Positions 1 to 59,075 of a DNA stretch of 59,075 nucleotides are shown here, one piece after another. Source of the stretch: a virus. Under the pieces are notes generated by a model, which did no database searches, was not told the origin of the DNA, and saw only the letters and a program-made list of their open reading frames with translations. Every line of letters starts with the position of its first letter. Position 1 is the stretch's first letter. The stretch covers positions 1-59,075 of IMG/VR virus record IMGVR_UViG_3300010885_033671; one strand, written 5' to 3'. Both the position numbers and the translations under genes were made by a program.

Positions 1-1248
1 AACAGTATTATCTACAACATACTCTTGAGTAAACGTACAAGGGCCACTATCAGAAATTGTTAAAGTGTAAGTGTCCGATGGTAATCCATTAAATGTCCAA
101 CTAGTAAAACTTCCTGTAATAACAGTTGGATTACCTAATGAATCCGTTAATGTATAAGTGTATGGTGGTGAACCTCCATATATAATAACTTTAATTTTAC
201 CCGAACTATCATTACATACTGAATTTGTAATATTAACAGACGTTACGGTTAACCCACCAGGTGTTAATAAAGTTGTTGACGAAGTAAAACTACATAATCC
301 CGAGTCAGTTACATGTACTGAAAACATTCCTGCAGGAACACCAACAAAAGTATAAGAAGTTGCAAAACTAACCGCAACTGTTCCATTTGAACCTGAATAA
401 TAAAACGGAGCAGTCCCACCTGTTATTGTCACGGTTACTTCACCGTCAGAAGCGAAACAACTTGGAGTTACAACAGTAAACGCACCTAATCCAATGGGGG
501 GTACTGTATTAACTGTAACACCACTACTTTGAGCACACCCCGAACTATCTGTAACAGTAACACTATAAGGTCCAGCAGTTAAACCCGTTATTGATTGTAA
601 TGTTCCACCGTTACTCCATAAATAAGTGTAAGGTGGTACACCTGTTAATCCTGTGATATAAATAGCACCTGAATTAACGGCACATCCCGCATCATTAATA
701 ACATATAAACCAATTTCAAGAGGACTTGATTCTTTAATAATACATGTCTCAGATTTACCCGTACATCCTCCTCCGTCATCCGCAATCACATAATATGTTC
801 CTCCTGATAAAGAACCAAAACTATAAGATTCTGTAAAACTTGTTCCTGAAGTTATATAACCTGAACTATATTCATATAAATAAAATTTAGCTTCGGAATA
901 CATGTTGGTTGTAGTAGCAGTTAAGGCTCCGTTATTTAAACCACATACAGTATTTGTCTCACTTGTAATACTCACACAAGTCCCTGTGGAAATATTTACG
1001 TTCACCGCTAATGTCGTATTTGTCGGGGAACAACTATCAATGATGTTGAACGAGTATGTCCCACCTGATAACCCTGTTTGAGTATAATTACTAACTCCAG
1101 GTCCCAAAAAGATGGTTCCTATAAAAGGACTAATCCATTCAATACTGTAATCAGGAGCACTACCTGCAATATCAATGCTAAACGCACCCGATAAATCATT
1201 TAAACAGTCACCTGTTATACTATTTGTATAAGTCAATAAACAAGACAT
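1..1248 (-). CDS. Partial tail/adhesin protein made of SprB-like repeats (3' end outside window)
   Basis: An open frame runs without a stop from an ATG at 1248 to the window edge, giving 416 visible residues (N-terminus MSCLLTYTNSITGDC). It consists of about five repeats of 75-90 residues. Each has a Cys near its start, a PPYTYLW-like strand, a TGLTAGPYS-like turn and a VTVTDSSGC-like end. This is the pattern of the SprB repeat of flavobacterial gliding-motility adhesins, an Ig-like beta fold. The ATG overlaps the stop of the upstream gene (TAATG), so it is the last visible gene of the appendage operon that starts at 14001. Its place after baseplate and appendage genes suggests a tail fibre or virion decoration that contacts the host surface; that role is inferred. 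The downstream C-terminus, where a receptor-binding tip might lie, is not in the window. Confidence 0.75.
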   Translation of the reverse strand, partial: MSCLLTYTNSITGDCLNDLSGAFSIDIAGSAPDYSIEWISPFIGTIFLGPGVSNYTQTGLSGGTYSFNIIDSCSPTNTTLAVNVNISTGTCVSITSETNTVCGLNNGALTATTTNMYSEAKFYLYEYSSGYITSGTSFTESYSFGSLSGGTYYVIADDGGGCTGKSETCIIKESSPLEIGLYVINDAGCAVNSGAIYITGLTGVPPYTYLWSNGGTLQSITGLTAGPYSVTVTDSSGCAQSSGVTVNTVPPIGLGAFTVVTPSCFASDGEVTVTITGGTAPFYYSGSNGTVAVSFATSYTFVGVPAGMFSVHVTDSGLCSFTSSTTLLTPGGLTVTSVNITNSVCNDSSGKIKVIIYGGSPPYTYTLTDSLGNPTVITGSFTSWTFNGLPSDTYTLTISDSGPCTFTQEYVVDNTV

Positions 1249-4200
1249 TAACTACATAAGATTTTAAAGTTTATTCCAACATTCAGTTTAAAATTAATAC
1301 CATTAGTTAATTGTGAACATGATTGGTTGTATACAATAACTGTGTTGGTATTTGTTAAATAATAACCATAACCATTATCTTCTAAACTGTTCAAAGCAAT
1401 TAAAAGACCCGAATTCCATTGTGAAGTTGTTGGTGTACTATAAATAGGACTACTATATCCAATCCCATTAAAGAATGAATACCTCACCACACTATAATCA
1501 TTTAACTGTAAGTCAACAAACCATTCGGTTGTCATTCCGTTAAAATCACAATCATTTAAACTATAACTATTAGCGGTTAAATAATTAGTTAATAATTGAC
1601 CTAACACACCTCCAAAATCCTGAATCGTTGGGTTATTGGTCCATGGATAAATAGGACATTCAACCGACTCTAACGGACAATCATAATCAAATAGATTTGA
1701 TATTATTGAACATGGTTTACATGGAACTTTAATTAATTGACAACCCTCTTGTCTTCTCCAAACAAATTTTTGTCTATGAAAAATTGAGTTTTCAAGTTTA
1801 ACACCTGTATTCCAAATAGTGGTTGCTGGAACCATTTGTTCAATTAATCTAATCCAATAATCACCTAAACCGTTAACATATTCCATCATAGTTTTATATG
1901 TGAAATTGTCATTTGGTATCCCGATTGTTTCGTCTGATTGTAAGTATCTCCAAAAAATAGACTCCAATGTTGGGTATCCCCCTGTCTTTCCGTTAGATGA
2001 GAATTGTCTGTTTCTAACATTGATAGTATTCAACCAAAACGTTTGAGCAAACTCAAAGAAAGTTTTTCTTTTTGGTTGTGGGTTAATTTCAGTCCAATCC
2101 ACACCTCCTATACTTGGATATGGTGAATACGGTTTTGGGTCACAATATGTTGGGGTAACGTAATTTAATCCTTCATTAGGTATTGGGTAATTATATTGTT
2201 GTGACATATACCATATGTCATAAGCGATACCTTGAGCAGGATTCATAAACAAATCCACATTTTTAACGTTCAAGACTAAACGTTCATCTGAGGTATAATA
2301 TCTGGCATTAAAATTACCATCAAGATTACTTCTAATACCTACTTCATTATCAACCCAACTTTTATTATTATCAATCGCTTTTGTTAATTGGTAACCTAAA
2401 TTCATAAATGGGAATTTTCGGTATCTATTTAGATATTCTTGACCATAAGAATATGGCATTAAAACTGTTTGATAATTAGGGTTATTACCTACAAAAATAC
2501 TATTTGTTAAATCAACTTGTTCAGGAGCTCTGTGTTGTGGTGTTTGTTCAAACCATCCACTACCCATTTGGAAAAAGTAACTTTCTGAATTAGTCGGTGT
2601 CATGGGAAACCCATAACTATCCATTGGGTATTCATCTATGGTGATGTTAACATCTTGTATATCACTAGTTGTTGTGAATCCAGTATATGGTAAACCAAAG
2701 ATAGAGTATATGTCTGTAGAATCCAAAATAGGTATCTGTTGGACATATGTACCACCTGAGATTTGAGCAAATTGAGTATTAAATTGATTTAAATTAATTT
2801 TTTGGTCTGCCAAATAAACATGTTCATTAAATTCAATTAATGCTTCGGGAGCACCAATCAATCTTAATAAAATTTCAATAGATTTTCTTGTTCCTTTAGA
2901 TTTAAATAGATAAGCAGAGTTTAATATTAAATTTCTATAGTATTGGTAATTTAATGAGTCGGGTGTTTGTTCTTGAGATACTCCAGGGTAAACCGATGTG
3001 TTACTATTTTTCTCCCCAAACACAGAATTTAATAATTCAGTTTCAGATATTGGTGAAATGTTTGTGGCCCATCCAAGAGTTTGTGCCAAATTTTTAAGTA
3101 ATTGTGATGGTATGTCATTACCAACATTATAATTAACCGAGGTCATGAATGATAATGCGGTGATATATTTTTTAATATCATCAAAACTTTTACCGTAAAC
3201 TTGTAATACCTTTTCAACTTTATGTTCCGAAGTATCAAACTCTTTAAAAGCCCCCGTTGTTAAAAATCTAGAAACTAAATTTGTTTTATATAAATCAAAA
3301 GAATCACTTACATCGTTAATAATTGTCAAATAACTTGAGAACGCTTTAGTAACAATGTCAATATTCCAACTACCATATAATGGCCATGTGGTATTCAAAT
3401 TTTGTATATAATAAGTACCGTCCTCATTTTCTCTCGGAACTTTAAATACCGATGTGTATTTAGGAGTAACGTTTCGGTTTAATAAGAAATTTTCAACCTC
3501 ATCAAGTTCTTCGTTAAATACTTTATTAACCTCCATGTCATTTGGTCTAATGACCAAGTTTTCATTAGTGATGGGTTCACCTGAGAATGGGTTTCCAGTA
3601 ACATATACTTTTAATGTTCCGTTAGTTAATCCCGTAGTTGGGACAATACCTGTGACGTTATACCCGTCACCTTTAAAATATAATGAGTATTTTGTATATT
3701 GAAGTGTCATGTCTCTTAATGGTGAAACTTGTACTTCCTTTAATTGTAAATTTCTTGTTGAGTTAGTTGTAAAATCAACATCAAATGGATTACGTAATCT
3801 TGTTACGTCTAAATCAAAACTAGTTTCATCATCAGTGATATTATAAACAATATTAACCGCAGTAGGACCTGAAACATAATTAGACCCCATGTATGTAGAT
3901 TCAATACCTGCAGGGAAATAACTAATGATTGTTGTAATAGATGCTGACATCCTTTTACTCATTGACCCATACATTGTGAAGTTAGTAACCTGACTTAAGT
4001 CAAAGTTAGGGTAAACTTTAAAATTATTCTCAACAATTGATTTTGATTGATTAATACTATTAATCCCTAATGAATCTAAATTAATAGGGTCCGAAAAAGT
4101 ACCTGTACTAAAAGTTCTATTAGTTTTTTCATTAGTTGACGTTATAAAATTAAAATTTCCTTGCGTAAGACCTCCTCCCGCAACAAGTTGTAGTCCAACT

Positions 4201-4268
4201 AAGTTGTCAGAGAATGTACCAGCACCTGTTGCTGATTGTGGTGGACAAGTATATTTTTTAACCGCCAT
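1248..4268 (-). CDS. Large tail/baseplate structural protein with a gpI-like segment
   Basis: This protein of 1006 residues has a Gly/Ser/Thr-rich, beta-looking N-terminal third, then a mixed middle region. At about residues 450-466 it has a KSKGTRKSIEILLRLIG stretch resembling the KGT(P)..I...L signature of phage P2 gpI-type baseplate proteins. The C-terminal part has a Cys cluster at about 843-870 (CQLIKVPCKPC followed by further Cys), which could bind metal or form disulfides. Its start overlaps the stop of the preceding gene by one base (TAATG), as does its own stop with the SprB-repeat gene, so translation is probably coupled. It is likely a virion protein linking baseplate and fibres. 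The exact role is not recognised and the gpI resemblance is short. Confidence 0.6.
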   Translation of the reverse strand: MAVKKYTCPPQSATGAGTFSDNLVGLQLVAGGGLTQGNFNFITSTNEKTNRTFSTGTFSDPINLDSLGINSINQSKSIVENNFKVYPNFDLSQVTNFTMYGSMSKRMSASITTIISYFPAGIESTYMGSNYVSGPTAVNIVYNITDDETSFDLDVTRLRNPFDVDFTTNSTRNLQLKEVQVSPLRDMTLQYTKYSLYFKGDGYNVTGIVPTTGLTNGTLKVYVTGNPFSGEPITNENLVIRPNDMEVNKVFNEELDEVENFLLNRNVTPKYTSVFKVPRENEDGTYYIQNLNTTWPLYGSWNIDIVTKAFSSYLTIINDVSDSFDLYKTNLVSRFLTTGAFKEFDTSEHKVEKVLQVYGKSFDDIKKYITALSFMTSVNYNVGNDIPSQLLKNLAQTLGWATNISPISETELLNSVFGEKNSNTSVYPGVSQEQTPDSLNYQYYRNLILNSAYLFKSKGTRKSIEILLRLIGAPEALIEFNEHVYLADQKINLNQFNTQFAQISGGTYVQQIPILDSTDIYSIFGLPYTGFTTTSDIQDVNITIDEYPMDSYGFPMTPTNSESYFFQMGSGWFEQTPQHRAPEQVDLTNSIFVGNNPNYQTVLMPYSYGQEYLNRYRKFPFMNLGYQLTKAIDNNKSWVDNEVGIRSNLDGNFNARYYTSDERLVLNVKNVDLFMNPAQGIAYDIWYMSQQYNYPIPNEGLNYVTPTYCDPKPYSPYPSIGGVDWTEINPQPKRKTFFEFAQTFWLNTINVRNRQFSSNGKTGGYPTLESIFWRYLQSDETIGIPNDNFTYKTMMEYVNGLGDYWIRLIEQMVPATTIWNTGVKLENSIFHRQKFVWRRQEGCQLIKVPCKPCSIISNLFDYDCPLESVECPIYPWTNNPTIQDFGGVLGQLLTNYLTANSYSLNDCDFNGMTTEWFVDLQLNDYSVVRYSFFNGIGYSSPIYSTPTTSQWNSGLLIALNSLEDNGYGYYLTNTNTVIVYNQSCSQLTNGINFKLNVGINFKILCS

Positions 4269-5176
4269 TATTGTGTAATGTTTGTAAAGTTTTTACTAAA
4301 ATCAATATTATCCCCTCTATCTTGTCTAACCTCATACAACAACTCATTAAATTGGTCTCTAATTTCATACAAGTTGTATTGTTTGTAGATGTTATTTTGA
4401 CTATCGTATAATGTGTAGATACCATCATCAATTGATTTAGTTTGATTACCAAATAATGCAATTGCTAACGTTGAGAAGTCATGTTCTGCAATCTCAACAT
4501 CTAATGTTATTGGATTGAAGAATGTATTTGTAATAATAATACTTTGGTCGGGTTGACCAATATACGGAATAGAATTCGGTTTATTTGTTGGTGCCGAAGA
4601 TGGTGATAAGGTACAAAATATTAAATTAGTATTATTATCAGTATATCTATATCTAATAGCTTTCTGTGATGTGTTAGTTAAATTTTGAACAACAGGTTCA
4701 CAAAAGAAAGATGAGGTAATCAATCTAAAAAAGTTAGGGATTTTAGTCCCGTCAGAATTTAAGTATTCAATTCTAAATCCAACTAAACCTTGGTTAATAA
4801 ATTTATTTCTATATTGTGTTGGGACTGAGTTTAAGTCAATTACAACCCCTCTAACATTAGGTAATGCCGATAAAACCCCACAATCTAAAATCGTAGTTCT
4901 AATTTGAGCAGGTCTAATCAATAATGTGTAGATACCAATCTTATTAAATTGGTCCGCAGGTAATTTTAAGTTGTATAACCCACCTAAAATTTCAATACCT
5001 GCATTACCTCCCGTATCAGCATTATTAAAATATGGTTTTAAAATAGACGGAGCGTCTAATTTAGTTAACACAAAATTATCAGTCTCATCTCTTGATGGGG
5101 TGTAGTTTAAGATGATGTCCACATCTTCGGGTGATACATCAGCTGGTCTTATTGTTCCGTATGTTCCTGTTGCCAT
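4268..5176 (-). CDS. Unknown tail-operon structural protein
   Basis: The 302-residue product is not a recognised family. It has no signal peptide or membrane segment. The N-terminus is charged and contains DVSPEDVDIILNYTPSRDE. The rest is rich in Asn, Thr, Ile and Tyr with alternating hydrophobic residues, as in beta-structured phage appendage proteins. It sits between a PKD-domain protein and the gpI-like protein, separated by one base upstream and overlapping by one base downstream (TAATG). Assignment as a virion structural protein rests on this context and composition only. Confidence 0.55.
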   Translation of the reverse strand: MATGTYGTIRPADVSPEDVDIILNYTPSRDETDNFVLTKLDAPSILKPYFNNADTGGNAGIEILGGLYNLKLPADQFNKIGIYTLLIRPAQIRTTILDCGVLSALPNVRGVVIDLNSVPTQYRNKFINQGLVGFRIEYLNSDGTKIPNFFRLITSSFFCEPVVQNLTNTSQKAIRYRYTDNNTNLIFCTLSPSSAPTNKPNSIPYIGQPDQSIIITNTFFNPITLDVEIAEHDFSTLAIALFGNQTKSIDDGIYTLYDSQNNIYKQYNLYEIRDQFNELLYEVRQDRGDNIDFSKNFTNITQ

Positions 5177-5177
5177 A

Positions 5178-6365
5178 TTATATATTAATTACATTAAAGA
5201 ATTTGTATCCGTATTTTTCAAGGTCTCCAACATTATCAACTTCACCTAATCTCTCCAACCTTTCTAAAACAGAGTTCTTCCCTCGTTCTATAAATACATT
5301 GGATTGTATTTCTGCTTCATCAATTACGTTTAATAATACCTCATTTTTTGTTATTGCCGAACAAACCATCATGTCAGGTGTCATCCCTGATGAATAAACC
5401 GTAAAAATTGTTGTTCCGTCATTATAATCATAGTAGTTAATGTCATTAATTGTATAGGCAGTATATAAGTTATCCACAGATGGACCCCAAAATGTTCCAA
5501 TACTCCCTGACGTTCCTGTTACCTGTACTCCAAGTTTGTACTTACCTGAAAATCTTGTTGGGTCGTACTTACTTCCATATTGAACTAAATCACTCATGGT
5601 TGAATTTGTATACCCTGTAACTAAGAATGGTACTGTTGTATAATTGTAACTTGATTGGTCATATATATCACAATTAGAATCTCCTGTGAATATGTAATCA
5701 TACATTAATGGTGTTCCTGTCCAATTACCTCCTGATGGGTAAAAATAGGCAGTCCCATTAGGGTTGGTTGCAACAACATTTGTGAACGGAACTGTGACAT
5801 CTTTTTTAATTACATTATAACCCCAAGGACTCATCCCCGACATTGTTATCGTATAAACACCCGCAGACGCGTAAGTATGACTGTAATAACTCGGAGAAGT
5901 AGTACTAACTATTTCACTTGGTGAACTATCCCCCCAATCAATCTGATAGGTGGCAAAGGCAAGATATTTTTTAAATTCTGTATCTGATGTATTATAAAAA
6001 TAATATGTAAACGGGTCGTATGTTGTTGCAGAAAACAAAAAGTTTGTCATGGTATCTTTTTGAGTAACCATTCCGTCAAATACCGAATAATATCCAATAT
6101 CAACCGTATTCTCAGTAAGAAAAATTGGTAGAGTTAAACCTGTTAATAAAGATGTCCCATCTGTACCACCTGTCAAGACTTGAGTCATTGATGAATAAAC
6201 ATAGGTAAATCCAGTGTATTGACTTGTCGTTGTTGTTGTGGTTGTATCACAACATGGGTCTCCACTTAAATTAAATTGAGAATACCCCGCATTATACGGT
6301 GTCGTGAATAAATCCCCACGAATAACTTCAGGTGAAATTCGTATACTGTAATATCTATCGTCCAT
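5178..6365 (-). CDS. Tail-operon protein with a PKD-like domain and a Thr tract
   Basis: The product has 395 residues. At about 140-172 it has YQIDWGDSSPSE followed by YSHTYASAGVYTITMSG, the classic PKD/Ig-like signature (WGDG..S..HTYA..G.YT). PKD domains are common in Bacteroidota surface proteins and bind or space other domains. A run of seven Thr after CCD at about residues 40-46 looks like a flexible linker, and the tail sheath in this window carries a similar one. The start overlaps the stop of the previous gene (TAATG). It is probably a virion surface or fibre-attachment protein; the ligand is unknown. Confidence 0.6.
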   Translation of the reverse strand: MDDRYYSIRISPEVIRGDLFTTPYNAGYSQFNLSGDPCCDTTTTTTTSQYTGFTYVYSSMTQVLTGGTDGTSLLTGLTLPIFLTENTVDIGYYSVFDGMVTQKDTMTNFLFSATTYDPFTYYFYNTSDTEFKKYLAFATYQIDWGDSSPSEIVSTTSPSYYSHTYASAGVYTITMSGMSPWGYNVIKKDVTVPFTNVVATNPNGTAYFYPSGGNWTGTPLMYDYIFTGDSNCDIYDQSSYNYTTVPFLVTGYTNSTMSDLVQYGSKYDPTRFSGKYKLGVQVTGTSGSIGTFWGPSVDNLYTAYTINDINYYDYNDGTTIFTVYSSGMTPDMMVCSAITKNEVLLNVIDEAEIQSNVFIERGKNSVLERLERLGEVDNVGDLEKYGYKFFNVINI

Positions 6366-7162
6366 TATGGGTTAACATATTCATACCATTTTATCGGTGT
6401 TCCCGTACCTATTCGGTTATCTAAATAATTAAACACTTCATAAGTTTTTGTTGTGTAATCTAAAACCACTTTGTTATAAAAATAACGGCTAGCGTCAAAG
6501 TTGAATTTATCAGGTAACGATGATTGTGGTTCGTTCATCATCTTAACAAAGACACCTAATCTACCGTCAAAGAATTTTGCGGTCATATAAAAAGTATCAA
6601 TGTTAAGGAATAATTCATTTTTTAACCAATAAATAAAAAACCCTTCCTTATCTCCAACAAAATCTAATTTATATGATGGTATTCTAATATTAACATTAGG
6701 GGTTAGTGGTGAAATACTTACATTTTCAGTCGCACCTTGTTGTACAGGTATTATAATTGTAAAATAATTTGTTTGACTTTGGGCTTCTTTAGTATCGTAA
6801 AAATCAAGTTTAAAAAATGACTTAGTAAATGGTTTGGTGTAGTAATACACTTCATCAGCTTGAAATCCTTCAGCTAAATAACTATTAACCCAATCAGTTG
6901 ATGTTGACGCACTAACATTACTTGACACCCCACTATAAAAATAAAAATCATATTTTATTGCGGTTTCTTCATAAGGAATATAAGAATTATGACTAAATCT
7001 TAAAATTTCAAAATCTTTAGGGACTCCAATAATATCAACTAAAACTTCTTCCTCATACAGTTCAATACTATCATCTCTACCATAAAAATCCCATTTAATT
7101 TCTATTGGTAAATCAATTGTTTTGTTTCCTTTTGGAATGGTAAATAAAAATTTATTACTCAC
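6365..7162 (-). CDS. Unknown tail-operon structural protein
   Basis: The 265-residue protein is unrecognised. Aromatic residues are abundant (many Tyr and Phe), and the first 60 residues alternate polar and hydrophobic residues around IPKGNKTIDLPIEIKWDFYG, suggesting a beta-rich fold. There is no signal peptide or transmembrane helix. It overlaps the upstream gene by 8 bases and the downstream gene by one base, so it is translated as part of the appendage operon. A role in the baseplate periphery or fibre attachment is inferred only from location. Confidence 0.5.
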   Translation of the reverse strand: MSNKFLFTIPKGNKTIDLPIEIKWDFYGRDDSIELYEEEVLVDIIGVPKDFEILRFSHNSYIPYEETAIKYDFYFYSGVSSNVSASTSTDWVNSYLAEGFQADEVYYYTKPFTKSFFKLDFYDTKEAQSQTNYFTIIIPVQQGATENVSISPLTPNVNIRIPSYKLDFVGDKEGFFIYWLKNELFLNIDTFYMTAKFFDGRLGVFVKMMNEPQSSLPDKFNFDASRYFYNKVVLDYTTKTYEVFNYLDNRIGTGTPIKWYEYVNP

Positions 7163-8945
7163 AATTATCTGATATTGGTTCTGCGATTATGGTTTGTTCT
7201 TTATAATTAGTTCCTTCAGGGATTATTCTGAAAATAATGTTTTTAAACGGGTAATGAGTACCATTTAAAAATGGATAATTAACACCTATTCCTGTACTAT
7301 CAATAAAACCATATGGATATAAATCTCTCCATATAAATAAATTCTGTGTTGTTGAGAAATGAGCGTAATCGGGTATTCCGACCACATTAACAGGGTTTCC
7401 ATTTTCAATATAATCCGAAAATACTTTTGTAGTTAAGACGTGGTGAGGTTGATAATAATATCCAAGTTGATTTGATGGTGTTGTACCAATTCTAAATGAA
7501 AAGGGATTGTACCTTAATTTATGAAATAGATTTGAGATAACTCTTTCACTTTGTTCGTAGTCGTTCCATTCACAATAATCCCCATCAATTATTTCACCTT
7601 CATTTAGTGATTTAATATAAGTAAAGGTAATTGGTCCTCCACCTGGTCCATATCCAACACTTTCCGAAGTACTATAAGTACCGACAGATAAATTAGCATC
7701 CGAGTTTGAATTTGAATTACTCCACCAACTACTAGGTTGACCTAATGAATTTAATGGTAAATTAAAATCGTAACCTTGTTTTAAACCATAATATCCACCT
7801 GTACTATTAGGAATTCCAAACATCCACCCAAAATAACCTTTATAAACAACCGTAAAATATAATTCAGTGATTGGTCTTTTTTGATTATCTCTAATAGGAT
7901 TAACTAAAATGTCTTTATTAAAAGATAAAGTATATGATTGTGAACCTTCTTTAATTGAAACTCTTGCGGTTTGAGTTGGGGTATATCCACTACTTTCGTA
8001 TTTTTTCTTTTCTCCAAAGATGTTTTGTTCAAACCCCGCTTTGACTAAAACCGCATTATCAGAATTAGTTAATATCTTGTTTCGTCTAACATAGTATGTA
8101 GAAATAGTGTCATCAACACTATCCCTAATAATTATTCGTTTAGCAGTTCCCGTAGTTCCGTTATTAAATGTGGTTCCTAAATACCCAACATTGATAAGAT
8201 TAAAAACATAAAGGTCACTATCAAAAGTACTATTACCTAATGAATCTATTTGAAAAATGTCTTCCCCATTATAATTAATACTTAGTTTAACCGAATCCCC
8301 GACTGACATCCCATGTTTAACAGGACATCTAAATGAAACGGTATTTATTCCTTTATATACCGTGTTTTCAATAATAAACGGTATCCCGTCACCAACTATC
8401 CAATTTAAAACAGTGTTTGTTTTTTTATCCGTTGCGGTCATAGGTTTTGTATAATCGTTTTCATACGCATAACTCATATAAAAATTCCAATTATAACTTG
8501 ATGCACTTTTAGGTATAAAATTTAAATGTTGATTCGGTGGTTGGGTATAACCAGGTACATTATAATCTGTTCTAATAAAATCAAATTCATTATATTGTGG
8601 TAATCCTGTCCAAGAAACTGACAACGGATTAGGTAACCCACATGATGCAATTGCTGCGGTCTCAGCATTTAAATAATATAAATTATTTTCAAATGGTGGA
8701 TAATTAGTGAACCCTGAATAAGCATTTTCAAAAAGTAAGGAGAACTTACAAGTTGGTCTAATAATGTCTGAGTTTTGTCTTTCATCGTTAAAAACTTGTT
8801 CTAAGTCAACATCAATACTTCTATCAAACTCAACATTTTCTTTTGTTGTTTGTATTAATGGAACCTCAAACAACAATGTTGTGTCAGGGGCCGATTTATA
8901 CCTTAACGAACCTAATATAACTCTTGTATCTTGTCTATTCCCCAT
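7155..8945 (-). CDS. Unknown large tail-operon structural protein
   Basis: The protein has 596 residues and no family I recognise. It starts MGNRQDTRVILGSLRYKS. It is rich in Asn, Ser, Gly and Tyr with Gly-rich turns (VGYGPGGGPITFTY at about 430), as in fibre or baseplate-appendage proteins. There is no signal peptide or membrane segment. It follows the 1684-residue protein with one base between stop and start and overlaps the next gene by 8 bases. A structural role is inferred from operon context. Confidence 0.5.
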   Translation of the reverse strand: MGNRQDTRVILGSLRYKSAPDTTLLFEVPLIQTTKENVEFDRSIDVDLEQVFNDERQNSDIIRPTCKFSLLFENAYSGFTNYPPFENNLYYLNAETAAIASCGLPNPLSVSWTGLPQYNEFDFIRTDYNVPGYTQPPNQHLNFIPKSASSYNWNFYMSYAYENDYTKPMTATDKKTNTVLNWIVGDGIPFIIENTVYKGINTVSFRCPVKHGMSVGDSVKLSINYNGEDIFQIDSLGNSTFDSDLYVFNLINVGYLGTTFNNGTTGTAKRIIIRDSVDDTISTYYVRRNKILTNSDNAVLVKAGFEQNIFGEKKKYESSGYTPTQTARVSIKEGSQSYTLSFNKDILVNPIRDNQKRPITELYFTVVYKGYFGWMFGIPNSTGGYYGLKQGYDFNLPLNSLGQPSSWWSNSNSNSDANLSVGTYSTSESVGYGPGGGPITFTYIKSLNEGEIIDGDYCEWNDYEQSERVISNLFHKLRYNPFSFRIGTTPSNQLGYYYQPHHVLTTKVFSDYIENGNPVNVVGIPDYAHFSTTQNLFIWRDLYPYGFIDSTGIGVNYPFLNGTHYPFKNIIFRIIPEGTNYKEQTIIAEPISDNCE

Positions 8946-8946
8946 A

Positions 8947-11900
8947 TTAATCTGTTATTGTTTCAAATGATATCCATTTAGCAGCAAATCTATCAAACGC
9001 AGTTTTACCTTTCTTTAAACCAAAATAAAAATGGAATGGTGCTCCCACGGTTATTGTTCTTGGTAATGGATTATTAGGATTTTGAGACGCCGTATTAGGG
9101 TCATAATTACCTGAACCATCAACTGAATAAATATAACCTTTAAAGTCTTTAGTCTCAGTACTTCCATTAGTTCTAAAATATCTTGAATTAATATCTATCC
9201 TGTCCATTGTTTGATATTTGTGAGTAAAGAAATTACCTCCACTTATTGGTGTTGTATACCAATCATTACTTTGGGAACCAAAAATACTGTCAGGGTTTCC
9301 TGTTTTAACCTCCCATTGGTAAAAAGGAACTTCTTGTGTGAATACACTAAAGTAATTAAATCCGCATGGGTTAGTGACCGTTGCAGTATTGTCAATTATG
9401 GTCCTTTTAGGTGTTATGTAATCTCTAACTTGAGTATCCGAAGAAAAGAATATACCAATAATACCATCTGAACTACCAGCACCGTTAAAATAGACTGGGT
9501 CTTGAGCTCCAACTATTGGTGGGTAATTATCAGGCTCAAAGTCCGCAACACCTAATTCAGAACTAATGGATAACATTTGAGCGTAATCCGCGTCAACAAA
9601 TCGTTTACCTCTTTGATTAAAATATGATAATATATTACCACCACCAACACCAATTAATTGACCCAAGAAACTTGTATTTGTTAATCTACTAATAATTAAT
9701 AAATTTAAAATTTCTGACACATCTGTAAAAGTTGTTGAATTTAATTTATTAACAACATACCCATCATAATCATCTGACATGACAATCTCTTGTAGGTACT
9801 GACTTCTTGGTCCTAAGTCCATTATAGTCGTTGGGAATTTAAGGTTTTTGTCGTTACCCCCATCAGGTCCAAAAATCCCGTTTGGAGCGTTTGCACCAAT
9901 AAACCCTGAACCGTTCCAAGGACTACTTCTGTAGTAAAAATTATTAGTTGTTGGATGTAATATAATAGTGTCTTTACAGTAATAACTTGACGGAACATTT
10001 TGACTATTAAAGAATCTATCATTTTTAAATGAAAATGCGTATAACGTTCCGTTAATCCAATTATTTGTGAAAATATGTGACCATACGTCTCTACAAGCAC
10101 CAAAGGTAATTTGTAGTCTTGATGTCCATTCAGTTAACAACTGAATATCTTTTGGTAATGAAAGAAATATTGCAGTTACCGTAACATAACAACCATTTTC
10201 CATAATTTTACTACCCGTAACTCCATTCTCATAACAGTTATTTCCAACATTCTCAATTGCAATTTCTCCTGAATTATCATAATAACAATTTAATGGAACC
10301 ATTTGTCCACAACTAAAACTCGCTAATACATTTGGAGTAAATGATGGTAATCCTTCTTCCTGCGTTTCACCTCCTTCAGCAACTGATGGTGAGTTAGAAG
10401 CCGTACCACCAACATTTAAAGATGTTCCGTCATCACTAATTAAATATGCTGCAAACGTTGAGTTATTTTGTAATGCGAAACTGTTATTTGCCGTCTCTTG
10501 TACACTTGTTGATAACGGTAACCTATCTGACCTCATAATAATCTGACGGTTATTAGTTCCTAAACCATTATAATTATATACCGTAGAATTTGAGTATCTT
10601 GGTGCATAATAAAATGATTTATTATATATTGTTCCTTCAGGTGTTAATTGTACTCTTTGTAACATTACCGAACCACCTTCAACAATCTCTCTTTCAAAAT
10701 ATCCTCTATTATCAGTAGGATATGAATTAGTTGACCATGTAAAGTATAAATCATTAGGACCACATCCAAGTAAAGAAGATGAACCATCCCATTCAATAGT
10801 GAATCCGTTTTGAGAAACACTTGATAAAGGATTTGATGATTGTGTTTTAACTGATGCAACGTTATAAATTCCATTGTCACAAGCGATTGACATCCCAACT
10901 CCACCCGTAGGTGTAAATCCAAATGTTGTAGAATCTAATGATGAATAATAAGACGGTAAGTTAGATGTAAATGCTGAGAATCCCGCGTTTGATGGGTTTG
11001 TTTCAGGTTGAAAGTGAAAAGATTCATAATAAAGATATTCTGAAGTTGTCAAGTCAATTGACGTGACATTACTCGTCATATTATGTTTTACCGAACCTAA
11101 ACCTCCTTTTATAGGGTGATTTAATTTAAAACTACCTGTAACAGTTAACCCTGGTTGATTCCATGATGAATAACCAAAAATTCTACTAAAATCATATGAA
11201 TTATTTTTTCTTGTTGAGTATGGGTCAACACCTCTAACTAAGAACACTAAAACTTGTGATGCCCCATCGGTATATAACTGTAATGGGTTCATAGGGATAA
11301 CCATAGGTGATAACTGAGCAACACAGTTATCTGAACTAACATACGCGAATGTCATGTTATTATTCAAATAACGTTTATTTAAACTCAAATCACTCCCCGT
11401 AGCATTTGTTAATCCTGAAAAAGTATTATAAGTCATCGCGGTAATTACTTGGAAGTATTCAACGTCCATTGCAAATTTTGCATAACTTGCATCGTCAGGG
11501 TTTTGGGTAATATTATATACCGTTGTTTGAACAGGTAATCCTGTTGGTGTTGCAGGATTAGCGTAACTAACGGTAATATTACCTGAATCATTGATTGAGG
11601 TTCCTGTTATACCATTGGTCCCAAACTGATTAGTTAAAGTATATCCTGTTAAATTTTTATCACCGCTTAATGTTACATCTTGAAATGAAACTATTTGACC
11701 TAATTGAAAATTACCTAATTGACTCGGTTGACATGAAATCATTACAATATTATCGTAATGGTAGGTTGTTGCAGGTACATTTAAATCGGTGTCAAATGTA
11801 ACTTTAATTCTATTTTGTCCCCCACCAGGATTAGTCCCTCCTAAATCATCAAAGTACTTTGCTTTATTATTGAATAGGTTTATTCTTTCTGCTAATGTTA

Positions 11901-14001
11901 AACTTGATGTAAATAAATGTCTATTACCTCCACCATCATCTCCATATGTAGTCATTTGAGGTGCTCTACTTGTTGCGGTTGGTGATGAGGTATTAATATT
12001 ACCTCCTGCAATAATCCCTTGGAAGTTTCCTGGATAACTCGCCCCAATAATATTATAATTGTTTAATACTTGATATCGGGATAATACACTATTAATTCCT
12101 GAATCCGTTAATCCTGTATAAAGACCTGAAGTACTCGGGTCACTTGATGTTGTATCTTCAACCAATTCACCTTCTTTACATGAACATAATTCACAATCAG
12201 GGTAAGATAAATTAGGTAAATTTAAATGAGTAAATTTTTTATATAATGTTAAACAACTATTAACCGCGTCTTTAATGTCTTGTTGTGATGGACAATCTAA
12301 CCCATCAATATCTACTCCAGGGATTAAATTTATAGCCCAAATAATTCCGTTAATAAAATTACATATTACAAAAACAATCTCCATTACAACTCCAACAATC
12401 ACCGCTAATATTGGTCCAATTAACATTAAGAAAAACGCCAATATGTGGACGGTAATTAATAAAAGGTATAGTGTAGGTTTGAAAATGAACATCATCATAA
12501 CAAACAACAGATAAATAATATCAAATCTAAGGATTGAATCATTTGTTGGGAATTTTACATTTTCACTCTCACACGATTCATCCAAAATGTCTTTTACCGT
12601 AATCATACGGTTTGGTAAATATCCTCGTCTATACTGGTCAATCATTTGAGACACCGTATAAACTTTATTATACTTCATTTCATAAAAAGTATCCTCACAA
12701 TTAATTGCTGATTGCACATCGGCATAATCATTCCAATCTAAACTGAATGAATACGATTTGATTGCTTCTTGGTAAACTATACTTGATGGGGATTGTCTAA
12801 GTGGGTCAACATTACTTGATGACCACCCGTATTCTCTAACATTAGGTACTAAGAAATACCCTCGTTTAACTGATTCACTTAGTGAAGGTGATTGATTCCA
12901 CTTAACCTTAAAACGATATTTTCCCTTTGTTGGAATTCCTTTATTAGGGTCATTAGAAAGAACTCTTTCACCAAATTCATTAGTAATGACGTAATCTAAA
13001 TTCATTGGGACGTCAATTAACCATGTTCCATTTTCATCTATAACTTGTCCACCACTTTCTAAATCTACAGTTTCTAATATAGGTTGTCCCGCAGAATCTT
13101 GTTGTATTGTTTGTCTAATTGCCAATATTTCACCAGGACCTGTAACTAAATTACATAACTTACCTTGTTTTAATTTTGGTTTACAGTTTCTTTTTTGGAA
13201 TTGGTCGTCATTAGATGAAAAGATAGACCCCATAAAAATAGATGTCGGAGTAATTGTAATGTTCACTTCACCCGTTAAATCAAAGTCTGTTCTTGTAATA
13301 CCTAAATTACAAACTTCGGGTTGTCCCCATAATGGCTCAACTTCAATAACTCTATTTATTGATATAATCTGAGGTAGTTCATTTAAATTAGTTGACGATT
13401 TAAACTTGGTTCCAGCAACTTGATTAGGTGAGGCAACCCCCATTCTAACCAAATCTTGAGGTGATAATGAAAATTCACCAATGTCTGATAAATCAACATC
13501 AATATGAATTGTTTGGGGTCCTGCAGGAACACCAAATATCATGTAGTCACCACTATCATTAGTTTTTGCAGTATACTTAAAATATTTGTCGTAAACCTCA
13601 ATTAATGTAGGGTCAACTAAAACATCATTCTTAGTGAAGAAAGTTCCTGTTGGGGTATGTTCACTATATGATTGAATATAAGGTAATAAATTATATCTAT
13701 ACCCATCTTCATTTAATTCTGATAAAGTTTTGTATGGATATAAGTCAGAAATTATTGGGTTGTTTGAGTCTTCATCAGTTAATGGGATGAAAACTGAAAC
13801 TTTGGCATTAGGAATACCGAAACCATCGTTTGCGGTGACTCTACCTATAACAACACCATAGTCTGAACATTGTCTTGTGTAAATTTGACTCTGTAGTACT
13901 TTAAGTGATAAAATTTCAAGATATTCAAATTCTTGGTCAATTAATACTTTAATTGATTTATCTACACCTACTTGAGTTCTTATTCTATATGAATTTGACA
14001 T
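8947..14001 (-). CDS. Giant tail protein: carboxypeptidase-regulatory-like domain plus membrane-like segments
   Basis: The product has 1684 residues and is the first gene of the appendage operon, with a TATTTAT element 14 bases before its ATG. Residues about 48-170 (YGVVIGRVTANDGFGIPNAK, then NDSGDYMIFGVPAGPQTI) match the carboxypeptidase regulatory-like beta-sandwich common in Bacteroidota surface proteins. Residues about 492-562 are almost entirely hydrophobic and could form two or three membrane-crossing helices (for example LLFVMMMFIFKPTLYLLLI). A Cys-rich stretch (CELCSCKEGE, about 605) follows. The remaining thousand residues are Ser/Thr/Asn/Gly-rich and beta-looking. No N-terminal signal peptide is present. 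It is likely a long virion appendage; the hydrophobic block could be buried in the particle or insert into the host envelope. Confidence 0.6.
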   Translation of the reverse strand: MSNSYRIRTQVGVDKSIKVLIDQEFEYLEILSLKVLQSQIYTRQCSDYGVVIGRVTANDGFGIPNAKVSVFIPLTDEDSNNPIISDLYPYKTLSELNEDGYRYNLLPYIQSYSEHTPTGTFFTKNDVLVDPTLIEVYDKYFKYTAKTNDSGDYMIFGVPAGPQTIHIDVDLSDIGEFSLSPQDLVRMGVASPNQVAGTKFKSSTNLNELPQIISINRVIEVEPLWGQPEVCNLGITRTDFDLTGEVNITITPTSIFMGSIFSSNDDQFQKRNCKPKLKQGKLCNLVTGPGEILAIRQTIQQDSAGQPILETVDLESGGQVIDENGTWLIDVPMNLDYVITNEFGERVLSNDPNKGIPTKGKYRFKVKWNQSPSLSESVKRGYFLVPNVREYGWSSSNVDPLRQSPSSIVYQEAIKSYSFSLDWNDYADVQSAINCEDTFYEMKYNKVYTVSQMIDQYRRGYLPNRMITVKDILDESCESENVKFPTNDSILRFDIIYLLFVMMMFIFKPTLYLLLITVHILAFFLMLIGPILAVIVGVVMEIVFVICNFINGIIWAINLIPGVDIDGLDCPSQQDIKDAVNSCLTLYKKFTHLNLPNLSYPDCELCSCKEGELVEDTTSSDPSTSGLYTGLTDSGINSVLSRYQVLNNYNIIGASYPGNFQGIIAGGNINTSSPTATSRAPQMTTYGDDGGGNRHLFTSSLTLAERINLFNNKAKYFDDLGGTNPGGGQNRIKVTFDTDLNVPATTYHYDNIVMISCQPSQLGNFQLGQIVSFQDVTLSGDKNLTGYTLTNQFGTNGITGTSINDSGNITVSYANPATPTGLPVQTTVYNITQNPDDASYAKFAMDVEYFQVITAMTYNTFSGLTNATGSDLSLNKRYLNNNMTFAYVSSDNCVAQLSPMVIPMNPLQLYTDGASQVLVFLVRGVDPYSTRKNNSYDFSRIFGYSSWNQPGLTVTGSFKLNHPIKGGLGSVKHNMTSNVTSIDLTTSEYLYYESFHFQPETNPSNAGFSAFTSNLPSYYSSLDSTTFGFTPTGGVGMSIACDNGIYNVASVKTQSSNPLSSVSQNGFTIEWDGSSSLLGCGPNDLYFTWSTNSYPTDNRGYFEREIVEGGSVMLQRVQLTPEGTIYNKSFYYAPRYSNSTVYNYNGLGTNNRQIIMRSDRLPLSTSVQETANNSFALQNNSTFAAYLISDDGTSLNVGGTASNSPSVAEGGETQEEGLPSFTPNVLASFSCGQMVPLNCYYDNSGEIAIENVGNNCYENGVTGSKIMENGCYVTVTAIFLSLPKDIQLLTEWTSRLQITFGACRDVWSHIFTNNWINGTLYAFSFKNDRFFNSQNVPSSYYCKDTIILHPTTNNFYYRSSPWNGSGFIGANAPNGIFGPDGGNDKNLKFPTTIMDLGPRSQYLQEIVMSDDYDGYVVNKLNSTTFTDVSEILNLLIISRLTNTSFLGQLIGVGGGNILSYFNQRGKRFVDADYAQMLSISSELGVADFEPDNYPPIVGAQDPVYFNGAGSSDGIIGIFFSSDTQVRDYITPKRTIIDNTATVTNPCGFNYFSVFTQEVPFYQWEVKTGNPDSIFGSQSNDWYTTPISGGNFFTHKYQTMDRIDINSRYFRTNGSTETKDFKGYIYSVDGSGNYDPNTASQNPNNPLPRTITVGAPFHFYFGLKKGKTAFDRFAAKWISFETITD

Positions 14002-14015
14002 TTAAATCTTTTTTG

Positions 14016-14022
14016 ATAAATA
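14016..14022 (-). promoter_or_regulatory. TATTTAT promoter-like element of the tail-appendage operon
   Basis: The coding strand reads AACTATTTATC, ending 14 bases before the ATG at 14001. It matches the element found before many other genes here. The gap 14002-14073 has no other feature. The -10-like function is inferred. Confidence 0.5.
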
Positions 14023-14073
14023 GTTTATATACCATTTTCAAAAAGATAAACCATAAATTATTAAAATAAATTA

Positions 14074-15912
14074 TCAGGAGAAATTAACTGTAGATAGATT
14101 CTTAACTCTTACGTTAATATCCTTGTTTGGGAACCTAACTTGATAAGTTTGACTAGGTTCAGCATAGATTGTCTCATCAATTAATTGGATTTCTCTTGTT
14201 GTACTGTCTAAATAAGCTTGTGACGTTTGAGATGATGAGTACTGTCCTCCAACCTTGTTGAATACTTGGATTCCTGATACCGAGATAACTCCATTTTCTG
14301 CTTGAATTAACCTTCTAATTTCTGAAACATAAACATTCTCACCCATTTGTCTATTTGCTGGGTCAAAGTAATTTGTAACAATGTTTACAATCTGAGAAAT
14401 TATCGCTCCTTGAGTTTGGCTATTATCTAAAACAACATCAATATTCATCGCCAAATCAATAACACTTGCGGTTTCAACTGAGATGTAATCATTAATCATT
14501 CTATAGTTGGATAGGTAGTTTGCAACATTATTCTTTAATGTGTCTGATACTATTTCGGTTAATTTACCTGAGTCGTCAAAAGATAACATTTTAATTTTAA
14601 TCTTGTTATTCTCCTCAGTTATTGCAACCTTTGCAGGTGCCCCAAATTGTGATGGCATTGTTCTAATTAACGAATCATAGTCATTTACAGTAACCGCTCT
14701 GTTCTGTGCTGAGAAGTTAAACGCCACCAAGTTTCTAACCTCTTCAGTTGTTGGTGATGCCGCTCCCCCAATTGCCGCGGTTACATTGTTACAACTTAAT
14801 GAATTAACCACACTTGTATTGACTGAATCTGAAGGACCGTTAACAAAGAAAGAAACTGTACCAATTTGTGTAATAACACTAACACCTAAATTACTTCCTG
14901 TACCTCCACCAATTCTATATTGAATAAACATGGTCGTGTTCGCTTTTAATGTACTACCCAATGCCAAGTTGTTTGAGTATTTATACAAATCTAATTTATA
15001 ACCATTTCTAGCAAATTCTCGTAATTGTTCATCAGCGGACTGACTACCACCACCAAAAGTTAATTTCATAAAACCTTCAGGTGTGTATTCGGTAATAAAT
15101 TTGTCACTTGTAACAACATACTTACCTACCTTAATTCCAGGTTGGTCAGATACTTTAGTAGGGTCCTCAATGAAAACTCTATCCTCAGCTAAAGCTTTAA
15201 CTTCGTACCATCTATTGTCAAGACCTAAGAATTCTTGTGATGAGGGCATATTAGCGTATTGAGTACCGTCTTTTAATAATACACTTGTCACACCTAAAAC
15301 ATTTTTTTCAGGTAAAAACATTTCAAAGAATGGTTTAACATCATTTGCAGTTACTACTCTCTTGAAAACTTTGGTAATCCCGTTAACAACCGTTTCTCTT
15401 TTAACAATAGTATAATTGAGTAATTTATTATTGGAATCAAAGTTTGGTATTTTTAATCTGTTTGGGTATCCTTCAGCATTAATGGCAGATGCAAAATCAA
15501 TATCATAAACCGTTTCAAATACTTGTCCTGCACCGTTAACTTGTGAACCTCTTCTAAGGATACCACAATATCTTAAATCTTCTTTATCTCCAAACGCAGG
15601 AACAGTTATCGCAAAATCAACTAACGCAACTGAAGGTCTTTGACCTGGTACTTTTAATCCATAGGTTCTTGCAATGTTGAAAATAGAAGACCTTTGTTGG
15701 GCATACTGTAATACAGTTTCCTGTATACTTCTATCAATGTTAAATTGTAGGTTATCACTTACCGCGGCATTTAAATCTAATAACGCAGAAAATACTGACG
15801 CGTCGTTAAAATTATCAATTAGTTCAGGATAATATGTTCGGGTAAAATTAATTAATTCAGTTCTTATTGACTGAAAGTCCCTCGTAGTATACGATATTTT
15901 TTTATTTGCCAT
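14074..15912 (-). CDS. gp6: Baseplate wedge protein, gp6-like (baseplate J family)
   Basis: The 612-residue product (T4 gp6 has about 660) starts MANKKISYTTRDFQSIRTEL and continues with YYPELIDNFNDASVFSALLD, the conserved N-terminus of T4 gp6/baseplate J proteins. Those proteins form the inner ring of the contractile-tail baseplate. The middle contains the family's Gly-rich strand (FGGGSQSADEQLREFARNGY) and the AVTVNDYDSLIRTMPSQFG segment typical of J-like proteins. It lies 6 bases after the gp25-like gene, the usual gp25-gp6 pairing in contractile tails. No oddity was seen. Confidence 0.88.
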   Translation of the reverse strand: MANKKISYTTRDFQSIRTELINFTRTYYPELIDNFNDASVFSALLDLNAAVSDNLQFNIDRSIQETVLQYAQQRSSIFNIARTYGLKVPGQRPSVALVDFAITVPAFGDKEDLRYCGILRRGSQVNGAGQVFETVYDIDFASAINAEGYPNRLKIPNFDSNNKLLNYTIVKRETVVNGITKVFKRVVTANDVKPFFEMFLPEKNVLGVTSVLLKDGTQYANMPSSQEFLGLDNRWYEVKALAEDRVFIEDPTKVSDQPGIKVGKYVVTSDKFITEYTPEGFMKLTFGGGSQSADEQLREFARNGYKLDLYKYSNNLALGSTLKANTTMFIQYRIGGGTGSNLGVSVITQIGTVSFFVNGPSDSVNTSVVNSLSCNNVTAAIGGAASPTTEEVRNLVAFNFSAQNRAVTVNDYDSLIRTMPSQFGAPAKVAITEENNKIKIKMLSFDDSGKLTEIVSDTLKNNVANYLSNYRMINDYISVETASVIDLAMNIDVVLDNSQTQGAIISQIVNIVTNYFDPANRQMGENVYVSEIRRLIQAENGVISVSGIQVFNKVGGQYSSSQTSQAYLDSTTREIQLIDETIYAEPSQTYQVRFPNKDINVRVKNLSTVNFS

Positions 15913-15918
15913 ATATCA

Positions 15919-16374
15919 TTAAATATTAATGATTACGAAATCACTCTGATTAAAAGCGGAATCCGTAATGATATAATCTATTTTAATTTTGGCAGTGTGT
16001 TCCTTTTCACTAATACCAGGTACTCGGTAAACTCTTGTGTCCCCTTGAACGTAAGTTCCTTTGTCCTCTTCACCATCCGATGCCGCGGTGACACTAATTT
16101 TAGTAATAGTAATACCAGGAATGTATTCCGCCACCGAATCTCTAACTTCAGACTCAATATCAGAAAATGTAGGAGCGTCCATAGGTTCAAAAATATATTC
16201 ATATAATCTTGTTCCAAAATCAGGTAAATAATATCTTGTACCTTTTCTTGTTAATAATAAATGAATTAAACTACTTCTTACCTCCTCATCAGCGGTTTGT
16301 GATAAAGAAAGATAGTTACCTTTTAAAGAATCTCTAAAAGGGAAATTAACTCCATATGTTTTTCCTTCTGCCAT
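15919..16374 (-). CDS. gp25: Baseplate wedge protein, gp25-like (lysozyme-like fold)
   Basis: At 151 residues it is close to T4 gp25 (132). It contains the family core LLLTRKGTRYYLPDFGTRLYEYIFEP (about 39-64), followed by a D-I-E-x-E-V-R-D helix and a beta hairpin. gp25 links wedge to sheath and nucleates sheath polymerisation; the fold resembles a lysozyme but is normally not enzymatic in the virion. TATTTAT elements lie 5 and 31 bases before the ATG. It is followed directly by the gp6-like gene. Confidence 0.88.
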   Translation of the reverse strand: MAEGKTYGVNFPFRDSLKGNYLSLSQTADEEVRSSLIHLLLTRKGTRYYLPDFGTRLYEYIFEPMDAPTFSDIESEVRDSVAEYIPGITITKISVTAASDGEEDKGTYVQGDTRVYRVPGISEKEHTAKIKIDYIITDSAFNQSDFVIINI

Positions 16375-16379
16375 ATAAT

Positions 16380-16432
16380 ATAAATATAGTGTCGTGGTAT
16401 TTTCAATAAATAGTTATAAAAACAAAATACCA
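16380..16432 (-). promoter_or_regulatory. Double TATTTAT element and hairpin before gp25
   Basis: The coding strand has TATTTAT at 16406-16412 and again at 16380-16386, 31 and 5 bases before the gp25 ATG. A 9-bp inverted repeat (TGGTATTTT at 16395-16403, AAAATACCA at 16424-16432) encloses the first copy and could act as a weak terminator for the upstream 351-residue gene. The downstream U-tract is poor, so the terminator role is uncertain. Confidence 0.4.
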
Positions 16433-16481
16433 ACTACTGTGTGTCAATTCCCTATTATTAAAGGTAAATTAAATAGTTTTA

Positions 16482-17537
16482 TTATTTTTTAATGAAAGGT
16501 AACACATATTTTTTGTATCTTTCCCCGCCAGTTGCGGTTTGACCTTCTGATATTCCCATAAAGAATTTTAAAGTCGGGTCATCAAGAGTTACTTGTTGTT
16601 CAGGTAAACTTTGGTCCACAGGATATTTCTTATTGTATTGTTTTCTGTAGATTGAGGTTATTTTATTGTCAGGTCCCCATATAAACATCCATCTTGCGAC
16701 GGGTACAGTATAAGTCGCTCCAATAACATTAGGTCCCCATTTTATTTCAAATGCGGATATGTGGTCATGATTTCTTAAATTTTCAGGTAATTTAGAACAA
16801 ACACTTTCATAAGTATCACTAGAAGCTCCACGTTTTTCACTATTAGTACCATCACAAAAATAAGACCCTGTTAATATGTGGTCTGATTTAATATCTTTCC
16901 AACTTTGAAATGAGGCAATGTTCACTTTAGTTGGTGAGGTTGTTTGTGTAGTTATTTTATCCGCGTATTGTAATGATAAAGTAAGTCCAACATATTGACC
17001 GTTATTCGGGTATTTGGATGAGTCTTTTTGTTCGTCATTTTTACCTCCTGTATTAATAACATCTGCAGAAGTTGCCATTTTTGTTTGAGGTGAAAATTTA
17101 ATACCAAATTTATCTAATTTAGTTTGTAACAATTTATTAAAATCATCACCTCTTCTTTTAGACAAATCTTTATTTTTATCGTAAAGTTCCGTTTCAATTT
17201 TAGACGATGCGGGTGTTGTTAAATTATTTTCAAAATCATAACCTGTCGGTTTACCTCCCCAATGATTACTAGCACCTGTTTGAGTTAGTAAACTTACTAT
17301 AGTCATCTTACCACTATCTCTCATTTGTTTACCTCCAGGAGTCGCATCTATTTTGGTAACCAAATCATTTACAAATTTATCTATAAAATTTTTAGGGTCT
17401 GTTGAATTAACATCGTATCTTGATGTATCTTTATGTCTAATTCTGATTGGTTTTGAATCTTCCTCAGTAATCATCCCATACATTTCTCTAATAATTTTCT
17501 TTTCTATTTCGGTAATTAAAATGTTTTTAATGTTCAT
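16482..17537 (-). CDS. Unknown protein with ITE leader and possible OmpA-like motif
   Basis: The 351-residue product begins MNIKNILITEIEKKIIREMYG. The ILITE segment matches the N-termini of several unrelated proteins in this window and may be a head-targeting leader. Around residues 70-145 the order MTIVSLLTQTGAS ... LYDKNKDLSKRRGDDFNKLL resembles the OmpA/MotB peptidoglycan-binding pattern (a V.G..S strand, then N..LS..R...V...L), with a large insert between the halves. The C-terminal half has a WMFIWGPDNKITS strand and no recognised motif. It is a single-gene unit with its own TATTTAT element, located between a terminator and the gp25 gene. The OmpA resemblance is weak. Confidence 0.5.
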   Translation of the reverse strand: MNIKNILITEIEKKIIREMYGMITEEDSKPIRIRHKDTSRYDVNSTDPKNFIDKFVNDLVTKIDATPGGKQMRDSGKMTIVSLLTQTGASNHWGGKPTGYDFENNLTTPASSKIETELYDKNKDLSKRRGDDFNKLLQTKLDKFGIKFSPQTKMATSADVINTGGKNDEQKDSSKYPNNGQYVGLTLSLQYADKITTQTTSPTKVNIASFQSWKDIKSDHILTGSYFCDGTNSEKRGASSDTYESVCSKLPENLRNHDHISAFEIKWGPNVIGATYTVPVARWMFIWGPDNKITSIYRKQYNKKYPVDQSLPEQQVTLDDPTLKFFMGISEGQTATGGERYKKYVLPFIKK

Positions 17538-17550
17538 CGTGTTTTAATTA

Positions 17551-17557
17551 ATAAATA
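17551..17557 (-). promoter_or_regulatory. TATTTAT promoter-like element
   Basis: The coding strand reads TATATTTATTAATT, ending 13 bases before the ATG at 17537 and just downstream of the nrdA terminator. This would allow separate late expression of the 351-residue gene. Confidence 0.45.
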
Positions 17558-17571
17558 TAACTTAAAAACAA

Positions 17572-17594
17572 AATCCCGACTAAGTGTCGGGATT
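17572..17594 (-). terminator. Intrinsic terminator after nrdA
   Basis: A perfect 9-bp stem (AATCCCGAC and GTCGGGATT) with a 5-base loop lies 11 bases after the nrdA stop. It is followed on the minus strand by TTTGTTTTTAAG, a U-rich run. Confidence 0.8.
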
Positions 17595-17604
17595 AATGTC
17601 GTAA

Positions 17605-20037
17605 TTAAGATGAACAACCAAAACAATCAAATTGACTATCTATTGGTTTTTCAGGTAAATTCATATTACTAAAATCAACATTAGGTTTTTCAACTATTGG
17701 TTTTGATTTCTCCATTTTAGAGATATCAACCGCCAAGTGTTTTGCCCCTGTGGATATCGCTTTAGTTCTTACATAGTAACACAAAGTTTTTAAACCTTTT
17801 TCCCATGAGTGGAAATGTGATGAGGTAATTTTAGACAATGTTGGGTTAGCCATGTAGATATTCATTGATTGTGATTGGTCAATGAATGGTGCTCGTTCTG
17901 CCGCCATATCAATTAACTCTCTTTGAGAAATTTCCCAAATGGTTTTGTATTTTTGAATTAAATGTTCCACTCTTTTAACTTTGAAGTTATATCTCTTATC
18001 TTCCAAATCAATATGATTGTTAAAGTTAACATTCTGAATTGACCCTTCATTAATAATGATTTCATTTTTTAAATCTTCACTCCAAAGTCCAATCTTTTCA
18101 AAATCACTAATTAAGTATTTGTTAACAATCATAATTTCTCCACCAACAACTCGTCTGTTAAACAATGCCGAGTGAGCGGGTTCAGTCATTTCAAAAGAAC
18201 CTGTAATCTTTGCTGAAGATGCTACAGGCATTTGAGCCGTAAATAATGAGTTACAAACACCATGGTTAGACACTTCTAATTTAAGTGAATCCCAATCCCA
18301 CATTCCTCCTAATCCTTCATAGTCTAATCCCCACATATCAAATTGGAAATTTCCTTTTGACATCGGCGACCCTTCAAAGTGAGAGTAAGGTTTATATTGA
18401 CCTGATTTACACAACTCCATACTTTCTGTAATTGCTGCAAAGTAAATCGTTTCAAAAATATTTTTGTTTAGTTTACGAGCCTCCTCAGAAGTGAAAATAT
18501 AATCCATTAAATAAAAAACGTCAGCCAATCCTTGAGTTCCAATTGCGATAGCTCTTTGGTCAAGACCTCCTTTACGTCCTTTCTCAGTTGAGTAACTATT
18601 GATATCAACTACTTTATTTAATGCTTTAACAACTTTTCTAACCTCACTATATAATAGTTGGAAGTCAAATTTTCCATCAATAATGAAGTTCTTCAACACC
18701 ATGGATGATAATGTACAAATTGCGGTTGTGTTCTCATCAGTAAATTGATAAATTTCATTACACAAGTTTGATTGTTTAATAACACCAATATTCTGATGAT
18801 TAGTCTTTCTGTTAGCACTGTCTTTAGAACAAAGATAAGGAACCCCTGTTTCAACTTGGGATTCAATAATTTTATTCCAAACTTCTTGAGCTTTAACTTT
18901 CTTACCAAGACCCATAGAAACCGCCTTTTTGTAATTCTCTTCGTACTCATCACCGTAACACTCTTGTAATGGTTTAATACCACTTTTTAAAATATCATTA
19001 GGACAGAACAGATACCAATCACCGTTATTCTTAACCGCTCTCATGAAGTTGTCAGGAATCCAAAGTGCCGTAAATAAATCTCTCGCTCTTAATTCCTCAG
19101 CTCCCGTATTCTTTTTAATATCTAATAAATCAAAAATATCTTTATGCCAAGGTTCAAGATAGATTGCTGCAGAACCAGGTCTACGTCCTTGCTGATTGAA
19201 GAATCTAAGTGATTCATTAACAATTTTCAAGTACTTTAACAATCCTCCTGCAAATCCTCCTGAAGAAGAAATTCTACTTTCTTTACTTCGGATGTTAGAC
19301 ATAGATAACCCAATACCTGCAGCATCAGATGAGTATGTTGAGATGTCATTTAAAGTGTTTAATAACCCGTTACGAGAATCTGAATTATTGTAATGTAACA
19401 CACATGACGCTAATTGAGGAACTTTAGTTCCCGCGTTAATCATGATTGGTGTTGCAGGTGAAATTAATTGATTAGACAATGACTTGTAATACTCAACCGC
19501 CTGTTCAAATGATTTTGTTACCCAAATAGCAACTCTCATATACATATGTTGTGGTCGTTCAACCACTTTACCACCTGATAGTTTTAATAGGTACATTTCT
19601 TGAAGGGACCTCCAAGCAAAGTAGTCAAAATTATAATCATTATCATGATTAATAACTTCATCAATTTTATCAGGTCCATATGATTCAATCATACTCATGA
19701 ATTCATCATTAACAATACCATCATCATGTAACATGTGCATAGTATTTGAGAAACTTGGTTCAGTTTCTTTATGGTAAGATGAAATAGCAACTGACGAAGC
19801 CAATCTTGAGTAATCGTGATGACTACCTGTAAAAGCCGCGGCAATTTCATAGATAAGTTTATCTAATTCTTTAGTGGTAATTAAACCCTCAGTTGGTACT
19901 GAAGTAATTACCTTGATAAAGATTTCATCTGAATTAACACTCAACCCTTTTGAAGCTCGTTTAATTCTATTATAAATTTTTTGTGGGTTAAAGGACGCGT
20001 CGTCCCCACCTCTTTTTTTAATTCTTAGTGACATCAT
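17605..20037 (-). CDS. nrdA: Ribonucleotide reductase class I, large subunit
   Basis: The 810-residue protein reduces ribonucleoside diphosphates to dNDPs in the cytoplasm. Residues 1-95 form an ATP-cone (KKRGGDDASFNPQKIYNRIK), the allosteric activity site. The catalytic barrel starts near 190 with SPATPIMINAGT...QLASC, whose Cys is one of the redox pair. NLCNEI (about 427) carries the thiyl-radical Cys and catalytic Asn/Glu. The C-terminus ends FDCFGCSS, the shuttle cysteines. It is the last gene of the replication block, 19 bases after nrdB, and ends at a strong terminator. MM at the start leaves 20037 or 20034 as the initiation codon. All expected catalytic residues are visible. Confidence 0.95.
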   Translation of the reverse strand: MMSLRIKKRGGDDASFNPQKIYNRIKRASKGLSVNSDEIFIKVITSVPTEGLITTKELDKLIYEIAAAFTGSHHDYSRLASSVAISSYHKETEPSFSNTMHMLHDDGIVNDEFMSMIESYGPDKIDEVINHDNDYNFDYFAWRSLQEMYLLKLSGGKVVERPQHMYMRVAIWVTKSFEQAVEYYKSLSNQLISPATPIMINAGTKVPQLASCVLHYNNSDSRNGLLNTLNDISTYSSDAAGIGLSMSNIRSKESRISSSGGFAGGLLKYLKIVNESLRFFNQQGRRPGSAAIYLEPWHKDIFDLLDIKKNTGAEELRARDLFTALWIPDNFMRAVKNNGDWYLFCPNDILKSGIKPLQECYGDEYEENYKKAVSMGLGKKVKAQEVWNKIIESQVETGVPYLCSKDSANRKTNHQNIGVIKQSNLCNEIYQFTDENTTAICTLSSMVLKNFIIDGKFDFQLLYSEVRKVVKALNKVVDINSYSTEKGRKGGLDQRAIAIGTQGLADVFYLMDYIFTSEEARKLNKNIFETIYFAAITESMELCKSGQYKPYSHFEGSPMSKGNFQFDMWGLDYEGLGGMWDWDSLKLEVSNHGVCNSLFTAQMPVASSAKITGSFEMTEPAHSALFNRRVVGGEIMIVNKYLISDFEKIGLWSEDLKNEIIINEGSIQNVNFNNHIDLEDKRYNFKVKRVEHLIQKYKTIWEISQRELIDMAAERAPFIDQSQSMNIYMANPTLSKITSSHFHSWEKGLKTLCYYVRTKAISTGAKHLAVDISKMEKSKPIVEKPNVDFSNMNLPEKPIDSQFDCFGCSS

Positions 20038-20056
20038 AGTTTAATAAAATAGTTGA

Positions 20057-21007
20057 TTAAAAATCGTCTGTAAAGGAAATTGTCTCATTAAGCTTTGCTT
20101 TTTGATACTCAACCGTTCTAGACTCAAAGAAATTACCTTTAGTTTCCACGGCAATTTGTTCCATAAATTTGAATGGTTGTTCCACGTTAAAGTGTTTCTT
20201 ATAACCAAATTTAATAAGTAACCCGTCCACCACAAATTCAAGATATTGTTTCATTAAATTTGAGTTCATACCAATCAAAGATACTGGTAGTGACTCTGTG
20301 ATAAACTCCTTTTCAATCTCCAATGCAGAAAATAAAATTTCTTTAATTCTTTTCTCGGATGGTTTGTTTTCACAGTGATTATTTAATAAGTGAATTGCAA
20401 AATCACAATGTAGATTTTCATCTTTAAATATCAGTGAGTTTGCATTACATAGTCCTTGCATAATACCTCTTGATTTTAACCAAAAAATAGAACAAAACGA
20501 ACCTGAGAAGAATATACCTTCAACGGCAGCAAAGGCTACTAATCTTTCTTGGAATGAACCGTTTTCAATCCACTCAAGTGCCCATTTTGCTTTCTTTTGA
20601 ACTGCAGGTAATCTATCAATTGCATGAAAACATTCATCTTTTTCTTGTTCATTTGAGACATAGGTGTCTATCAATAAAGAATACATTAGTGAGTGGATAT
20701 TCTCCATTGCCAACTGTATACCGTAAAAGAATTTAGCCTCAGGGTACTGAACCTCTCGGTAAAAATTCTCAGCTAAGTTTTCATTTACAATTCCATCAGA
20801 TGCCGCAAAGAACGACAATACGTTCTTAACGAAATACTTCTCATTATCCGAAAGGTTTTCCCAATCTCTAATATCCCCTGTTAAATCAATTTCCTCTGCG
20901 GTCCAAAATGCGGCTTGGTGCATTTTATAATATTCCCATATATCATTATGTTGGATTGGAAAAATCACAAATCTATCGGGATTTTCTTTTAATATTTTTT
21001 CGTTCAT
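20057..21007 (-). CDS. nrdB: Ribonucleotide reductase class I, small (radical) subunit
   Basis: The 316-residue protein carries the diiron-tyrosyl radical that starts the NrdA reaction. Iron ligands are visible as Asp in [13 protein letters not shown], Glu and His in MENIHSLMY, Glu in [10 protein letters not shown], and Glu and His in [10 protein letters not shown]. The radical Tyr is in HSLMY. The sequence follows eukaryotic/Bacteroidota R2 closely ([27 protein letters not shown]), unlike the proteobacterial type. The C-terminal ISFTDDF is the usual tail that docks on NrdA. It begins 4 bases after the helicase stop, so the helicase, nrdB and nrdA are probably co-transcribed. Confidence 0.95.
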
Positions 21008-21011
21008 TTTT

Positions 21012-22391
21012 TTAATTTTTTTCTTCTCTTTGTTTTCGTTTGTCTAATAAATCTTTAATCCTTTGTCTGTTTTTCTCTTCGTTTTGTTCTTCAAGACCTA
21101 AGAATGTTACAGATGATTCCGTATCAATTTCTAACATACCGTTATCAAATTTACAGTTTTCAAAGACAACACCATCATCACCGATTCGTGATTTGGTAAT
21201 CGCAATAGTTGCTAATTTCATTTCTTTTTGTTGTAATGTTTTTGCCACGGAAATGATTACGTGACCAACTTGAGCTTTCTTAATTGACCCACCCATTTGG
21301 TCTGTTGTTACAACCTCAGAAGAGATTGAACTCCTATTACCTTGAGTTGCAGTCCAACCTGCCAGATTTAATTCGTGGCACATTGATTCAAACCCTCTCA
21401 TTACAGACCCTTCAGACTTCCATTCATCTCCTAAGTTTTTATCAGGTACTACACAATCAATATAATCAAGTAATACCATATCAATCTTAGTACCGTCAGC
21501 AATTAGTTTTCTGATTTGGTTTTTGATTTGTAACATGGTTACAGTATCAGATGGAAGTTTTTTCATAATCAACTTATTCTCCATAGAATTTTTAATTTGA
21601 TTAACTTTAGCCATTACCTCATCTTTCTTTAAGGTTAACTCATCAGGATGAACTTTGGTCCATAAAGTAATGTGTTTTCTTTGAATAATTTTAGGGTTAT
21701 CTTCAAAGAAGATTTGTAGGACATTGTACCCCAAGTTAAATGAATGGTTAGCAATCTTAGTTAGTAAGGTTGACTTACCGACTCCTGTTGGTGCTAATAT
21801 CACACCTATCTCCCCTTTAGCGAGACCACCCTTAAGTAGTCTATCAATACCAGGAATTCCCATAGGTATTGGGTGTCGGTAATCCTCATTTAACACCTCA
21901 TCCAAATTGGCAAAAATGTCAGTCATTCCGTCTTCTCTTTCACCAATCTGTAATGCTTCTCTTACCAAAGTCTCTAACGTGTCGTAGTTTTCAAACTCTC
22001 CACCATCAATAACTTTTTGAGCTTTAGTAATCGCCTTTTGTAACTCTTGTTGTTTACAAAATTTCAACGCTTTCTCTTGAACAAATTCTTGTCCCTCAGT
22101 CGGTGCGTCTTTGATTTTTGTTAAAGTATCTAAAACAATTTTAGACGCTAATTCTTGTTGTAATTCTGATTTTGTGATTTGTTCTAAAGTGTCAAACGTT
22201 GGTGTGTGTTCGTATTTAGAGTAGTACTCTTTAATCATTTGTATGATTATCTTGAAGTATTTGTTTTCAAAATAATTAGTTTCAATCACATCAATGATAG
22301 ACCTTGAAAAGTCTTTATCCACCACGACTTGATTTAATAATTGTATTTGAAAATTACTTCCGAGATAATCAAAGTTTTTGTTTGACGCCAT
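21012..22391 (-). CDS. gp41: Replicative DNA helicase, gp41/DnaB-like
   Basis: At 459 residues it has almost the length of T4 gp41. Residues about 1-120 resemble the DnaB N-terminal helical region. The RecA-like motor has Walker [11 protein letters not shown] (about 199-208) and Walker [11 protein letters not shown] (about 305), followed by ATQGNRSS and a Lys/Arg finger region ([11 protein letters not shown]). It would unwind the lagging-strand template as a hexamer and interact with primase and SSB. A TATTTAT-like element lies 21 bases before the ATG, overlapping the upstream stop region. The C-terminus is highly charged (KRKQREEKN). Confidence 0.9.
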
Positions 22392-22419
22392 ATTTTTTAA
22401 GTTTTGTATAAAATAAATA

Positions 22420-22872
22420 TTACCCCTTTGTCGGAACTCCAGCGTACTCGTATGTTAAATTTTTAGACGAAAAAATGTCAGTCAAATCCGAAAGTATACT
22501 TTTTATGTGCGGACGTATGTCTACGGTGTATCTTATTTTAGGTGGGAAGACTTTTGCATCCATTCTTCTATGACAAATTGTCATGTCTCCTACCTTAATA
22601 AAAATGTTAAAATGTTCTGGACCATCGGTATTTGATGTCTCTAACATAGCAGGATTCTGTGAAATCTCATATGTATTGTCCAACATATATGTAACAGATT
22701 TCATTTTCAATTCTCTCTCCAATTGACCTTTAAAGTCATAAAGGTATTCATACAATTCAGTAGAACTTTTAGCGTTAGGATTGTACTCTTTAACGTTGAA
22801 AAATCGTTGAACGATGATGTTGTCGTTAACCATCATTAAGAATTCTAATTTGGTTGTGTCTTGGTCTCTCAT
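22420..22872 (-). CDS. Unknown protein within the replication block
   Basis: The 150-residue protein starts MRDQDTTKLEFLMMVNDNII and contains HFNIFIKVGDMTICHRRMDA and KIRYTVDIRPHIKSILSDL. There are no membrane segments and no catalytic motif I can name. It lies one base downstream of the FEN-type nuclease gene and 28 bases before the helicase gene, so a role in DNA replication or recombination is suggested by context only. In T4 this neighbourhood would hold small helicase-loader or accessory genes, but I see no clear resemblance to gp59. Confidence 0.6.
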   Translation of the reverse strand: MRDQDTTKLEFLMMVNDNIIVQRFFNVKEYNPNAKSSTELYEYLYDFKGQLERELKMKSVTYMLDNTYEISQNPAMLETSNTDGPEHFNIFIKVGDMTICHRRMDAKVFPPKIRYTVDIRPHIKSILSDLTDIFSSKNLTYEYAGVPTKG

Positions 22873-22873
22873 G

Positions 22874-23878
22874 TTATTTTTGTTTAAATTTTTTCTTTTC
22901 TTTTCTTGTTAATTTTAAAAATGGGGTTAGGAATTTCACCCAATTGTCGTCCCCTTTAGGTAGGAATTTGAAAAATCCATCTTCCATCATCATTTTAATA
23001 ATGTTTCGGTGTCCCCTCCCATCGGGGTCTAATGATTCTGTATAATACAGTTCAACTAATTGTTTACCTTCATCGGTAATTAATGGGTTTGATAAGTCTA
23101 CAATTTTTTCATTTATCTCAAAAAATTCGTTTCCGTAAATACCTGTTTTTGTTTTTCCTGACAGAAGATTTTTTAAGACGGTATTGTCTTTATCTTCAGA
23201 CAATAATCTTTCTGCCTTTGTTAAAATATCGGTGAGTTTAACCGTTTCGTCAAGTAGCTCAGGGAATAATTTGATTAAAGTTTTCTCACCTAAATAATAA
23301 ATTCCATCAATATTATCAGATTTATCACCTGCCAATATTTTATAAGTTTTTACATTCTCATGTGGGATAGAATAATCTTGTAGTTTGATTTTATCTCCGT
23401 TCTTATACGTTAGTTTAGCAGAAGGTGAATAGACACTCACTTTATCGGAAATAAGTTGTGTAAGGTCTTTATCTGACGAAAAAATGGTTTTAAGTTCGTT
23501 ATGAGAAATCTGACAATAGTAGGCGATTAAATCATCCGCCTCATTATTAGTAATGTTTATCTGTCTAATAAACATCTCCTCTAAATATTGTTTTACTCGT
23601 TCTTTTTGGGATTGGAAAGAACTCTCCTTGTACTCATTAATTTCTTTTGTACGATTTTCTTTGTATCTCGGATAGAGAAGTTTTCTACTTAAAGAATTTT
23701 CTTCTCCATCCCAAAATACGACTACTTTATCAAAATTTTGTTCTTCAATAAATCTTCTGATAGTATTTAAAAAATGCCATATTCCACCAATATGTTTACC
23801 ATCATGATAAAAATCTTTTACCCCATGAAATCCAATCTTAAGGAGGTTATTCCCATCGACTAATAATGTTTTTATCAC
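22874..23878 (-). CDS. rnh: FEN-family 5'-3' exonuclease / RNase H, T4 Rnh-like
   Basis: The 334-residue protein (T4 RNase H has 305) would remove RNA primers and 5' flaps on the lagging strand. The acidic metal-site motifs are in family order: LLVDGNNLLK (Asp at about 8), VVFWDGEENS (about 55), NNEADDLIAYY (about 113), SSDKDL (about 134) and LAGDKSDNIDGI (about 184). The latter is the helix-hairpin-helix/H3TH start used for DNA binding. The C-terminus is Lys-rich (TRKEKKKFKQK). It begins 16 bases after the uvsX stop, consistent with one recombination/replication operon. Confidence 0.92.
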   Translation of the reverse strand: MIKTLLVDGNNLLKIGFHGVKDFYHDGKHIGGIWHFLNTIRRFIEEQNFDKVVVFWDGEENSLSRKLLYPRYKENRTKEINEYKESSFQSQKERVKQYLEEMFIRQINITNNEADDLIAYYCQISHNELKTIFSSDKDLTQLISDKVSVYSPSAKLTYKNGDKIKLQDYSIPHENVKTYKILAGDKSDNIDGIYYLGEKTLIKLFPELLDETVKLTDILTKAERLLSEDKDNTVLKNLLSGKTKTGIYGNEFFEINEKIVDLSNPLITDEGKQLVELYYTESLDPDGRGHRNIIKMMMEDGFFKFLPKGDDNWVKFLTPFLKLTRKEKKKFKQK

Positions 23879-23894
23879 TTGTATTGGTTTATAG

Positions 23895-24899
23895 TTATGA
23901 CTGTTCTCTCTCTTCTTTTAAATCAAAATCACCATCTGTTCCAATGATTTCTTTCCAATAGTCGGCGTACTCTTTCTTGTATTTTTCAATAGAGGCCTTT
24001 TCTTCCGACGCTTCTTTTCCTGCAATAAATCCATGAGGTGTTACAATGATTTTTCCATCTTCATAACCTAAACCATTAATATGGTTTTTCATTACAGATA
24101 CTTTAGTTCTTGATGCAAACTTAATAGTTCTTTTATCTTTAGTTGCTGTAATTTTAGTTGTTCCCGCACCTTTTTGATTACCAAACAAGAATACTAAAGA
24201 TGAGTTTAACCAAATTGCCTCACCACCTTTCGCTTTAATTTTTGGTTGTCCAAATGGATTGTCAGGTAACTCAACCCAAGGTTGATTAACAATGATTAAT
24301 GTATTCTCAAATTTTGAGTCAGCCTTACGACTTCCTGAAATACGTTGGTTAATACCCATTCCAATCTTATCCGCCAATGTTGATGCGTTATGTTGTTTAC
24401 CACCTTTACCTTCGTAAGTCATCTTACAAGGAACGGAGCCAACTGAATCCCACATGAAACATAAACTATAATCTAATTCACCTTTTTCTTGTGCGTCTAA
24501 TAATGAATTAATGTAATCAGTAATTTGTTCAATATAATCAAAATTATTATTGAAGATGTAAAACCCATCCCAATCTAATTCTCCTGTTTCTTCGTCAACA
24601 ACTTCTTCACAGTCAAATCCCATTAATTTTGCATGTTCAAATGACCATTTTTGTTCTGTAATAATAAACACAGGAAGTATACCTTTCTTTTGTGCATCAA
24701 CCGCAGTCTTTACCAATGCCGTTGTCTTTCCTGTATCTGAGTGACCTAAGAACATGTTCAAATGTCCTATCGCTGGTCCTGGTAAACCTACCGCATCCAA
24801 GAAATCATTACCCAAATCAAAAAACCTTTGGGGTTTGTATTTCGCAGACGTAGAAAATTTATCTTTAATTGATTTAAAGTCGTTTTTCTTAATTGCCAT
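23895..24899 (-). CDS. uvsX: RecA-like recombinase, UvsX family
   Basis: The 334-residue product carries out strand exchange and recombination-dependent replication. Walker A is GHSDTGKT (about 52-59) in the context HLNMFLGHSDTGKTTALVK. Walker B is SLCFMWDSVGS (about 154). The NQPWVELP region matches the RecA motif 3/L1 area. An earlier in-frame start at 24950 would begin inside the hairpin after gp32 and add 17 unconserved residues, so the ATG at 24899 (MAIKKNDFKS) is preferred. There is no Shine-Dalgarno; the leader is A/T-rich. It is about 110 residues shorter than a bacterial RecA plus tail would predict from motif spacing, but near UvsX size. The acidic C-terminus (FDLKEEREQS) may modulate DNA binding. 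Confidence 0.9.
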   Translation of the reverse strand: MAIKKNDFKSIKDKFSTSAKYKPQRFFDLGNDFLDAVGLPGPAIGHLNMFLGHSDTGKTTALVKTAVDAQKKGILPVFIITEQKWSFEHAKLMGFDCEEVVDEETGELDWDGFYIFNNNFDYIEQITDYINSLLDAQEKGELDYSLCFMWDSVGSVPCKMTYEGKGGKQHNASTLADKIGMGINQRISGSRKADSKFENTLIIVNQPWVELPDNPFGQPKIKAKGGEAIWLNSSLVFLFGNQKGAGTTKITATKDKRTIKFASRTKVSVMKNHINGLGYEDGKIIVTPHGFIAGKEASEEKASIEKYKKEYADYWKEIIGTDGDFDLKEEREQS

Positions 24900-24939
24900 A
24901 TTGTCTATGTGTTTGTTAAATGTTTTGTAAAAAAATAAG

Positions 24940-24986
24940 AACTTGGACACTTACTAAGACATCGCGTCTAAGTATATGTCCAAGTT
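24940..24986 (-). terminator. Long hairpin between gp32 and uvsX, containing a TATACTTAG element
   Basis: The arms 24940-24960 and 24966-24986 pair over about 21 positions with three mismatches around an ATCGC loop. The outer 10 bp (AACTTGGACA/TGTCCAAGTT) are perfect. A run of seven T (CTTATTTTTTTAC) follows on the minus strand, so it should work as a gp32 terminator. One arm contains TATACTTAG, identical to the -10-like element of the gp32 promoter, so it may also drive uvsX. Confidence 0.7.
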
Positions 24987-24993
24987 CAATAAC

Positions 24994-25854
24994 TTAGAAT
25001 GGTAAATCTTCGTCAGGTTGGTCACCCGCTTGTGGGTCAATAGTTGGTTGTTTTTCAGATGTACCGCCCATAGAAATTTCTGATTCATCAGAGTTTCCAT
25101 ATGAGTATCCGCCTTTGTCACTATCCCAACGTGGAGTTTCTCCTCGTGCAATCGCTTCAAGATATTCTACAGGTTTCTTAGAATAAACGTCAGACCAAGT
25201 AAGTTCATCAGTAATCCAAGATTTTGCAGTCTCATCATCTTCGTGAACAGGTCCCGCGTCTTCGTACATAACAGTTTGGATAACTGTATAAACCGCACCT
25301 TTTGGGGTTTTTGCTTTGGTTAATTCAAGGATAATGTCACGACCTGTTGTTTCGTCTGTGATGTCACCTTTAGCTCTCCAAATAGGAATAATTTTGTCAA
25401 GAATTCCTTCGTTTTTGTAATTGTGTTTAAAACGCCAGAATTTAACACCATCTTGCTCGTTGTCACGGTCAATAACCTTAACAATGTAGAATTTACGTGG
25501 TTTGTAGGACTTAGCAAGTTCCTTATCGGAATCTTTACCTGTTGACATTAACTCTTCATGAACTTCACTCAAAGGTGAACGCTCATTGTCATTTTTTCCT
25601 GGGTCAAATAACTTTACCCATTTTCCATCTACTTGAACTTCGTGGAACCATACTTCTTTGAAAGGTGAAGAACCATCAGGTGTTGGTAAGATACGTAATC
25701 TTTTTTGTCCTTGTTTTTCGTTATCCTTAAGGATTGCCGCGAAATACTTTTTCATTCTATCTTCTTGAGATATTTTTGAGGTGGAAGTATAACCACCTTG
25801 TTTTGATTGTTCGTACTGTGCTAGTACCGAATCTAAGGAATTGTTTGTCGCCAT
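24994..25854 (-). CDS. gp32: Single-stranded DNA-binding protein, gp32-like
   Basis: The product has 286 residues (T4 gp32 has 301). A basic N-terminus (SQEDRMKKYFAAILKDNEKQ) precedes an OB-type core with KRLRILPTPDGSSPFKEVWF and SYKPRKFYIVKVIDRDNEQD, similar in order to gp32. No cysteine is present, so the T4 zinc site is missing. The last 60 residues are acidic and Gly/Ser-rich and end in DEDLPF. That is close to the DDDIPF tip by which bacterial SSBs recruit partners, whereas the T4 acidic tail lacks it. It has its own strong promoter and is terminated by a long hairpin, as expected for an abundant stand-alone replication protein. Confidence 0.82.
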   Translation of the reverse strand: MATNNSLDSVLAQYEQSKQGGYTSTSKISQEDRMKKYFAAILKDNEKQGQKRLRILPTPDGSSPFKEVWFHEVQVDGKWVKLFDPGKNDNERSPLSEVHEELMSTGKDSDKELAKSYKPRKFYIVKVIDRDNEQDGVKFWRFKHNYKNEGILDKIIPIWRAKGDITDETTGRDIILELTKAKTPKGAVYTVIQTVMYEDAGPVHEDDETAKSWITDELTWSDVYSKKPVEYLEAIARGETPRWDSDKGGYSYGNSDESEISMGGTSEKQPTIDPQAGDQPDEDLPF

Positions 25855-25879
25855 TTATTTATGTTTTAATTGTTTACTA

Positions 25880-25908
25880 AGTATAAGTGTCAGCCTTTGT
25901 TTTGTCAA
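25880..25908 (-). promoter_or_regulatory. gp32 promoter (TTGACA, 17 bases, TATACT)
   Basis: On the minus strand, TTGACA (25903-25908) and TATACT (25880-25885) are separated by exactly 17 bases, matching the sigma70-type consensus. The extended -10 reads TATACTTAG. It lies 25 bases before the gp32 ATG. It differs from the TATTTAT signal of the morphogenesis genes and probably marks early or middle genes. Confidence 0.7.
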
Positions 25909-25926
25909 ATATTTTTAAGTTAAAAA

Positions 25927-25946
25927 ACGGTCCATTAGGACCGTTC
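25927..25946 (-). terminator. Intrinsic terminator upstream of the gp32 unit
   Basis: A perfect 8-bp stem (AACGGTCC/GGACCGTT) with a 4-base ATTA loop starts 2 bases after the stop of the Pro-rich gene. It is followed by TTTTTAACTTAAAAATA on the minus strand. It isolates gp32 from the late unit upstream. Confidence 0.8.
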
Positions 25947-25948
25947 TT

Positions 25949-26644
25949 TTACCTAATTGTTTGGAATGAGTCAAGTTCTGAGTCATCAGTCCCAAAATTT
26001 CTGAAACTTTTTTTGATATCTCCAGGAGAATAACTTTCAACATCGTCTTGAGTTAAAATATATTCATTTTTTCCTGACTTTTCCATGTCTTCTTGCTTAT
26101 CTTCAAAAAAATCACTCAATTTTTGATTATAAGGTCCTGAATCTAAACTTCTTAATTCTAATTTTTCTTCAGGTGTTTTTGGTCTCATTTTTTCAACTTT
26201 AGCTTCCAAACTGTTAAGTTGGTTAACTATAGTATCCATAGTAGATAATTTATTTTCTAAGTCGTCCAAATGTTTGAACAAGTTATCAAAATATTCTTCT
26301 TGTTTCTTCTCAACATTTTTTTGAGATTTAACCAAATCAGTGATTTCAATTTCTTGAGTTCCTCCTTTTCCTTTGTCTTCTTCACCAACTTTTTCTACAT
26401 CAGGGTCATTCGCAACATCAATTGTTTCAGGTGGTGTTTCAGCTCCCGTAGCATCAGGTGCTGGAGGTGGAACCGCTCCCGCATCAGGTGGTGGTGGTAA
26501 AGCTCCCGCATCAGGTGGTGGTAACGCTCCCGCATCAGGTGGTGGAGGTAAAGTGGCATCTTGTTCTGAGATATAATTATTAATACTTTTGTATCTCATA
26601 ACTTCGTTTAAGATTCTTACATCTACTTTCATTTTCTTATCCAT
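25949..26644 (-). CDS. Pro/Ala/Asp-repeat protein with coiled coil, possible virion or core protein
   Basis: The product has 231 residues. The N-terminus has RILNEVMRYKSINNYISEQD, with two [IL]-x-E sites like the leader shared by other proteins here. Residues about 30-70 are a repeat of PPPPDAGA units, giving an extended rod. An acidic stretch follows, then a heptad-like region (VEKKQEEYFDNLFKHLDDLENKL, about 115-150) typical of a coiled coil, then a charged C-terminus. The overall acidic, repetitive and helical character recalls phage scaffold or internal-core proteins, but no family match is claimed. It overlaps the preceding 74-residue gene by 8 bases and ends at a terminator. Confidence 0.6.
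   Translation of the reverse strand: MDKKMKVDVRILNEVMRYKSINNYISEQDATLPPPPDAGALPPPDAGALPPPPDAGAVPPPAPDATGAETPPETIDVANDPDVEKVGEEDKGKGGTQEIEITDLVKSQKNVEKKQEEYFDNLFKHLDDLENKLSTMDTIVNQLNSLEAKVEKMRPKTPEEKLELRSLDSGPYNQKLSDFFEDKQEDMEKSGKNEYILTQDDVESYSPGDIKKSFRNFGTDDSELDSFQTIR
26442..26560 (-). repeat. Short tandem repeat coding for PPPPDAG units
   Basis: Copies of GCTCCCGCATCAGGTGGTGG (forward strand) start at 26475, 26502 and 26526, with a diverged copy at 26442. The 24-27 base units keep the reading frame and encode the Pro-rich rod of the gene. Length variation between relatives is likely. Confidence 0.85.
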
Positions 26645-26861
26645 TTAATAATTGTTTTACTCCAGTAGTTGTTTCAACTTGGATTTTTTTATTTTGGGAC
26701 ATCGTATTATCCACTCTTTCAATAAGACCGTCTTTCATTCTGATTGTATAACAATCACCTGTATCTAAGTCACATACTTGTTTATTACCATTACCCATGT
26801 CTTTCTCAGTGGTTCTAGTACTCTTACCTAAGTAATTATCTAAAATTAATTTTGTGTTCAT
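26637..26861 (-). CDS. Small unknown protein
   Basis: The 74-residue product starts MNTKLILDNYLGKSTRTTEK and has two Cys in QVCDLDTGDCYTI, possibly a hairpin or disulfide. Its start is supported by a TATTTAT element exactly 15 bases before the ATG, and its end overlaps the Pro-rich gene by 8 bases, so the two are co-expressed. No family is recognised. It lies between the hub protein and the Pro-rich protein, suggesting a morphogenesis-time role. Confidence 0.55.
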   Translation of the reverse strand: MNTKLILDNYLGKSTRTTEKDMGNGNKQVCDLDTGDCYTIRMKDGLIERVDNTMSQNKKIQVETTTGVKQLLNG

Positions 26862-26876
26862 AATTTCTCTTTTTAT

Positions 26877-26883
26877 ATAAATA
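26877..26883 (-). promoter_or_regulatory. TATTTAT promoter-like element
   Basis: The coding strand reads GATATTTATATAAAAAG, 15 bases before the ATG at 26861. It is the same motif and spacing as before five other genes. Confidence 0.55.
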
Positions 26884-26906
26884 TCATTGTTCTATTAAAA
26901 ATTTCT

Positions 26907-26932
26907 TAACCCAAATAACTATTAAGGGGTTA
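26907..26932 (-). terminator. Probable terminator of the giant hub gene
   Basis: A 6-bp stem (TAACCC/GGGTTA) encloses the hub gene stop codon in its 14-base loop and is followed by AGAAATTTTTAATAG on the minus strand. The stem is short, so confidence is limited. Confidence 0.4.
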
Positions 26933-29900
26933 TTAATTCTAACGAATTTACGTTGTCAATTGATTTTTGTACTTTAGCCTCAATGTTAGAAAGTTTTGTT
27001 GGGTCCATTGATGTATAGACGTTTGATTGATTTTGATTCGCTCCAAAATTAAGTATCCAAAACTTAGTAATTTCTTTTGCACTATTATTAGGAACATTAC
27101 CCATCCTGTCTTTCCATCTTTCAATTAACAATCTAACATTATTTGATAAATCGTCAAATACTGCATAAGGTAGTGTAGTTGTATCTGATTTTAAACAGAA
27201 GAATTGTTCATTACCACTAAAGTATCTTGATGAGGTTCCCCATGATTGTGATAAATCAATACCCGCGAAATTATTTTCGTAAGATTCTAAACCTGTTGTA
27301 GTACTAGACTCTAAGTACAACGCGGCAAATACACAATATTTCAATTTACCGTCATCAGAAACTCCTGATGCAATTATTTGATTTTTTATCGTACTTAAAG
27401 CCTCTTTAAACGTTGCTTTAGTACTTGTTGGTGTAATATTAACAAATCTATTGTATGAATTTGACGGAACACATGATTGGACTTGAGTTACTTCTTTTCC
27501 TCCGTTAGCATTTGATGTTACTTTATTTTGTTGTGAAACAACATTTCCTTTTGAGTCTTTAGTTGTTTGTGCTTTAACTTCTTTATTTTTTTCAACAATT
27601 GATTTTAGTAAATTAGTTCTAAGTGATTGGATATAGTTATCAATCTTAGGTAATGAAGCAATAGGTTGTCTAATACCTGAAATATATGTTTCAAAATTAC
27701 CAGGTGTTATACTATGGTCAACAGAAAGAATCATGTATGGTCCACTAAACATCGGAACGTGTCTTAGGTTAAAGTACATGGTTGGTTGTATCATTGCGTT
27801 ACCTAACATGGTTATCTGACAACCATAACTTCTATTTTTATAAAGGTTATATAATGAAGTATTTTGAGTTGTACCTCCTCTACCTCCCGCTTGGTTGGCC
27901 ATTTGATTTATCACTTCTAAAGATTCCGCAGTCGCTTTACCCGCATTTTGGTCAACAGAAAAACTTTTAAATATTTGTTGGTTTTGAACTCCAATATCAA
28001 CATTAAACCCAACAACTTTATTTGATTTGTCCCAATCTGTTTTACCAACTTGGTTTTCAATTAATGGGTTGTCACTTGCTCTACGTAAATCAAAAGCATC
28101 ATTTCTATATCTATAATCAACATTGTTTTTCAAATCTAATTGTTCACTTGGTTTACCACCGTAGAAACAAACCATTTTAGAAGAAGAATCTCTATAATCC
28201 ACATTTAAGTGTGTTCCAAACATAGTGTTTGCAAATTCGGTAGTTCCTTCAATTCTTGGTTTTGGGTTTTTAACCGCCTCTTGTACATTATAGAAATTAA
28301 CATACGATGGGATATTCATTACCACAAAATGGTTCTCAATTAAAATACTTTGAACAAAAGATAACATTGATGCCTTAACAGGTATATTAAGTAATCTATC
28401 TTTTAATTTGTAGATATCAACTAAAATTTTATCCCCAACATTTCTACTTGCCCTATCCAATAATAAAATGTCTTCAAATAATGTTTTTGTTTTAAAGTCA
28501 TTACCTGATATCCATTTATCATTTAACGCTTTGAATGTTTCCCACAACTCAACTTTAGATTGTTCACCTTGTAATTCAGACTGAACTTGAGAGTCCGCAA
28601 CTGTATTTGTGTCAGGTAACGCCAATTGTAATTTAGGTATTAAATTATTAATTATTTTAGCTTGGAAATTATTAATATCTAATAGGTAGTTAGTCATCGC
28701 TTGATAAAAAGCACTTTGTCCTTGTTTTGTATTTGGTGCAGGTATTTGTGGGTATTGTGGTTGTGGTGTGAAAACTGTACTTACAATAAATTGTTTGTCC
28801 GTTGGGTTTACTGCTAATGAGCCATATACAATGATAATCGCTTCATCAATTAATGATTGAGTATAACCTGTAGTTGGTGGAAAACTTGCAGGTAAACTTT
28901 CAAATAAAATAAGACCTGAACTATCCGAAACATACGCAACATTTTTTAATGCTTCTTTTCTAACCGTAACCGTATCCCCACTTAATAATTTAGTAACTGA
29001 GACAACTTGACTTGGTGATGAAATTGGTGGTTCAGGAGCAGGTATTGGGTTTGCTTGGAACTGATTTAATTTTTGAGTTGCATAAATCTTAACGATTGGT
29101 GCAAATAATTTAATATTATCAACTGTAAATGCAACATCTAAATCAACGAAGAAGTCAGTAATATAAGACCCATTATTATCGTAAACTAATTCAGGTATTT
29201 CTGAAAAACCAACATATGTTTGTAAAGCAATCCATTCATTAGGATAATTACTTTTAGATGTTGTTAATGTAACACCTCCACCATTTGTAGGGACTGAACC
29301 AGGTGTGAATGAATTATAACTTCCCCACGTATATGGTTCTGTTAATGGTAATGATGAGAAAGTATAAAACAATTTCTTATCGTAAAATGAAGGGTTACCG
29401 TATTTAAATACAACATCGTAATTTAAGAATTGTTTTAGAACATTTGTAACATTTGTTACTTGAGCGTTTTGTATTTTATTTACAATATCGGTCCCTGTTT
29501 CACCTGTTACTTTTGGAGTCTTCATTAAACTTCTAAATAACATTTGGAAGTTTTTAAAAGTCTTTTCAGTATCTGTAACAACACCATTAGTATCTCCACT
29601 AGTATTAATATCAGTTGGGCTAACCCCTAACGCACTTGCAATCGCCTCATTTTGTGATGAACTATTTGTTATAGTATCAGGTGAATAATCGTAAACCGAT
29701 TTTGAGAAATTTAAAAAGACGGTTTCAAATTCATCTAATACAGATTTTTCAAAAACAGACAACATTTCACTAATTTGTGAATATTCACTATTGGTCCCGT
29801 TAATTGAGAAGTTTTCCTGTTTGCTTTGACCTGAGAAAATTTGTTTCATGTACACAAATGGTGACGGTTTACTAAGTTTTGAGTTATCAAAATAACCATA

Positions 29901-32900
29901 GTTAGGTAATCCCCAAAATAATCTGACAGAACCATCGTACATTGCTTGATTAGAATTAACTTCAAATTTAAGTTTCCCGTTTTCAAAACATTCATTTAAC
30001 GTTTGATTTAAAACAGAACCCTCTGATGGCATAATATACGTATAATTACCATCAACAGTATCAACGGTTACTGACCAAGGAATAACTCTCAAATCTCTAA
30101 GAGGAACCGCAGGGTCAAATCCTTCGGATAAATTAATAATCGCTTCATCAACATAATTGATAGATACTCCTGAGGTTATCCCTGATTGTATTAATGTATC
30201 AGTATATCCTGAAAATACTTCATACCCTTGGTAGAATACATTAAAGTCGTTTATTAACTTTGGGTAAAAACCAACATTGATTAGAGTAGATAATTCAGAC
30301 CCTATTGCAGTATCTTTTTGTAATACAATATCAATCGGGGCTCCATTTATGATTAAACCATAGTTACGAGTGTTCGCACTTGTAACAGGGTCAAAGTTAG
30401 TAGTATAACTAAATCCCGACCATGATTTATCCAAGATATCAACACCCTCTTCAATATATTTTTTATAACGATACCAAACAGAACCAATTTTTAAAATCCA
30501 AGCGTATGGTATTTTATGAATAGCACCAAATTTTTTAAGGGTTGCAAAAATATAATCCAAATCGGTTGTTGCACCATTACTATAAGTTTTATACTTTTCT
30601 CTTAAAGTCCCTAATGGTAAACTGTTAATGAACAAGTAGGCAGATGATGCAAATGGATACTCATCATTATTTCTAAAATTCTTAACTCCTTCTTGGATTG
30701 AATTCACAAAATAAGGGGTGTTCAATATAGATGTTGTTTGGTCGTTACTTACCAAACCACTATAATCATAATATCTAACGTTACCTTCAGTAATTAACTG
30801 AGATTCAAAAGTCCTACTACTATAGAATTCTTTTAGACTTGTTGAACTACTTACATTTGGAACTTGACTTGACAAATAAACAAAGTTAGTTATCGGTCTA
30901 ACTTCATTAGTATTACTTCCAACATTACTCGTTATAGATTTAATGTTTTGGTCATACTTTAAAGTTTTTCTAGTGTCAAGAGAACCATTAGCATCTAAGA
31001 TTGTTGTCCCGTTAGCCAAATACTTACTATCCCAATTTTTATTAGTAAACGGGAAGGTATCCGCTAAATCAAATTTATTAGATGTTGTTGACCCTGAAAT
31101 ATATTCCGTCATACCAGATTCATTTGGTAATGAAACCAATGGTTGTGCTGAAGCACTATTAATAACATTGTAATTTATAAATTCAAAACTACTATTATTA
31201 ACTAAATTTTTAATATATGGAGTATTAAAAATACCTCTAATATAATTCTGCCAACTTTCACCTAACCCTCCGTTTGAAAACTGTCTTAGAATAGTTGCAA
31301 AATTACTTGCATTAAACCCATATTGTTTTAACTTTTGGATGATGAATGGATTATCGTTAGATAGACTTTTAACAATATTACTTTTTTCCGCTTCGGCAAT
31401 TAAATTACTGATTTTATCTGAATCACTAACAAACCCATTACTTCTTGAGAATCTTGAATAATAAGAATTTAAAATAACTCTTTCGTATATTTCAAAGAAA
31501 TATTTAACTTCTTCTTTATTACCGTATACCCAATTTCCTATTGGGAATTCAATTGCATCAATAGAGATTCTTTCACTTTGAACTAATTCATTTGATGTTG
31601 CGGTAGGGTCCGCAGGAGGTAATGTTCTTTCCGTAAGTCCTTTAATAAATTCTTCAACAAACTCAATTTCAGGCCACACATTAAATAAATAACCCTTACT
31701 TCTATTAATAATCTTTGGGTCACCAGGATAAGTTATTTCATATTTCTCATGTCCATCCTCACCCGCAGTCTCAACAATTAATTGTGGCCATGGATATACA
31801 GGTTGTTTACTATTATCACCTGAAGTTATATTATCGGCAGACGCTCCCGCAATTTGTTTATCAAATATAACTTCTTTTCTATATTTGTTATCTCTTTGTT
31901 CCCACGCCGATGTGTGAACGTCATCCATCATTCGTAAGAACGCCTCTCCATTTGCAAAGACAACCGCCAATACGTTTCTAATGTTTGGGACAAACCCTAT
32001 ACCACTATCTTTACTTTGTAGTAGTTTTGATAGTGCGTCAGTTAATTTAACTTCAATCTCTTCTCGTTTTGTTTTTAAATCTTTTGAAAGTTTGTCTAAT
32101 TTGTCCGTAAACTTTTTAGTACCTTCAAAAATATAATATGTATATATTGGTTGTTTTGAACCATCTTTTTCTACTATCTCGCCACTGTTAAAAATATTGT
32201 TTTTTTCTAAATTAGCTTGTAATTCCAATAACTCAACATCAGTAGGTTCCTTATCTTTATTTTTTTGTTTAAATGTTTCTTTTAAATCAACGTCAGTAGA
32301 TTGTATTTCAATAGGGAAAATTTCATAGTTAATGTCACACACAATTTGACAAGGTGTTTCTTTTCCATCGATTTTATATTTACCATTTTTACCAACAGTC
32401 TCATTCTCATTTAAAAGTTTGTTGTTTTTTTCAATAATACTTTTTAATTCCGATTTAGCATCTTCTCTTTGTTTTGAAGTTTTAATCTCAGGTTTAAAAC
32501 TATATATTTTAAGTTGGTCATTATTATTACCTGTGGAATTTTTTAAAACAAAATAATTAGTTTTATCCATGTATTTGTCAAACCATGATGTACCCGCGGC
32601 GTAATAAACATCCTTACCATAATCAATTAAAACTTTTTGGTATTCGTCAACATGACTTAAGGGGTCTAAGTTTTGTTTAGTAAATGAATCTAAAATATTC
32701 TTTACGAAATTTTCAATTCTGTTCTGCATTTGGACAAGGGTAATCTCAGGGAAGTCATCAGGGATTAATCCTTTAGTTTTATACTCACTATACATCTCTT
32801 TAATCTTCTGATATCCTCTTTCATAGATTGTATCATCAACATTAGAGAATTGACTTGCGTTACCACTTGTTGTTTGAATCTTCACTCTTGATTTATACAT

Positions 32901-33656
32901 GTGCGGGGCAGCAACCAAATATCCCATAGGAACTTCACTTAGGATTGTATATTTGTAAGTTAAAAATGTTAAAGTAATATGGAAGTTACCTGACCCTGTG
33001 TTATATCGTGAAGTGAACGTCTGTAACATTATTGGTAACCTAACCGCTTTACCATAATAACCCTTAACCGTTAAATAAAATAAAGGATAGGGTAAATTAA
33101 AAAATGCTGCGTATGGTGAATTATCACCCGATTCAAACAATGCACGACCTTTAACGTCTTCCATTTCAACAGTAATTGTTGACATGAACGATGTGTTTTG
33201 TTTAATAGTGATACTTGTAATACCCAATAACCCGTTATCGGTTGCTCCTGGCTTACCACCTGAATTTATTGTTTGTCTAATAAAGAAATCATTATCTTTC
33301 TTAGGGTTAGATACTGATGTTTGTTTTGGTTGATTAACTCCTTCACCTTTAATAGAATCTTTACCCGTTATCTCATCTGTATAACTGTTATCTAAAAAAG
33401 TTTTACCTCCAGGTTTTAGGAAGTTCATAGACGCAACAGAGATTGTCTGAATCGCATCATTGTTCGCAGTACCAACTGAGAGTTTAGTTCTTGGAATAAC
33501 TTTACATTCCAAATTGGCGTACATAACCAAGTCCTCTTGGTTAACGTGTCTTTCTTTAGCAACACCAAATTCGTCCACAACTTTGTTGGGGTCAATTACT
33601 GTAATGTTGTTATAGTCAAACTCTACTAATATATTTTCTGGTTGATTACCTACCAT
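26922..33656 (-). CDS. Giant baseplate hub protein with a possible C-terminal wall hydrolase
   Basis: The product has 2244 residues. The N-terminal third has hub-like strands (NSGGKPGATDNGLLGITSIT; FYLTVKGYYGKAVRLPIMLQ). A region near 1930-2010 has SYGCQITMLGNAMIQPTMYF and GPYMILSVDHSITPGNFETY, as in gp27/gpD-type hub domains that sit on the tail tip. A Lys/Gln-rich linker leads to residues about 2090-2244. There YLESSTTTGLESYENNFAGI resembles the catalytic Glu plus NN(L)FGI strand of glucosaminidase/FlgJ-type wall hydrolases. This combination would equal T4 gp27 plus gp5 in one chain. It overlaps the LysM-like gene by 11 bases. Hub role likely; hydrolase role tentative. Confidence 0.7.
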   Translation of the reverse strand: MVGNQPENILVEFDYNNITVIDPNKVVDEFGVAKERHVNQEDLVMYANLECKVIPRTKLSVGTANNDAIQTISVASMNFLKPGGKTFLDNSYTDEITGKDSIKGEGVNQPKQTSVSNPKKDNDFFIRQTINSGGKPGATDNGLLGITSITIKQNTSFMSTITVEMEDVKGRALFESGDNSPYAAFFNLPYPLFYLTVKGYYGKAVRLPIMLQTFTSRYNTGSGNFHITLTFLTYKYTILSEVPMGYLVAAPHMYKSRVKIQTTSGNASQFSNVDDTIYERGYQKIKEMYSEYKTKGLIPDDFPEITLVQMQNRIENFVKNILDSFTKQNLDPLSHVDEYQKVLIDYGKDVYYAAGTSWFDKYMDKTNYFVLKNSTGNNNDQLKIYSFKPEIKTSKQREDAKSELKSIIEKNNKLLNENETVGKNGKYKIDGKETPCQIVCDINYEIFPIEIQSTDVDLKETFKQKNKDKEPTDVELLELQANLEKNNIFNSGEIVEKDGSKQPIYTYYIFEGTKKFTDKLDKLSKDLKTKREEIEVKLTDALSKLLQSKDSGIGFVPNIRNVLAVVFANGEAFLRMMDDVHTSAWEQRDNKYRKEVIFDKQIAGASADNITSGDNSKQPVYPWPQLIVETAGEDGHEKYEITYPGDPKIINRSKGYLFNVWPEIEFVEEFIKGLTERTLPPADPTATSNELVQSERISIDAIEFPIGNWVYGNKEEVKYFFEIYERVILNSYYSRFSRSNGFVSDSDKISNLIAEAEKSNIVKSLSNDNPFIIQKLKQYGFNASNFATILRQFSNGGLGESWQNYIRGIFNTPYIKNLVNNSSFEFINYNVINSASAQPLVSLPNESGMTEYISGSTTSNKFDLADTFPFTNKNWDSKYLANGTTILDANGSLDTRKTLKYDQNIKSITSNVGSNTNEVRPITNFVYLSSQVPNVSSSTSLKEFYSSRTFESQLITEGNVRYYDYSGLVSNDQTTSILNTPYFVNSIQEGVKNFRNNDEYPFASSAYLFINSLPLGTLREKYKTYSNGATTDLDYIFATLKKFGAIHKIPYAWILKIGSVWYRYKKYIEEGVDILDKSWSGFSYTTNFDPVTSANTRNYGLIINGAPIDIVLQKDTAIGSELSTLINVGFYPKLINDFNVFYQGYEVFSGYTDTLIQSGITSGVSINYVDEAIINLSEGFDPAVPLRDLRVIPWSVTVDTVDGNYTYIMPSEGSVLNQTLNECFENGKLKFEVNSNQAMYDGSVRLFWGLPNYGYFDNSKLSKPSPFVYMKQIFSGQSKQENFSINGTNSEYSQISEMLSVFEKSVLDEFETVFLNFSKSVYDYSPDTITNSSSQNEAIASALGVSPTDINTSGDTNGVVTDTEKTFKNFQMLFRSLMKTPKVTGETGTDIVNKIQNAQVTNVTNVLKQFLNYDVVFKYGNPSFYDKKLFYTFSSLPLTEPYTWGSYNSFTPGSVPTNGGGVTLTTSKSNYPNEWIALQTYVGFSEIPELVYDNNGSYITDFFVDLDVAFTVDNIKLFAPIVKIYATQKLNQFQANPIPAPEPPISSPSQVVSVTKLLSGDTVTVRKEALKNVAYVSDSSGLILFESLPASFPPTTGYTQSLIDEAIIIVYGSLAVNPTDKQFIVSTVFTPQPQYPQIPAPNTKQGQSAFYQAMTNYLLDINNFQAKIINNLIPKLQLALPDTNTVADSQVQSELQGEQSKVELWETFKALNDKWISGNDFKTKTLFEDILLLDRASRNVGDKILVDIYKLKDRLLNIPVKASMLSFVQSILIENHFVVMNIPSYVNFYNVQEAVKNPKPRIEGTTEFANTMFGTHLNVDYRDSSSKMVCFYGGKPSEQLDLKNNVDYRYRNDAFDLRRASDNPLIENQVGKTDWDKSNKVVGFNVDIGVQNQQIFKSFSVDQNAGKATAESLEVINQMANQAGGRGGTTQNTSLYNLYKNRSYGCQITMLGNAMIQPTMYFNLRHVPMFSGPYMILSVDHSITPGNFETYISGIRQPIASLPKIDNYIQSLRTNLLKSIVEKNKEVKAQTTKDSKGNVVSQQNKVTSNANGGKEVTQVQSCVPSNSYNRFVNITPTSTKATFKEALSTIKNQIIASGVSDDGKLKYCVFAALYLESSTTTGLESYENNFAGIDLSQSWGTSSRYFSGNEQFFCLKSDTTTLPYAVFDDLSNNVRLLIERWKDRMGNVPNNSAKEITKFWILNFGANQNQSNVYTSMDPTKLSNIEAKVQKSIDNVNSLELITP

Positions 33657-33969
33657 AATAGAAGAAATGGTTATCTAATTGATTTTTATAGTCCTGTAAA
33701 GAAGCTACTAAAGGAAATGGAATTGTCAAGATAGCACCGTCAGGAATATTCCATTCTTGTCCACCATATATTGGGTTTGCCATCATAATCAACCACCCAA
33801 ATGTTGGGGAACTGAAATATTGTTGAGAAACCTTATCCATCCTAGATTGACCAACTTTATAAATATATCGTTTATCTGTAGATTTAGTAGGTAAAGTAAT
33901 ATATGGAACAATGGTTTGTTGTCCATCAAGAATAAAGTCACTATATCTATTATAATTTTGTTTTGCCAT
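33646..33969 (-). CDS. LysM-like baseplate protein (gp53 or gpX type)
   Basis: The 107-residue product starts MAKQNYNRYSDFILDGQQTI. Its core YKVGQSRMDKVSQQYFSSPT followed by FGWLIMMANP...WNIPDGAILTIPFP has the LysM order (strand, D.(I/V)...(Y/F), helix, W..I..AN....(I)..G..L.IP). It is the kind found in T4 gp53 and P2 gpX baseplate proteins. It sits between the two giant baseplate genes, 2 bases after the upstream one and overlapping the hub gene by 11 bases, which supports a structural role rather than a free lysin. Confidence 0.65.
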   Translation of the reverse strand: MAKQNYNRYSDFILDGQQTIVPYITLPTKSTDKRYIYKVGQSRMDKVSQQYFSSPTFGWLIMMANPIYGGQEWNIPDGAILTIPFPLVASLQDYKNQLDNHFFYYGR

Positions 33970-33971
33970 TG

Positions 33972-36900
33972 TTATGTAAATTTAATTTTACCTTTATAGG
34001 TTGTTACAACATCATTAACATTTATTGATTTATATAAATTCAAGATTTTTTCTTTTTGAGCCGCCTCCGTAGCAGGATTTGGTACTGTATCATATTCAAA
34101 TTTTCTTGTCTTACCTTTAGGGTACATAGTATCCTCAATACCATTAGTTAAATCTTTATAAACTTTCTCTTTCTTTAATTTGTCAAACATTTTTTCTTCA
34201 TCTTTTAATTCTTTTTTATAATCATCAGATAAATCATCCACAATTTTTTCAAATTTATTTTTTAATTTAACAGGTGTTGTCACGTTAACTAAAGTACCTT
34301 TAATAACGTAATTAATAAATTCATCTTTTTTATTTTTATCCGAAAGGATTCTAGCCATAATAAAAAAGAATGTTTTATCGTATTCGTCTTTTAATACGTT
34401 AGTATTTAAAACTCTAAAATTACCACCATTCCACGGGCTAGTCCCAAAGGCCACTTGGTAATCAGCACTTCCCAATAAGTCATTGAATTTAGTTGTTGCT
34501 TTATTTAAAGTTAAGTAATCATATCCAAATTCCTCATATGTTGTTGAGGGTACTGGTGTTGAGGTTTTACTTGATGAACTAACTTGTGTTGTCGCACTTA
34601 AATTATAAACTCTTGGTAAATTAGTATCCAAAATTTTACCGTCTGTTAAATCCGCAATTAAATCTAATTTTCTAATAATTTGTACATAAGTTTGTTCAAA
34701 AGTAACAACTTCTTGCATTGTTGTTGTAATACCATTTGAGAACGTACTCTCCATACTGTTAAGGTATTGAATCATGTTAGTTCTAACATCTCTAAGAACA
34801 CTATCAGGAAATTGATGTGGTAATAATTTAACTAAAATAGGATTTGTATTTGAGTTAATGTCACTGATTGCATTTGTAAATTGAAGTTTGATTAAATCCG
34901 TACCATTCTCGGTATAAACAGGTTTACCATATATATCCACAGGAGATTCAAGATTAAGTGGTGATGTTTGACCGCTAATAGTACCGCCTGTAAATTGTCG
35001 TTGGATATTTAACATCTGAACTACACCATAATTATAACTTGAGTTAATACTCTCTAATTTATTTGTGACTAATTCAAAATAATTTTTAGTCTCTGTTAAT
35101 AAGCTATCCATTATTTTTTGATATCCGATTTCACCCGTTTGTCCACTAACAATTGGTATATTAGTAATAATTTCACCAATGGTAGTCCCTCCATTATTTG
35201 TTGGTGGATTAGTAACATCTTTAGTGGTTGCAGGTGTTTGAGACGCTAAAATCGCATCAACAACTTGTTTATCTAACGCTGACGTATCTTCAGTCCAAAC
35301 CGCTCTTTCATCGTATATCTCAGTATTCGCGTAATAGTTAAACGATAATGCGTTTTGTAATTGTTCTACAGGTTCTTTTAATCCCATACCACCAATAATG
35401 TTAAAGGACATACTAACACTCGCAATCATTGGCTGAATACCAATACCTTCAGGGTTTAGGTCTAACATTAACGGGTCGTAAGTGAATGACAATGCCGTAG
35501 GAATAATTTTAGTATTAATAAAATCCCCTAATCTTAATATTAATACAGGTGGTGCCCCGAATGAGGTATTAACCGCATCGTTGTATTTTGGTTTACCATC
35601 AGTACCAATTACTGGTATTGTTTCACCAGGTCTAACACATTGATTTAAGAAAGTTAAACGAGCATTTAAACCTTCAGGTGTTGTTGAGTGGAACGCAGGA
35701 TTAAAGTATCTGATTTTCTCTTTAAACGAGTCATAAACCATTGGATTTTCTTCCTTAACAACTTCAAAATAATCACACTCAGATAATAAATTTCTTAATA
35801 TTTTTTTACTAATACCTTCTTTTAACTTTTGGACATATTCAACAGTTGGTGCTGGTTTTGGTACATCAACATTTATTGTTTGTATTTCTTTTGGTACTTC
35901 AGGAGTAACAGGTTCAACTATAGGTGGAATTGTAACTTTAATTTCTGAAAATTTAACACGTCTACAAGCCATAGCATTTACTGAGTAAACGTCCGCAGAT
36001 TTATTATCCGTAATATTTGCAGTTCCCCCTGAAATATCTATTGTACAATCAACTTCAAAACCAATACCCAATTCACCTTTTGGTATTACAATATTTTCAC
36101 CATTACCAGGTTCCGACTTAATAAAGAATTTTTTATCAATGAAGTCACCAATACTAATACCGTCTTTAGTTTTGAACGTTTTAAAAAATTTCTTAACTGA
36201 ATCAATCCTTCTTTGTGATAGGTTTTTATTGTAGTTTTCTTGTGCGGGTGCCGATGCAGAACCAATTAAAGTTACTGTTATTTCACCTTTTTTATCATTA
36301 ATTATTTCATAAGCCTTTTTAATAAAGTTCTCATCATCATTAGCAATTTTATTGTAATTTGATTTAACTACTTTATTAAAAAAGTCTTCAACGGGTTTAG
36401 CGTTTTTACAATAAACGTCATAAGTTTCACCTAAATCAATGTTTGTTTTAGCATCACCACTTGTTCCAACTACATTACCTGTTTTTTTACAAAAATTCGC
36501 GGTGTCACTAAATAATGTGTTTGCTTTAGTCACATAAGTTGGTAATAACGCCTCATAAGGTCCAAATGTTTGGTCATAAGATAAACTTGACACCGTACTA
36601 TTAGTATTAGGGTCAGGTCTATCATTATGAAAATAAAACGCCAATTCTTTAAATGTATCAATAAAACCTGAACCTGTGGTATCTTCAGTAGTTTTACTAC
36701 CTGTATTAGTATTTTGATTATCCCCACTCGTGTCCGTATTCTCTTTAGGAATTGACTTATTAATACCTGATAATTCTTCATCAGTTAATCTTGGGTTATT
36801 TAATATTTCTTGATAAGTGTATAAATCCTTAACAGGAATCGTATTAAATTTCTTGGCTAATTCATAAATGTCAAACTTAACACAACCAGCAAAAAATGAA

Positions 36901-39083
36901 TCGATGATTGAATTAATTCTTTCTTTATTTTGACCTTTTAATTGTTTTTCAACCACAATATTCATAACTGAAGGGTGGTCAACAATCATTTTCCAAGACA
37001 GTGTTCCTGTTCTTGAAGTACTTTTATATGTGTAAATAGGTTCAGGTCTTCCTAAGAAATCTGTTCCTTGGAAAGACGGTGAACTTGTTTCGGTAAATTT
37101 AATATCATATGGTGGAAACCACATAACTCTACCTCCATTCGGTCCTTTTTCACATACGGGTAATTCATCGTAAGTAAATCCAGGTCTACTTGATGTTCTC
37201 CAAGCTAAGTTCTCAATTGAGAACATATATTTTTTAGCGTAACCACCAATACCATTAGGTCCGTCAGCAACAATGTTTGTTGAGCCAGGATTTTTTAATG
37301 GGGCGATATTTAAATTGTATGTATTATCAAATACTGAATTAGTAAATCTTCTTCCTGAAGTAGTAATACCATCAGTTTTTTGTAAGTCAGCATAAGTATA
37401 ATATGGTGTATCCTTAGTGAACACTCTACAATATTCAATACCAACTTCTCCCCCTGTTGTATTATCAGTATAAGACAATACTTGAGAACCTTTGGTCATT
37501 TCTTTATACCCATCATTGAATACTTTACTGACTTGGTTGATTGCATTACCAACGTGTTTTAATCTATTGATTCCCGTAACATTATCCGCAGAATCAACTA
37601 ATCTTTGAGTTTGGTCAAGGATTGACGATTGTTTGAAAGTAATATTTGTTGATTCATCTTTCAGGTAATTTGAACTAATCTGATTAAACTGTTGGTCCAT
37701 ACTTCCTGAACCACCTCCAGGAGTTGCGTGGAATCCAGCATTGTCTTTATACTTAGGTGAAACCCAAACAAATTGACCATCAATACCTCCACCATCACTT
37801 GATGATTTACCCGCAAGACCAAAGTTAATTTGTTTTTCATTACCCTCAAATAAAATACCCAATTCAGACGGACCATATACAGGTGTCTGAACTTGTTTTC
37901 CAAATGGGTCAACAGGGATTTGATTAGAAGGTGAGGTAATTGTTGACGGTTCAGCATTTTTACTACCAACATAATAACCACCTACAAGTGTTCCATTATC
38001 AGGGTTAATTAAATTAACGGCCAAATTAACTAAAGCTTGTCCAACTCCTAATAAACCACCAAAACTTTTTGGATAACCTGGTTTGTATCTATTATAATCA
38101 ATGTTTGCAAATAATGCGGACCTCTGTCCATTACCTGTATTGGCAATAAATATTTCCGATGGGTTTCTTGATTTATTTAAAATCGGTCCTAAGAATCCTC
38201 CTGTTAATTGATTCGTTACATTTAACGCGTTTGATGTTTGTGGTGTTTGACTATTTAAATCATTCTCATCAAAATAATCTCCAGGGATTGGTGAAACAGG
38301 CCAATACGCTCCCGCCAATCTTGTTGCAAAGTCAATTGCCGCAAAAACAGGGTTTTCAGGAACCGTGATTTTCCAATTTTTATAAATTAAAGGTTGTTGT
38401 CCTGTGGCTAATAAACTTGCCTCAAAAGGGTCTTGTAGTGATTGTAAGTTAACCGCACCAACAGTATTTTGATAAATCTCAAGGGCTATTCTATCTTCAA
38501 ATAAACTTTTTAATGTTATTGCACCTATCTTAGCAAGATAAGAATCTTGAGATAATGGTCCGTCAGAACCAACAGGTGACGTTGAAGTTAGAATTTCAAA
38601 CGGTGTGTATAATGAAGGTACAAACGTTGGTGGATTCCAATATGGTTGATAAATTTTATTATTGTTTTGAAGGGTATCAATAATAACCATGTCTTTAAAT
38701 CCTCCATCAGGTCCATATCTATTTTCAATATATCCCGCATCAATATAAAATTCATTAACTAAATCTAAAACAGTATCGTTAGGACTATACTCACCTTGAT
38801 TTGAGTTAACAGGTAACGGTGGGTTATTGTAAGTAATATTTAAATTATAACCCCCCTCAGGACCATATTCATTTAATGGATATAGTTGTTGTGCAAAAGG
38901 GTCATCACTTATTAAACTATCAGGAGAATCTATCACTTCTGAGACGTTTTGGACTACCTCATAACTAATAGGACCCGAAGGTGGAGTGTATACACCTGAA
39001 ACAGTATATGGTGCCAAATTTTTAGATAGTAAACTATCTCTAAAACTTGCGGACGATGTGAAAGATAATGTACTCCCTGTCAT
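33972..39083 (-). CDS. Giant baseplate protein with an OmpA-like domain
   Basis: The product has 1703 residues. Residues about 640-790 include the strand FLGRPEPIYTYKSTSRTGTL followed by SWKMIVDHPSVM. This is the tube-like fold of baseplate tail-tube initiators (gp48/gp54-type), and a similar tube-like segment recurs near 1200. At about 930-1050, ITVTLIGSASAPAQENYNKN leads into LSQRRIDSVKKFFKTF, the OmpA/MotB C-terminal motif that binds peptidoglycan diaminopimelate. The C-terminus is Lys/Glu-rich and helical. A TATTTAT element lies 15 bases before the ATG. It is probably the baseplate core and tube cap, with a wall-anchoring domain inserted. Very large for a single baseplate subunit, so it may be a fusion. 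Confidence 0.65.
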   Translation of the reverse strand: MTGSTLSFTSSASFRDSLLSKNLAPYTVSGVYTPPSGPISYEVVQNVSEVIDSPDSLISDDPFAQQLYPLNEYGPEGGYNLNITYNNPPLPVNSNQGEYSPNDTVLDLVNEFYIDAGYIENRYGPDGGFKDMVIIDTLQNNNKIYQPYWNPPTFVPSLYTPFEILTSTSPVGSDGPLSQDSYLAKIGAITLKSLFEDRIALEIYQNTVGAVNLQSLQDPFEASLLATGQQPLIYKNWKITVPENPVFAAIDFATRLAGAYWPVSPIPGDYFDENDLNSQTPQTSNALNVTNQLTGGFLGPILNKSRNPSEIFIANTGNGQRSALFANIDYNRYKPGYPKSFGGLLGVGQALVNLAVNLINPDNGTLVGGYYVGSKNAEPSTITSPSNQIPVDPFGKQVQTPVYGPSELGILFEGNEKQINFGLAGKSSSDGGGIDGQFVWVSPKYKDNAGFHATPGGGSGSMDQQFNQISSNYLKDESTNITFKQSSILDQTQRLVDSADNVTGINRLKHVGNAINQVSKVFNDGYKEMTKGSQVLSYTDNTTGGEVGIEYCRVFTKDTPYYTYADLQKTDGITTSGRRFTNSVFDNTYNLNIAPLKNPGSTNIVADGPNGIGGYAKKYMFSIENLAWRTSSRPGFTYDELPVCEKGPNGGRVMWFPPYDIKFTETSSPSFQGTDFLGRPEPIYTYKSTSRTGTLSWKMIVDHPSVMNIVVEKQLKGQNKERINSIIDSFFAGCVKFDIYELAKKFNTIPVKDLYTYQEILNNPRLTDEELSGINKSIPKENTDTSGDNQNTNTGSKTTEDTTGSGFIDTFKELAFYFHNDRPDPNTNSTVSSLSYDQTFGPYEALLPTYVTKANTLFSDTANFCKKTGNVVGTSGDAKTNIDLGETYDVYCKNAKPVEDFFNKVVKSNYNKIANDDENFIKKAYEIINDKKGEITVTLIGSASAPAQENYNKNLSQRRIDSVKKFFKTFKTKDGISIGDFIDKKFFIKSEPGNGENIVIPKGELGIGFEVDCTIDISGGTANITDNKSADVYSVNAMACRRVKFSEIKVTIPPIVEPVTPEVPKEIQTINVDVPKPAPTVEYVQKLKEGISKKILRNLLSECDYFEVVKEENPMVYDSFKEKIRYFNPAFHSTTPEGLNARLTFLNQCVRPGETIPVIGTDGKPKYNDAVNTSFGAPPVLILRLGDFINTKIIPTALSFTYDPLMLDLNPEGIGIQPMIASVSMSFNIIGGMGLKEPVEQLQNALSFNYYANTEIYDERAVWTEDTSALDKQVVDAILASQTPATTKDVTNPPTNNGGTTIGEIITNIPIVSGQTGEIGYQKIMDSLLTETKNYFELVTNKLESINSSYNYGVVQMLNIQRQFTGGTISGQTSPLNLESPVDIYGKPVYTENGTDLIKLQFTNAISDINSNTNPILVKLLPHQFPDSVLRDVRTNMIQYLNSMESTFSNGITTTMQEVVTFEQTYVQIIRKLDLIADLTDGKILDTNLPRVYNLSATTQVSSSSKTSTPVPSTTYEEFGYDYLTLNKATTKFNDLLGSADYQVAFGTSPWNGGNFRVLNTNVLKDEYDKTFFFIMARILSDKNKKDEFINYVIKGTLVNVTTPVKLKNKFEKIVDDLSDDYKKELKDEEKMFDKLKKEKVYKDLTNGIEDTMYPKGKTRKFEYDTVPNPATEAAQKEKILNLYKSINVNDVVTTYKGKIKFT

Positions 39084-39098
39084 GTATTATTTTTATTT

Positions 39099-39105
39099 AT
39101 AAATA
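39099..39105 (-). promoter_or_regulatory. TATTTAT promoter-like element
   Basis: The coding strand reads AACCTATTTATAAATAAAAA, with 15 bases to the ATG at 39083. It separates the baseplate genes from the tape measure gene. Confidence 0.55.
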
Positions 39106-39121
39106 GGTTTCATCTTTATTT

Positions 39122-40975
39122 TTACACCATATTACCAAGATTCATCATTTGTTTTCTTGCTTCAATAGGGTTTAAAGGACCTGAACCATTACTATCACTC
39201 AAACCTTTTTGAAATGCACTAATCATTTGTTGTCTAACTGATTGGTCATTGAAGGCTAACATTAGTTGAGCGGTGTCAATATTTGAAGGTGCTTCAATCT
39301 TAATATTCAAATTAATATCGGCAGTTGTTTTTGTATCAGTTTGAGTTGAATTCCCTGAATTTTTATTTCCATCAAGATTAGTTCCTCCTGCCATTACTAA
39401 TTTATCTTCAGGGTGTGTTTCAATAGTAAAATCTTTCACTTTAATATTTTCATGTTCAGCAACCGCATTAACTGTACTTTTACCAATTTTTTCAAACGCC
39501 GTTATTACAGGATTTGTTGATTTCCCCAATTCGTCAATAACAGTTTTAGTATTTTCAAACGATTCTTTAAAAGCAGTATCTAAAAATTTTGCGGTTCCTG
39601 CGGCAGCACCCATAAGAGCTTCCATAGGTTTACCATCACCAATAGCTTTTATAAAGTTATCTAAACCTTCACCCATATTCTCTCGTAGTCCTTTAATTGA
39701 AAACGATTCCCCTGGTATTTTTGGAACTTTTGAGTATACTTCTCTACCCGCGTTTTGTGCGTCAGTAATACTTTTAGTACCCGCCAATGCGTATCCCGTT
39801 CTACCTGCCAAAGTTTTAAGACTTGCATCCATAGACTGTTGAGTATTTAATTGGTCCTTGGCCAAGTCCTCCATACTTTTTGGGGCTGAGGCTTCTTTTA
39901 ATTTTTCAATGTCTGAAGGATTAATCTCGGTAATTGATTTTGTAACTTTCTCACCTTTTTCATCAGTCATGGTAATTTTATATTCACCATTGGTGTCCAT
40001 CTCAGCCATATTGGCAATTAACTGTTGTTGTTCTTTTGTTGCAAACTCAGGGAATCTAATCTTAGACATTTTATCATCTAATTCTGCAGAACTTAACGCC
40101 ATTTTTGATAAACTACCTTGTGTTAACCCCATAGAGGATTCAATCTCCATCAATTGTCTTTTAGCCCCTGGCATAATTTCAAAATGTCCATCTTTGTTAA
40201 GTTGAACAAATTGTTGGGACATCTCCCCAATTTGATTCATTAACTCAGCGGGGTCATTTTGTGCCATATCCATTAATCTTAATGGGTCTAATAAATCACC
40301 TTGAGCAACACCTAACCTTTGTAATGACGCTGCCATATCAATTGCGGACTCAGGATTAAACGCTTTCTCCATAGCACCTTTGATATCTGTAACCGAGATT
40401 CGTAAATTAATCGCTTGAGCGGCCATTTTTGCCAAACCTTCAACACCTCCTTGGAATGTGTATTTGTTTAACATGTCCATATTACTTAGAACTTGTGAGG
40501 ATACTGCGGTTGCGTTTACCCCTATTTCTCTTGCGGTATTAACCACCTTCTCCATTTGACTTCCCGCCTGATACGCTGAGTAACCTGCGTCTTTAAATGA
40601 TTTAATCATACCTGCTGAGGCTTCTCCAAGAACTTGTTTTAACGCGTAAATTTTTTCATAAGATTCGGTACTAGCTATTACATTCCTACCTAAACTATCA
40701 CTTATATTTCTTTGAATCTCAGCAATATCTGAAAAACCTCCTCCTAAAGCGGTGACACTTGTTACCGCATCGGCCATTGCCGCTTTAATCGCAACAATCT
40801 GTTCTCTACCTTGTCCAAATTGTTTAGTAACTATAGAAGCTGCCTCATCAACCTCCTTAATTTGTTTTTTAATTTCGTCAACATTAAAGTTAGACATGAA
40901 TGCAGTCTTAAACTCACTAAGTAGATTACTTGTGTAAGATTTTATATCATTTATAGTACCACCTGAATCAGCCAT
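39122..40975 (-). CDS. Tail tape measure protein (gp29-like)
   Basis: At 617 residues it is close to T4 gp29 (590). It is long, mostly helical and Ala/Met/Gln-rich (FKTAFMSNFNVDEIKKQIKE, AAMADAVTSVTALGG, LAKMAAQAINLRISV), and has an amphipathic Ala/Gly segment (MEALMGAAAGTAKFLDTAF, about 455-475) that could contact membranes at ejection. It follows tube and chaperone genes, the near-universal order in tailed phages. Tail length would be set by this chain. It has its own TATTTAT element 15 bases upstream. The assignment rests on composition, size and order more than on motifs. Confidence 0.75.
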   Translation of the reverse strand: MADSGGTINDIKSYTSNLLSEFKTAFMSNFNVDEIKKQIKEVDEAASIVTKQFGQGREQIVAIKAAMADAVTSVTALGGGFSDIAEIQRNISDSLGRNVIASTESYEKIYALKQVLGEASAGMIKSFKDAGYSAYQAGSQMEKVVNTAREIGVNATAVSSQVLSNMDMLNKYTFQGGVEGLAKMAAQAINLRISVTDIKGAMEKAFNPESAIDMAASLQRLGVAQGDLLDPLRLMDMAQNDPAELMNQIGEMSQQFVQLNKDGHFEIMPGAKRQLMEIESSMGLTQGSLSKMALSSAELDDKMSKIRFPEFATKEQQQLIANMAEMDTNGEYKITMTDEKGEKVTKSITEINPSDIEKLKEASAPKSMEDLAKDQLNTQQSMDASLKTLAGRTGYALAGTKSITDAQNAGREVYSKVPKIPGESFSIKGLRENMGEGLDNFIKAIGDGKPMEALMGAAAGTAKFLDTAFKESFENTKTVIDELGKSTNPVITAFEKIGKSTVNAVAEHENIKVKDFTIETHPEDKLVMAGGTNLDGNKNSGNSTQTDTKTTADINLNIKIEAPSNIDTAQLMLAFNDQSVRQQMISAFQKGLSDSNGSGPLNPIEARKQMMNLGNMV

Positions 40976-40990
40976 TTAAGTTGTTTTATT

Positions 40991-40997
40991 ATAAATA
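40991..40997 (-). promoter_or_regulatory. TATTTAT promoter-like element of the tape measure gene
   Basis: The coding strand reads TATGTATTTATAATAAAAC, 15 bases before the ATG at 40975. It directly abuts the terminator-like hairpin 40997-41041. Confidence 0.55.
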
Positions 40998-41041
40998 CAT
41001 AACACACCCCTTTTTTAAATTAATTTTTGGGTGTGTTATGT
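40997..41041 (-). terminator. Strong hairpin after the small chaperone ORF
   Basis: A perfect 13-bp stem (ACATAACACACCC at 40997-41009, GGGTGTGTTATGT at 41029-41041) with a 19-base A/T loop spans the stop codon at 41020-41022. It is followed on the minus strand by ATTTATAATAAAAC, which is also the tape measure promoter element. Terminator or RNA-processing site. Confidence 0.65.
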
Positions 41042-41205
41042 TCTATGATTTTATCAATAAGAAATTTTCTCATGTAGGTCGGCATAATATGGAAATCAGA
41101 ATACGATGTTCTGAGAAACTTAGCCATTAGGTAGTACTCCTCAATAAGATATTGTCGGTAATTAGAAGAAAGGCCGAAAAAACTCCACCCCAAAGGCAAC
41201 TTCAA
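41020..41205 (-). CDS. Small ORF overlapping the gp26-like gene; possible frameshift extension
   Basis: The frame encodes up to 61 residues, including NYRQYLIEEYYLMAKFLRTS and MPTYMRKFLIDKIIEHN. That is a compact helical module like the short proteins that follow gp26-type genes in T4-like phages. The only upstream starts are TTG codons inside the upstream gene (41205, 41199, 41193), and there is no clear ribosome site. The overlap of 44 bases, the TTTTTTC run at 41182-41176 and the position before the tape measure gene suggest it is made as a +1 (or -2) frameshift extension, as with lambda gpG/gpGT. As a stand-alone protein it could also be translated by coupling. Confidence 0.55.
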   Translation of the reverse strand: MKLPLGWSFFGLSSNYRQYLIEEYYLMAKFLRTSYSDFHIMPTYMRKFLIDKIIEHNTPKN

Positions 41206-41920
41206 AGGTTACCAATTCTCCAGACGGGGCTTGTAGTGTTTTTGTTAGGTCTAAAGACGGTTCATTATCTTTCATAAATTTACGGATATACTTTGAGTCC
41301 ATAATTGGTAACGCTTCAATAAACATTGCAATCTGTCCTTTATCGGTAGTACCGTCAACTTCTTGGATTTGTTTATTTAATCTCCATGTCACAGTTGGTG
41401 CGACTCTACCTGCAGGGTATTGGTCAGCCATTTTACCCAATTCCATAACCTCACCATAAGTTAATGGTTTAAGTTTAACAGTTACACCTGTTTTAGGTAA
41501 TTTAGTTGTAAATAAACCGTTATCATCAGGTTTATATTCACACTGTTTAATATTCAATTCATCTAAAATGATTGTTGAAGTGAATGGTTTTCCTGTCTTG
41601 GGGTCATTTAAAGTGACGTTATACTCAGGTCCAAATGATGTGTTTCTTAAAAAAATCATCAACGCTTCAATATCACCATTCAAAAGTTCATCAGGTCTAA
41701 TATCAGTTTCGTATAGTTTATTTCTAAGTAATGAAAGAATTACATCAGTGTTTGCGTTTTGAGCAGCCCCCAATAATATATTTTCATCGTTCGCGGTTAA
41801 ATAACCTACTTTAACAGTTTTCTTTTTTGATTTGTAAAATACACCTCCTGTGGGTAATCCTACAACGTCATGTGGTAGACTAAACCCTTCAGTTCCAGCT
41901 TTAATTAAATCTTGGTCCAT
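41162..41920 (-). CDS. Baseplate hub assembly protein, gp26-like (T4 baseplate family)
   Basis: The product has 252 residues (T4 gp26 has 208). Family-type features in order are LPTGGVFYKSKKKTVKVGYL (about 22-41), TANDENILLGAAQ, LRNTSFGPEYNV, DELNIKQCEY, LPKTGVTVKLKPLTYGE (about 140), FIEALPIMDSKYIRKFM and the C-terminal FEVAFGVEFFRPFF. Cognate proteins act in hub assembly or as tape measure chaperones. It lies between the tail tube and tape measure genes. A degenerate TATTTTAT element lies 17 bases before the ATG. The coding end TTT TTT CGG is a candidate frameshift site leading to the overlapping small ORF (248 plus 51 residues). Confidence 0.7.
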   Translation of the reverse strand: MDQDLIKAGTEGFSLPHDVVGLPTGGVFYKSKKKTVKVGYLTANDENILLGAAQNANTDVILSLLRNKLYETDIRPDELLNGDIEALMIFLRNTSFGPEYNVTLNDPKTGKPFTSTIILDELNIKQCEYKPDDNGLFTTKLPKTGVTVKLKPLTYGEVMELGKMADQYPAGRVAPTVTWRLNKQIQEVDGTTDKGQIAMFIEALPIMDSKYIRKFMKDNEPSLDLTKTLQAPSGELVTFEVAFGVEFFRPFF

Positions 41921-41993
41921 AATATGTTTGTTTTATTATAAAATATAGGTTACCTTTGTTTTTTATAAAGAGAATACTTTTTTTACAAAAAAA

Positions 41994-42019
41994 AATCCCG
42001 TACATTTCTGCACAGGATT
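41994..42019 (-). terminator. Terminator after the tail tube gene
   Basis: An imperfect stem (AATCC.GT / AC.GGATT, one mismatch) lies 23 bases after the tube gene stop and is followed on the minus strand by a run of nine T. Good intrinsic terminator geometry for a highly expressed gene. Confidence 0.65.
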
Positions 42020-42042
42020 CATTTATAATAATAAAACAAAAA

Positions 42043-42531
42043 TTAGTAAACTAAAATACAACGGTCCATACGTAATGTCGCAGTAATACTTGCGATAGCA
42101 TCAGTATTGTAAGCTAAGGTGTCAAAGTTAACGTCAGATAAAAAAGTACCTTCCATAATCCATTTTTCCACAACAACTCCTGTTGGGTCTAACATTTCAA
42201 GGTCAATGTTTTTCTTATAACCTGCAGCATAACCCATACGACCTGTTACAGACTCAGCACATAAACGTACCCATTCCATTAAGGCTTGTGATGCAGAAGG
42301 TCCGATAGGGTCACGGAATTTAGCGTTAATAGTTCCCCATGTGAAACGTCCTGCAACATACGTTGAAGTATTTAAGAACGGAATCTCAACAGGGTTAATT
42401 GTTATATGAGGTCTTGATGTTGATTCCACAAACCATTCGTTAATTCCCAAAGTAGAAGGGAAACGAAGAATGAACCTGTTTTGTCTTTTCGGTTCGTAAG
42501 GAATCGGCATTTTCATTAGTAAATCAGCCAT
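42043..42531 (-). CDS. gp19: Tail tube protein, gp19-like
   Basis: The 162-residue product is almost the length of T4 gp19 (163). It shows the tube fold sequence order: YEPKRQNRFILRFP, NEWFVESTSRPHITINPVEI, WGTINAKFRDPIGPSASQAL, MEWVRLCAESVTGRMGYAAGY, then KWIMEGTFLSDVNF. It polymerises into the inner tail tube. It is expressed alone, between a TATTTAT element 36 bases upstream and a terminator downstream, consistent with high copy number. No oddity was seen. Confidence 0.93.
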   Translation of the reverse strand: MADLLMKMPIPYEPKRQNRFILRFPSTLGINEWFVESTSRPHITINPVEIPFLNTSTYVAGRFTWGTINAKFRDPIGPSASQALMEWVRLCAESVTGRMGYAAGYKKNIDLEMLDPTGVVVEKWIMEGTFLSDVNFDTLAYNTDAIASITATLRMDRCILVY

Positions 42532-42567
42532 TGTATTGTTTTTTGTTTTTTTGTTTAGTTTATTTCT

Positions 42568-42574
42568 ATAAATA
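42568..42574 (-). promoter_or_regulatory. TATTTAT promoter-like element of the tail tube gene
   Basis: The coding strand reads GTATATTTATAGAAAT, 36 bases before the ATG at 42531. The spacing matches that of the tail sheath (37), the other abundant tail protein. The gap 42532-42639 holds only this element and an A/T-rich leader. Confidence 0.5.
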
Positions 42575-42639
42575 TACAGAGATGAAATTTTTTCTCTTTA
42601 CTTTTATTTTTTTAATTTTAATCTTCTACTAGTCCAGTT

Positions 42640-43464
42640 CTAGTAATTCTTTTTACCTTCTTTACTTGTATGATAAATATTTAAGTCGTCTTTATCAAAA
42701 TTCTTTCTCATTGTTTCTACATTCCTTATATCGTCATCTGAAAAACCTATCTTAGGTAATACAAATCTGTTGGATACTTTATTCTTTAAATATGCCTGTT
42801 TATTAATATTTGAAGAAGTTTCTTTAATATAGTTAATAAATTCTTTCATCGCTTTAACTTTACCTTCTTCAGGATTAGTTGCGGAACCTTCACCATAACT
42901 TACAGGATGATATTTACATAAGTCCAAATATTCACGAATCATTTCTTTTGGAGACGTATTTTCTTGGTCGGCTAATTCACGATATTTTTCTAAATTCTTA
43001 ACTAACTCTTTTGAAGATATTCCATTTCGGTTTGAAATGATAAGGTTATAGATTGCTTCCTTTAATACACTTGGGGTATGTCCTCTTGCAGTTATTATTG
43101 AGAAGATAGACCCATTATTAATTGCTTCCACAAAGTCGTCCCATGCAGGTCCTGGTTTTGCGGTTAAAGAATCAATAATAAATTGTTTGTCACCTTTAAC
43201 ACCAAAGTATCTGAAAGGTTCCTCAGCAAAACCAACAATAGTATGTCCCTCGTATTCAAAAGGTTCTTTACCAATTTCAGTTCTATATTCCGCAAAGTCT
43301 TCAGTTGTCATTCCAACCTCATCACCACTTTCATCTTTTAAAATAATTTTTGTTGGCATAATCATGATATTATCATCCCAATCAAAAGCATAATACTTCA
43401 TGTCAGGAGTTCCCTCCTCAGTCAACCCTTCATTAATATATCTTCCTTTTCTTATCATTGTCAT
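42640..43464 (-). CDS. HAD-superfamily phosphatase-like protein in the tail cluster
   Basis: The product is about 274 residues. YAFDWDDNIMIMPTKI (about 26) is HAD motif I (DxD), SIITARGHTPS (about 120) fits motif II, and IGFSDDD near the C-terminus fits the acidic motif III. The N-terminus GRYINEGLTEEG holds [IL]-x-E sites like other ITE-leader proteins here. I prefer ATG 43464 (or 43458); a TTG at 43482 falls inside the terminator hairpin upstream of the promoter element and is unlikely. It is a single-gene unit between sheath and tube. Substrate is unknown; nucleotide or nucleic-acid-end phosphatase activity is possible. Why an enzyme lies here is unclear. Confidence 0.7.
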   Translation of the reverse strand: MTMIRKGRYINEGLTEEGTPDMKYYAFDWDDNIMIMPTKIILKDESGDEVGMTTEDFAEYRTEIGKEPFEYEGHTIVGFAEEPFRYFGVKGDKQFIIDSLTAKPGPAWDDFVEAINNGSIFSIITARGHTPSVLKEAIYNLIISNRNGISSKELVKNLEKYRELADQENTSPKEMIREYLDLCKYHPVSYGEGSATNPEEGKVKAMKEFINYIKETSSNINKQAYLKNKVSNRFVLPKIGFSDDDIRNVETMRKNFDKDDLNIYHTSKEGKKNY

Positions 43465-43468
43465 ATTA

Positions 43469-43475
43469 ATAAATA
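43469..43475 (-). promoter_or_regulatory. TATTTAT element directly before the HAD gene
   Basis: The coding strand reads CCTTATTTATTAATATG, 4 bases before ATG 43464 and 10 before ATG 43458. It abuts the 3' arm of the sheath terminator. Confidence 0.45.
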
Positions 43476-43507
43476 AGGACAAGCCGATTTTTTAACCGAC
43501 TTGTCCT
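43476..43507 (-). terminator. Terminator after the tail sheath gene
   Basis: An 8-bp perfect stem (AGGACAAG/CTTGTCCT), extendable inward by CCG/CGG-type pairs, starts 11 bases after the sheath stop. It is followed on the minus strand by TATTTATTAAT, which doubles as the HAD gene promoter element. Confidence 0.65.
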
Positions 43508-43517
43508 AAAATTATTT

Positions 43518-46500
43518 TTAGATATTATCAAACGATGCACCTGTTGGAGTAATGTAGAACGTAATGTCTATGAACTCAAGAGATTTAGTTGGTTTGATAT
43601 AGATTTTACCTGTCATTTGGTTTCTGTCTAAGTCAGCCACGTCTGAAGAAACTGTTACACGGAAATCGTATAAACCTCTGTCTCTTCTGATTGCATCTAA
43701 GATAGGGTTAACCGCATCTAAGAAATCTTGTCTTACTTTTTGGTCATTTTGTTCAAACAACAATCTTACTGAAACCGCTGAAATCAACTTACGAGCTTGT
43801 AATAACAATCTTCTTACGTTAATTCTGTCAAGTGCAGACTCTCTAATTTGTAGAGTTTTGTTACCCCAAATTACAGTACCTACATCAGAGAAGGTTGCAA
43901 TTGGGTTGATTCTACCTTTGTATAGAGTATCTCTATCTTCTTGAGTAAGTTTCTTTCTCGCTTTGATTGCGTTTACAATACCACGAGTGTAACCCGCCGC
44001 AGCGAACCAAGGGAAAGCGATGTTATCTGTTAACGCCAAGTTTCTTGTTACCTCCGCAGTTGGTGGAAGATAGATTTGTGTGTTGTTAACAGTATCTCTT
44101 GTTAATACCCATGGGTAATAAGTTGCCGAGTAGTTAGAGTCAATTCCTGCAGTCTCTAAATTGTCTACCGCCTCTTGTGGGTAAATCAAATCTAATTGGT
44201 TACCTGTTGTAGGAACAAACATGTTATAGTCAGGAGTTGTACAGATATAAACTGAGTCAGCTCTGTTAAACTCAATCATCTCAATCGCGTCACCCACTAA
44301 GTTAGGGTTGTTAACATAATCAATACCAGGAGTAACGAATACGTTAATGTTTACCGCTTCAGGATTAGAGAATGTTTGTTGTCCTAATAAGTAAGCGTAG
44401 TAGTCAGTATTTGCAAAATCAGTTGAGTTGTTCCCAACAGTAATCTGTTTGAACGCTCCCCATCCTGTTGCAGTTGGATATTTGAATGAAGGACAAGCCC
44501 CATTTTTATAACCTTGTTTACCCAACATGAATTTATCAGCATTTGTTCTATGTTCTGTATAGATATCCCATCCGTCAAATCCTCCTTGACATAGTAATGA
44601 GAATTTACGAGCGTATAATCTGTAATAAGGGTTAGACTCATTTTCAGGGTCTGAAGTAAACGGTGCAGAACCTACATAGTATGCTGGTGTCCCACTTGTT
44701 GCAAATCCGTTTGGAATTGTGATACCACTTGCGTTAATATCCATGTGGAAACCTCTTGTTCTGTAAGCCCAATCGTCACCTGTAATATCTGTACAAACAT
44801 CTAATGGTAATTGTTTACCTTTATATAAATAGAAGTCAACATCAATACCAATAGTGTCAGAGATACCTAAATAAGTTCTACGAACATTGTCACCAGGACT
44901 TGTTCTTGAGTCATTAGCTCCTGAAGACAAACCGAATGGTGGGTCATAAACCACTTCACCTGGGTAATCGTATTTAGTTTTATAAATTGGGAATGGAGGT
45001 CTTACACCTGCATATTCTCTAAAGTTATATCCTTGGAATCCACAAGGTAATGCGTCAATCGGAGCATCCTCATTAATTTCCAACATAATGTATTTTGAGT
45101 TCAATGCGTATTCACCGTCTAAAGTACCAATTTTCTTAGCGATAAAACTATTATCATTAGGGTTCATTGTACAGTTAGTAAATTTCTCAATAACTACAGG
45201 ATTGTTATCTGAATCAAAGAAGTCTCTTACAAGAACGTCAAATGTTCCATTGTTAAATGAAATGTTTGCAATTGAAAGTTTAACTTCAGTATTCGCAACG
45301 TCTCCATCAGCAATAGTTGTAAATCTAAATAAGTTGTACACTTTAGTACCTCTTAATTCAGAAACAACCCAAGGTGATGTTGGAGATTGATATTTTTCTA
45401 AGTACCAAGCGATTGACGTTGGGTCAACACCTTGTCTAGCATCAGGTAAAGCAGTTAAGTCACAACTTAAACCTCTAATATATCCTTTTCTATAACCGTA
45501 AGTTAATAACGTTTGGAATCTTTCTTCAACAAATACAGGAACAACATCTTTTGGTTTTGCAAAATTAGATTGTCCAAATACTTTAGCAATGTATTTACTA
45601 TCTGAGTTAGACAATGAAGTTTCAAAGAAGAATTGTTGTCCGTCATTATTTGTAACATTTAATGCAAATGTTGAGTATGGGTTTTTAGTAACACCTGAAT
45701 ATTGGTTAGTACAAACCATTTGTACATCTGTCAATCCTGTTACTTCATAAACCGCTCCGTCATCACTACCGTAAGTCGCTAAACCTCTTGAACGTAAAGT
45801 TGCAACTACCAAATCATCATAATCAGTAAATGACATACCTGAGTAAACATAAACTCTACCTTTCAAAATACCTGAGAAACATTTAACAGGTTTTGCAGTT
45901 GTAGTTGTTGTAGTTGACGTTGGTGTTGGTGTCACACAAGGGTTAGTTGTTGTAGTTGTAGTTGACGTACTAGTTGTTGTCGTAGTAGTCGTGATATCAG
46001 TTAAACCTGAAACGATTGACCAATATGAATAACCACTATAATTACCACTACCTAAATTATCAAATAATGCGTAATACCAAGGGTCATTTTGTGGTGCTGA
46101 ATAATCTTCTAATTCTGAACTTACACTTGGAACACCTAAAACATTTGTTTCATCGGTAAATTGAGTAGACAATGAGTTATAATCATTAGAATCAATAGTA
46201 CCATAATAATTAATATTTACTGTTTCAGCAGTGAACGGGTCAACGTCATTCATAACACCAAATATTTGGTTAAGCATTCCACTATTTAAAGTTGTAACAC
46301 TACCGTCAAAATTTTCGTATGGTAAATTAAGTCTATCCGCAATCATTGTTGGGATTTGAGATGGGTTTGTAAATGTAATACTTGATGTACTATCAGTACA
46401 ACCTGTGAAATCAATCTCGAAATCAACCGTTAATATATCTATACATTCTGTAACACAATCAATAGTTGTTGCACTTTCACAATAAAAATTTACTGTTGAT

Positions 46501-46853
46501 GGGTCAACGTTTGCTTTAGTAGTAATTGACCAAGATGGTCCAGCATCATAACCTGACAAACCTAATACTCTTGTTACGAACAATTGATTAGATTGTTGTA
46601 AATAAGATTTAGCGATGTAAGCCGCTTCGTATTTAGGTATTTGAGTGTTTATGAATTTTTCAGGAGATGTTCCTCCAAAATATGATGAAAACTCATCGAA
46701 GTTTCTGATAAAGATAGGTTCGAAAGCGGGACCTTTTAAAGTCTCACCAACAATACCTAAAGTTGTAACACCTACACTTTGTGCTACAAAACTCAAATCA
46801 ACTTCAGAGGTATACACTCCAGGAGATACGAATACTTTGTTGTTTGTTGCCAT
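43518..46853 (-). CDS. gp18: Contractile tail sheath protein, gp18-like, with large insert
   Basis: The product has 1111 residues, far longer than T4 gp18 (659). The N-terminus FVSPGVYTSEVDLSFVAQ and the C-terminal block from GRINPIATFSDVGTVIWGNK through INVRRLLLQARKLI to YIKPTKSLEFIDITFYI are typical of sheath proteins. They form the interlocking contractile core. Between them, residues about 286-325 are two Thr runs around NPCVTPTP, apparently a flexible linker that could carry O-glycans, next to an inserted domain likely exposed on the outside of the tail. It has a TATTTAT element 37 bases upstream and its own terminator. The assignment is secure; the insert is unrecognised. Confidence 0.93.
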   Translation of the reverse strand: MATNNKVFVSPGVYTSEVDLSFVAQSVGVTTLGIVGETLKGPAFEPIFIRNFDEFSSYFGGTSPEKFINTQIPKYEAAYIAKSYLQQSNQLFVTRVLGLSGYDAGPSWSITTKANVDPSTVNFYCESATTIDCVTECIDILTVDFEIDFTGCTDSTSSITFTNPSQIPTMIADRLNLPYENFDGSVTTLNSGMLNQIFGVMNDVDPFTAETVNINYYGTIDSNDYNSLSTQFTDETNVLGVPSVSSELEDYSAPQNDPWYYALFDNLGSGNYSGYSYWSIVSGLTDITTTTTTTSTSTTTTTTNPCVTPTPTSTTTTTTAKPVKCFSGILKGRVYVYSGMSFTDYDDLVVATLRSRGLATYGSDDGAVYEVTGLTDVQMVCTNQYSGVTKNPYSTFALNVTNNDGQQFFFETSLSNSDSKYIAKVFGQSNFAKPKDVVPVFVEERFQTLLTYGYRKGYIRGLSCDLTALPDARQGVDPTSIAWYLEKYQSPTSPWVVSELRGTKVYNLFRFTTIADGDVANTEVKLSIANISFNNGTFDVLVRDFFDSDNNPVVIEKFTNCTMNPNDNSFIAKKIGTLDGEYALNSKYIMLEINEDAPIDALPCGFQGYNFREYAGVRPPFPIYKTKYDYPGEVVYDPPFGLSSGANDSRTSPGDNVRRTYLGISDTIGIDVDFYLYKGKQLPLDVCTDITGDDWAYRTRGFHMDINASGITIPNGFATSGTPAYYVGSAPFTSDPENESNPYYRLYARKFSLLCQGGFDGWDIYTEHRTNADKFMLGKQGYKNGACPSFKYPTATGWGAFKQITVGNNSTDFANTDYYAYLLGQQTFSNPEAVNINVFVTPGIDYVNNPNLVGDAIEMIEFNRADSVYICTTPDYNMFVPTTGNQLDLIYPQEAVDNLETAGIDSNYSATYYPWVLTRDTVNNTQIYLPPTAEVTRNLALTDNIAFPWFAAAGYTRGIVNAIKARKKLTQEDRDTLYKGRINPIATFSDVGTVIWGNKTLQIRESALDRINVRRLLLQARKLISAVSVRLLFEQNDQKVRQDFLDAVNPILDAIRRDRGLYDFRVTVSSDVADLDRNQMTGKIYIKPTKSLEFIDITFYITPTGASFDNI
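45890..46000 (-). repeat. Triplet-repeat tract coding for Thr runs in the sheath
   Basis: The forward strand is almost pure GTT/GTA/GTC triplets, coding AAC/TAC/GAC in the opposite orientation as ACN Thr codons, interrupted by the NPCVTPTP segment. Such tracts can expand or shrink by slippage while staying in frame. Confidence 0.75.
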
Positions 46854-46890
46854 TATTTTTTTTCTTTTAGCTTGTTAATTTATTTTATAG

Positions 46891-46897
46891 ATAAATA
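46891..46897 (-). promoter_or_regulatory. TATTTAT promoter-like element of the tail sheath gene
   Basis: The coding strand reads CTAATATTTATCTATAAAA, 37 bases before the ATG at 46853. It lies divergent to, and 37 bases from, the TATTTAT element of the RHH gene. Confidence 0.5.
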
Positions 46898-46934
46898 TTA
46901 GTGAAAAAACCAAAATACTTTACTTTATTGCAAG

Positions 46935-46941
46935 TATTTAT
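46935..46941 (+). promoter_or_regulatory. TATTTAT promoter-like element of the RHH gene
   Basis: The plus strand reads AAGTATTTATAAATTGGG, 35 bases before the ATG at 46977, the same leader length as sheath and tube. Confidence 0.5.
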
Positions 46942-46947
46942 AAATTG

Positions 46948-46976
46948 GGTAGAATAAATTCTACCTTTTTTCTACC
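46948..46976 (+). promoter_or_regulatory. Candidate operator: three TTCTACC/GGTAGAA half-sites, 11 bp apart
   Basis: GGTAGAA starts at 46948 and TTCTACC at 46959 and 46970. The first two form an inverted repeat and the last two a direct repeat, each spaced 11 bp, close to one DNA turn. The array fills the leader right up to the ATG. In RNA, the first two can form a 7-bp hairpin followed by six U (46966-46971), so the site could act as an operator, an attenuator, or both. Confidence 0.6.
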
Positions 46977-47141
46977 ATGGAGAACAAAGAGAAAAAAATA
47001 AAGAACTTAAAGATATCAATTGAGGTTCACGATATCCTAAAGACATATTGTGAAAAGAATGGTATCAAGATGTATCGGTTCTTAGAAAGAATGATTATAG
47101 AGAAGTGTAAGGAAAAGCCCGATATCTACGGTGAGAATTAA
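46977..47141 (+). CDS. Small ribbon-helix-helix DNA-binding protein
   Basis: This 54-residue ORF starts MENKEKKIKNLKISIEVHDI and ends KPDIYGEN. A short strand (KNLKISIEV) is followed by two helices (HDILKTYCEKNG and MYRFLERMIIEKC). This is the arrangement of CopG/Arc-type ribbon-helix-helix repressors, in which the strand pairs in a dimer and reads DNA. It is the only plus-strand gene within about 49 kb of minus-strand genes. Its leader holds three half-sites spaced 11 bp, suggesting autoregulation, and it is divergent to the tail sheath. Its stop shares TTAA with the converging gp15-like gene. RHH assignment is by pattern; the target is inferred. Confidence 0.7.
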   Translation: MENKEKKIKNLKISIEVHDILKTYCEKNGIKMYRFLERMIIEKCKEKPDIYGEN

Positions 47142-48175
47142 AGTAAGTTACTTATTAAGTTAATTGTTGATTCTTGACCACTGTCTTGTTTAATAACAAC
47201 AATTTTTAATTTGTCGTTAGTATTAATTTGAATTTCGGTCAAATCTGAACCATAATAATCATTATTAATGAACACATCAAAGGATTCAACATTAATTGTT
47301 GACCCAATTAAAATATTTGTGGTATAATCAAATATTTGTGAATTGGTATCGTTACCAACAACAAATAAAACTGATAATTCATTACCACCTTTAAAAATAT
47401 CTTTCTTAGGTTGTCGTTTAGTAACCCCCGTCTCAAACTCAACAACTTGTAAAACTCGTGAAATTGCTGGTGAAATTTCAAACTCATTTTCATCGATTAA
47501 AAATCCCAACATTGTGAATTCATAACTTTGGATGTAGAACTTTCTTTTTTCTAATTCCATTACTGATTCGTCAGAAATATTACCCATTACAATTGGAATG
47601 TAATGACCCTTGATAACTTGATACGCTTGTTTAGACGCAAACTTTTCAATTACGTTTTTGTTGAACTCGTTAAGTTCTCTCATTCTATTACAAACAATTT
47701 TAACCGTAAAACTAATATCAACAGGAACAGGTTGAGGAATTTTATAAATATCTGTACCACTTCTTTGCCCATCCCATGTTGGAACTTGAGCGTAAAAATA
47801 CTGTCTTCTGTTTGGGATATTATATAACACTGCGGGATTGGTTCCGAATTTAACTTCAGGAACTCTAACCGTTGTTATAAATGGTGGTTCAACATTCTTA
47901 TCAATATTTTGTAAATTCCAAGTCTCAGTAAATTGAGCCCAATTTTGAGTTGTAACTAATATATCAATTGTTGGTATTTTTTTACCGTCAACAATAGTTT
48001 TTAATTCGTCTTTAACAAAATCTAAAAACCCTCTATCTAAATCGGCATGTAATAAAGATTTTGGTAAATAAGTACCATCTTTATTTATCTTATCAACTAA
48101 CTCTTGTCTTCTTGGTAAAAGAGTTTTTGATTCTGTTAACGGAATATGTTTTTTTATTTTCTTAGGTAATGGCAT
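47138..48175 (-). CDS. Tail terminator/sheath completion protein, gp15-like
   Basis: The product has 345 residues (T4 gp15 has 272). Residues about 160-250 (PVPVDISFTVKIVCNRMREL followed by YQVIKGHYIPIVMGNISDES and ISRVLQVVEFE) resemble the conserved middle of T4-like tail completion proteins. Those cap the tail tube and sheath for head joining. The first 30 residues are basic with PLTESKTLLPRR, and the last 90 residues form an extra beta-rich domain. It is one base after the zinc-ribbon gene and shares its stop region with the RHH gene. Location directly upstream of sheath fits the T4 order 15-18-19. Similarity is moderate. Confidence 0.55.
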   Translation of the reverse strand: MPLPKKIKKHIPLTESKTLLPRRQELVDKINKDGTYLPKSLLHADLDRGFLDFVKDELKTIVDGKKIPTIDILVTTQNWAQFTETWNLQNIDKNVEPPFITTVRVPEVKFGTNPAVLYNIPNRRQYFYAQVPTWDGQRSGTDIYKIPQPVPVDISFTVKIVCNRMRELNEFNKNVIEKFASKQAYQVIKGHYIPIVMGNISDESVMELEKRKFYIQSYEFTMLGFLIDENEFEISPAISRVLQVVEFETGVTKRQPKKDIFKGGNELSVLFVVGNDTNSQIFDYTTNILIGSTINVESFDVFINNDYYGSDLTEIQINTNDKLKIVVIKQDSGQESTINLISNLL

Positions 48176-48176
48176 C

Positions 48177-48725
48177 TTAATATTGTCTTATTTCGTTAAT
48201 GACGAATAATTTATTTTTTTGGTTAACCATATCAACCTCTTTGGCTCTATAAACAGGTTCTTTAGTTGACTTATAAACAAAACTATCATACTTGTATGGG
48301 TCGTAAGTAACAATATTATCGTTACTTTCTTCAGGCATATTTTCACAAGGATATTTACAATAATCAACTAATGTTCCAATAACAAACGCGTGAACGTTCT
48401 TTCTTTTTTCTCCTCTAACTTTTTCTTTACCCCCCTGTCTAACTCTAAACTCAACATCTTTTAACTTAACATAGTCGGCGTGCATTATAACAATTGAGTC
48501 ATAAGTAACCGAAAAAGTATGTTTGTGTAAATTATAATAAACCATAACACGTTTTCCTCGGTAATCTTCTTTGAAATTGTTATGTCCACATTCATGACAG
48601 ATATAGGGGTCTTCACCTCCATCAGATAAATCCCATTCCCATCCACATTTGTCACAAATTACTTCATTATTTGTAACAGATTCAAGAATCATTTTTCTTT
48701 GTTCTTCTGTAATTATAATTTTCAT
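48177..48725 (-). CDS. Zinc-ribbon protein with ITE leader
   Basis: The 182-residue product begins MKIIITEEQRKMILESV, a leader shared in style with the next gene. Residues about 24-48 contain ICDKCGWEWDL and YICHECGHNN, two CxxC knuckles spaced as in rubredoxin-type zinc ribbons, so one Zn ion is probably bound. The remainder is a basic, beta-looking domain (KEKVRGEKRKNVHAFVIGTL) with further Cys (DYCKYPC). Function is unknown; nucleic-acid or protein binding is possible. It overlaps the upstream 98-residue gene by 4 bases (ATGA type), so they are co-translated. Confidence 0.65.
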   Translation of the reverse strand: MKIIITEEQRKMILESVTNNEVICDKCGWEWDLSDGGEDPYICHECGHNNFKEDYRGKRVMVYYNLHKHTFSVTYDSIVIMHADYVKLKDVEFRVRQGGKEKVRGEKRKNVHAFVIGTLVDYCKYPCENMPEESNDNIVTYDPYKYDSFVYKSTKEPVYRAKEVDMVNQKNKLFVINEIRQY

Positions 48726-49018
48726 TTTCTCTTTCTAACTTTATTAAAACCTTTTCTAAGTTCATCATTATGTTGTCCTGACACAATCAACCGAAAATCA
48801 TATTTATCAAAATCAATATCGGGATATCTACGTTTAAACATTGAACTAACTCTTTGACTAACCCAATTTTCATACACACCGAAGTTGTCAGGTTTATTAC
48901 CTGGCCCTCCTAGTTTAATGTCATCATTCAACGAATCAATAACATAGTCAACAATCTTACCTATCTCGTGTAACCTTCTTAATACGTCAACCTGATTTTC
49001 TGTGATTAGTATATCCAT
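48722..49018 (-). CDS. Small protein with ITE leader
   Basis: The 98-residue product begins MDILITENQVDVLRRLHEIG, then continues DYVIDSLNDDI and a basic tail ending NKVRKRK. The first 18 residues resemble the leader of the zinc-ribbon protein downstream (I-I/L-I-T-E-x-Q), whereas the rest does not, which suggests a separable tag. It overlaps the neck-like gene upstream by one base and the zinc-ribbon gene by 4 bases. No family is recognised; a basic internal head protein is one possibility. Confidence 0.6.
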   Translation of the reverse strand: MDILITENQVDVLRRLHEIGKIVDYVIDSLNDDIKLGGPGNKPDNFGVYENWVSQRVSSMFKRRYPDIDFDKYDFRLIVSGQHNDELRKGFNKVRKRK

Positions 49019-49533
49019 TATAGTCCTCTAAATTCATTATTCACAACCGCAGACGCTATAATTGTTCTGTAGAACGGTCTATACCCTGCGTAAGTATGTT
49101 TGTTATCAGAGATTACCCTTCCATCATTATTCACCGTATAATACCTAACTCTATCCTCAGTTTCATAGTACCCAATGTAATCACCAAAGTTAATATCAAC
49201 TCCTAATTCATCCAATTGTTTTTGATAAACCGAAACTTTCAAGTTACCAGGTTCAAACTGTTCAATCTTAGAATTACCCAAGTTTTTATTTTCAGGTGCC
49301 ATGATTTGTACGTGTCCTTTAAATTCAATCGGAGGTAAGAATTTAATCCCGTCAGTTATGGTCTCACCATAAACATCATCCGTTTTTGTTTTTTGTCTAT
49401 CAACTCGGTATAACACTAATGTGAAATTCATATCACCATACAACCATTCTTCTCCCATGGAGATATCAAGGTCGTAATCTTCGGCACCGAAAAATTTACC
49501 TATTCTTGTAATTGGAACTTTATTCTCTGACAT
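49018..49533 (-). CDS. Neck/head-completion-like structural protein (gp14-like?)
   Basis: The 171-residue product contains a strand-rich core around VDINFGDYIGYYETEDRVRY followed by HTYAGYRPFYRTIIAS. In position and order this resembles the conserved GD.I......YEI/V segment of T4-like neck proteins such as gp14. It heads a four-gene minus-strand operon leading into the gp15-like gene, consistent with neck then tail terminator. A TATTTAT element lies only 4 bases before the ATG, so its transcript may be nearly leaderless. The gp14 identity is tentative; a virion connector role is more secure. Confidence 0.5.
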   Translation of the reverse strand: MSENKVPITRIGKFFGAEDYDLDISMGEEWLYGDMNFTLVLYRVDRQKTKTDDVYGETITDGIKFLPPIEFKGHVQIMAPENKNLGNSKIEQFEPGNLKVSVYQKQLDELGVDINFGDYIGYYETEDRVRYYTVNNDGRVISDNKHTYAGYRPFYRTIIASAVVNNEFRGL

Positions 49534-49537
49534 ATTG

Positions 49538-49544
49538 ATAAATA
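49538..49544 (-). promoter_or_regulatory. TATTTAT element before the neck-like gene
   Basis: The coding strand reads GGATATTTATCAATATG, ending 4 bases before the ATG at 49533. It shares the 48-base divergent region 49534-49581 with the SNF2 helicase gene, which has a related TATTTTTA at 49558-49565, 16 bases before its TTG start. Confidence 0.45.
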
Positions 49545-49581
49545 TCCTATTAATACTTATTTTTAACTAAAACGTAAATCT

Positions 49582-51348
49582 TTGATTACAGGAAATACAA
49601 TTAATGTTATTGAACAAAATGCTTTGTTAATACTTGATACATATTCAGGTGGAAATAACTACATCTTAAAATTAAGATATCAAAAAGAAACTAATAAGAA
49701 GTTTTACCCTACAAGAGCCCAATCTGAATATATTCTTAACTTCCATGACAAGTCTCCAAAGGTCGCTAAAAAATGGGTTGAGTTAGACCCATACTTTGCA
49801 AAAAAGATTGCAGATGAAAAATTATATACCGATATACCTAAAGAAGTTTGGGTTGAAAAGTTATTGGCTGAAAAAGAAAAATCATATCATATTTGGGGTA
49901 AGGTCCTTGATAACGAACAAATACATGATTTTTGGTTACCTAAAGGAGCGTTATTAAAAACTCATAAGGTTGAGAAGGTTGAGATTGATTATTTAAAGTA
50001 TGGTCATAGGCCTCCACTTACTCACCAAAAGGAGGCGATTGAGAAATTAGCAGGTTCCAAAAGATTTATTTTGGCTGACGATATGGGGTTAGGTAAAACA
50101 ACCTCAACAATTATAGCAGCAATAGAAACGGGAGCAAAAAGAATTCTTATAATTTGTCCTGCATCTCTAAAAATTAATTGGCAACGAGAGATTGAAAATT
50201 ATACGGATAGAAGTGTTTATATTGCAGAAGGTAAAAACTTTTCAACAGAACACGATTTTGTAATTGTTAATTATGATATTTTAAAGAATTTCTACGATAT
50301 CAAAAAAAATGAAGAAACTTTAATTTATCAATTCAATCCTGATTTAATTATTATTGATGAAGCACATTATATCCAAAATGGACAGGCTCAAAGAACCAAA
50401 TTAGTTAACCATTTCAGTAAACGAACTGATAAGTTATGGTTATTAACAGGAACACCAATGACATCACGACCAATGAATTATTATAATTTGTTGAACCTAA
50501 TTGAGAGTCCTGTGGCTCAGAATTGGATGGCTTATGCAATTCGTTATTGTCAAGGTTATCAATTTAAAGCGGGTAATAGAAAAATTTGGAATACTTCAGG
50601 AGCGTCTAATTTAGAAGAATTAAGAGATAGAACTTCTCGTCAAGTACTAAGACGTTTAAAGACTGAGGTATTGGATTTACCTGATAAAATTATCACACCA
50701 ATTTATTTACGTTTAAAATCAAAATTATATGAAGGCCTGATGGGGGAATATTATGATTGGTATAAAAATAGAGCCGAAGAATCCTCATCATTAACCGTAC
50801 AATTCTCTAAACTAATGAAAGTTAGACAGGTGATTGCGGAAGAAAAAATAAATGATACAATTGAACTAGCTCAGAATATCATTGACCAAGATAAAAAAGT
50901 TATTATCTTCACAAACTTTACAGATACATTACAAAAAATACATTCTCACTTTGGTAAACAGTCCGTTTATTTAGACGGGTCTTGTACTAAACCACAAAGA
51001 CAATATGCGGTTGACCAATTTCAAGAGAACGATAAAATTAAAGTCTTTGTTGGGAACTTAAAAGCAGCAGGTGTTGGTATTACTCTAACTTCTGCTGAGG
51101 CCGTTATTATGAATGACTTATCATTTGTACCTTCAGACCATTCACAAGCTGAGGATAGAGCGTACCGTTACGGACAAAAATCAAATGTTTCAGTATACTA
51201 CCCAATTTTTGAAAACACTATTGAGGGTGTTATATATGATATGTTGTCAAATAAGAAAAATATTATTGATACTGTAATGGGTGATAACGTAGAAGAAAAA
51301 GGTGATTTTATTGAGGTCTTAATGAACAAGATTAATAATCGGAGTTAG
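49582..51348 (+). CDS. SNF2-family DNA helicase/translocase
   Basis: The product has 588 residues. SF2/SNF2 motifs are in order: Q-like HQKEAIEKL, motif I ADDMGLGKT (about 166-174), Ia CPASLKINW, II DEAHYIQN (about 259), III LTGTPM, IV VIIFTNF, V GVGITLTSAEA and VI QAEDRAYRYGQ (about 522). The compact form resembles SMARCAL1/HepA-type annealing helicases and may fill the role of T4 UvsW in fork regression and recombination. The start is TTG at 49582; an in-frame stop lies 15 bases upstream, and no in-frame ATG occurs until deep in the protein. It opens a plus-strand island, divergent from the neck-like gene. Confidence 0.9.
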   Translation: MITGNTINVIEQNALLILDTYSGGNNYILKLRYQKETNKKFYPTRAQSEYILNFHDKSPKVAKKWVELDPYFAKKIADEKLYTDIPKEVWVEKLLAEKEKSYHIWGKVLDNEQIHDFWLPKGALLKTHKVEKVEIDYLKYGHRPPLTHQKEAIEKLAGSKRFILADDMGLGKTTSTIIAAIETGAKRILIICPASLKINWQREIENYTDRSVYIAEGKNFSTEHDFVIVNYDILKNFYDIKKNEETLIYQFNPDLIIIDEAHYIQNGQAQRTKLVNHFSKRTDKLWLLTGTPMTSRPMNYYNLLNLIESPVAQNWMAYAIRYCQGYQFKAGNRKIWNTSGASNLEELRDRTSRQVLRRLKTEVLDLPDKIITPIYLRLKSKLYEGLMGEYYDWYKNRAEESSSLTVQFSKLMKVRQVIAEEKINDTIELAQNIIDQDKKVIIFTNFTDTLQKIHSHFGKQSVYLDGSCTKPQRQYAVDQFQENDKIKVFVGNLKAAGVGITLTSAEAVIMNDLSFVPSDHSQAEDRAYRYGQKSNVSVYYPIFENTIEGVIYDMLSNKKNIIDTVMGDNVEEKGDFIEVLMNKINNRS

Positions 51349-51353
51349 TTTCA

Positions 51354-51360
51354 TATTTAT
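51354..51360 (+). promoter_or_regulatory. TATTTAT element before the SOD-fusion gene
   Basis: The plus strand reads TCATATTTATAGATATG, ending 4 bases before the ATG at 51365. It is the same close spacing as at 49538 and 43469, suggesting a nearly leaderless transcript. Confidence 0.45.
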
Positions 51361-51364
51361 AGAT

Positions 51365-52903
51365 ATGAAAAAAATAGAAGAGAAGATTAACTTAATTACA
51401 GAACAGTTAATCATTGAAGAGAAAAAAGAAAACCAAACTCTCTTTCTAACTGAAATGAAAAAAATAGGGATTGAAAAATTACCTTACGCCTATTCATCAC
51501 TAAAACAATTTATTGATGCCGAAACAATGGAGTACCATTATAATAAACATTATAAAGGTTATGTGGAAAAATTAAATTCCGCTTTATCCAAGAAAGATTA
51601 TGGAGATTTAGAGTTAGAAGAAATTATCAAATCAATTAGTAAATTTGATAAAACAATTAGAAATAACGCTGGTGGTGCTTTTAATCACGCGTTATTTTGG
51701 AAAATGTTATCTCCTAAAACACAGTCACCTTCAGGAGAAATTTTAGAATTAATTAAGAAAAATTTTGGAACATTTCAAAAGTTCAAAGTTAAATTTGAGG
51801 AGATAGCTAAAGAACGTTTTGGTTCAGGATGGGTTTGGTTGGTTCTAACTAAACGAAACACTTTAAAAATTATTTCAACCCCCAATCAAGATAATCCATT
51901 AATGAACGTTGTTGAAAATGGTGGGTATCCTGTGTTAGGGTTAGATTTATGGGAACACGCATATTATCTAAAGTACCGTAACAAAAAAGATGAATACATT
52001 AAAAACTTTTGGAAATGTGTTAATTGGAAATTTGTTAATGAGTTACTTGATTTACGTGTTAAGAAAAAATTAAATGAGACAGTTTCATTAAGAAACGTTT
52101 TGTCTGAAGGTAAGTCTGAAAAATGTGGTAGAGATATGAACGAAGCAATTCGTTTTGTTTTCAATATTAATCCAAAAGTTAAAAATACATTTAGATACGG
52201 GATTGAGGATATTTTAAAAAGTGTCTTTCCTGATAACTTTTATAAAGCTAATGAATATGGTGAAGGTCAAATGTCGGGTATATACGATTTTGAGGGGACT
52301 GGTAGGTCGGTTATCAACAAACTTAATACTAACTACACTTGTTTCTGCATTCTATTGACTGACATTAATAAAGTGTTAAAACATTATGGTCAGCCTGAAA
52401 TAAAAATAATTGGTTTAAAACCTTTTGAACAAATTAGTGAAACTAAAAAATTTGTTAAGAAGTTAAACGAATATAAAGATAGAATTTTTACACCTGAGTC
52501 AGGCACTTTCCAAAATTTAATGGCGACTTTAGGTATTACCCATGATATGGGTAGTGAAACTGAAGACTATACTGTCAAAGTTATGAAAAAAAAATTTGGT
52601 GATGATAATGTTGAACAAATTGGTGAATTAGGTAACAAAGAAGATATGCTAGGGGGTATTGACTGTAAGGTAACTGTTGATAATGTTGAATATACTGCTC
52701 AAATAAAACCATTTAGTCGTGTTAAAAAAGAAAAAGGAACCATAATTGTATTGGATACGGGACAGGTTAAAAAATATCACACATCTTGGATGGTATTCTC
52801 AAGAAAAAATAAAGAGGTCTTAATTTTTGATAATAAAAACGTTAAGATTGTTGGTGGGTCATATGTTTTCCCTGAAGAAGATTTAATTTATACATTGAAT
52901 TGA
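51365..52903 (+). CDS. Fe/Mn superoxide dismutase fused to a nuclease-like C-terminal domain
   Basis: The product has 512 residues. Residues about 1-30 hold an INLITEQ leader. Residues about 36-235 are an Fe/Mn SOD: LPYAYSSLKQFIDAETMEYH, FNHALFW, FGSGWVWLV and LDLWEHAYYLKY. The four metal ligands (His of MEYH, His of NHALFW, Asp and His of DLWEH) are present, so dismutation is plausible. Residues about 245-512 are not part of any SOD. There, SETEDYTVKVMKKKFG, LGGIDCKV and EYTAQIKPFS form an E...D...QxK pattern, like PD-(D/E)xK nucleases. It lies between the SNF2 helicase and the neck protein. SOD call strong; nuclease call tentative. Confidence 0.82.
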   Translation: MKKIEEKINLITEQLIIEEKKENQTLFLTEMKKIGIEKLPYAYSSLKQFIDAETMEYHYNKHYKGYVEKLNSALSKKDYGDLELEEIIKSISKFDKTIRNNAGGAFNHALFWKMLSPKTQSPSGEILELIKKNFGTFQKFKVKFEEIAKERFGSGWVWLVLTKRNTLKIISTPNQDNPLMNVVENGGYPVLGLDLWEHAYYLKYRNKKDEYIKNFWKCVNWKFVNELLDLRVKKKLNETVSLRNVLSEGKSEKCGRDMNEAIRFVFNINPKVKNTFRYGIEDILKSVFPDNFYKANEYGEGQMSGIYDFEGTGRSVINKLNTNYTCFCILLTDINKVLKHYGQPEIKIIGLKPFEQISETKKFVKKLNEYKDRIFTPESGTFQNLMATLGITHDMGSETEDYTVKVMKKKFGDDNVEQIGELGNKEDMLGGIDCKVTVDNVEYTAQIKPFSRVKKEKGTIIVLDTGQVKKYHTSWMVFSRKNKEVLIFDNKNVKIVGGSYVFPEEDLIYTLN

Positions 52904-52910
52904 TATTTAT
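52904..52910 (+). promoter_or_regulatory. TATTTAT promoter-like element of the gp13-like gene
   Basis: The plus strand reads TTGATATTTATATAGAAAAA, 15 bases before the ATG at 52926. Confidence 0.55.
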
Positions 52911-52925
52911 ATAGAAAAACAAAAC

Positions 52926-54053
52926 ATGTCAATTATCGCAGAACCAGAAAGAAGTCAACTTTACACAAGATTACGACACCTATTAGGAGCTCCTCTTAGA
53001 AGTGTCGAACTTGAAGATGAGATGTTGGATTCACTACTTGAGTTATCTATTGAAGACTACTCCCAATACGTACAAGATTGGTTAATTGAATCACAATGGA
53101 CCTCTCTTTATAATCTTAATTTAGATACACAATCTTTATCTAAAGCCTTCATAACCAAAAGTTTGACTTATGAAGAACGATACACTTACGCGTACTCCAA
53201 AATTGTTGGTTTACAAGCGGGTGGTGATTCGGTTCTAAAGAAAGACTATATCCAATTAGTTAGAAATCAACAATCATATGAAATCCCTGCAGGTAGAGAA
53301 ATTAATGAACTATTATGGTTCACACCCGCAGAATTAAATAACATCATGTTTGACCCATGGTCTTTCGGGGCGTTAGGTGTCGGAGGAGGACTTGGTGGTG
53401 GAGGAGGACTCGCTCAAGGTGGTGGTATGGCAGGTGGATATTTTATGATGCCCGCTTTTGACATGTTATTAAGAATGCAAGAAATTAATATTCAAAGACG
53501 TATCATCGCAGGTGATTTAACTTATAAAATTACCGCGTTACCTGAAGGTAAGAAAGCGATACATTTAATGAATACACCTGGCGGTAAATTTGATTTTGGT
53601 AATGGGACAATGACAAAAGGTAGAGTTTGGTATCACTATTATGAAGTTGATGGTGCCGACAGAGATAAATGTTTAAAGGACAATCCTGACATTATTAAAT
53701 TACCTTCCGATGTGCCATTTGAGAAAATCTCATGGGTTGATTTAAATAACCCATCACAAATTTGGATTCGTAGATGGTTCTTTGCATATGCTAAAGAATC
53801 CTTATCAAGAGTTAGAGGTAAATTTAGTGGTAATATCAAAACACCTGACAGTGAATTAACCATGGACTATCAATCATTAGCAACTGAAGCGAAAGATGAA
53901 AAAACTAAATTAATTGAGGAACTAATCGGAGCTGAAGGTCGTCTAACAAGATTAAAACCTGAAAAGGTTATGGAAAGGGAGGCGTTACTTGCTGAAAACC
54001 TAAACAAACAAAAGAAATTCACGGCAATGCCGAGACAAATATATGTAATCTAA
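52926..54053 (+). CDS. gp13: Neck protein, gp13-like
   Basis: The product has 375 residues (T4 gp13 has 309). The N-terminus has YTRLRHLLGAPLRSVELEDE and a helix LSIEDYSQYVQDWL. The C-terminal block FFAYAKESLSRVRGKFSGNI, MDYQSLATEAKDEKTKLIEE corresponds in order to the T4 gp13 ends (RLGAP..NVEL...; YA.ALAKE......G..I.G..L..EA..EK..L.EEL). A Gly-rich loop GVGGGLGGGGGLAQGGGMAG (about 157-176) interrupts the middle. gp13 joins the completed head to the tail. It is the only clear head-neck gene in the plus-strand island; the next gene starts on its stop (TAATG). Confidence 0.72.
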   Translation: MSIIAEPERSQLYTRLRHLLGAPLRSVELEDEMLDSLLELSIEDYSQYVQDWLIESQWTSLYNLNLDTQSLSKAFITKSLTYEERYTYAYSKIVGLQAGGDSVLKKDYIQLVRNQQSYEIPAGREINELLWFTPAELNNIMFDPWSFGALGVGGGLGGGGGLAQGGGMAGGYFMMPAFDMLLRMQEINIQRRIIAGDLTYKITALPEGKKAIHLMNTPGGKFDFGNGTMTKGRVWYHYYEVDGADRDKCLKDNPDIIKLPSDVPFEKISWVDLNNPSQIWIRRWFFAYAKESLSRVRGKFSGNIKTPDSELTMDYQSLATEAKDEKTKLIEELIGAEGRLTRLKPEKVMEREALLAENLNKQKKFTAMPRQIYVI

Positions 54054-54406
54054 TGAGAACAGTTGATTTTACACCAAGAAAAAATATCGTAAGGTATCAA
54101 ACAAGAATGAACCCAACTGTTGTTGTGGTTGATAATCAAGTTATACCCCAACCTAAAGAAGAAAAACTTAATGAAGAAATATTCATTGTTGTTAGAGACC
54201 CTGAGAATTCTGATATTATTTTAGATTCTACTAAAAATATTTTTGTTCTTGTAAAATCTTTAACTAAAACAATAATCAAACCTGACGTTAATAAAATTGA
54301 TGATGAATGGGACGAGCTCCACTTAGAAAAGGGAGCTTGTATCCATTTACAATTTGTTGAGGACACTTGGTTAATCACCTCATCAGATGGGATAAAGTTT
54401 GATTAA
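54053..54406 (+). CDS. Small unknown protein after the neck gene
   Basis: The 117-residue product starts MRTVDFTPRKNIVRYQTRMN. Hydrophobic strands (TVVVVDN, EIFIVVRD, NIFVLVKSL) alternate with charged loops, suggesting a small beta protein. There is no membrane helix or known motif. Its ATG overlaps the gp13-like stop by one base, so it is translationally coupled and probably a neck or virion accessory protein. Its stop shares the palindrome TTAA (54403-54406) with the converging DNA polymerase gene. Confidence 0.55.
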   Translation: MRTVDFTPRKNIVRYQTRMNPTVVVVDNQVIPQPKEEKLNEEIFIVVRDPENSDIILDSTKNIFVLVKSLTKTIIKPDVNKIDDEWDELHLEKGACIHLQFVEDTWLITSSDGIKFD

Positions 54407-57192
54407 ACAAACTCTTCCCATCCATCAGACGCTAATTCATATATGTAGTTAGGGTCAATTCCTCGTTTATCCCAATATTTAACTTCTCCCTCAGAAAGTG
54501 CCAATACTTCTTCTAAATTATCTTGACCACTTTCATCAAATGGAACTCCATTAATCAACTCACATTGTACTTTAGTAAAGAAACTTCTATCTTCAGGATT
54601 AGTAACCAACAGTTCATCTCTAATTTCTTTATTAAAAACAACCAATAAAGGTTCAATACGTTTGTTGAAAGTTGTAATGGCTCTTGCGACATTGTATTCA
54701 CCTTTCATATCAGGATTATTCTCAATCTCTGATGGGTCCAATATATAACAATTAATCTGAACCATTGATGTCATAGAATCTTCAGGGTATTTTCCATGGT
54801 CTGAAAAATAGTATTGTAATTGTTCTGAACTCCAACCCCTCTTAAGTTTATTCACTTTTTGTACATCACCTTGTGATGCTTTGGTTCCGTTATTAACATA
54901 ATAAATAACATCACCTAAACTAACATTTAATTTATTCTTTGCAGCCAATTCCATATGAGCCATCATACTCATCGCACCACCTGACTTTGTCTTTTGAGTA
55001 GAACGTTTAATATAATCCTCCATTGAGAGTTTTACTTTAGCTCTTTGAGCAATCTTCATAAGTGGGATTTGTTGGTCGTAAATCTTATTGACATACTCAT
55101 AATACCATTCAACAAATTCCTGTCCTTTACCCTCAAGTAATTGTTTAACTCCCTTATCTAAGAAATCCTCAATATACAACGGAAGTTTTTTAGATTTAAT
55201 TGTATTACCCGTTAACTTAATCTTCCCGCTGGCTTCCATAACCGCATAGTTCTTACGAGCCAAGTTAATACATGATGGCCATGTTCCATCGGTATCTAAC
55301 GCCATTTCACCTCTCATGAACATGTCATTGAACTCCGCAACGTCAGCGTCATCACCTGTATATTCCTTACCCTCTTTAACTTTCCAATTCAAACCTTTAC
55401 CAATATATCGTCTATTTTCCCAACCCTCAGGTTTTGAGAAGTTGACACCATCGGTATCCATTACAAGAGGTGTATAACCCTTCTTCATAAAGAATCTAAT
55501 CATCTGACGAAGATATTGTCTACCTGTACAAGTAATTTGTTCTCCCATATACATGTCACCCCACGCAAATACTTGCGGTGCTGATAACGCTCCAAACATG
55601 GAGTTGATGAAAATCTTAATTGGTAACTGTTTACGGTCATACGATAATGATTTCTTTTTATCTTTATCATACCATTCTGATGCTAAGTTTTTATACATGA
55701 TACGAGCGTTACGGAAATAAGATAACATTCCTTTCATCGCACCTCGGATATCACATTCAGGGAATACATCATGTACCAATTGAATTGATGGGTATAGTGA
55801 AGAGTAGTCAAGTTTTAATACATTTCTTGAGTATCCTACTTTAAGTAATCTTGATAATCCACCAACAAATTCTGTCTTTTCGTTTTTCTTAGGGATTGCT
55901 AATTTGTATTTGTATGACCACGCTAACATCAACATCTTCCATAGTGTTGCGGTCCCCATTGTAGAAACTCTCTCATAAGTAGTTGGAATCATGGATGCTA
56001 ATAGAAACGTTCCTTGGTTGAATTCATCATCCACCAATAACGTTTCCTCCAAGTCATCATCAAGATAACGCTCCACAATGTCATCACCTGTGGTCTTAAT
56101 ATAAGTACCAGGAAAACGGGTGTCTAAATTGTCAAACTCAGGGTTGTTTGCCTTTTTGTATTTACCATTTTGAATGTTTAACCAATACTCATCTTTCTCG
56201 GCATACATTGAACCAATCTTATCATGGTCAATATATACACGGTCATTCGCTTCAGCATTGATGTATTGAGTTATATATTTCAAACCCGCTGACTTAATAC
56301 TTGAATTGATTGCTTGGGCTCGTCTAACTGAGTGAATGATATCTATGATATTATATCCCCACATACCGACCTGATTGTATCTCTCAACCTCGTTGGCTAG
56401 TTTTAACATGTTCTCACTTTGCTTGATATTAATCTTAGGATTCAATGTTTTACATATCTTCTTAATATCAAGATTCAATGCTCTACATCTTTCAAAAATC
56501 CAATACCAGTCAAAGTTAAATGAGTTATACCCACCAATAATACTTGGTTTAATTTCATTAATAATTTCAAAGAATTCAACTAAACCTCTTCGTTCTTCTT
56601 CAGGTGTTGAACACTCAATTACTTTTTTGTAACCTTTATTTGTTTTGATTCCAATCATGAATATACGACCGTCTTTTGGTTCTAACGCGGTCGTCTCTAA
56701 GTCGAATCCTAATCTCGTGATATCATTATATTCTTCATATCCTTTGAATAGTCGTTTTTCTTTTTGGATTAAGTATTGTTCTACAGGAGGTAGAATTAAT
56801 ATTTTGTCTTTGGTTCTTTCACCCCATGGGTCTACTCCACCATCTCTGAAAAATTGGATTAATTCTCGGTAACCCTTTAAGGATTTAACCATGTAATTAA
56901 GACCTTGGTCTAATCTTTCATTACCATCAGTTTCTAATTTCTCAATCATAATACCATGTTTGCTCATGGCTTCTTTTTGAGCACCTTTCGATGATTGATA
57001 GAAATTTAATCCACGTAAATCACCAACCCAAGCGAATGGGGTGAATGTGTCTTTTCTAATTTCTTTACCTTTACCAGGAATTTCTTTGATTTTAAAAATA
57101 CAATTGGATGCGTAATCAAACTCAATTGCTACGATGAACTCCTCTGGGTCACCACCTTCAAGGAAGGATTTAATTTCTTCTTGACTTATCAT
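54403..57192 (-). CDS. gp43: Family B DNA polymerase with 3'-5' exonuclease, gp43-like
   Basis: The 929-residue protein (T4 gp43 has 898) is the replicative polymerase. Exonuclease motifs: Exo I RLGFDLETTALEP (about 162), Exo II GGYNSFNFDWYWIFERC (about 220), and a YNIIDIIHS Exo III-like segment. Polymerase motifs: A LDYSSLYPSIQL (about 460), B DRKQLPIKIFINSMFGALSA (about 520) and C LVMDTDGVNF (about 578), where DTDG replaces the usual DTDS. It has a sigma70-like leader promoter distinct from the late elements. A small hairpin lies between promoter and ATG. It converges on the neck operon. Catalytic acids are present, so it is probably active. Confidence 0.93.
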   Translation of the reverse strand: MISQEEIKSFLEGGDPEEFIVAIEFDYASNCIFKIKEIPGKGKEIRKDTFTPFAWVGDLRGLNFYQSSKGAQKEAMSKHGIMIEKLETDGNERLDQGLNYMVKSLKGYRELIQFFRDGGVDPWGERTKDKILILPPVEQYLIQKEKRLFKGYEEYNDITRLGFDLETTALEPKDGRIFMIGIKTNKGYKKVIECSTPEEERRGLVEFFEIINEIKPSIIGGYNSFNFDWYWIFERCRALNLDIKKICKTLNPKINIKQSENMLKLANEVERYNQVGMWGYNIIDIIHSVRRAQAINSSIKSAGLKYITQYINAEANDRVYIDHDKIGSMYAEKDEYWLNIQNGKYKKANNPEFDNLDTRFPGTYIKTTGDDIVERYLDDDLEETLLVDDEFNQGTFLLASMIPTTYERVSTMGTATLWKMLMLAWSYKYKLAIPKKNEKTEFVGGLSRLLKVGYSRNVLKLDYSSLYPSIQLVHDVFPECDIRGAMKGMLSYFRNARIMYKNLASEWYDKDKKKSLSYDRKQLPIKIFINSMFGALSAPQVFAWGDMYMGEQITCTGRQYLRQMIRFFMKKGYTPLVMDTDGVNFSKPEGWENRRYIGKGLNWKVKEGKEYTGDDADVAEFNDMFMRGEMALDTDGTWPSCINLARKNYAVMEASGKIKLTGNTIKSKKLPLYIEDFLDKGVKQLLEGKGQEFVEWYYEYVNKIYDQQIPLMKIAQRAKVKLSMEDYIKRSTQKTKSGGAMSMMAHMELAAKNKLNVSLGDVIYYVNNGTKASQGDVQKVNKLKRGWSSEQLQYYFSDHGKYPEDSMTSMVQINCYILDPSEIENNPDMKGEYNVARAITTFNKRIEPLLVVFNKEIRDELLVTNPEDRSFFTKVQCELINGVPFDESGQDNLEEVLALSEGEVKYWDKRGIDPNYIYELASDGWEEFV

Positions 57193-57221
57193 TATAAATT
57201 ATTTTAGTTGGTTTATTAGCT

Positions 57222-57236
57222 CCCATACAGAATGGG
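57222..57236 (-). promoter_or_regulatory. Leader hairpin before the DNA polymerase gene
   Basis: The minus strand reads CCCATTCTGTATGGG, a 5-bp stem with a 5-base loop, about 30 bases before the ATG. T4 gp43 represses its own translation by binding a leader hairpin; a similar role here is speculative. Confidence 0.35.
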
Positions 57237-57254
57237 GTTTACCTTACCTTTATA

Positions 57255-57283
57255 AGTATAATGAGTTGGTGTGATTAAATCAA
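57255..57283 (-). promoter_or_regulatory. DNA polymerase promoter (TTGATT, 17 bases, TATACT)
   Basis: The minus strand has TTGATT (57278-57283) and TATACT (57255-57260) exactly 17 bases apart, with extended -10 TATACTTAT. It has the same architecture as the gp32 promoter, so both are probably read by host-type RNA polymerase early. It lies 62 bases before the ATG. Confidence 0.65.
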
Positions 57284-57296
57284 ACGATTTTGAAAA

Positions 57297-57728
57297 TTAA
57301 AGGATTGGTCCGTTAACACAACAAGGGAATTCAGAAGAATAACAAGTTTCATAATCTAAATCGTCAGCAATAAATGAATCTTGTACGTTAATATAAAGTT
57401 TTTCTCTGATTGGTAAAATTAAAGTACCATCATCACTTCTTAACATAAACTGACCTTCAAATCTACCGACTTTACTTGTGTCTCTATTTGTAAATTGATA
57501 ATAAATGTAGTATTCAGGTGTTGCATTTGGCTCTATGAAAGTTTTCTCCACAAAACCTGCAGGACGAGAAGTTATCTTTGGTACGCCCGTCTCAACGTCA
57601 ACCATAGAAAAGAATAGTGCTGACACCTCAATCAAGTCCATGAAATTGTTGTAGTCACTTCTTCCGTCTTTAACAACCTGTAATTTAATTATGGGTAGGG
57701 TTGCGTTTTTTTTGATATAAAACTCCAT
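57297..57728 (-). CDS. Unknown structural-like protein
   Basis: The 143-residue product starts MEFYIKKNATLPIIKLQVVK. It consists of alternating strands (ALFFSMVDVETGVPKI; EYYIYYQFTNRDTSKVGRFE) and ends with a Cys-rich tail (CYSSEFPCCVNGPIL). The layout resembles N-terminal domains of upper-baseplate (BppU-type) proteins of other phages, but the match is loose. A TATTTAT element lies exactly 15 bases before the ATG, placing it in the late class although it neighbours the DNA polymerase gene. Confidence 0.5.
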   Translation of the reverse strand: MEFYIKKNATLPIIKLQVVKDGRSDYNNFMDLIEVSALFFSMVDVETGVPKITSRPAGFVEKTFIEPNATPEYYIYYQFTNRDTSKVGRFEGQFMLRSDDGTLILPIREKLYINVQDSFIADDLDYETCYSSEFPCCVNGPIL

Positions 57729-57743
57729 CTATTATTTTTAATA

Positions 57744-57750
57744 ATAAATA
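57744..57750 (-). promoter_or_regulatory. TATTTAT promoter-like element
   Basis: The coding strand reads AACTATTTATTATTAAAAA, 15 bases before the ATG at 57728. Confidence 0.55.
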
Positions 57751-57775
57751 GTTTGAATTACATAAAATAAACGAA

Positions 57776-59075
57776 TTAACTTTCTTTTCTTAAAGAACCA
57801 TCATAAAAATCAAACCTATCGTGTTCTGTTGGTGTTAATAAAAGTATTCCTGATTTAATTTTACCTTTCACAGTTTCTTGGAAGATGTGACTCATCCACG
57901 TCTGTTCAAAAGGGTGTCCCCATGTTGTTTCTAAAAACATTTTACGATTACCTTCTTTTGAAACTATCTGAGGCCAGTTACAATAATAAATCTCACCTGT
58001 TGAGTATGGTATCCCATTATGAGTTTTAATGGATTCAAATTTTGTTCTCGGAGCATTCGGGTCTAATCCTTGTACAGGTAATTTTTTATTATTTGGCCAT
58101 ATCACCTCCCTAACAACTTGGGGTACATTATACCAACTCCACTGAGTTGAGTTATCCCCATAAAATTCTGTGAAGTTGAGTTTAATAAAATCCAACTCTT
58201 CTTTATTAATAATTGAGAGGGATTTGGTATATAGGTTGTCAACATATCGGTTAAATCCGTTTCTACAAACATCTCCTTGTTTTGGGTAGAAGAACATATC
58301 ATCCTCAAAAAAGAACATATATTCTAAATCTGTTTTATCAAAGTGTTCCGCAATAAATTGTCTTCCCCCACAAATACCCAAGTTATCTTTTTTAATATGT
58401 TCAAAATTATATTCCTTACAAAGTTCAAGATATCTATCAGTAGTTGAAAGGTCTGTTGAGTTATCTAACAAATATTTTTTAGGTTTGTCTAAGAAATTTG
58501 AATCGTACTTTTTCATTGAGAATAATAAGGTCTCAAATTGTTTAGGACTATTGAATCCGATGACATACAACCCGACTTTACTCATGTTGGTAACCTTAAC
58601 AATCTCATTACCTGACTTCTCATTTTTAAGTTTTATATCACCGTTCTTAATGTTTTCAAAAAATAACCATATCAAACCATTACCTTCAATCTCTGAATAA
58701 TCAAATAACATTGGGTATTTGTATAACATAATACTGAAGATACTTTCTTCAGTTCCCATATATCCACTTGATAATGTTGTTGAAAGTAATTGATAATACA
58801 AATTATTAGTTTCGGTTATGGTTTCTTTAGGTCCTCCAAAAAATCCTCCTCTGGCAACTTTATTAACTACGTCACCCGCAAACTCACATATTTTATTAAA
58901 TTCAAACCCATGTATTTCGGAAGTTGTTTCATAAGGAAATGTAATAAATGTAAATTTATTAATTAAGTTAGGTAATTTATCAATTACTTTATCATGAGTA
59001 AAATATCCCGAACTAACAGTATTAGTTAATCCTGCGTCAATCCAAAACATATACTCAGAATTGAATTTATCTAAG
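57776..59075 (-). CDS. Glycosyltransferase-like protein (5' end outside window)
   Basis: The frame stays open to the window edge, so the ATG at 59050 is probably internal. Upstream residues LDKFNSEY followed by MFWIDAGLTNTV are a mid-domain motif like that of HtrL/YibB-type glycosyltransferases, not an N-terminus. Further on, NNLGICGGRQFIAEHF-like sequence precedes YMFFFEDDMFFYP, a DxD-type nucleotide-sugar/metal site of GT-A enzymes. ETTWGHPFEQTWMSHIF could form the acceptor side. Two GT-A-like halves may be present. It could modify phage DNA bases, tail proteins or the host surface. No promoter is visible because the 5' end is missing. Confidence 0.65.
   Translation of the reverse strand, partial: LDKFNSEYMFWIDAGLTNTVSSGYFTHDKVIDKLPNLINKFTFITFPYETTSEIHGFEFNKICEFAGDVVNKVARGGFFGGPKETITETNNLYYQLLSTTLSSGYMGTEESIFSIMLYKYPMLFDYSEIEGNGLIWLFFENIKNGDIKLKNEKSGNEIVKVTNMSKVGLYVIGFNSPKQFETLLFSMKKYDSNFLDKPKKYLLDNSTDLSTTDRYLELCKEYNFEHIKKDNLGICGGRQFIAEHFDKTDLEYMFFFEDDMFFYPKQGDVCRNGFNRYVDNLYTKSLSIINKEELDFIKLNFTEFYGDNSTQWSWYNVPQVVREVIWPNNKKLPVQGLDPNAPRTKFESIKTHNGIPYSTGEIYYCNWPQIVSKEGNRKMFLETTWGHPFEQTWMSHIFQETVKGKIKSGILLLTPTEHDRFDFYDGSLRKES

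Follow-up and report, generated by a model that had tools for sequence, protein, structure and literature searches.

A superoxide dismutase joined to a probable DNA-cutting domain in one protein of large uncultured T4-like phages

Large uncultured T4-like phages encode a protein in which a superoxide dismutase (SOD) is joined to a probable DNA-cutting domain. The copy described here lies in a 59,075-nucleotide stretch of viral DNA (positions 1 to 59,075 of IMG/VR record IMGVR_UViG_3300010885_033671), hereafter the window, which is a 59-kb fragment. The gene, its parts and its two conserved neighbours are located as follows, with positions counted from the first letter of the window.

49582..51348, plus strand: SNF2-type helicase, the conserved upstream neighbour
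51365..52903, plus strand: SOD-nuclease fusion gene, an open frame from ATG to stop (512 amino acids), in the domain order leader, SOD, helical region, PD-(D/E)XK nuclease
51365..51454, plus strand: N-terminal leader, residues 1-30, variable, ending [LI]-x-E
51446..51454, plus strand: candidate head-protease site 1, residues 28-30 (L-T-E), next residue M31
51470..52048, plus strand: Fe/Mn SOD, residues 36-228 (PF00081, PF02777; best PDB match 1gv3, E 7.8e-58)
51536..51538, plus strand: SOD metal ligand H58 (80/80 and 110/110)
51686..51688, plus strand: SOD metal ligand H108 (80/80 and 110/110)
51944..51946, plus strand: SOD metal ligand D194 (80/80 and 110/110)
51956..51958, plus strand: SOD metal ligand H198 (80/80 and 110/110)
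52100..52108, plus strand: candidate head-protease site 2, residues 246-248 (L-S-E), next residue G249
52112..52549, plus strand: helical region, residues 250-395, from a predicted model
52550..52900, plus strand: predicted PD-(D/E)XK (Hjc-like) nuclease domain, residues 396-512, from the model, Foldseek and VIA
52562..52564, plus strand: predicted catalytic E400 (110/110, also in the standalone relative L167)
52661..52663, plus strand: predicted catalytic D433 (110/110, also in L167)
52700..52708, plus strand: predicted catalytic Q446-x-K448 (110/110; motif III hhh(E/D/Q)hK)
52926..54053, plus strand: neck-like protein, the conserved downstream neighbour (PHROG head-tail adaptor Ad2, E 3.3e-9)

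The fusion is real and not an accident of assembly, since all 80 of the viral-contig loci compared, the top 80 among at least 599 stretches that matched, cover the protein end to end, from residue 1 to residues 508-512, at 59-100% identity. The C-terminal domain of the original prediction is thus present in these 80 homologues, and the motifs quoted there (SETEDYTVKVMKKKFG, LGGIDCKV and EYTAQIKPFS) were all found in the translation; the residues that it named D432 and K447 also exist, but its numbering was off by one and they are in fact D433 and K448. Conservation was followed in a first set of 89 unique proteins, 80 of them fused and 9 lacking the SOD, and in a wider alignment of 110 fused proteins of at least 480 residues, which leaves out two of 479. 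Mean column identity reached 0.85 in the SOD and 0.66-0.69 in the C-terminal parts, against 0.58 in the leader (residues 2-27) and 0.54 in the linker between SOD and nuclease part (residues 229-245), the least conserved among the stretches measured.

Both domains of an Fe/Mn SOD, the N-terminal hairpin and the C-terminal alpha/beta domain, were matched by Pfam above the cut-off (Sod_Fe_N, PF00081, residues 36-116, E 4e-23, 82.1 bits; Sod_Fe_C, PF02777, residues 122-226, E 3.1e-39, 133.6 bits). The ligands H58, H108, D194 and H198 are invariant in all 80 unique fused proteins and in all 110 of the wider alignment, and the complete four-ligand SOD proposed at the outset is supported by sequence. 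Three further residues, H62, Y66 and Q175, to which we assign second-shell roles, are also invariant in the 80 unique fused proteins. The combination of Gly104 with Gln175, which we take to be a manganese-type signature, suggests that the SOD part is of the Mn type.

The C-terminal 270 residues had been proposed as a whole to form a nuclease. This holds for about the last 117 of them, which are predicted by the structure model to adopt the PD-(D/E)XK core fold and which carry an invariant E-D-QxK pattern, but residues of about 250-395 form a separate helical region. The model of the C-terminal part, built from an alignment of 30 representatives, reached a best mean pLDDT of 87.2. In a Foldseek search of the PDB its top match was the homing endonuclease I-Ssp6803I (2ost_C, probability 0.99, E 0.011), with Hjc among the best (probability 0.97) and no match at E <=0.001. 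The VIA comparison placed Hjc 2wcw_C first (Z 8.6, rmsd 3.4, 101 aligned residues, over positions 160-276 of the model); a Z below 8 may reflect a mere common arrangement, and three chains reach 8. Among the first 31 VIA titles, 28 are nucleases, Hjc or other resolvases, restriction or homing enzymes, and the remaining three are SPARDA, RecU and PrfA, the last of which we take to be RecU. Modelled alone, residues 250-396 are helical (best pLDDT 90.8) and gave no clear fold match in the PDB with Foldseek (best E 2.5); the best VIA match, abalone lysin at Z 3.6, was taken as no clear match either. Profile searches of the C-terminal part returned from Pfam only YcaO_C (E 0.0016-0.0025, below the cut-off, in one of 30 members) and from NCBIfam a single match far below the cut-off. 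PHROGs gave no match there, its one weak match lying within the SOD part, and a 30-row profile run against PDB sequences produced chance matches only (best E 0.41).

The E ... D ... (E/D/Q)xK active-site arrangement of the PD-(D/E)XK superfamily is present as E400, D433, Q446 and K448. These four residues and D427 are invariant in all 89 unique proteins and all 110 aligned fusions, and they are retained in L167, a standalone 290-residue relative of about 23% identity from a 735-kb megaphage; by eye, the active-site residues persist in the standalone relatives L279 and L282 as well. Motif III of Hjc has been published as hhh(E/D/Q)hK in the accessible text of PMC8805305; YTAQIK conforms to it, and Q is therefore allowed at position 446. 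Motif I of Hjc, (G/P)x4Ex(9-11)G(F/Y), does not fit, the corresponding stretch here reading G-x3-E, then x11, G and D, and for this reason we call the domain Hjc-like and not Hjc. On the predicted fold and the conserved residues together, residues 396-512 probably belong to a family of Hjc-like PD-(D/E)XK nucleases. A nuclease of this kind might cut host or rival DNA, but it might equally resolve branched DNA of the phage.

The head protease gp21 of T4 cleaves after L/I-X-E (PMC9026906, as excerpted), and this motif is found at residues 28-30 and again at residues 246-248, bordering the SOD on both sides. This lends indirect support to the 'ITE leader' of the original prediction, but ITE itself is loosely conserved: an earlier [LI]-x-E is present at residues 11-13 in many members, with E at position 13 in only 62 of 80, for which reason ITE was dropped as a conserved element, and residues 28-30 are the better conserved. 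At this first site all 80 unique fused proteins have [LI]xE, followed by M in 72 and A in 8. In the wider set E is kept in 100 of 110, the next residue being M in 84, A in 18 and another in 8, so that a methionine and not a small residue usually follows; by eye, several of the ten members that have no E in this column show IDE/A or IQE/Q a few columns away (the slash marks the presumptive cut). The SOD may once have started at M31. The second site adjoins the poorly conserved linker. Among the 80 unique fused proteins, 79 have [LI] here and 79 have the E, and the residue that follows is G in 58, S in 15 and Q in 7. In the wider 110 the counts are 109 for [LI] and 108 for E, and the next residue is G in 77, S in 15, A in 9, Q in 7 and N and T in one each. 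With about 30 residues, the leader is longer than the 10-19 given for the targeting propeptides of T4 internal proteins, yet it falls within the range of 7-65 given for all T4 propeptides, and many T4 internal proteins are ejected into the host (all in the available part of PMC9026906).

Relatives of the window phage encode the matching machinery in part. Both gp21 (PF03420) and gp23 (PF07068) were found in five of the eight related records searched, including all four over 300 kb, and both were absent from the other three (92, 177 and 200 kb), which may be fragments; the 92-kb record carries an identical SOD-nuclease protein and gave no gp23 or gp21 match. One gp21 homologue of a relative is encoded at L163 (7087-7812). 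In the five gp23-positive records the capsid proteins all read LINE/A, with E at residue 60, whereas T4 gp23 reads FLTE/A, with E at 65. MAFFT placed the two in different columns; by eye, we regard them as equivalent.

Short leaders of this kind are frequent in the two genomes of this group in which they were counted, the 309- and 322-kb relatives (records G004 and G002, the source of loci L139 and L053). Counting motif starts within the first 15 residues of mechanically called ORFs, we found an N-terminal [LI]xE[AGS] in 33 of the 362 ORFs of one genome and in 32 of the 325 of the other. Permuting each N-terminus gave an expectation of 9.8 and 8.9, with maxima of 20 and 19 among 300 permutations. 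The control motif [LI]xD[AGS] was without excess (4 and 2 against 7.9 and 7.2 permuted). Motifs with a small residue behind the E are not alone in showing an excess, as [LI]xE[QEDKNRT] was also raised about twofold, at 11.1 and 8.6 per 1000 positions within residues 1-15 versus 4.5 and 4.4 beyond residue 120. Recurring leader forms are MKxIITE/S, MKKxIRLTE/SDL and MNLQENIxRIxxMMxxIxE. Dozens of unrelated proteins in each of the two genomes open with a short leader ending [LI][TSN]E, one repeated form being MKKxIRLTESDLxxIVKRxIxEQ, and leader-bearing ORFs in the window include those at 47138-48175, 48177-48725, 48722-49018 and 16482-17537. A Pfam scan of 10 of 46 leader-bearing proteins gave a single sub-threshold DHH match and nothing else, and the set is therefore without clear functions.

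The setting of the gene is highly constant. With overlapping loci counted, 129 of the 130 informative loci have an SNF2-type helicase upstream, and 132 of 136 have the neck-like gene directly downstream; in three of the five exceptions, which were inspected, an extra gene intervenes. The description of the locus as a phage neck cluster is a fair one, given the adjoining helicase and the Ad2 match. Among the individual loci, L071 (2524-5882) shows by eye an intein-like insertion in the upstream helicase directly after GLGK and an HNH-like endonuclease gene between the helicase and the SOD-nuclease. One subgroup (L072, 7532-8692; L075, 2183-3328) carries an extra gene of 381-386 amino acids, with an MKFIxxE start of its own, between the SOD-nuclease and the neck gene.

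The SOD is the variable element among relatives. Three scans together with the window locus yielded at least 225 ORFs with the C-terminal part (overlapping loci and repeated copies included), 205 with the SOD and 20 without; no ORF in these loci consisted of the SOD alone. A search for distant relatives gave 79 ORFs, some from contigs already counted, 55 with the SOD and 24 without. The SOD-less proteins retain the leader, [LI]SE followed by S or G, and the nuclease, from which it follows that the leader and the site belong with the nuclease and that the SOD is an optional passenger between the sites. L102-type proteins show a scar, with a leader, ...INE/MKKIEIEKL and then ...IISE/GKSERC. A tree built from 87 C-terminal domains requires three changes to account for the absence of the SOD, at least two of them forced by well-supported branches, and SOD fusions stand on both sides of the midpoint root; the fusion is therefore probably ancestral in the sampled group, with several subsequent losses of the SOD. 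Two SOD-less records (318 and 309 kb) gave no match to the Fe/Mn SOD C-terminal family elsewhere. In L312 (4051-5594) the reading frame changes within the linker, immediately ahead of the LTE site, so that the SOD and the nuclease occupy two ORFs; the split is either natural or a sequencing error.

Beyond this group, four queries with the C-terminal part against 50,697 phage records matched only two, of 735,411 bases each. The matches that tblastn gave there for the whole protein were restricted to the SOD and the residues closely flanking it (25-246 of the query). The megaphage protein, used by itself as a query, gave no match, and one pattern-based scan of genome contigs for a bacterial copy (98 pattern matches) returned no relative. 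Standalone relatives of the nuclease part are encoded at L167 (5770-6642), in the 735-kb megaphage, and at L279 (4989-5855); beside the latter lie proteins whose N-termini resemble short leaders by eye (MITEF, MIKNYKSFLKDSILE). By model comparison the C-terminal domain is also present in UniProt A0A8D9CCA0, a 1113-residue protein of an uncultured marine phage, the remainder of which may be a different cargo.

From these features we infer a pathway of cleavage, packaging and injection, with two active enzymes and their targets, in which the protein would be a head-packaged precursor, cut by the prohead protease into SOD and nuclease and injected with the DNA. To this reading we give about an even chance. 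The leader would bring the precursor into the prohead, where a gp21-type protease would make two cuts, each behind an [LI]-x-E, one ahead of the SOD and the other ahead of the nuclease part. The head would then contain a mature SOD, probably of the Mn type, and, detached from it, the PD-(D/E)XK nuclease with its helical region. Both enzymes would then pass into the host together with the DNA; the SOD would clear superoxide early in infection and the nuclease would act on DNA, either that of the host or branched DNA. In favour of a packaged precursor are the end-to-end conservation of the fusion, the invariant residues of both its parts, the predicted nuclease fold, and the conservation of the sites beside a variable linker (at site 2, E in 108 of 110 and G, S, A or Q next in 108 of 110). 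The gp21 and gp23 genes of relatives, the excess of N-terminal motifs in the two genomes and the retention of leader, site and nuclease by SOD-less relatives speak for it as well. It is weakened because E is missing from site 1 in 10 and from site 2 in 2 of 110 proteins and site 1 is mostly followed by M; because the leader exceeds the 10-19 residues of the T4 targeting propeptides (as excerpted in PMC9026906); because three of eight records have neither gp21 nor gp23 and the leader excess extends to non-small residues; and because no Foldseek match reached E <=0.001, while a VIA Z of 8, below which a match may be a mere common arrangement, was attained by three chains. Somewhat more tentatively, the protein may be a self-releasing cargo polyprotein, in which one leader loads two enzymes in equal amounts, among several dozen leader-tagged injected proteins per genome.

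The main rival to a packaged precursor is a protein that works inside the infected cell, where the nuclease, as a branched-DNA resolvase, would act with the SNF2 helicase while the SOD guards the machinery or the cell. We hold this to be possible but rather doubtful, and the same measure of doubt attaches to the role it would have in replication, in recombination or in clearing branches before packaging. Hjc resolvases are the top structural matches, the helicase gene is directly upstream almost without exception (129 of 130), the nuclease part is the constant core and the SOD dispensable, and Pfam matched RuvC in none of five records and Endonuclease_7 above the cut-off in none of five, with one weak match. 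An intracellular resolvase leaves unexplained, however, why [LI]xE[GSAQ] is kept before the nuclease although the adjoining linker varies, and both genomes in which leaders were counted encode a protein whose motif LGLDVSTKTIGWAL looks, by eye, like that of RuvC, although the one copy scanned had no Pfam match.

Two further alternatives concern the activity of either half. Fe/Mn-family SODs are dimers or tetramers. Resolvases have been reported to be dimeric (PMC8805305, in part), so that the SOD might be retained chiefly as a dimerising scaffold for the nuclease and not as an enzyme; we consider this very improbable, as none of the 80 unique fused proteins departs from its ligands or from H62, Y66 and Q175, SOD-less relatives keep the nuclease nonetheless, and the conserved candidate cut sites would part the two domains. 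At least one member of the PD-(D/E)XK fold is thought to be without catalysis (in the accessible text of PMC551604), and the C-terminal fold might likewise be a DNA-binding or structural one. Here, however, all 110 aligned fusions have the E, D, Q and K, and these recur in the relative of about 23% identity, which makes the loss of catalysis improbable.

The C-terminal domain defines a predicted PD-(D/E)XK family without a match in the profile libraries searched (Pfam, NCBIfam and PHROGs), present in phages of up to 735 kb. If the precursor is indeed packaged, it would be a natural case of two enzymes derived from one phage-head precursor, and an antioxidant would join the known internal cargo of heads. 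The leader alone would then allow a large set of injected proteins to be predicted from the genome of this T4-like lineage, so that for one group of large uncultured phages the injected proteins could be recognised by a rule of sequence.

In the open-licence literature, searched by title and the opening of the abstract, we found no description of a SOD-nuclease fusion, of a SOD in a phage virion or of such leaders in large T4-like phages. A family member has evidently been deposited already: the C-terminal model matches UniProt A0A6J5L953, a 501-residue 'superoxide dismutase' of an uncultured Caudovirales phage, in its C-terminal part (275 columns, probability 1.00, 39% identity), and the entry is annotated as SOD only. 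A SOD of viral origin packaged in the particle is known from chlorovirus PBCV-1 (PMC7019647), but that enzyme is of the unrelated Cu/Zn type and comes from an algal virus, and the excerpted description of it mentions no nuclease fusion. From other Fe/Mn SODs (PF00081/PF02777), with which it shares domains, ligands and second-shell residues, the present protein differs in its extra leader and a C-terminal extension of 284 residues. The nuclease part has the spacing of Hjc_15-6 of phage Tth15-6, in which Asp40-Glu53-Lys55 corresponds to D433-Q446-K448 (PMC8805305, as far as its accessible text goes); compared with archaeal-type Hjc, as partly described there, it has Q in place of E, a distance between E and D of 33 positions where Hjc has 30, and a helical N-terminal region, and neither Pfam nor NCBIfam nor PHROGs gave a usable profile match for it. 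The closest parallel for the whole arrangement is provided by the internal head proteins of T4 (IPI-III and Alt, with propeptides cut by gp21), which share an N-terminal leader ending in [LI]-x-E and carry cargo unrelated to head structure, in phages that, like relatives of the present one, encode gp21- and gp23-type proteins. Unlike these, the protein described here, known from metagenomic contigs, has a longer leader, and as a precursor it would unite a pair of enzymes separated by an additional cut site.
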